Origin: a virus
Direction: 5' to 3' (one strand)
IMG/VR virus record: IMGVR_UViG_3300025326_000204
Location: 1-23,619 of that record
Length of the DNA: 23,619 bases
Notes under the pieces: generated by a model
The model's database searches: none
What the model saw: the letters and a program-made list of their open reading frames with translations, nothing else
What the model was told of the DNA's origin: nothing
Made by a program: the position numbers and the translations under genes
Shown: positions 1 to 23,619 of the stretch, piece by piece
How positions within the stretch are numbered: the first letter of the stretch is position 1
How the letters are laid out: each line of letters starts with the position of its first letter

Positions 1-1
1 T

Positions 2-55
2 GGGCAGAGCGGGATTTTGTGGGCGGCGTGCGTGGTGGCGCCGGAAAGCATATGA
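2..55 (+). CDS. possible 3' end of an upstream gene (partial)
   Basis: One frame is open from the window edge to a TGA at 53-55. This stop overlaps the ATG at 52-54 of the next gene, the ATGA junction seen repeatedly in this window. Only 17 codons are visible, so no product can be named and chance openness cannot be excluded. The call rests on the junction pattern alone. Confidence 0.35.
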   Translation, partial: GQSGILWAACVVAPESI

Positions 56-603
56 GCCAACCCATCACCCTCCGCATTCGCGACGCGCTACAGGCTGGGC
101 CGCAATCGCTGACGGCCCTAGGGGTGGCGGTAGGTCAGCCCCACCTACATGCGCTGAATGGGCGGCTGCATCAGCTCGCGCACCGTGGATTGGTAGTGCG
201 TGAGTGCGGGCTGTGGCGTGCCGTTTCTGATTCTGAATCACGGGTGTGGTGTAGGCCGCATGCGCCGGCAGGCTCGATCATAAGCGCGGTTCTCGATCTG
301 CTCAAAGACGGCCCGTTGCGGTTATACGAGATTCAGCAGCGACTCGAAATCAAGGAAGCGGGCACGGCATGGAAGGTGTGTGATCGACTAGTGAATCGGC
401 GGCGCGTCGTGAGGCGCGACTGGTATTACGCGTTGCCAGAGCATGAGTCACGCATCCCGTCGAAGCCATCTAAGCGGCGAATCCGTGTCCCCACCGGCCG
501 TAGCAATGTGGAGCTCATCGAGCGGGCAATGGCCGGGATGTCGAAGGATTCAGACAACTATCGACGGGCGCTGCGGACATTGGAGCAATTGCGGAGTGCG
601 TAG
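52..603 (+). CDS. tandem winged-helix DNA-binding-like protein
   Basis: A 183-residue basic protein of unknown function. Two similar segments (about residues 5-58 and 74-128) each show a helix-helix-turn-helix pattern ending in a short beta wing (LVVRECGLWRAV and RVVRRDWYYALP), as in winged-helix domains. A basic linker follows (KPSKRRIRVPTGR, 138-150), then a C-terminal helix. The ATG at 52 is chosen over a GTG at 19 because GGAAAG sits just before it. It overlaps the following nuclease gene by 8 bases. Position just ahead of a nuclease and a Q-like gene suits a phage middle-operon regulator or replication accessory protein. That role is inferred. Confidence 0.7.
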   Translation: MSQPITLRIRDALQAGPQSLTALGVAVGQPHLHALNGRLHQLAHRGLVVRECGLWRAVSDSESRVWCRPHAPAGSIISAVLDLLKDGPLRLYEIQQRLEIKEAGTAWKVCDRLVNRRRVVRRDWYYALPEHESRIPSKPSKRRIRVPTGRSNVELIERAMAGMSKDSDNYRRALRTLEQLRSA

Positions 604-910
604 GATTGCCAAAATCGACGCCAACCAGCCTGAGATTGTCCAGGCGTTACGCAAAGCCGGGGCCAGGGTCACAACCCTGCACCGGGTCGGCGGGGGCGTG
701 GCGGACCTGCTCGTGAGTTTTAGGCGCGCGTGGTTTTTGCTCGAAATCAAGAACGGGGCCAAGCCGCCGAGCAAGCGCAAGCTCACGCCGGACGAAGCAC
801 GCTGGATAGCCGAGCAGGAAGCCGTTGTGCATGTGGTTGAAAGTACGGAGCAGGCATTGCAAGCAATTGGAGTCAGGCTGCCGAACGAGGCGTGGAGAGA
901 GATTGTGTGA
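596..910 (+). CDS. VRR-NUC-type PD-(D/E)XK nuclease
   Basis: A 104-residue stand-alone nuclease domain. The PD-(D/E)XK pattern is visible: a conserved Gly-rich turn with an acidic residue (GGGVADLL, D37), a strand ending in E50-I-K52, and downstream helices with Q/E residues. This matches the VRR-NUC / Holliday-junction-resolvase-like family common in phages. Such enzymes cut DNA with bound metal ions and may act on branched DNA before packaging. The start is GTG at 596, inside the end of the previous gene; GGAG at 582-585 lies about 10 bases upstream. The frame is open upstream to 443, but that stretch has no family similarity and lies antiparallel in character to the real upstream gene. Confidence 0.8.
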   Translation: MRRIAKIDANQPEIVQALRKAGARVTTLHRVGGGVADLLVSFRRAWFLLEIKNGAKPPSKRKLTPDEARWIAEQEAVVHVVESTEQALQAIGVRLPNEAWREIV

Positions 911-1314
911 ACGACTACATCGACGACCGCCTGCATAGCTGGGCGCGCTGGGTACAGAGCCAATTGAGCGCCTTGGGGTTCCCGTCCGCCGATATCCTCT
1001 GGAACCAAATGCGCTACGGCACGCCCATCGACAAGCAGGGCCAAGCGCCGGACTTGGAACACGAGGATGAGCTACAGACCGATATCGCCATGCGTAAGCT
1101 CAAGGATGTACACCAGAAGAGCCATGCGGTGCTGATAGCGAAGTACCTCCGCGTGCTCCCCGACGGCAAGAAAGTGCCGGCAGGGATGTATGACAAGGCT
1201 CTGGCCGCAAGAATGGGCCTGAGCGAACGTAAGCTGTATCACTACCTGGAGCGGGGCAAGGATTGGCTGGCTGGGTATTTGGATGCTGTGCAGACCCATG
1301 CGATAGCGCCATGA
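907..1314 (+). CDS. Q-like late antitermination protein (candidate)
   Basis: A 135-residue protein. The N-terminus (about 1-35) has the Trp-rich helix found in phage Q-type antiterminators (DDRLHSWARWVQ). The C-terminus (about 96-121) reads as a helix-turn-helix of the sigma-region-4 kind (KALAARMGLSERKLYHYLER). The start GTG at 907 overlaps the nuclease stop (GTGA), with GGAGAGAG upstream. It is the last gene before a gene-free stretch with an inverted repeat and a terminator, then the late genes, which is where Q lies in lambdoid phages. Known Q proteins bind near the late promoter and let RNA polymerase read through terminators. The family assignment rests on pattern and position, so another HTH regulator is possible. 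Confidence 0.55.
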   Translation: MNDYIDDRLHSWARWVQSQLSALGFPSADILWNQMRYGTPIDKQGQAPDLEHEDELQTDIAMRKLKDVHQKSHAVLIAKYLRVLPDGKKVPAGMYDKALAARMGLSERKLYHYLERGKDWLAGYLDAVQTHAIAP

Positions 1315-1355
1315 CGGCGCATTGACTGCGCAGTTAACTTTGACCAACCTGATAA

Positions 1356-1373
1356 AGGGTCAGTATTGACCCT
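1356..1373. promoter_or_regulatory. 7-bp perfect inverted repeat, operator or Q-site candidate
   Basis: The arms AGGGTCA (1356-1362) and TGACCCT (1367-1373) are perfectly complementary around a 4-base GTAT spacer. A further TTGACC half-site lies at 1340-1345. The repeat stands in the only gene-free stretch between the Q-like gene and the late genes. It could be a dimeric protein-binding site or an RNA hairpin; there is no T-run after it, so it is not a terminator by itself. No convincing sigma-70 -10/-35 pair was found nearby. Confidence 0.5.
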
Positions 1374-1404
1374 GGGTGCTGAGAGGCGCCCGGAGCGTGT
1401 AAAA

Positions 1405-1427
1405 GAAGCCCGCCTAGTGCGGGTTTT
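1405..1427 (+). terminator. rho-independent terminator before the late genes
   Basis: The stem CCCGC (1409-1413) pairs with GCGGG (1419-1423) around the loop CTAGT. GAAG before the stem can pair with the TTTT after it, extending the hairpin. It lies between the Q-like gene and the first late gene, fitting the role of a terminator that Q would override. Confidence 0.65.
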
Positions 1428-1444
1428 CCCATTTTGGAGGCCCG

Positions 1445-1873
1445 ATGAGCAAGTCGAATTCGCTTGAGAACAGTCTGCTGCTGTTGCTGTTCAATGGCAC
1501 CGCTATTGCTGATCTAGCGGAGAACGACACCACGACCCCGGCCACCAACCTGTACGTATCGCTGCATACCTCCGACCCGGGCGAAGCGGGCACCCAGGCC
1601 ACCAATGAAACCACCTACACCAGCTATGCCCGGGTTGCAGTGGCGCGCTCTGGCGCCGGCTGGACCGTGACCAACAATAGCGTCTCCCCGGCGGCTAATA
1701 TCGACTTCCCGGCCTGCACCGGGGGCACGGCCACGATCACGCACTTCGGGGTGGGGGTCGGCGCCTCGGGGGCAACCGTCCTGCTCTACTCGGGCACGGT
1801 CACGGACAACATCAGCGTGTCCAACGGGGTGACCCCGCGCCTGACGACTGCCTCCGCGATCACGGAGGACTGA
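1445..1873 (+). CDS. phage structural-type beta-rich protein, unknown function
   Basis: A 142-residue protein with a strong Shine-Dalgarno site (GGAGG at 1436-1440). It has a short leucine-rich N-terminal helix, then a run of beta strands rich in Thr, Gly and Ala (LYVSLHTSDPGEAGTQ, YARVAVARSGAGW, NIDFPACTGGTATITHFGVG). I recognise the pattern, with LYVSLHTSDPGEAG and VTPRLTTASAITED, as a widespread phage family, often near terminase genes, whose role is unassigned. A minor virion or decoration protein is plausible. It is the first gene after the putative late terminator. Confidence 0.75.
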   Translation: MSKSNSLENSLLLLLFNGTAIADLAENDTTTPATNLYVSLHTSDPGEAGTQATNETTYTSYARVAVARSGAGWTVTNNSVSPAANIDFPACTGGTATITHFGVGVGASGATVLLYSGTVTDNISVSNGVTPRLTTASAITED

Positions 1874-1879
1874 TGGCCC

Positions 1880-2086
1880 GTGATTCTGTGCTGTGGCGGG
1901 CTTTCGGTCTCGGTCACCGAGGCCGGGATTGCGGTCGAGGCTGATACCGAAGGCTCGCTGACGGTCACGATCACGGGCGGCACAGAGCCGCCACAAGTCG
2001 TCACATTCACGTTGCCAGTATCGGCAGTAGTCCCGATTGAGCCGCGCTCTGTCAGCTTCGACGAGTGCGGGATTAGCATTTCGTAG
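1880..2086 (+). CDS. small hypothetical protein, beta-rich
   Basis: A 68-residue protein that I do not recognise. It begins with GTG at 1880, 10 bases after GGAGG (1865-1869), and its TAG overlaps the GTG of the next gene. The sequence alternates small and branched residues (SVSVTEAGIAVEADTEG, SLTVTITGG), suggesting a small beta sandwich or strand pair. An ATG at 1873 overlaps the upstream stop but runs only 24 codons. Location suggests a minor structural partner of its neighbours. Confidence 0.55.
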   Translation: MILCCGGLSVSVTEAGIAVEADTEGSLTVTITGGTEPPQVVTFTLPVSAVVPIEPRSVSFDECGISIS

Positions 2087-3423
2087 TGGCCTACGCGCTC
2101 GCTCAGGCGGTTGGGTCGGCTAATGCCCTCAATGGGAGTGGGATCACTCCGACGCTGGGCGCTGGCGCGACTGCCGGCAATCTGCTCATTTCGGCGGTTG
2201 TCTACGCGAACGGCTCGGTCTCGGTTTCCACCCCGTCCGGTTGGTCGGTGCTGGCCGCAGATCCAGGCGGCGGCAACTTCAGCTATTGGGCGTTTTACAA
2301 GGTCGCAGCGGGCGGCGAAACCTCTGTCAGCTATGCTAGCGGGGGTGGCAATAAATCCGGATTCATTGCCGAGTATTCGGGATTCTCGGGCGGGGCTGTA
2401 TTCGACGATGTAGCGACCGATTATAGCAATTTAACTACGGTCGTCACGAGCCAGGGGACCGGGACAGCGACTGGCACTGGCACGGACGCACTCGCGATTG
2501 CGCTGTTTGGGAACGAGGAAGGGAGCCTAATCAGCGCAGGTCGCGGATATAGCGACAGCTTCACGGAATCGATTGCGGACGCGTCGAACCGCGGTGGGCA
2601 TTTCGTCGGAATCAAGACGCTCGCCGCCACAGGTGACCAGTCCTGCACCTACAGTTGCACGGACACCGGCGACGAGATGGCCGGGGCGATCCTCATCGCC
2701 AAGGCCGCGGGCGGTGGCTCAACGGTCTCCGGGGTCGGCGCCTCGGCCGGCACTTCGACTGCATCCGGCACGAGTAAGGCCACCTCCGCGCAAGTTGGCT
2801 CAAGCGCCGGAACTTCAACCGCCGCAGCGGTTGGCGCCAGTACAGCCGCAGCGGTTGGAGCGGCGGCAGGCACGTCCACTGCGGCAGCGGTGGGCGCAGA
2901 TGCGTCGGAGCATATTGGCTCGGCAGCGGGCACTTCGACTGCAACCGCTGTCGGGGCGAGCACCTTTGCGGCCGCTGGGGCTGCCTCAGGCACAAGCACC
3001 GCCGCGGCTATTGGCCTGGCGCTTGTTACCACGGCGGGCGTGGGCAGCGCAGCGGGCACGAGCACCGCCCTTGCGGTTGGGGTTGATGCGGCGGCGCCAG
3101 TTGCGGAAGTTATCACTCCCCAGGGCGGCCACTACTGGCCCGACGTCCAACGCGACGACGATTGGAAAGAGCGAAGCGCCAAGGAGCGGCGAGAATTTCT
3201 CGAACGGCTCATCAATGGCGCGGAGGAAGCGCCAGAGCCGGTCAAGGAGGAAATCAAAGAGGTTATCGCGCCCTACCAGACAAAGGGCGTGACGAGCCTT
3301 GCAGTGAGCCGGAGCGGGTTAGTCCGACTGGCTCGCAATCAGGCGGCGGTCGAGCGATTGATCGCCGTGTACGAGCAATTCGTGGACGACGAGGACGCAA
3401 CCGTCCTGTTGTTGGTGGCATGA
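2086..3423 (+). CDS. Ser/Thr/Ala-repeat virion-type protein
   Basis: A 445-residue protein with three parts. Residues 1-205 look like a beta-sandwich domain (SYWAFYKVAAGGETSVSY, SGFIAEYSGFSG). Residues about 210-335 are a low-complexity region with six AGTSTA-type repeats separated by AVGA-like linkers. Residues about 345-445 are charged and helical (KERSAKERREFLERL, EEIKEVIAPY). The repeat stretch resembles flexible linkers in surface-exposed virion proteins, and the N-terminal domain could be a binding domain; the function is inferred. The start GTG at 2086 overlaps the upstream TAG by one base. The stop overlaps the TerS start (ATGA). Confidence 0.7.
   Translation: MAYALAQAVGSANALNGSGITPTLGAGATAGNLLISAVVYANGSVSVSTPSGWSVLAADPGGGNFSYWAFYKVAAGGETSVSYASGGGNKSGFIAEYSGFSGGAVFDDVATDYSNLTTVVTSQGTGTATGTGTDALAIALFGNEEGSLISAGRGYSDSFTESIADASNRGGHFVGIKTLAATGDQSCTYSCTDTGDEMAGAILIAKAAGGGSTVSGVGASAGTSTASGTSKATSAQVGSSAGTSTAAAVGASTAAAVGAAAGTSTAAAVGADASEHIGSAAGTSTATAVGASTFAAAGAASGTSTAAAIGLALVTTAGVGSAAGTSTALAVGVDAAAPVAEVITPQGGHYWPDVQRDDDWKERSAKERREFLERLINGAEEAPEPVKEEIKEVIAPYQTKGVTSLAVSRSGLVRLARNQAAVERLIAVYEQFVDDEDATVLLLVA
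2730..3090 (+). repeat. in-frame AGTSTA/AVGA coding repeats (six units)
   Basis: Six degenerate in-frame copies of a (S/A)(A/S)GTSTA(A/T/L)AVG unit, with variable spacers. The DNA copies differ at third positions, so selection at the protein level is more likely than recent duplication. The region is rich in Ala, Gly, Ser and Thr and should be extended or a shallow fibre. Confidence 0.7.
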
Positions 3424-3761
3424 GCACGCAGACGTATCACAAGGCCACGCATGACGTGGCGATCAAGACCAAGCCGTCGGCCCACATGCGGCGGCGGGGC
3501 AAGCCGACCAAAGCGCAGGCATTCAACGAAGAACGGTTCATCACGGCCTGCAAGAAGTACAACGCTGACCCGACGGATGTGCTGGCCCGCATCATCTCGG
3601 ATGGGCATTGCGGGGACATCCCGCTAGAGAAGCGCGGGGAGATTGCCTTGCGGTCGCTGCGCTTCCTGATGGCTGAGAAGAAGGCCGTCGAGCATACCGG
3701 GGGAGGCGGCGGGCCGATTCGGGCTAAGGTGGAGATCACTATTGTTGACCCTGCGGGCTAG
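3420..3761 (+). CDS. terS: terminase small subunit (probable)
   Basis: A 113-residue protein directly before the large terminase, as expected for TerS, which recognises phage DNA and recruits TerL. The N-terminus is very basic (MRRRGKPTKAQAFNEER, from about residue 23). A helical middle follows (ADPTDVLARIISDG, REIALRSLRFLMAEKKAVEH-like). The C-terminus (GGGGGPIRAKVEITIVDPAG) matches the tail typical of small terminase subunits. The ATG at 3420 overlaps the upstream TGA (ATGA), and the 3' end overlaps TerL by 20 bases. No clear helix-turn-helix is visible, so assignment rests on position and the C-terminal pattern. Confidence 0.65.
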   Translation: MSTQTYHKATHDVAIKTKPSAHMRRRGKPTKAQAFNEERFITACKKYNADPTDVLARIISDGHCGDIPLEKRGEIALRSLRFLMAEKKAVEHTGGGGGPIRAKVEITIVDPAG

Positions 3762-5094
3762 CGTCCCGAGGAAGCTTGCACCGCTGCTGAAAGCGGCCCG
3801 GTACAAAGGGGCTTACGGCGGGCGCGGTGGGGCCAAGTCGCATTTCTTCGCCGAGCAGATAGTGCTGCGGTGCTATGCCGAGCCGACCCGGGTGGTGTGT
3901 ATCCGGGAGGTTCAGAACTCGATCAAGGATTCGGTCAAGCAATTGCTGGCCGACAAGATCATAAGCCTGGGGTTAGAGCGCGAGTTCGAGATTCTGGAAA
4001 CGGAAATCCGGGGGCCTGGCTCGCTCATCATCTTCAAGGGCATGCAGAGCTACAACGCGGACAACATCAAGTCCCTGGAAGCGTATGACATTGCGTGGGT
4101 GGAGGAGGCGCAAACCCTCTCCCAGCATTCACTGGACCTGCTGCGCCCGACCATTCGGAAAGTGGGCTCGGAGCTGTGGTTTTCGTGGAATCCGCGCTAC
4201 AAGACCGATCCGGTAGATGTGTTCTTCCGCAAGAACCCGCCGGCCGACGCGATTTCCGTCTGCATCAACTGGCGTGACAACCCGTGGTTTCCCGAGGTGC
4301 TGCGCAAGGAGATGGAGCACGACTTTGCGATTGACCCGGACAAGGCCGAGCACATTTGGAACGGGGCGTATGGCTCAGGGAAAGGTGCCATTCTTGCGCG
4401 TTGGATCAACCGGGCTGAACGGGACGGGCGGATTGGGGATGTGGCGCATGACCCGCACGGCGCGCCGATTCACATCAGCAGCGACATTGGTTTCCGGGAT
4501 ACAGCGGCGTTCTGGTTTTGGCAGCCCGGGGTTGGGGGCTTTTCGCTCATTGACTACGACCAGGATAGTGGACTCGATGCGGACGACTGGTGCCCTAGGC
4601 TCATCAAGCGTCTGGAGTTGCTGGGAGTTCCTGCTGAAGGCTTGGACAAGGTCTGGCTGCCCACAGACGCCAAGGCCAAGACGTTTCAGAGTCGACATTC
4701 GAGCGTCGAGCGGTTCTTGAAGGCTTTCGGGCCGGCCAAGGTGGGAATTGTCCCGCCATCGAGGAAGCCGGACCAGATAAGCGCGGCGCGCGAGGTGGTC
4801 GACCGCTGTGAGTTCGACAAAACGCGGTGTGAAAAGGGCCTGGACGGCCTCTCCGCGTGGGAATTCGAGTGGAACGACGATACCAACGTTTTTTCCCGTG
4901 AGCCGTTGCACAATTGGGCCTCCCATCCCGGGGATGCGTTCGCGTATGGCGCGCAGGTGATGCGGGAGAAGTCGGCTGTTAAGGAAAAAACCCGGCAGGA
5001 ATTAGAGCAGGAAGCGATTGATCGCTTGTTAGTTAAACCAACGCTAGATGAACTCTGGGCTGAGAATGCAAGATCAAATCACCGCCGAATTTGA
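3742..5094 (+). CDS. terL: terminase large subunit (TerL)
   Basis: The 450-residue motor that pumps DNA into the prohead and cuts it. The ATPase domain has a variant Walker A GGRGGAKS (26-33), where the usual Gly before Lys is Ala, and Walker B YDIAWVEEA (115-123), with E121/E122 as catalytic candidates. A coupling-type motif LWFSWNP follows. The C-terminal RNase H-like nuclease shows acidic positions in SSDIGFRDT, TDAKAKTF and HPGDAFAYG. It belongs to the PBSX/Terminase_3-like group. The start is a TTG at 3742, 7 bases after GGAG (3731-3734), since no ATG precedes the Walker A in frame. It overlaps TerS and the portal gene. Confidence 0.93.
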   Translation: MLTLRASVPRKLAPLLKAARYKGAYGGRGGAKSHFFAEQIVLRCYAEPTRVVCIREVQNSIKDSVKQLLADKIISLGLEREFEILETEIRGPGSLIIFKGMQSYNADNIKSLEAYDIAWVEEAQTLSQHSLDLLRPTIRKVGSELWFSWNPRYKTDPVDVFFRKNPPADAISVCINWRDNPWFPEVLRKEMEHDFAIDPDKAEHIWNGAYGSGKGAILARWINRAERDGRIGDVAHDPHGAPIHISSDIGFRDTAAFWFWQPGVGGFSLIDYDQDSGLDADDWCPRLIKRLELLGVPAEGLDKVWLPTDAKAKTFQSRHSSVERFLKAFGPAKVGIVPPSRKPDQISAAREVVDRCEFDKTRCEKGLDGLSAWEFEWNDDTNVFSREPLHNWASHPGDAFAYGAQVMREKSAVKEKTRQELEQEAIDRLLVKPTLDELWAENARSNHRRI

Positions 5095-7324
5095 CGGTGC
5101 TGCTGAGCAACGCCGGTGGCTGTTGGAGATCGAGCTTGCACGTCAGCATTTCAAGAAATGGGAGGAACGGGCGGAGAAGATCATAAAGCGGTATCGGGAC
5201 GAGCGCGGCCCAGCGGACAAGACCGAGCAGTTCAATATTTTGTGGTCAAACGTGCAGACCATTCGGCCGGCGGTCTACGCCAAGACGCCGAAACCCGAGG
5301 TGTCCCGTCGGTACAATGACAATGACCCGGTAGGCCGGGCGGCTTCGATCATGCTCGAACGTTGCCTGGAGTATGAGGTTGAGCATTACACCGATTACAC
5401 ATCGAGTATGCGCAACGCGCTGGATGATCGGCTGCTCGTCGGGCGGGGTAGTGTGTGGGTACGCTATGACCCGCATATTGAGACGGTGGGCGATGACGAC
5501 ACGCAGATCACTGAGGATGTCGAGCAGTCTGGGTACGAGCAGATCAAGTACGAATGCGCCCCCACCGATTACGTGTTGTGGCGGGATTTTCTGCACCAGC
5601 CATCCCGCACCTGGGAGGAGGTGACTTGGGTTGCGCGGCAGGTCTATATGTACCGCGCTGATCTACATCAGCGATTCGACAAGATGTTAGGCGCTGCGGC
5701 GGTCGAGACCATTCCTTGCGATCATGAGCCGAAGGGACTGGATAAGTCGGAGCACGGGAAGTCGCGGGAGTCCTCGGAGCTTAAGCAAGCCAAGATTTGG
5801 GAGATTTGGGACAAGCGCACGTCTCAAGCCATTTGGGTCTGCGAGGGTTTTGATCGGGTCTTGGACAAAAAGCAAGACCCCCTGAAGCTGGACGGGTTTT
5901 TCCCGTGTCCGCGTCCCTTGTTCGCGACCATCACGACCGACAATCTGGTACCGGTGCCTGATTACTGCCAGTACCAAGATCAAGCCGAGGAACTCGATCA
6001 GCTTACGGCGCGCATCAACCTGCTGACCAAGGCGGTCCGCGTTGCGGGCGTCTATGACGCCACGGCCGATGGGGTGAAACGGTTGTTGGCCGAGACCGCT
6101 GAGAATGTGCTAATCCCGGTTAATTCCTGGGCCAAGTTCACCGAAAAAGGCGGCATGAAGGGCGTGGTCGATTGGTTGCCGCTCGAGCAGATCGTGCAAG
6201 CGCTAGAGCAACTGCGAATGGCGCGGGAAGGCGTCAAACAGACAATTTACGAAATCACCGGATTGGCGGACATCATCCGTGGCGCGACAGATCCAAATGA
6301 AACCCTCGGTGCGCAGCAAATCAAGAGCCGGTTTGCCTCCCTGCGGATTCAGGAATTGCAGAACGATATGGCGCGATTCACCTCCGACGTATTGCGGATG
6401 AAGGCGCAAATTATCTGCACGCACTTCCAGCCGCAAACCATTCTGCAAATGTCGGGGTTCGACCAGACGATGGACGGCCAAGACCCGGGAGTGACGCAAC
6501 AAGCCTTGGCATTGCTGAAGTCGCAGCCTATTCGTTCGTTCCGCATCGAGGTGAACTCCGACTCGATGGTGGAACTGGATGTAGAGCAGGAGAAGCAGGC
6601 GCGGGTGGAATTTCTGGGCGCAGTAGGCGGGTTCCTCAATTCCGCATTGCCTGTCGCGCAAGCCGCGCCGGCGATGCTCCCGCTGATTGGCGAAATGCTG
6701 CGGTTTGGCGTTCGCGGCTTCCGCGTAAGCCGGGAGATTGAGGCTGCTTTCGATAACGCGATGAAGGAAGCGCAGAACGCCCCGATGGTGCCGCCCGAAA
6801 TACAGCAGATGCAGATGCAGATGCAGGAGAGGGAGCAGGCGCTTGCCGAGCATGAACAGGGCCTGATGAAAACGCAGGAAGGGCTCAAGGCCGAGGCCGA
6901 TAAGGTGCGGCAGGAGCAGATGGAGCTTGAGATGGGCCGCAAGGAATTCGGCATGCAGCAGGACATGGCGAAGAAGCAGGAGATGATGCAGGGCCACATG
7001 CAGAAATTCCAGGCCCAGCAACAGAAGGAGGTCGAAACCTTCAAGCAGCAGGGGCTGGAACAGGTTGGCGGGGCGATCAACGAACACATGGGCACCTTGG
7101 ATAAGTTCGCGCAGCAGGTCGGGCAGGCGTTGCAGCAGATGGCGCAGACAATGGCTCAGGTGCGGGAAGATCAGGCCGGGGAGATCAAAGCTGTGGCCGA
7201 AGCGATTCAGCAGACGCAAGCCACGCTGGTGCAGTTCGCGAAGGCCAAGCGGACGCCTGTCAGGGGCGCCGATGGTCGGGTGGCTGGCGTCTCAATCGAA
7301 GGTTTTACGGACACCATGCAATGA
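5066..7324 (+). CDS. portal protein, P22-like
   Basis: A 752-residue portal: the dodecameric ring at one head vertex through which DNA passes and to which TerL docks. The N-terminal half carries typical P22-type portal sequence (KKWEERAEKIIKRYRDER, FNILWSNVQTIRPAVYAKTP, DDRLLVGRGSVWVRYDP). The C-terminus (about 580-725) is rich in Gln, Met and Glu (IQQMQMQMQEREQALAEHEQ and onward), a long coiled coil that could form a barrel extending into the head as in P22. ATG 5066 is chosen; ATG 5048 is also possible and neither has a clear Shine-Dalgarno site. The 5' end overlaps TerL, and the stop overlaps the next ATG (ATGA). Confidence 0.92.
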   Translation: MQDQITAEFDGAAEQRRWLLEIELARQHFKKWEERAEKIIKRYRDERGPADKTEQFNILWSNVQTIRPAVYAKTPKPEVSRRYNDNDPVGRAASIMLERCLEYEVEHYTDYTSSMRNALDDRLLVGRGSVWVRYDPHIETVGDDDTQITEDVEQSGYEQIKYECAPTDYVLWRDFLHQPSRTWEEVTWVARQVYMYRADLHQRFDKMLGAAAVETIPCDHEPKGLDKSEHGKSRESSELKQAKIWEIWDKRTSQAIWVCEGFDRVLDKKQDPLKLDGFFPCPRPLFATITTDNLVPVPDYCQYQDQAEELDQLTARINLLTKAVRVAGVYDATADGVKRLLAETAENVLIPVNSWAKFTEKGGMKGVVDWLPLEQIVQALEQLRMAREGVKQTIYEITGLADIIRGATDPNETLGAQQIKSRFASLRIQELQNDMARFTSDVLRMKAQIICTHFQPQTILQMSGFDQTMDGQDPGVTQQALALLKSQPIRSFRIEVNSDSMVELDVEQEKQARVEFLGAVGGFLNSALPVAQAAPAMLPLIGEMLRFGVRGFRVSREIEAAFDNAMKEAQNAPMVPPEIQQMQMQMQEREQALAEHEQGLMKTQEGLKAEADKVRQEQMELEMGRKEFGMQQDMAKKQEMMQGHMQKFQAQQQKEVETFKQQGLEQVGGAINEHMGTLDKFAQQVGQALQQMAQTMAQVREDQAGEIKAVAEAIQQTQATLVQFAKAKRTPVRGADGRVAGVSIEGFTDTMQ

Positions 7325-7512
7325 GGAATTTCGCGGTCGCATTGTGGCGGGATCGTATTGAAGGGTTCTTTAAAAGCGCGCTTTTGTACGTGATCGTTTA
7401 TTTGTTGACTGTGTATACGGCCATGTTTTTTTTCATCGCGCCGTACAAGATGCGATGCCTCATGAAGGACGGCTTATCGATGGGCGAATTCGTCTCCTGG
7501 CTCATCCAATGA
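7321..7512 (+). CDS. small single-TM membrane protein
   Basis: A 63-residue protein starting at the ATGA junction with the portal gene and ending in another ATGA. One strongly hydrophobic helix covers about residues 17-40 (SALLYVIVYLLTVYTAMFFF), with a basic and amphipathic N-terminus and a short tail containing KMRCLMKDG. The size and single segment would suit a small holin-type or accessory membrane protein. Its place between portal and head genes gives no direct link to lysis, and no endolysin is seen in the window. The function is therefore unassigned. Confidence 0.65.
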   Translation: MRNFAVALWRDRIEGFFKSALLYVIVYLLTVYTAMFFFIAPYKMRCLMKDGLSMGEFVSWLIQ

Positions 7513-8057
7513 TCAACTGGACCCAAATCGGCGCCGGGCTGGGCCAGCTTCCGCAGCAGATGCGGACTCCAGAAGCGGTGCGCGGGCAATATCAAGCGCT
7601 AATGCCGCAGTGGCAGAAGTACACGCAGTTAGATAAGGATTTCTATCGCACTGGTGGCAATCTGGTCCAGAAATCCGCCGAGCGCTTACAAGCGGGCCGT
7701 GGTTTAGCGCCTGTGATCGGCCTTATCAACTATAACCAGTCCCAGCGCGCTTACCCCACGACGGCGGCGGCATTGGATGCCGTGCAGAAAAAGGGTGCTG
7801 ATGCGTATAGCCCGGCCCAACTAGTGGCCGGACGGGATTGGAGCTTGCGCGAGCAGGCGCGTGCCAATGCGCAGGGGCCGACAGGTTTCGGCGGACTTGT
7901 GTTCAAGGCTGCGCCGGCGATCATGTCGCTCGCCGCTGGTGGCTTTGCATTGCCGTCAATGGGCAAATCCCTATTCAACCTCGCGCCGACTATCGGCCCG
8001 CAAAAGGTGATGAGTTCCGCGATGTCAAAAGCTGTAAAAGCACTGAGGGATTCGTAA
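7509..8057 (+). CDS. hypothetical phage protein with C-terminal hydrophobic segment
   Basis: A 182-residue protein that I do not recognise. The ATG at 7509 overlaps the upstream TGA; the frame is open further up to 7455, but that would overlap the membrane-protein gene by 58 bases. The N-terminal half is helical and Gln-rich (LGQLPQQMRTPEAVRGQYQ, PQWQKYTQLDKDFYRTGG). Near residues 134-158 lies a small-residue hydrophobic stretch (FGGLVFKAAPAIMSLAAGG). This composition resembles minor virion or ejection-type proteins, but that is only a resemblance. The stop TAA overlaps the next ATG by one base. Confidence 0.7.
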   Translation: MINWTQIGAGLGQLPQQMRTPEAVRGQYQALMPQWQKYTQLDKDFYRTGGNLVQKSAERLQAGRGLAPVIGLINYNQSQRAYPTTAAALDAVQKKGADAYSPAQLVAGRDWSLREQARANAQGPTGFGGLVFKAAPAIMSLAAGGFALPSMGKSLFNLAPTIGPQKVMSSAMSKAVKALRDS

Positions 8058-8545
8058 TGCGCTTACTGATTCTGCTCCTGTTCCCACTATGGGCCTATGG
8101 CGCGAGCACCATCATTGCCGGGACCAATTCATCGGGGAATCCGCAGGAATACACGAATACGGACGGACAATTGCCGATTACCAAGCTGGCTGGCGAATAC
8201 AACACGTTCAATCAGAACAACAAGATATTCAGCACCGCAGAGGGTCCGTGGGAATGGGAGGTTATAGCGGCGAGCGACACCGACGAGCCTTGCGGCGGGA
8301 CGGGGGCAGCGGGCGATTACCTCGCGGAGTTGATTATCCTGCCGGCGGTTGCTGCTGCCGGCGCTGTGTCCATCGAGGATGGGACCGGCACGAACTACCC
8401 GATTCACCCTGGCGGCGGGACAACGGCCCTGGTCTCCCTGCATCCGATTGTAGTACCGCTGGGCCTGACAAGTGTGAGCGGGGCATGGGAAATCACCACC
8501 GGGGCGAACGTGACGGTGATTTGCAAAGGTTATTTCACCGACTGA
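8057..8545 (+). CDS. secreted beta-rich protein with Sec signal peptide
   Basis: A 162-residue protein that begins with a typical Sec signal: one Arg, a hydrophobic core (LLILLLFPLWAYGA) and a small-residue cleavage region near residue 16. The mature part is beta-rich with two Cys residues that could pair. GAGGGA (8045-8050) precedes the ATG by six bases. I do not recognise a family. It is coupled to the next, also signal-bearing, beta-helix gene (TGATG), so the two may act together outside the cytoplasm. Signal peptides are unusual for virion structural proteins, which assemble in the cytoplasm. Confidence 0.7.
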   Translation: MRLLILLLFPLWAYGASTIIAGTNSSGNPQEYTNTDGQLPITKLAGEYNTFNQNNKIFSTAEGPWEWEVIAASDTDEPCGGTGAAGDYLAELIILPAVAAAGAVSIEDGTGTNYPIHPGGGTTALVSLHPIVVPLGLTSVSGAWEITTGANVTVICKGYFTD

Positions 8546-10356
8546 TGCGCGCTCTATATTTCCTCGCCGCGCTCCTCCTGCCGCTGTCGCAGGCGGTGGC
8601 GGCTACGTATTACATCGACTCGCAGCGTGGCAGTGATGCGGCTGCCGGTACATCTGCGGCGGTTGCGTGGCAGGATTTCGAGACCAAGATCGAAGCCACC
8701 AACACCAGCGCCGGAGACGTGTTCAAGCTGGCCTGTGATTCAACTTGGACCTATAGCACGTCAACGGTCGGTTGGCCGGCTGAAAATGGCGCGGCCGGAA
8801 ATCCGATCATAATTGAGCCTTACACGCCGACCGGGATTGACTGTATAGGGCAACAGCCGACGCTCTCGAAATACATCGACACGGTCGCCGGAGATTGGAC
8901 CTGGGATGCCGTAAATGGAGCGTGGTACATGGCCTCGGGCACGCCGTTAGTGCACGGGACCGCCGTGTGGTACGGCGCGGATCACACGGCCGTTGCGGGT
9001 AGTCATATCAAGAAATTTGTCAGCCCGAACACAGCATTTTCCGCCGCTTATCAGTGGTCAGACAACACGAGTAACTCGCGGGTCTATGTGTGGACCCCGG
9101 GAAGCGACGATAACCCCGCCACCTATTACAGCGGTGTGCGGGTGGCAAGCGGTCCACTGATTTCGTGCTTTTCCACAGGCGCGAACGAGGAATGCAGTTA
9201 CATCGAATGGCGCGGAATCAAGTTCAAGGATTGCGGCGTAGCCATTGCGTTGAATACCGCAGCCGCCGCTACGTCGCGCACTATCGGGCACACAGTCACA
9301 ACGGATGTCGACGGAAACCGCAGCACGTTTGAAAACTGCGCGGCGGCTATGCACGTATACGGCGGGAATGCAACGTACTACAACGAAGATACCACGATCG
9401 ACGGCGTGAACTTCTCCGACATGCAAATCGTTGGGGTAAAAAACTCCGACTATTCGCAAGACACTGTTATCCGTAATTTCGCCTTTGATGGATGCAACAT
9501 CCAGTGGTCGGTTGGCGGTTGCGTGTATTCGCAAGGCGTGGCGGGAACGCATGCGAACAGAACGCTGGCAGAGGACGGCTCCTGCCGTGATGCGCGGCAC
9601 GCGGTAAACGTCGATCAAACCTCTGACGGCTCGTGCATCTATTGGGAGCAGGGCGCCAATGGGAACATCGCTCGACGAATTGAAATATGGGATTCGCCTG
9701 TCGCGCTAATCGATAACTCAGGCGAAGCGGGTAATTCATTCGAAGCCATCGTCGGTGATTGGGACGTGCTGTTTGTAAGCACGGATGCCGGGGCGCTAAC
9801 TGACGCGACAACCAGACTCAGCAATATTTCCGGGACGTGCAGATGGCATCACTATTCCGAAACCATGAATCATCTTGGCTGCATCACAATCTACGGTAGC
9901 CAGACCGGGAACACCGTAACCCTGAAAAACATCGCATTGAACGGGGTGGTCACGGGCGAGGCGACCAGGGATGTAATGTTGTCGTTGGGTGCCACTGCTC
10001 TGCCGACGATTAGTTATGCGACAAACAACATGACGGGATATCGCAAATTGGCTGCTCGGTTGACTGATGATGCAACCGTTGCAACCTATGACGCGGATAC
10101 GTTAACCGCCGATCCGCAATTCGTCGGCGGCCTCAATCCAAACACCACCAATGGTTTCCGCCTCAAGGCGACGAGCCCGGCCTGTGACGCTGGCATGTGG
10201 GTCGGCTCATACGATTATTTCGACGACTCCCGCATGCAGTATCCCGTATCGATTGGTGCCATGCCCTGTAGTGTTACGCGGGGCAATGTGGCGGCCCGCG
10301 CCAATGTTGCAAGCCGAGTCAATAACGGAGCACGAACCGCCGTGGAGGCGAGATGA
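8545..10356 (+). CDS. signal-peptide right-handed beta-helix protein (pectate-lyase-like)
   Basis: A 603-residue protein. Residues 1-20 form a clear Sec signal (RALYFLAALLLPLSQAVAA). The next segment, TYYIDSQRGSDAAAGTS, is the typical opening of parallel beta-helix proteins of the pectate-lyase/DUF1565 kind. Many short strand-turn repeats follow (YIEWRGIKFKDCGVAI, TIDGVNFSDMQIVGV, VIRNFAFDGCNIQW). The end carries FRLKATSPACDAG...IGAMP, a common beta-helix cap. Such folds usually bind or cut polysaccharides, as in tailspikes and lyases. No catalytic residues can be assigned. A secreted depolymerase or surface-bound protein is inferred. The stop overlaps the next ATG. Confidence 0.78.
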   Translation: MRALYFLAALLLPLSQAVAATYYIDSQRGSDAAAGTSAAVAWQDFETKIEATNTSAGDVFKLACDSTWTYSTSTVGWPAENGAAGNPIIIEPYTPTGIDCIGQQPTLSKYIDTVAGDWTWDAVNGAWYMASGTPLVHGTAVWYGADHTAVAGSHIKKFVSPNTAFSAAYQWSDNTSNSRVYVWTPGSDDNPATYYSGVRVASGPLISCFSTGANEECSYIEWRGIKFKDCGVAIALNTAAAATSRTIGHTVTTDVDGNRSTFENCAAAMHVYGGNATYYNEDTTIDGVNFSDMQIVGVKNSDYSQDTVIRNFAFDGCNIQWSVGGCVYSQGVAGTHANRTLAEDGSCRDARHAVNVDQTSDGSCIYWEQGANGNIARRIEIWDSPVALIDNSGEAGNSFEAIVGDWDVLFVSTDAGALTDATTRLSNISGTCRWHHYSETMNHLGCITIYGSQTGNTVTLKNIALNGVVTGEATRDVMLSLGATALPTISYATNNMTGYRKLAARLTDDATVATYDADTLTADPQFVGGLNPNTTNGFRLKATSPACDAGMWVGSYDYFDDSRMQYPVSIGAMPCSVTRGNVAARANVASRVNNGARTAVEAR

Positions 10357-10640
10357 GACAGCGATTTATTCAAATTCCCGGCACTGGCGAACTGGTGCCG
10401 GCCGAAGAATATCGGCCCGTGAGGGAGCGATCATGCATGATCATGCCCGACATCAAGCCATATCAATCGATGCGGACTGGCGAAATGATTTCCTCGCGCT
10501 CCAAACATCGTGAGCACATCCGCCAGCACGGCTTGATCGAAGTGGGGAACGAAATAAAGGCTGCGATGACGTACACGCCGAAGAAGCTGGATCGAGAACT
10601 GCGCAAGCGGCAAATCGCCGACGCCCTGAACAACCGATGA
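10353..10640 (+). CDS. conserved small phage protein of the portal-scaffold interval
   Basis: A 95-residue basic protein. Two parts are recognisable as a conserved phage family without known role: RFIQIPGTGELVPAEEY near the start, and MPDIKPYQSMRTGEMISSRS followed by KHREHIRQHGLIEVGNE in the middle. The family commonly lies between portal and scaffold genes of podoviruses. The C-terminus is helical and basic. The ATG at 10353 overlaps the beta-helix stop (ATGA). A second possible start, ATG 10437 or 10443, follows GAGGGAG (10421-10427), but the conserved N-terminal part supports the longer form. Confidence 0.75.
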   Translation: MRQRFIQIPGTGELVPAEEYRPVRERSCMIMPDIKPYQSMRTGEMISSRSKHREHIRQHGLIEVGNEIKAAMTYTPKKLDRELRKRQIADALNNR

Positions 10641-10846
10641 ACTACGGACTCCCCTGCAAGTCTTGCAACGGCATTGCGTTCCGAATGCGGGAGATGCCCG
10701 CTTACGGCTCCCTTCTGATAGTACGAAATGTCTATCGCTTAGACGGACGGGAGATTGCCGCTGGGAGTCCCATCCGGTGTGAGGAATGCGGCGTATTGGT
10801 GCGCGCAGATGACCTCAAAACGGACCGAATCGTAGAACTCGCATAA
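10637..10846 (+). CDS. small zinc-ribbon-like protein
   Basis: A 69-residue protein with two CxxC pairs, C7/C10 (PCKSC) and C48/C51 (RCEEC), separated by 37 residues. That spacing and the flanking strands fit a zinc ribbon. These small modules bind nucleic acid or proteins; the partner here is unknown. The ATG at 10637 overlaps the previous stop. It is the last gene before a strong terminator, so it closes the packaging/portal block. Confidence 0.7.
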   Translation: MNYGLPCKSCNGIAFRMREMPAYGSLLIVRNVYRLDGREIAAGSPIRCEECGVLVRADDLKTDRIVELA

Positions 10847-10847
10847 C

Positions 10848-10868
10848 AGGCCCGGTTCGGGCCTTTTT
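10848..10868 (+). terminator. strong rho-independent terminator
   Basis: A perfect 7-bp stem, AGGCCCG (10848-10854) with CGGGCCT (10858-10864), has a GTT loop and is followed at once by a T-run (10864-10868). It starts two bases after the zinc-ribbon stop and precedes the scaffold Shine-Dalgarno site. It likely lowers or insulates transcription between the portal block and the capsid block. A promoter for the capsid block is not evident in the 14 bases left. Confidence 0.85.
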
Positions 10869-10882
10869 CTTTTGGAGAGACC

Positions 10883-11887
10883 ATGACTGACGAGCTGGAA
10901 ACCCAGCCCGGCGGCGAAGCTTTGCCTGAAGCCCCCGAGGTTGACCGACGTTCCGCCATTGCGGCGGCCCTGGACAAGGCAGAGACCATTGAGGCGCCGG
11001 CAGAGGCGACAGACGACCGGCCTCGGGACGAGGCGGGACGGTTTGCGCCAAAGGAAGCGCCTGTAGAGGCTCAGGAGCCTTCGGAGCCGAAGCCGCAGCG
11101 CAAGTACCCCTCTAGCTGGAAACGCGAGCTCGAGCCCGTGTACCGCCGGCTGGAAGCGGACCCGGAGCTTGCGGCGGTGCTCGATGAAGTGGAGCGCCGG
11201 GAAGGCGACTTTCACAAGGGCGTCGAGCAGTACAAGAGCAAGGCGCAGTTCGCCGAGGCCATGGAGAAGGCCATCTCGCCGTACATGGCGACGATTCAGA
11301 GCATGGGCGCCTCGCCCGATTACGCGGTGCAGTCGCTGCTGGCGGCGGACCACCGATTGCGATACGGCACGCCGACCGACAAGGCCCAGGCGATGCAGCA
11401 GCTCGCACAGTTCTACGGCATCGACTTGGGGGCCGTGCCTCAACAGGCACAGACCGACCCGACCATCGATGCATTACAGCGGGAGCTGTACCAGTTGCGC
11501 CATCAGGTGCAGCAGCAGTTCCAGCAGCATGAGCAAGTCAGCGAAGCGCAAATCCTTTCGGATATCGACGCGTTCAAGGCTGATAAGCCGCACTTTGAAA
11601 CGGTGCGGAAGGCGATGGCCGCCATGATTCAAGCGGGCGAAGCAGCAAACCTGCAGGAAGCCTACGACAAGGCGGTATGGGCGCATCCCGAGATTCGGAC
11701 CTCGCTGATTGAACAGCAGCGGAAGGCCGACGAGGCGAAGCGCAAGGAGGAAGCACAACGAGCAGCAGCCGCCGCGAAATCCGCAGCGGTGCAAGTCCGT
11801 GGCGCTCCAACGGCGGGCGGAGGCAATCCGTCCGTTACGGACCGCAGAGCGATGGTCGAAGCGGCCTTTAGTCGCTCTCGGATTTGA
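10883..11887 (+). CDS. scaffolding protein
   Basis: A 334-residue acidic, helical protein immediately before the major capsid gene, the usual scaffold position. The N-terminal about 70 residues are Glu/Pro/Ala-rich and disordered. A helical core follows, then a Gln-rich coiled coil (LYQLRHQVQQQFQQHEQVSE), and near the C-terminus an Ala/Lys/Glu helix (KADEAKRKEEAQRAAAAAKS). The basic end (SVTDRRAMVEAAFSRSRI) resembles the coat-binding tail of known scaffolds. Scaffolds guide capsid assembly and leave before or during packaging. GGAGAG (10874-10879) precedes the ATG. No protease motif is visible. Confidence 0.83.
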   Translation: MTDELETQPGGEALPEAPEVDRRSAIAAALDKAETIEAPAEATDDRPRDEAGRFAPKEAPVEAQEPSEPKPQRKYPSSWKRELEPVYRRLEADPELAAVLDEVERREGDFHKGVEQYKSKAQFAEAMEKAISPYMATIQSMGASPDYAVQSLLAADHRLRYGTPTDKAQAMQQLAQFYGIDLGAVPQQAQTDPTIDALQRELYQLRHQVQQQFQQHEQVSEAQILSDIDAFKADKPHFETVRKAMAAMIQAGEAANLQEAYDKAVWAHPEIRTSLIEQQRKADEAKRKEEAQRAAAAAKSAAVQVRGAPTAGGGNPSVTDRRAMVEAAFSRSRI

Positions 11888-11909
11888 CCCCTGATTAGGA
11901 GCTAACGAC

Positions 11910-12917
11910 ATGGCTTTTCCTGGCTCGATATCGAGCACTGCCATCAGCGATGTGATCGCAACGACGATCGAGAATCGCAGTGGGGTGCTCGCTGACAACA
12001 TCAGCAACAACAACGCCCTCCTCGCGCGGCTGAAGAAGCGCGGCAAGATCAAGACCGCCTCCGGCGGTGAAGTGATTTTGCAGGAGCTGTCCTATGAGGA
12101 CAGCACGACCAACAACGCCGGGTATTACTCGGGCTATGAAACCCTGAACATCACGCCGAACTCGCCGATTTCCGCGTCCCGTTGGGACTGGAAGCAGGCG
12201 GCCGCGGCGGTGACCATTTCCGGGTTGGAAATGCTCCAGAACGCGGGCAAGGAGAAGATCATCGACTTGATCGACTCCCGCATCGAGATTGCCGAAGCGC
12301 AGATGGAGAACCTGATTGCGACCGGCATTTACTCGGACGGCACCGGGACCGGCGGCAAGCAGATCACCGGCTTGCAGGCGATCATCGCGGACGCGCCCAG
12401 CTCGGGCATTGTCGGCGGGATCAATCGCGGCACGTGGAGCTTTTGGTCGAACCTGACCTACGACGCTTCCACGGACGGCGGCACGGCGGCGACGTCGAGC
12501 AACATCCAGTCCTACATGAACCGCCTGGCTGTACAGCTTGTGCGGGGCACGGATGGCCCGGATCTCATTGTTGCTGATAACAACTACTACCGGCTATTCC
12601 TGGAATCGATGCAGGCAATCCAGCGTGTCACGTCTCCGGAGATGGCGAAGGCTGGCTTCACCTCGTTGCAATACTACGGAGCGGGACGGGCTACGGATGT
12701 AGTGCTCGATGGCGGCGTGGGCGGCAACTGCCCGGCAAATCACATGTACTTCATCAACACGAAGTACCTGTTTTTCCGGCCGCACGCCGACCGTAACTTT
12801 GTGCCGATTGGCGGGGAACGGATGGCGACCAACCAGGACGCCATTGTGAAGCTCATCGGGTGGGCCGGGAACATGACGGCTTCGGGGTGCAAGTACTTGG
12901 GCGTCTTAAAGGATTGA
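11910..12917 (+). CDS. major capsid protein (HK97-fold type)
   Basis: A 335-residue coat protein. TAGGAG (11897-11902) gives a strong translation start. The sequence pattern matches podovirus major capsid proteins: an N-terminal arm (ATTIENRSGVLADNISNNNA), an E-loop-like segment (ASGGEVILQELSY), a long spine-helix region (NAGKEKIIDLIDSRIEIAEA) and a P-domain/A-domain with PDLIVADNNYYRLFLESMQ. The C-terminal strand region holds KYLFFRPHADRNFVPIGGE. No N-terminal delta domain or linked protease is seen, in keeping with a separate scaffold. The Tyr/Trp-rich strands (GYYSGYETL, SRWDWKQ) are family-typical. Confidence 0.9.
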   Translation: MAFPGSISSTAISDVIATTIENRSGVLADNISNNNALLARLKKRGKIKTASGGEVILQELSYEDSTTNNAGYYSGYETLNITPNSPISASRWDWKQAAAAVTISGLEMLQNAGKEKIIDLIDSRIEIAEAQMENLIATGIYSDGTGTGGKQITGLQAIIADAPSSGIVGGINRGTWSFWSNLTYDASTDGGTAATSSNIQSYMNRLAVQLVRGTDGPDLIVADNNYYRLFLESMQAIQRVTSPEMAKAGFTSLQYYGAGRATDVVLDGGVGGNCPANHMYFINTKYLFFRPHADRNFVPIGGERMATNQDAIVKLIGWAGNMTASGCKYLGVLKD

Positions 12918-12932
12918 TGTGAGGGTATTGAA

Positions 12933-13430
12933 ATGACATTTGTTACTGACGGAGCCCTCGGCATCAACCTTGCCGAGACCACCACAGGCACCACGACTGA
13001 CGGAGCAGACGCGAAGTTCCGACTGGGGCAGCGCGTCACCGCTTCGGACGGCTCGGTGTGGCTGTATGTGCAGGCCGGGGCTGCGATTACGCAGTACTAC
13101 ACGGTCACTATCGACGAAAACTACCAGGCCGTGCATTGCACGAAGGCGCTGGTCGATGCCGGTCATCAGATCGGCTTCGCCCAGGTGGCCTTCGCCGACA
13201 ATGAGTTCGGCTGGGTGTGCGTCCACGGCCCGGGCAATATCACCATTCGGGTGGCTGCCTCGTGCGCAGCGGATGTACAGCTCTACACCACGAGTACGGC
13301 GGGTGTGCTGGATGACACCAGCGCGTCGCAGACCATCATTCGGGGTGTGGTGATTGTGGCGGCGGCCACCAACACGGCGTCGAGCCGTGAGGCGATTGCC
13401 GTGTACCCGAACGCGACTGCTACACCATAA
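12933..13430 (+). CDS. capsid decoration/stabilisation-like protein
   Basis: A 165-residue beta-rich protein right after the capsid gene, the place of head decoration proteins in many phages. GAGGG (12921-12925) precedes the ATG. The N-terminus is Thr-rich (NLAETTTGTTTDGADAKF), followed by strands and the motif QYYTVTIDENYQAVHCTK. The C-terminus (TSREAIAVYPNATATP-like) is strand-rich. The overall pattern is of cement proteins that sit on the outer capsid surface. No close named family is recognised, so the role is a positional inference. A GC-rich hairpin follows the stop. Confidence 0.65.
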   Translation: MTFVTDGALGINLAETTTGTTTDGADAKFRLGQRVTASDGSVWLYVQAGAAITQYYTVTIDENYQAVHCTKALVDAGHQIGFAQVAFADNEFGWVCVHGPGNITIRVAASCAADVQLYTTSTAGVLDDTSASQTIIRGVVIVAAATNTASSREAIAVYPNATATP

Positions 13431-13436
13431 CTAACC

Positions 13437-13458
13437 GGGGGCGGGGAAACTCGCCCCC
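13437..13458 (+). terminator. GC-rich hairpin, weak terminator or attenuator
   Basis: GGGGGCG (13437-13443) pairs with CGCCCCC (13452-13458) around an 8-base loop. There is no T-run afterwards (ATCTCTTGT follows), so termination may be partial. It separates the highly expressed capsid and decoration genes from the glycosyltransferases and tail genes, where a partial terminator would set a steep drop in expression. It could also protect the upstream mRNA 3' end. Confidence 0.55.
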
Positions 13459-13477
13459 ATCTCTTGTGCCAATAAGA

Positions 13478-14467
13478 ATGAAACACCTGTTTTTAGCAGA
13501 ATCCGATTATGCGGCCTGTGGTGCTGCTTTTGCGTTAGCGCTGCAAAGCGCTGGCGAAGAGTGTCGATATTTAGCGGCCCGCCGGCATATTTATAAATAC
13601 CCCCATCAAACCCAGTTCATCGATCCGCAGAGAGCCTCGGAACAACTATCTGGCGCTGTCGCCTGGGCCGATTGGATCTGGCTCGTTCAATCGGACTTGC
13701 CGAGCGTAATGGGCGGGACGTATGGCGGAAACATTGGCTTTCATCCGCAACGTGATGCATGGAAGGGCGTATTACGCAGCAAAAAGCTGGCGCTCCTACA
13801 TGGGGGAGGGCATTACCGGGACTATCGCGAATTTTATGCGGATTGCTGGGGGCCGTTCGAGCCGTTATCGATTTGCTACGAAGCGGATTTGATGGGCTCA
13901 TTCGCCAACGAACATCTGGTAATTCCGCCGCTAAATCCGTTGTGGGTGCCGCAGGACGAGCGCAACTGGAATGGGTTGCGGGTTGGGCATTTCCCGTCAC
14001 GGCCAACTGACAAGGGCTCTGAATGGATTATTCCGCTGTGCGAAAAATTCCCCTTCGAGTTGCGCTCGAACGTCACCAATCCGAATCATGAAGACGGGGT
14101 TGATCGGATAACGTGGGAAGGGCAGCTAGATCGCATTGCCGACTGCGATGTAGTGATTGATCAAATCAAGCCAGAGTTGAACGGCAAACCATTTGGCGAA
14201 TGGGTATCGTTGGCTACCGAGACAGCGATGTGCGGAAGAATCCCAATTACGAATTCCAGGAATCCACAACCGTACGTGGATACCTACGGCCGGATGCCGG
14301 GCATTCACATTTGCAATGACGCCGAGGCGTTGAGCAAGGAGTTAGATCGACTCTGTGCGCTGCCCGAGCCAGCGCTCCGGAAAGAGCAACGAGAATGCCG
14401 GCATTGGGCCGAGCAATGCCACAGCCTGCGACCTACGGGCCGGTTGTTGTTAAGGCTGTGTCAGTAA
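13478..14467 (+). CDS. GT-B (GT4-like) glycosyltransferase
   Basis: A 329-residue protein with a two-Rossmann layout. The start has a hydrophobic strand (KHLFLAESDYAACG). A linker holds LALLHGGGHYRDY. The C-terminal half shows the nucleotide-sugar domain pattern: GLRVGHFPSRPTDKGSEWII (compare the H.PS...KG..Y motif of GT4 enzymes) and DCDVVIDQIKPE, then GEWVSLATETAM with E241 and E248 near the acidic pair usual in GT4, though spaced by six residues rather than seven. It likely transfers a sugar; acceptor unknown. The ATG at 13478 is preferred to GTG 13466; neither has a good Shine-Dalgarno site. It overlaps the next gene. Confidence 0.72.
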   Translation: MKHLFLAESDYAACGAAFALALQSAGEECRYLAARRHIYKYPHQTQFIDPQRASEQLSGAVAWADWIWLVQSDLPSVMGGTYGGNIGFHPQRDAWKGVLRSKKLALLHGGGHYRDYREFYADCWGPFEPLSICYEADLMGSFANEHLVIPPLNPLWVPQDERNWNGLRVGHFPSRPTDKGSEWIIPLCEKFPFELRSNVTNPNHEDGVDRITWEGQLDRIADCDVVIDQIKPELNGKPFGEWVSLATETAMCGRIPITNSRNPQPYVDTYGRMPGIHICNDAEALSKELDRLCALPEPALRKEQRECRHWAEQCHSLRPTGRLLLRLCQ

Positions 14468-15915
14468 CCGTTGCCTGCGTTTTATATCAAGGCCAGGACG
14501 TACCCGCACACTCGCTCGGCATTTTTACCCCGGAATGGGTGGACCGGCTTTATCGGGGAATTAAGCGCAACACGACGCGTCCGTTCAGGTTCGTGTGTTT
14601 CGTTGACCGAGAATATGAATTCAAGGAGCCGATTGAGTCGATCCCGCTGAAATTACCTTATCGGAACATGTTCTCACTGCTGGAACCGTTCAGTGAGGAT
14701 TTGGGCCAGGTACTTTTCATGGGGCTCGACACCATCATTACGGGCAACATAGATCACCTGATGGACTATCGCGGGCCGTTCGCGATGCTGAAAGACCCGT
14801 GGTTTGATCGGCCCTGCTCTGGCGTGATGATGTTTCCGCATACGCCGGAAATCTGGGATAACTTCGTCGCGAAGCACGCGCAGGCGGCGCGGGATGCGAC
14901 CATGTTCGGTCTGCCGTCCGACATGATTTATCTAGCCACCGTTCCGCACGTGTTGCTGGACGACCTCGGGCTGGCAAAAGGGATTTACAGTTACAAAGCC
15001 CATATCAAGCCAGATCCGGCGCTGCTCGAAAAGTCGTGCATCGTCTACTTCCACGGCAAGGAAAAGCCGCACGAGCTGCCGGAATGTGGGTGGGTAACTG
15101 AGCATTGGGGACCGCCTGTCGCGGCTCCGGTGCGCTGGATTGAGGCGTTAAATAATGATCGACGCGTCATGCTCGATCAGTTTCGTGAAAATCTGAAGCG
15201 GCCGCTTCCCTGGTTCGAGGGCCGGCCTGCGCATACCAAGCCGCTACTGTTGGTCGGTGGCGGCCCGAGCTTGCAGGACACGCTTCCAAAACTGCGTTTT
15301 CACCATAAACGCGGTGAGATTTGGGCGCTGAACAACACGCACGACTGGCTTATTGCGCGCGGGATTATTCCCGACGTGCATGTAATGCTCGACAGCCGGC
15401 GGGAAAACGTCGAGTTCGTGCGGAATCCCAGGAAGGGCATACGTTATCTCATTTCGGCGTTTTGCCATCCCGACGTGTTTGATGCCTTGGAAGGTTACGA
15501 CGTAACGCTGTGGATGTCCAACATGGACGGCACGATAGATATGGTCAAGGGCATCACGCACAAGCCCGTAATTCTGGTGGGTGGCGGCGCTTCGGTAGGC
15601 ATGAAGGCGATGTTCCTGGCCCACATTGACGGCTTCAGGACATTTCATTTTTTCGGGTTCGACTCTTCCTATCGCGGGGGGGCGAACCACGCGTACCGGC
15701 AAGCCCTGAACGACCAGGAGAGCCGAGCCGAAATCGTGGCCGCCGGGCGCACGTTCAGCTGCGCGCCCTGGATGGCGAAGCAGGCGATGGAGTTTCAATC
15801 TCAGGCCCGAGAGCTTATGCGGTTGGGCTGTCGCCTTTATGTACATGGGGACGGGCTCATCCCTTGGATTATGGAGACGTGGAATGAACGACGACGACGC
15901 GAAGCTGTGGGTTAA
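14458..15915 (+). CDS. two-domain protein: GT-A glycosyltransferase fused to Maf/DUF115-like domain
   Basis: About 485 residues in two domains. Residues 1-250 look like a GT-A enzyme: strand VTVACVLYQG, TPEWVDRLYRGIKR, and FMGLDTIITG (87-96) with D91 at the metal-binding acidic site, in GLDT rather than DxD form. Residues about 263-485 match Maf/DUF115 (MptE-like): LLLVGGGPSLQD (GGGPSL at 267-272), IWALNNTHDWLIARG, IPDVHVMLDSR and LVGGGASVGMKAM. Maf proteins add nonulosonic acids to flagellin Ser/Thr in some bacteria. GTG 14458 gives a natural N-terminus and a 10-base overlap; ATG 14395 or 14416 would overlap more. The 3' end overlaps the next gene by 32 bases. Confidence 0.78.
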   Translation: MSVTVACVLYQGQDVPAHSLGIFTPEWVDRLYRGIKRNTTRPFRFVCFVDREYEFKEPIESIPLKLPYRNMFSLLEPFSEDLGQVLFMGLDTIITGNIDHLMDYRGPFAMLKDPWFDRPCSGVMMFPHTPEIWDNFVAKHAQAARDATMFGLPSDMIYLATVPHVLLDDLGLAKGIYSYKAHIKPDPALLEKSCIVYFHGKEKPHELPECGWVTEHWGPPVAAPVRWIEALNNDRRVMLDQFRENLKRPLPWFEGRPAHTKPLLLVGGGPSLQDTLPKLRFHHKRGEIWALNNTHDWLIARGIIPDVHVMLDSRRENVEFVRNPRKGIRYLISAFCHPDVFDALEGYDVTLWMSNMDGTIDMVKGITHKPVILVGGGASVGMKAMFLAHIDGFRTFHFFGFDSSYRGGANHAYRQALNDQESRAEIVAAGRTFSCAPWMAKQAMEFQSQARELMRLGCRLYVHGDGLIPWIMETWNERRRREAVG

Positions 15916-16402
15916 ATTCCTGAAGCGGGCGGTGCACTTGAAGGCCCGGAGCGAGAGGGAGGGTCGGCAAATATACGAAGACCGGGAGTTTATCTCGATT
16001 GTGGTTCCGGGTTCGGCGGATGAAATCGTTCGCGAGATCCGAGAGGAAGATAAAGTCCGGTTTGCCGCGCAGTGGAATCGTTACTTGCTGAACCAAGAGC
16101 AGGTAATGGACGGCACCCCCATTGATGAATGGCCAGCGCTGACAGCCTCTCAACGAGAGGAATTGAAGTATCTCAAGGTGTTCACCGTGGAGCAAATCGC
16201 GGGGCTGTCGGACGCGCAGTGTCAGAAGCTAGGCGCGGGCTATATGTCGCTGCGGGTGAAGGCTGGTGCGTTTCTCGATTTGGCGAGGGATACAGCAGCG
16301 GTCCAGCGTTATGCGGCCGAGAATGCGGAGCTGCGGGCAGAGATTGAAGCCCTCAAGGAAGCGGTCGCCGAGATGAAGAAGAAGGGCAGTAGGGCGGCAT
16401 GA
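15884..16402 (+). CDS. conserved phage protein with C-terminal coiled coil
   Basis: A 172-residue charged protein. GGAG (15873-15876) lies seven bases before ATG 15884, inside the end of the Maf-like gene. The N-terminal region reads DDAKLWVKFLKRAVHLKARS; the middle has QREELKYLKVFTVEQIAGLS; and the C-terminus (about 140-170) is a heptad-like coiled coil (ENAELRAEIEALKEAVAEMK). I recognise the pattern as a conserved podovirus protein found ahead of head-tail adaptor genes, of unknown role. A head-completion or assembly factor would fit. The stop overlaps the adaptor start (ATGA). Confidence 0.75.
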   Translation: MNDDDAKLWVKFLKRAVHLKARSEREGRQIYEDREFISIVVPGSADEIVREIREEDKVRFAAQWNRYLLNQEQVMDGTPIDEWPALTASQREELKYLKVFTVEQIAGLSDAQCQKLGAGYMSLRVKAGAFLDLARDTAAVQRYAAENAELRAEIEALKEAVAEMKKKGSRAA

Positions 16403-17097
16403 CGCTGCTGCAGATCATCCAGCAGGCGTGCCGGGAGCTGGCATTGCCGCTCCCGAATGCCGCCGCGACGGCGACTGAGCAACAGTCCCTGCAGATGTTT
16501 GGCTTGATGAATGCGCTCGGGCAGGAATTGCTAGATCGCCACGATTTCCAGGTTTTAGTTGAAACGCACACGTTTGTCACGGATGCGACCGGCGCTGCGG
16601 CTTTGCCATCGGATTTTCATCGTCCGCTCAATGACACGCAATGGGATCGCAGCAATCGCTGGGGCTTGGTGGGGCCGATGTTGCCGGCCGGCTGGCAATG
16701 GTTGCAATCCTCGCAATTGGCGAGTGTGGGGCCGCGTGTGCGGTTCCGGATACGTGGTGATCAATTCGAGTATTACCCAGGCACGGATACCGGCAATACG
16801 TTTGCCTTCGAGTACATCAAGAACAAGTGGGTCGTGGACGACGACGGCTCGACCGAAAAAGCCGTATTCGAGAATGACAATGATACCTGCGTCTTCCGTG
16901 ACCGGCTCATGGTCAATGGGCTCAAATACAAATTCCTGGCCGCCAAAGGATTTGATACGACGATTGCGGAGCGCGATTTCGAGCTGCAAATAGAGGCGCA
17001 GGCGGGCGACGGTGGGGCTCCTACGTTGTCGCTATCTGGCCCGGAGCCGTCGCATTTGATTGATTTGAGCAACGTGCCAGATAGTGGCTATGGCTAA
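16399..17097 (+). CDS. head-tail adaptor (T7 gp11-like tail tubular A)
   Basis: A 232-residue protein in the T7 gp11 position, between head genes and the nozzle gene. It begins MTLLQIIQQACRELALPLPN, the usual opening of this adaptor family. The helical N-terminal half (QMFGLMNALGQELLDRHDFQ) is followed by beta strands (RFRIRGDQFEYYPG, FAFEYIKNKWV) and a helical end (LKYKFLAAKGFDTTIAERDF). Such adaptors form a 12-fold ring under the portal. The start overlaps the previous stop (ATGA) and its end overlaps the nozzle gene by 8 bases. Confidence 0.83.
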   Translation: MTLLQIIQQACRELALPLPNAAATATEQQSLQMFGLMNALGQELLDRHDFQVLVETHTFVTDATGAAALPSDFHRPLNDTQWDRSNRWGLVGPMLPAGWQWLQSSQLASVGPRVRFRIRGDQFEYYPGTDTGNTFAFEYIKNKWVVDDDGSTEKAVFENDNDTCVFRDRLMVNGLKYKFLAAKGFDTTIAERDFELQIEAQAGDGGAPTLSLSGPEPSHLIDLSNVPDSGYG

Positions 17098-18619
17098 CAA
17101 GCCAACTGCCAAAACTATTTCCATTGCCGCGCCGGTTGGCGGGTGGAATGCACGTGATCCAATCGCCGCGATGGACGAATTGGACGCGCCGGTGATGGAC
17201 AACATGTTCCCGTCCACGACCGATGTGCAGTTGCGTAAGGGCTATTCGGTGCATGCGACCGGCCTGCCCGACATCGTGGAAACTCTCATGGTGTATTCCA
17301 CGTTCACTGGAGAAACGTTATTTGCGGCGTCGTCGGGTGCCGTTTACAACGCCACTGCGGTAACCGCAGTGGGCACGGCGGCAATCACCGGGCTGACCAA
17401 CGTGCAAATTCAGTACGCGAATTTTACCGACACGACTGGCAACCAATATCTGCATTGCGTCAACGGCGCGGACGCGATGCGGGTCTACAACGGGACGGCG
17501 TGGGTCACGGTTTCGGCCTCGAGCAGTCCGGGGCTGACCGGCGTATCCGGTAGCGACATCATTAATATCGGGATTCACGTCAATCGGTTGTGGCTGGTCA
17601 AGAAAAGCACCTTATCCGCCTACTATCTACCGTCCGGTGCGGCCGGCGGGGCGGCGACAGAATTCGACTTAGGGCCGGTCTTCAAGCTCGGCGGCAAATT
17701 GATGACGATGGGCTCATGGACCATCGATGCCGGAGAGGGCATGGATGATCATGCGGTATTCATTACCGACAAAGGCGAGGTGGCGGTTTACAAGGGCATT
17801 GATCCATCGAGCGCCAGTACGTGGGTCAAGGTCGGCACCTACCGTATTGCGCCACCCATCGGTTATCGCTGCCTGGTGAAGTATGCCGGCGACCTGATTG
17901 TGATTACGACGGACGGCTTCTACCCGCTCTCTAAAGCCCTCCTGAGTGACCGCACAAATACCGCAATCGCGCTCTCTGACAAAATCCGCGACGCGGTGAA
18001 ACAGGCCGCAGAGACGAGCAAAGCACAGTTCGGGTGGGAAGCGTTGTTCTATCCCGGCGCGCCGTTCCTGCTGTTCAACATTCCCTTTGCATCAGGCTCT
18101 CACCAGTACGTGATGAACACGCTTACAGGGGCATGGGGCAAGTTCACCGGCTGGGACGCGAACTGTTTCGCGCTATTCGGCAATCAACCGTATTGGGGCG
18201 GCGATACCAAGGTTTACAAGGGTTGGGATACCTATGCCGACGATGGCGCCAATATCACGGCCAATGTGTTGCAGGCGTATCAATATTTCAAAGCGCCGGG
18301 ACGCGTGAAGCACTTCAAGATGGCGCGGCCGATCATACTCACCAACGGCGCGCCTGGAATATTGATGGCGATGAACGTCGATTATAACGCGCAGGAGCCA
18401 ACATCGAGCATCACGTTCACCGCATCCACCGCCGGCGTATGGGATTCCGGCCTATGGGATAGCGCGACGTGGGGGGGTGACCCATCCATCAAGCGCGACT
18501 GGCAGACACTCGGGGCGGTCGGCACGGCCGGCGGGCTGCGACTCAAAACCGTGTCACGGGGCGTGCAAATCCGCTGGCAAGCGACTGATGTCGTCTTTGA
18601 GGTGGGGGGAGTGATTTAG
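17090..18619 (+). CDS. tail nozzle / stabilisation protein (T7 gp12 / P22 gp10-like)
   Basis: A 509-residue beta-rich protein right after the adaptor. The opening PVGGWNARDPIAAMDELDAP is the hallmark of podovirus tail-tube/stabilisation proteins. Repeated short strand blocks follow, consistent with a beta-propeller (TLMVYSTFTGETLFAAS, RLWLVKKSTLSAYYLPSG, GDLIVITTDGFYPLSKAL). The end holds WDSGLWDSATWGG and KTVSRGVQIRWQ. It likely forms the hexameric nozzle that closes the tail tip. ATG 17090 is preferred to GTG 17084; neither has a strong Shine-Dalgarno site, so coupling to the upstream gene is likely. Confidence 0.85.
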   Translation: MANKPTAKTISIAAPVGGWNARDPIAAMDELDAPVMDNMFPSTTDVQLRKGYSVHATGLPDIVETLMVYSTFTGETLFAASSGAVYNATAVTAVGTAAITGLTNVQIQYANFTDTTGNQYLHCVNGADAMRVYNGTAWVTVSASSSPGLTGVSGSDIINIGIHVNRLWLVKKSTLSAYYLPSGAAGGAATEFDLGPVFKLGGKLMTMGSWTIDAGEGMDDHAVFITDKGEVAVYKGIDPSSASTWVKVGTYRIAPPIGYRCLVKYAGDLIVITTDGFYPLSKALLSDRTNTAIALSDKIRDAVKQAAETSKAQFGWEALFYPGAPFLLFNIPFASGSHQYVMNTLTGAWGKFTGWDANCFALFGNQPYWGGDTKVYKGWDTYADDGANITANVLQAYQYFKAPGRVKHFKMARPIILTNGAPGILMAMNVDYNAQEPTSSITFTASTAGVWDSGLWDSATWGGDPSIKRDWQTLGAVGTAGGLRLKTVSRGVQIRWQATDVVFEVGGVI

Positions 18620-18628
18620 GGCGGCATT

Positions 18629-19045
18629 ATGATCGTCATTGGCCCCGGGGTCGTCGAATGGGTCGCGAACCGCACTCGTGATCACGGCTTCGGGGCGGCG
18701 ATCGGGATTGGCTGGGAAAAGAACGGGGCTCTAATCGCTGGCGTCGTGTTCAACGAATACAACGGCGCCAATATCTGTATGCACGTCGCCTCTGACGGGT
18801 CCAAAAAATGGATGGCCCGCGAATACCTGTGGACGTGTTTTGACTATCCCTTCAATCAAGCCAAGGTCCAGCGGATTACGGGCTTGGTGGGCGAGGGGAA
18901 CATGAACGCGAGGAGCTTTGACGAGCATATCGGCTTCAGGCTGGAAACCCGGCTGCGAGGCGCACATCCGACGGGTGACCTGTTGGTTTACTGCATGTGG
19001 CGCGATGACTGCAAATGGCTGAGGTTGAAAGATGAGAGGCTTTAA
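18629..19045 (+). CDS. GNAT-like protein in the T7 gp13 position
   Basis: A 138-residue protein with GNAT-fold features: strand GALIAGVVFNEYNGANICMH, helix MAREYLWTCFDYPFNQAK, then VQRITGLVGEGNMNARSFDE and HIGFRLETRLRGA, as in the acetyl-CoA-binding half of RimJ/RimL-type acetyltransferases. It lies just after the nozzle gene and before ejection proteins, where T7 has gp13, itself a 138-residue GNAT-like internal virion protein. It may be an active enzyme or a virion assembly factor; the sequence does not decide. GGGCGG precedes the ATG at 18629. It overlaps the next gene by 14 bases. Confidence 0.72.
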   Translation: MIVIGPGVVEWVANRTRDHGFGAAIGIGWEKNGALIAGVVFNEYNGANICMHVASDGSKKWMAREYLWTCFDYPFNQAKVQRITGLVGEGNMNARSFDEHIGFRLETRLRGAHPTGDLLVYCMWRDDCKWLRLKDERL

Positions 19046-20045
19046 GACCCGTTCCCGCTGGCTGGGCGTGTATTTCAAGGATTCTCCTGACCCTCCTCCG
19101 CCGCCTGACTACGTCGGGGCGGCGGTAGCTCAGGGCTCTGCGAATGCCGATGCCGCGCGGCTCACGGCGCGGATGAACCGCCCTGACGAATATACCCCGT
19201 TGGGCTCCCGGACGTGGCAGGACTTGGGCGGGGATCGCATGGCCTCGCGCATCAACCTGACGCCGGCCGGGCAGAACCTCTACAACCAGAACGAGCGCAT
19301 TTCGACCGGGCTTGGAGGGGCAGCGGAAAACGCCCTGGGGCGGGTGCAGGATACGTTCTCGCAGCCGTTCGGTGCTTCGTTCGACCGGAATGCTTATGCC
19401 GATGCCCTGATGGGGCGGGCGGAGCGGAAGTTCGGCCAGGACGAGGAAGCCATGCGCTCCCGCCTGATGGCTGGCGGAATCAATCCCGGGACTGAGGCAT
19501 GGTCGCGGGAGTACGACCAGTTCAATCAGGCCAAGAACGACGCGCGGATGCAGGCCGATATTCGTGCCGGGGATGAGATGTCGTCCGAGCTGCAGCGCCA
19601 GGCATATCAACGGAATATCCCGCTGTCGGAACTCAATGCGCTCCGAACGGGCGCGCAGCCGAACATGCCGCAGTTTCAAGCCTATGGCGGCTCAGGCCCG
19701 GTCCAGCCCGCTCCGATCATGCAGGGCGCCCAAGCACAGTACGGGGCGGGGATGGATGCCTATAACGCCCAGGCTGCGATGTACGGTAATCAGATGGATG
19801 GCCTGTTTGGGTTGGGCTCCGCTGCGATTTCCGCCGCGCCGTTTATTCCCGGGTTCTCCGACCGCAGGCTCAAGACCGACATCGAGGCCCTGCCGTTGAC
19901 CTTCGGCGGCTTCCCGCTTTATCGGTTTACCTACGTGTGGGGCGAGCCCTCGGTGGGCGTGATGGCCGATGAAGTGATGGCCGTCAAACCCGAGGCGGTG
20001 CAGTTCGTGAACGGCTATGCCGTGGTGAATTACGGAGCCCTCTGA
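19032..20045 (+). CDS. internal/ejection-type protein with short C-terminal S74-like domain
   Basis: A 337-residue protein. The N-terminus has a proline run (DSPDPPPPPDYVGAA) typical of podovirus proteins next to ejection genes. The middle is helical and Gln/Ala/Met-rich. The last 62 residues start with FSDRRLKTDI, the signature of the S74 intramolecular chaperone, where cleavage occurs between Ser and Asp (here S276-D277), and end in GVMADEV and YAVVNYGAL. The usual S74 domain is about 100 residues or longer, so this is a short form. GAGG upstream supports ATG 19032. T7 gp14 is the positional counterpart. Confidence 0.7.
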   Translation: MRGFKTRSRWLGVYFKDSPDPPPPPDYVGAAVAQGSANADAARLTARMNRPDEYTPLGSRTWQDLGGDRMASRINLTPAGQNLYNQNERISTGLGGAAENALGRVQDTFSQPFGASFDRNAYADALMGRAERKFGQDEEAMRSRLMAGGINPGTEAWSREYDQFNQAKNDARMQADIRAGDEMSSELQRQAYQRNIPLSELNALRTGAQPNMPQFQAYGGSGPVQPAPIMQGAQAQYGAGMDAYNAQAAMYGNQMDGLFGLGSAAISAAPFIPGFSDRRLKTDIEALPLTFGGFPLYRFTYVWGEPSVGVMADEVMAVKPEAVQFVNGYAVVNYGAL

Positions 20046-21238
20046 TGCCGAACATCTCGTTTACGAGCCCCTACGATACGCAGCAGGCCGAGCTGGAACG
20101 AAGGGCGGCCTACGCCCAGGCTCTACAGCAGCAGGGCATGGAGTCGCCCCAAGGCCAGATGGCCGGCCGAATGTACGTGCCGCCCTCGCCGCTTCAGGGC
20201 CTGGCGAAAATGCTGCAGGCGGGAGTTGGGGCGTACGGCGCGAAGCAGACGGCGGACAAGCAGACGACGCTGGCGACCGAGCGGCAGCAGAAGATGGTTG
20301 AGGCCCTGAAAGGCTACGGCACGTCAGGGAATGCCGGCGCGCTGCTGGAAAACCCGGACACTGCCGGCTATGGCGTGCAGGGGATGATGTCCGAGCGCCA
20401 GGCGCAGATGGCGGCCCAGCTTGCCGCAGACAAGGCGAGCGAGGATCGGCGGTGGCGCGCTGAGATGGAGGCGGACAAGCAGAAGTTCCAGGCCGAGCAG
20501 AACGACCTGAACCGCGAAACCAGAATGCAGGCGGCGCAGATGGGCGGCGGCGGGACTCCGTATTACCTGTTCCTCCCGGGCGCCAATGGCTACCTCGTGG
20601 GGAACGCGCGGACGGGGCAGATTGAACCCGGCATGGTTGGCGGGCAGCGAGCGATTCCGGGCTCGCTTGATCCCGCGTTGCAGGGCGCGTTGGCCGGCGC
20701 CAAGGCCGGCGGCAAGGTGGAAGGCGAATCCGCGGCTCAGGCCGTCGTGAACCTGCCCAAGATTGTGGCCGGCGCGGACCAGACCACCGGGCTGGTCAAC
20801 CAAATCCTCCAGCACCCGGGGCTTCCCGATGCGGTCGGAATGAAAGGCGCTGCGATGGGTTTCGGGTTGTCCAATTCGGCCGTCCCCGGGACTGCGGCAG
20901 CGGACTTCAATGCCAAGCTCGGCCAGTTGACGGGCAAGCAGTTCCTTGAGGCTTTCGAGTCTCTGAAGGGCGGTGGGCAGATTACCGAAGTTGAAGGCAC
21001 GAAAGCCACAAACGCCATTGCCGCGATGCAGACCTCGCAGAGTGAGGAACAGTTTAAGCGGTCCGCGCAGGAGTTTTTGGAAGTGATCGAAGCGGCCAAG
21101 CGGCGAGCGATTGCCAAAGCGCAGGGGCAGGGTTCGGGGGCGACGGGGACTTTTGATGAGCCTGCCCCTGTTTCCGAGGGCTTGTCGCCCGAGGAAGCGG
21201 CCGAGCTGGCTGACCTTCGGAAGCGGTTTGGACGATGA
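20045..21238 (+). CDS. ejection/internal virion protein (probable)
   Basis: A 397-residue Ala/Gln/Gly-rich protein, coupled to its neighbours (TGATG before, ATGA after). Residues about 115-170 form a charged helix (DKASEDRRWRAEMEADKQKF). The C-terminal part carries GLVNQILQHPGLPDAVG and TGKQFLEAFESLKGGGQITE, a pattern I know from phage internal or injection proteins, followed by EVEGTKATNAIAAM. By position it matches T7 gp15 or the P22 ejection proteins, which leave the virion with the DNA and help build a channel across the envelope. No enzymatic motif is visible. Confidence 0.7.
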   Translation: MPNISFTSPYDTQQAELERRAAYAQALQQQGMESPQGQMAGRMYVPPSPLQGLAKMLQAGVGAYGAKQTADKQTTLATERQQKMVEALKGYGTSGNAGALLENPDTAGYGVQGMMSERQAQMAAQLAADKASEDRRWRAEMEADKQKFQAEQNDLNRETRMQAAQMGGGGTPYYLFLPGANGYLVGNARTGQIEPGMVGGQRAIPGSLDPALQGALAGAKAGGKVEGESAAQAVVNLPKIVAGADQTTGLVNQILQHPGLPDAVGMKGAAMGFGLSNSAVPGTAAADFNAKLGQLTGKQFLEAFESLKGGGQITEVEGTKATNAIAAMQTSQSEEQFKRSAQEFLEVIEAAKRRAIAKAQGQGSGATGTFDEPAPVSEGLSPEEAAELADLRKRFGR

Positions 21239-22686
21239 GTGATCGGGAAGAGCTTCAGGCACTACGCCGCTTGGCGGAGCTTGAGGCGAAAGCCGGGGAT
21301 AAACCTCAAACCATCGGCCATTTGCAAGGCCTCTTACGCCAGTACGCGCATACGGCTGCGTTCGGTTTCGATGATGAGCTAGCCGGCGCCGCATCGGCGG
21401 CCACGGGCGGCGAGTACAAGAGCGCCCGCGATGCGTATCTGAGCGAGCGCGAGCGGTACGCAGACGAAAATCCGGGCAAGAGCTTAGCCGCTGGTATTGC
21501 TGGCGCCCTTGCTCCGGGTGGGGCGGTCGCCAAGGGCGTTATGAGGGGCGCTGCGGCGCTGCCGACGTGGGCGCAGACGGCCACCATTGGCGGGATCACT
21601 GGCGGCGCCCAGGGCGCCGGGGACGCGGACGACGGCGACCGGGCAGCAGGAGCATTGACCGGGGGCGTATTCGGCGCGGCGACGGGCGCGGCCCTTCCTG
21701 CTGTGATCAAAGGAGCGGGGAACGCGTATCGCAGCGTGGTCGGTGTGGATGACGTGATGCCCTCCGCCCCGTCCTTAAAGGAAGCAGCGACGCGCGGCTA
21801 TGAACAGGCCCGGAACATGGGCCTGGAAGTGAAGCCCGAGGCGATCCAGGGCGCGGCCGGCAGGATTCGGCAGACGCTATCCGATGCCGGGTACCGCGAC
21901 TACCTGGCGCCCAAGACATTTCGCGCGCTGTCCGAGATGGAGACTGCGCAGACCGGGACGATTGCTGACCTTGAGGGGATTCGGCGGCTGTTGAGCAAGG
22001 CGGGCGGTGATCTCGCGGAGCGAGATGCCGTGCGGGTCGCCATCGGCCAGCTCGATGACTTCGCGCACACCATTTCGCCCGACGACGTGTTGAGCGGCGA
22101 TGCTGGCGCAGCAACCAAGGTATTGGGCGAGGCGCGCGCGAATTACGCCGCGTCGAAGCGGGCTGAATTGATCGCAGAGGCATTGCGAAAGGCGGAGCTT
22201 CAAGCAAGCTCTGCGGGCTCTGGCTCGAACATCGATAACGCCATTCGGCAGCAAATCAAATCGCTGCTGAATAACCCCAAGAAAGTGCGCGGGTTCTCTG
22301 CTGAAGAACTGGCGCAAATGCGAACGGTCGTCGAAGGCTCGAAGCTCGGCAATGCAGCCCGCCTTGTCGGGAAGTTCGCGCCTACGGGGGTCGTTTCAGG
22401 CGCTCTGTCGGGCGGTGCTGGCTTGGCTGTGGGCGGTCCAGTCGGGGCAGTTGCTTTGCCGGCGGCTGGCCTTGCGGGCAAGGCCATAGGTGACGCCACG
22501 ACCCGGCGGCTAGCGGAGACTCTTAGTCAGACGGTACGCAGCCGCGCCCCGGCGGCGGCCGGGATTCAGTTACCCGGACTTCCCGCCCTCTCCCCTAAAA
22601 CCCAGGCGCTAATCGCGGCCCTGATGGGGCAGGGCGAAGGCGGCCTGTATCAGAAATCAATCCAACGGCCGTACACGGCACGGTGA
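21235..22686 (+). CDS. ejection protein with glycine-zipper hydrophobic segments
   Basis: A 483-residue protein, third of the internal-protein set. Two Gly/Ala-rich hydrophobic regions stand out: about 81-165 (AAGIAGALAPGGAVAKGVMR, ATIGGITGGAQGAG, GGVFGAATGAALPAVI) and about 385-420 (SGALSGGAGLAVGGPVGAVA). Their GxxxG-like spacing suits insertion into a membrane after ejection. Between them is a helical, charged middle. It replaces T7 gp16 by position but is much smaller and shows no lytic transglycosylase motif. The ATGA start is coupled upstream. The 3' end overlaps a reverse-strand membrane-protein gene. Confidence 0.72.
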   Translation: MSDREELQALRRLAELEAKAGDKPQTIGHLQGLLRQYAHTAAFGFDDELAGAASAATGGEYKSARDAYLSERERYADENPGKSLAAGIAGALAPGGAVAKGVMRGAAALPTWAQTATIGGITGGAQGAGDADDGDRAAGALTGGVFGAATGAALPAVIKGAGNAYRSVVGVDDVMPSAPSLKEAATRGYEQARNMGLEVKPEAIQGAAGRIRQTLSDAGYRDYLAPKTFRALSEMETAQTGTIADLEGIRRLLSKAGGDLAERDAVRVAIGQLDDFAHTISPDDVLSGDAGAATKVLGEARANYAASKRAELIAEALRKAELQASSAGSGSNIDNAIRQQIKSLLNNPKKVRGFSAEELAQMRTVVEGSKLGNAARLVGKFAPTGVVSGALSGGAGLAVGGPVGAVALPAAGLAGKAIGDATTRRLAETLSQTVRSRAPAAAGIQLPGLPALSPKTQALIAALMGQGEGGLYQKSIQRPYTAR

Positions 22687-22820
22687 GCGAATTGCATTAT
22701 CGCGACGCCGGATAAAACGCCCAGGTCGAACTGCCAGCCGGCTTCCTTCATCCCAATGATGAAGCCGATTGTGACGGCCGCGACAAAAAACAATCCGAAG
22801 ATTTTTTGAAGTGCAGTCAT
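22650..22820 (-). CDS. reverse-strand small two-TM protein, holin candidate
   Basis: A 56-residue protein read from 22820 down. It has two hydrophobic stretches, about 7-24 (IFGLFFVAAVTIGFIIGM) and about 31-43 (FDLGVLSGVAIMQF), with a short charged loop (KEAGWQ) and a basic end (HRAVYGRW). The ATG follows GGAGGG after only three bases. It fills the 172-base gap between two plus-strand genes, and it overlaps the ejection gene by 37 bases. Size and layout suit a small holin, but no endolysin is in the window. Caution: the apparent Shine-Dalgarno site is also part of the terminator hairpin, so its support is weaker than it looks. The longer start at 22865 is unlikely. Confidence 0.55.
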   Translation of the reverse strand: MTALQKIFGLFFVAAVTIGFIIGMKEAGWQFDLGVLSGVAIMQFAHRAVYGRWIDF

Positions 22821-22841
22821 AAGCCCTCCGGGGCTTTTTTT
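22821..22841 (+). terminator. rho-independent terminator before the tail-fibre gene
   Basis: AAGCCC (22821-22826) pairs with GGGCTT (22831-22836) around a TCCG loop and is followed by a run of T to 22841. It lies downstream of the ejection genes and just upstream of the fibre Shine-Dalgarno site. On the reverse strand the same hairpin contains the putative Shine-Dalgarno site of the small membrane-protein gene. Confidence 0.8.
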
Positions 22842-22845
22842 GTTT

Positions 22846-22851
22846 AAGGAG
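22846..22851 (+). promoter_or_regulatory. Shine-Dalgarno site pointing to an ATC start
   Basis: AAGGAG lies seven bases before the ATC at 22859. No ATG, GTG or TTG occurs between this site and the GTG at 23006. A site this good at ideal spacing is the main evidence for where the tail-fibre gene begins. Confidence 0.75.
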
Positions 22852-22858
22852 AGCCGCC

Positions 22859-23619
22859 ATCGCACGCGACGGATCAGGAAACTACAGCCTGCCTAGTGGT
22901 AACCCGGTAGTAACCGGGGCCGAGATTAGTTCGACGACCAACAACACCACCCTGACCGATATCGCCACGGCCCTGACTGGCTCGCTGACGAAAAACGGCG
23001 AGGCGGTGGCAACGGCCAATCAACCCATGGGCGGCTTCCGTCATACCAATGTCGATGATGCATCCGCACGGACGGATTATGCAAGAGCCGACCAAGTGCA
23101 GGACGGCACGCTGACGTACCTGACCAGCGTCGCCGGCACAAACACGATTACAGCAACCGCCGCTCTTTCTATAGCGGCTTATGCCACCGGGCAGATGTTC
23201 CATTTCATCCCGGCGAATACCATCACGGCCGCCGCGACGCTCAATATCAATTCGATTGGCGCAAAAAATATCTACTATAAGGGCGCGGCGGCTGGTGCAT
23301 CCGTGCTTCAGGCCAATATCCCTGCGATTGTCATCTACGACGGAACGCAATTCCAGGTTGTCGGAACACCTACGGCGGGATCGTGGATTCCGATAGAAAC
23401 TCTCACGGCATCGGCCTCAGCAGCGCTCGATTTCGATCTCGGTATCAATTCCACTTATAACGCCTATGCCCTTGTGATCACGGGACTGATTCCGGCGACC
23501 GATGACGTGCAATTGTTACTGAGGATCGCAACGTCCGGCCCGACGTGGCAAGCAGGGGCGGGGGCGTATCAGTGGGGTGCTGGGATTGTATCCATAGGCG
23601 GAACATTTACTGGGGATGG
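22859..23619 (+). CDS. tail fibre / tail spike protein, partial, probable ATC start
   Basis: The frame is open from 22859 to the window end (253 complete codons) and is cut there. The predicted N-terminus, (M)ARDGSGNYSLPSGNPVVTG then NNTTLTDIATALTGSLTKNG, is the conserved start of many podovirus tail fibres that attaches to the tail. Beta-rich, Ala/Thr-rich segments follow (LTYLTSVAGTNTITATAAL, MFHFIPANTITAAATLNIN). The next in-frame ordinary starts, GTG 23006 and ATG 23027, would remove this conserved part. The fibre binds the host receptor. The gene is the last of the late run and is separated by a terminator from the ejection genes. Confidence 0.82.
   Translation, partial: MARDGSGNYSLPSGNPVVTGAEISSTTNNTTLTDIATALTGSLTKNGEAVATANQPMGGFRHTNVDDASARTDYARADQVQDGTLTYLTSVAGTNTITATAALSIAAYATGQMFHFIPANTITAAATLNINSIGAKNIYYKGAAAGASVLQANIPAIVIYDGTQFQVVGTPTAGSWIPIETLTASASAALDFDLGINSTYNAYALVITGLIPATDDVQLLLRIATSGPTWQAGAGAYQWGAGIVSIGGTFTGD

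Follow-up and report, generated by a model that had tools for sequence, protein, structure and literature searches.

The window analysed here, an entire IMG/VR viral record of 23,619 bases, is apparently a fragment of a podovirus-like phage. It ends within a tail-fibre gene on the plus strand (22859..23619), of which 253 codons are present, counting an ATC at the position of the start codon (22859..22861). A sequence-only reading of the window had placed AAGGAG at 22846-22851, seven bases ahead of this ATC, with a frame open to the window end and no in-frame ATG, GTG or TTG between the preceding stop and the ATC. These positions were borne out on the window sequence, and the frame is indeed open to 23619, where the metagenomic contig stops within the gene. 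The AAGGAG is contained in an extended Shine-Dalgarno (SD) sequence, TAAGGAG (22845..22851, plus strand), with seven contiguous matches to the anti-SD and a duplex energy of -9.2 kcal/mol; the 7-nt spacer to the ATC is AGCCGCC. The codons following the ATC, GCA CGC GAC GGA TCA GGA, specify A-R-D-G-S-G, and the N-terminus continues with N-Y-S-L-P. Upstream, the frame is bounded by a TAA (22820..22822, plus strand). Between this stop and the ATC it reads GCC CTC CGG GGC TTT TTT TGT TTA AGG AGA GCC GCC and includes neither an NUG nor another AUN codon. The first in-frame NUG is a GTG at 23006..23008, which would be the start for a gene caller restricted to NUG codons, followed by an ATG at 23027.

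Just upstream of the SD, a terminator-like hairpin, AAGCCC-TCCG-GGGCTT with a T-tract, was detected (22821..22841, plus strand). Its 6-bp stem has an energy of -10.3 kcal/mol, and it is a match to the consensus only, with 0.7 such matches expected per shuffle. A terminator-like hairpin or a GGCTTTTT-type tail directly upstream of the fibre SD is also present in L036, L100, L145, L148, L209, and L234. These arrangements suggest that the fibre mRNA may originate from read-through or from a promoter very near to the gene. Mutually exclusive leader hairpins, a terminator versus an SD-sequestering stem, were considered and dropped, as the fold was no better than that of shuffled sequences (z +1.1). 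The gap before the fibre gene harbors a small divergent ORF (22650..22820, minus strand) for a hydrophobic protein of 56 amino acids, which has a strong SD of its own and matched no Pfam or PHROG family. Small antisense ORFs, often hydrophobic, are found in the same place in L222, L226, L224, L145, L148, L209, L220, and others; in L222 the start codons of the fibre gene and the antisense ORF are only 14 nt apart and their SDs overlap. A link of these small genes to AUH starts (AUA, AUC or AUU; ATA, ATC or ATT, ATH, in DNA) is not claimed: the association over all loci, 4 of 6 against 10 of 142 loci (P 7e-4), was lost at a GC content of at least 0.5 (P 0.13). The 56-aa ORF is context, and the AUC start does not need it.

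Homologous N-termini were gathered from IMG/VR by protein and degenerate DNA patterns, and the codon at the start position was read. It is ATG in 156 of 163 distinct N-termini, generally behind an SD, which often resembles that of the window in type and spacing. L148, L133, and L135, the closest relatives for which the match is long, all have ATG. This alignment with homologues confirms the claim that the ATC stands exactly where the initiating Met belongs. Among the remaining seven are the window, the sole ATC in the collection, CTG in L208, GTG in L068, TTG in L137, L041 and L134 with ATG one codon off the family start position, and one unrelated match. In L208 (position 2998) and L218 (position 11233), the CTG follows GGGAGGG with no in-frame NUG upstream and is a candidate CUG start. 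In Bradyrhizobium phage ppBjS10J-1, the annotated fibre start is an ATGGAG, and the codon at the family position is TTG. The isolate phages Mx8 and Mx9 were dropped from the comparison, as an N-terminal extension makes them not comparable.

The window N-terminus shows up to 68% identity to fibre N-termini of many viral contigs and 54% to that of phage BUCT555, and the gene has the conserved motif and the N-terminal domain of about 70 residues of ARDGSG/RNGSG-type phage tail fibres. Cut as it is by the contig end, it gave no Pfam match and a weak PHROG match to 'virion structural protein'; the Collar domain PF07484 is present in the intact AUU-starting relatives L222 and L226. A DNA similarity search of a phage collection with the window gave no match. 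Searching for prophages by genome class yielded four matches in about 750 genomes, three of which were ATG-starting genomes already in the set, while the fourth had ATG directly before the aligned motif.

The window ATC occurs in one metagenomic record without a near-identical copy, and together with the prevalence of ATG among the relatives this could indicate a sequencing or assembly error at 22861 in a phage that truly has ATG. A strict-motif ATH scan of IMG/VR revealed one record besides the window, L214, with ATC behind CGGGAGGG; this contig ends 19 codons past its ATC. When the downstream part of the motif was relaxed, 13 contigs representing six lineages beyond the window were obtained. 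ATT is found in a set of five nearly identical contigs, each from a different metagenome (L222=L223=L228=L232=L233), and in the single contigs L225 and L226, ATC in L214 and in L229=L230=L231, and ATA in L224=L227. Most AUH cases fall in the TLPQ subfamily, and an ATH scan of genome contigs gave no match. In the window, L214, the L222 group, L225, and L226, no in-frame NUG precedes the ATH codon down from the upstream stop. L224 and L229 count as weaker cases because an in-frame ATG is located 12 nt upstream, overlapping the GGAGG SD and without a clear SD of its own. An ATGGAG(G) of this kind, which precedes the family start codon in frame and whose ATG overlaps the SD, was seen in L224 (13306), L229 (3585), and L234 (380); it could be either a start giving a short N-terminal extension or a coincidence borne by the SD. 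The 93-kb L226 record also contains a second, short fibre-like gene (L242:7626-8225; MSFTNGVYTPPSGAENAFPGQVIASATWN...), which has ATG and follows the AUU fibre at a distance of about 3-4 kb.

In clean comparisons, the L222-type contigs differ pairwise by 3-12 SNPs per 5 kb, with mostly synonymous differences in the fibre gene, while the 60-nt leader and the ATT are invariant. A single assembly error cannot explain this group, because SNP-distinct contigs keep leader and ATT. The sequence-only reading had offered an error of sequencing or assembly, or a mutation in a single virion lineage, as the competing view; the finding that six more lineages have AUH at this codon, one of them in five separate assemblies, weakens it. 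Since related fibres of metagenomic phages also start with AUC, AUU or AUA, AUH fibre starts are probably real biology rather than a sequencing slip; for the window ATC itself, with one record, an artefact is unlikely.

The SD sequences point in the same direction. Duplex energies with the anti-SD ranged from -8.5 to -10.8 kcal/mol in the seven AUH leaders (median -10.0), compared to a median of -7.1 in 130 distinct ATG fibre leaders (one-sided P 1.3e-5). The difference persisted at a GC content of at least 0.5 (-9.7 versus -6.6, P 4e-4). AUH fibre SDs also rank at or near the top within their own contigs, even though each control gene (150 aa or longer) was scored from the NUG start most favourable to it (stratified rank P 9e-5). 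The window fibre SD is stronger than 98% of the ATG fibre leaders and than those of all 17 other window genes of at least 150 aa, and it is equalled by shorter window genes starting at 1445, 1880, and 10353. This result is not built into the selection, because the search for AUH cases relied on the protein motif and ignored the SD. Strong SDs are a requirement of a weak start codon and unlike the outcome of a random base error: an error at 22861 would not explain why the SD is among the strongest in the contig, with a strength reached by about 2% of the ATG fibre leaders. An erroneous base is thus quite improbable. The CTG in L218 and most GTG and TTG cases are also located behind strong SDs. 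Distances to the previous gene have a median of 7 nt for ATG fibres, or 77 nt at a GC content of at least 0.5, and measure 101-185 nt for those AUH fibres in which they could be determined, so that translational coupling is no substitute for a start codon.

If the fibre started downstream, at GTG 23006 or ATG 23027, the first in-frame NUG codons would be used, but about 48 codons matching the family N-terminus would be left untranslated. These codons evolve as protein. Over codons 2-49, the proportions of synonymous and nonsynonymous differences between the window and ATG relatives are 0.64-0.82 (pS) and 0.23-0.25 (pN). The three ATT lineages show 69-79% amino acid identity in this part despite near-saturated synonymous change (pS 0.88 and pN 0.19 for L222 versus L226, 0.90 and 0.20 for L222 versus L225, 0.68 and 0.25 for L226 versus L225), which indicates that the codons behind the AUU are conserved at the protein level; for L224 (ATA) versus L229 (ATC), dS is 1.23 and dN 0.04. 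With pN well below pS, a downstream start is very improbable, the least probable of the alternatives. Another one is that a single genome has recently undergone a real ATG-to-ATC mutation and is a start-loss variant, not maintained, whose fibre is impaired or missing. While the ATG of L148, L133, and L135 would fit such an event, the strong SD and the persistence of AUU-starting relatives show that such starts can work, and no decay is apparent across the 253 codons of the fibre frame. We consider start loss improbable, marginally more so than a base error.

The tree of 157 N-termini, which has low resolution, requires at least four changes for the seven AUH rows and supports the groups L222+L225+L226 and L224+L229. 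As the relaxed scan took ATH only, the AUH pattern fits inheritance as well as repeated origin. Within this ATH-only scan, ATT is found in three lineages separated by near-saturated synonymous change, the window lineage being a single record.

The frequency of AUH starts could be estimated roughly. A crude capture-recapture calculation, in which the contig names of 7 of 25 pattern-matching relatives recurred in a sample of 120 contigs, puts the number of IMG/VR contigs with the strict N-terminal pattern at about 430, and about half of them belong to the second-codon class covered by the strict ATH scan. The window and L214 would then correspond to roughly 1% AUH among strict-pattern fibres. 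No AUH besides the window was detected in the untargeted sample of 163 N-termini, and there were no clear cases among about 180 control phage ORFs with defined starts. These numbers of fibre N-termini and control ORFs do not show AUH to be more frequent in fibres than in other phage genes.

Taken together, the fibre is very likely translated from the AUC at 22859-22861, with the strong SD compensating, the yield presumably lowered and initiation perhaps sensitive to IF3. Initiation at the codon itself is supported by the independent AUH lineages and the unusually strong SDs. The ordinary initiator tRNA, fMet-tRNA, would decode the AUC, presumably at a reduced rate. The long UAAGGAG helix at optimal spacing would keep the 30S subunit over the codon and thereby make up for the third-base mismatch, and the fibre yield should be below that from AUG, which may be of use to the phage. 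As at infC, initiation may also be sensitive to IF3, and regulation of the fibre by this factor is plausible. Both expectations draw on the parallels with infC, sigR, cvfC1, and ccpN (PMC5472188, PMC13009471), and the interpretation given in the sequence-only reading is supported in part.

Why such a start should exist is a separate matter. AUC initiation could be real and purposeless if the strong SD leaves the third base nearly free to drift, an account that agrees with translation from AUC on the initiation step and disputes the reason only. AUH, CTG (L208/L218), GTG, and TTG all occur at the fibre start codon, mostly behind strong SDs, as expected from drift. However, AUU or AUA in place of AUG costs about 90% of expression in S. 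aureus (PMC13009471), a loss that is probably not neutral in the case of a virion component, and ATT is common to three diverged lineages; both arguments are indirect. Drift comes close to an even chance in our estimation. A less probable proposal sees more in AUH starts and the extended SDs that compensate for them: in a group of podovirus-like phages they would be a device, maintained over time, by which tail-fibre synthesis is capped and tied to IF3 or the translational state of the host. The leader would stand alone, uncoupled from other genes and often opposite a small divergent membrane gene.

A family of AUH-starting fibres would allow testing whether phages dose fibres by initiation. 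With ATG, GTG, TTG, CTG, ATT, ATC, and ATA at one site of one gene, a natural series would be available that tests the trade-off between SD strength and start codon. In addition, gene callers accepting only ATG, GTG or TTG would clip fibre N-termini, in the window by 49 codons that include most of the conserved N-terminal domain.

AUC is a very rare start codon, and the few natural AUH starts in bacteria and phages have mostly been studied in cellular genes such as infC. In E. coli, pcnB has AUU as a natural low-yield start, and gene 26 of phage T4 contains an internal AUU start giving a shorter product. Both are different genes from the window fibre; T4 gene 26 would be a precedent in a phage structural gene, but differs in that the start is internal. 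Podovirus-type tail fibres with the N-terminus M-[A/S/P]-R-[D/N]-G-S-G-x-Y-x-L-P share the N-terminal domain of the window gene at the same position and nearly all start with AUG, the window and a few lineages being exceptions.

A close parallel is infC, a gene repressed by IF3 whose start codon is ATT in E. coli and ATC in Streptomyces (PMC5472188); IF3 disfavours weak third-base pairs in vitro (PMC10158994). In S. aureus, infC starts with AUA, and extended SDs are predicted to direct start selection there as well as at cvfC1 (AUU) and ccpN (AUA) (PMC13009471). The window fibre thus shares with infC an AUH start, including a documented AUC, and the extended SD of the S. aureus site (PMC5472188, PMC13009471), but infC is a cellular gene with demonstrated autoregulation, while the fibre is a phage structural gene. 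Reporters of cvfC1, ccpN, and citZ (AUA) reached about 10% of the AUG yield in poor medium (PMC13009471); unlike the fibre, these bacterial genes with AUU or AUA starts have been studied by ribosome profiling and reporters. Streptomyces sigR also has a non-NUG start, but GTC rather than AUH, and its repression by IF3, which holds the protein below the level of its partner, is experimentally proven (PMC5472188). The window fibre joins these AUH-start genes and stands out as a member of a phage virion gene family in which such starts recur in several lineages.
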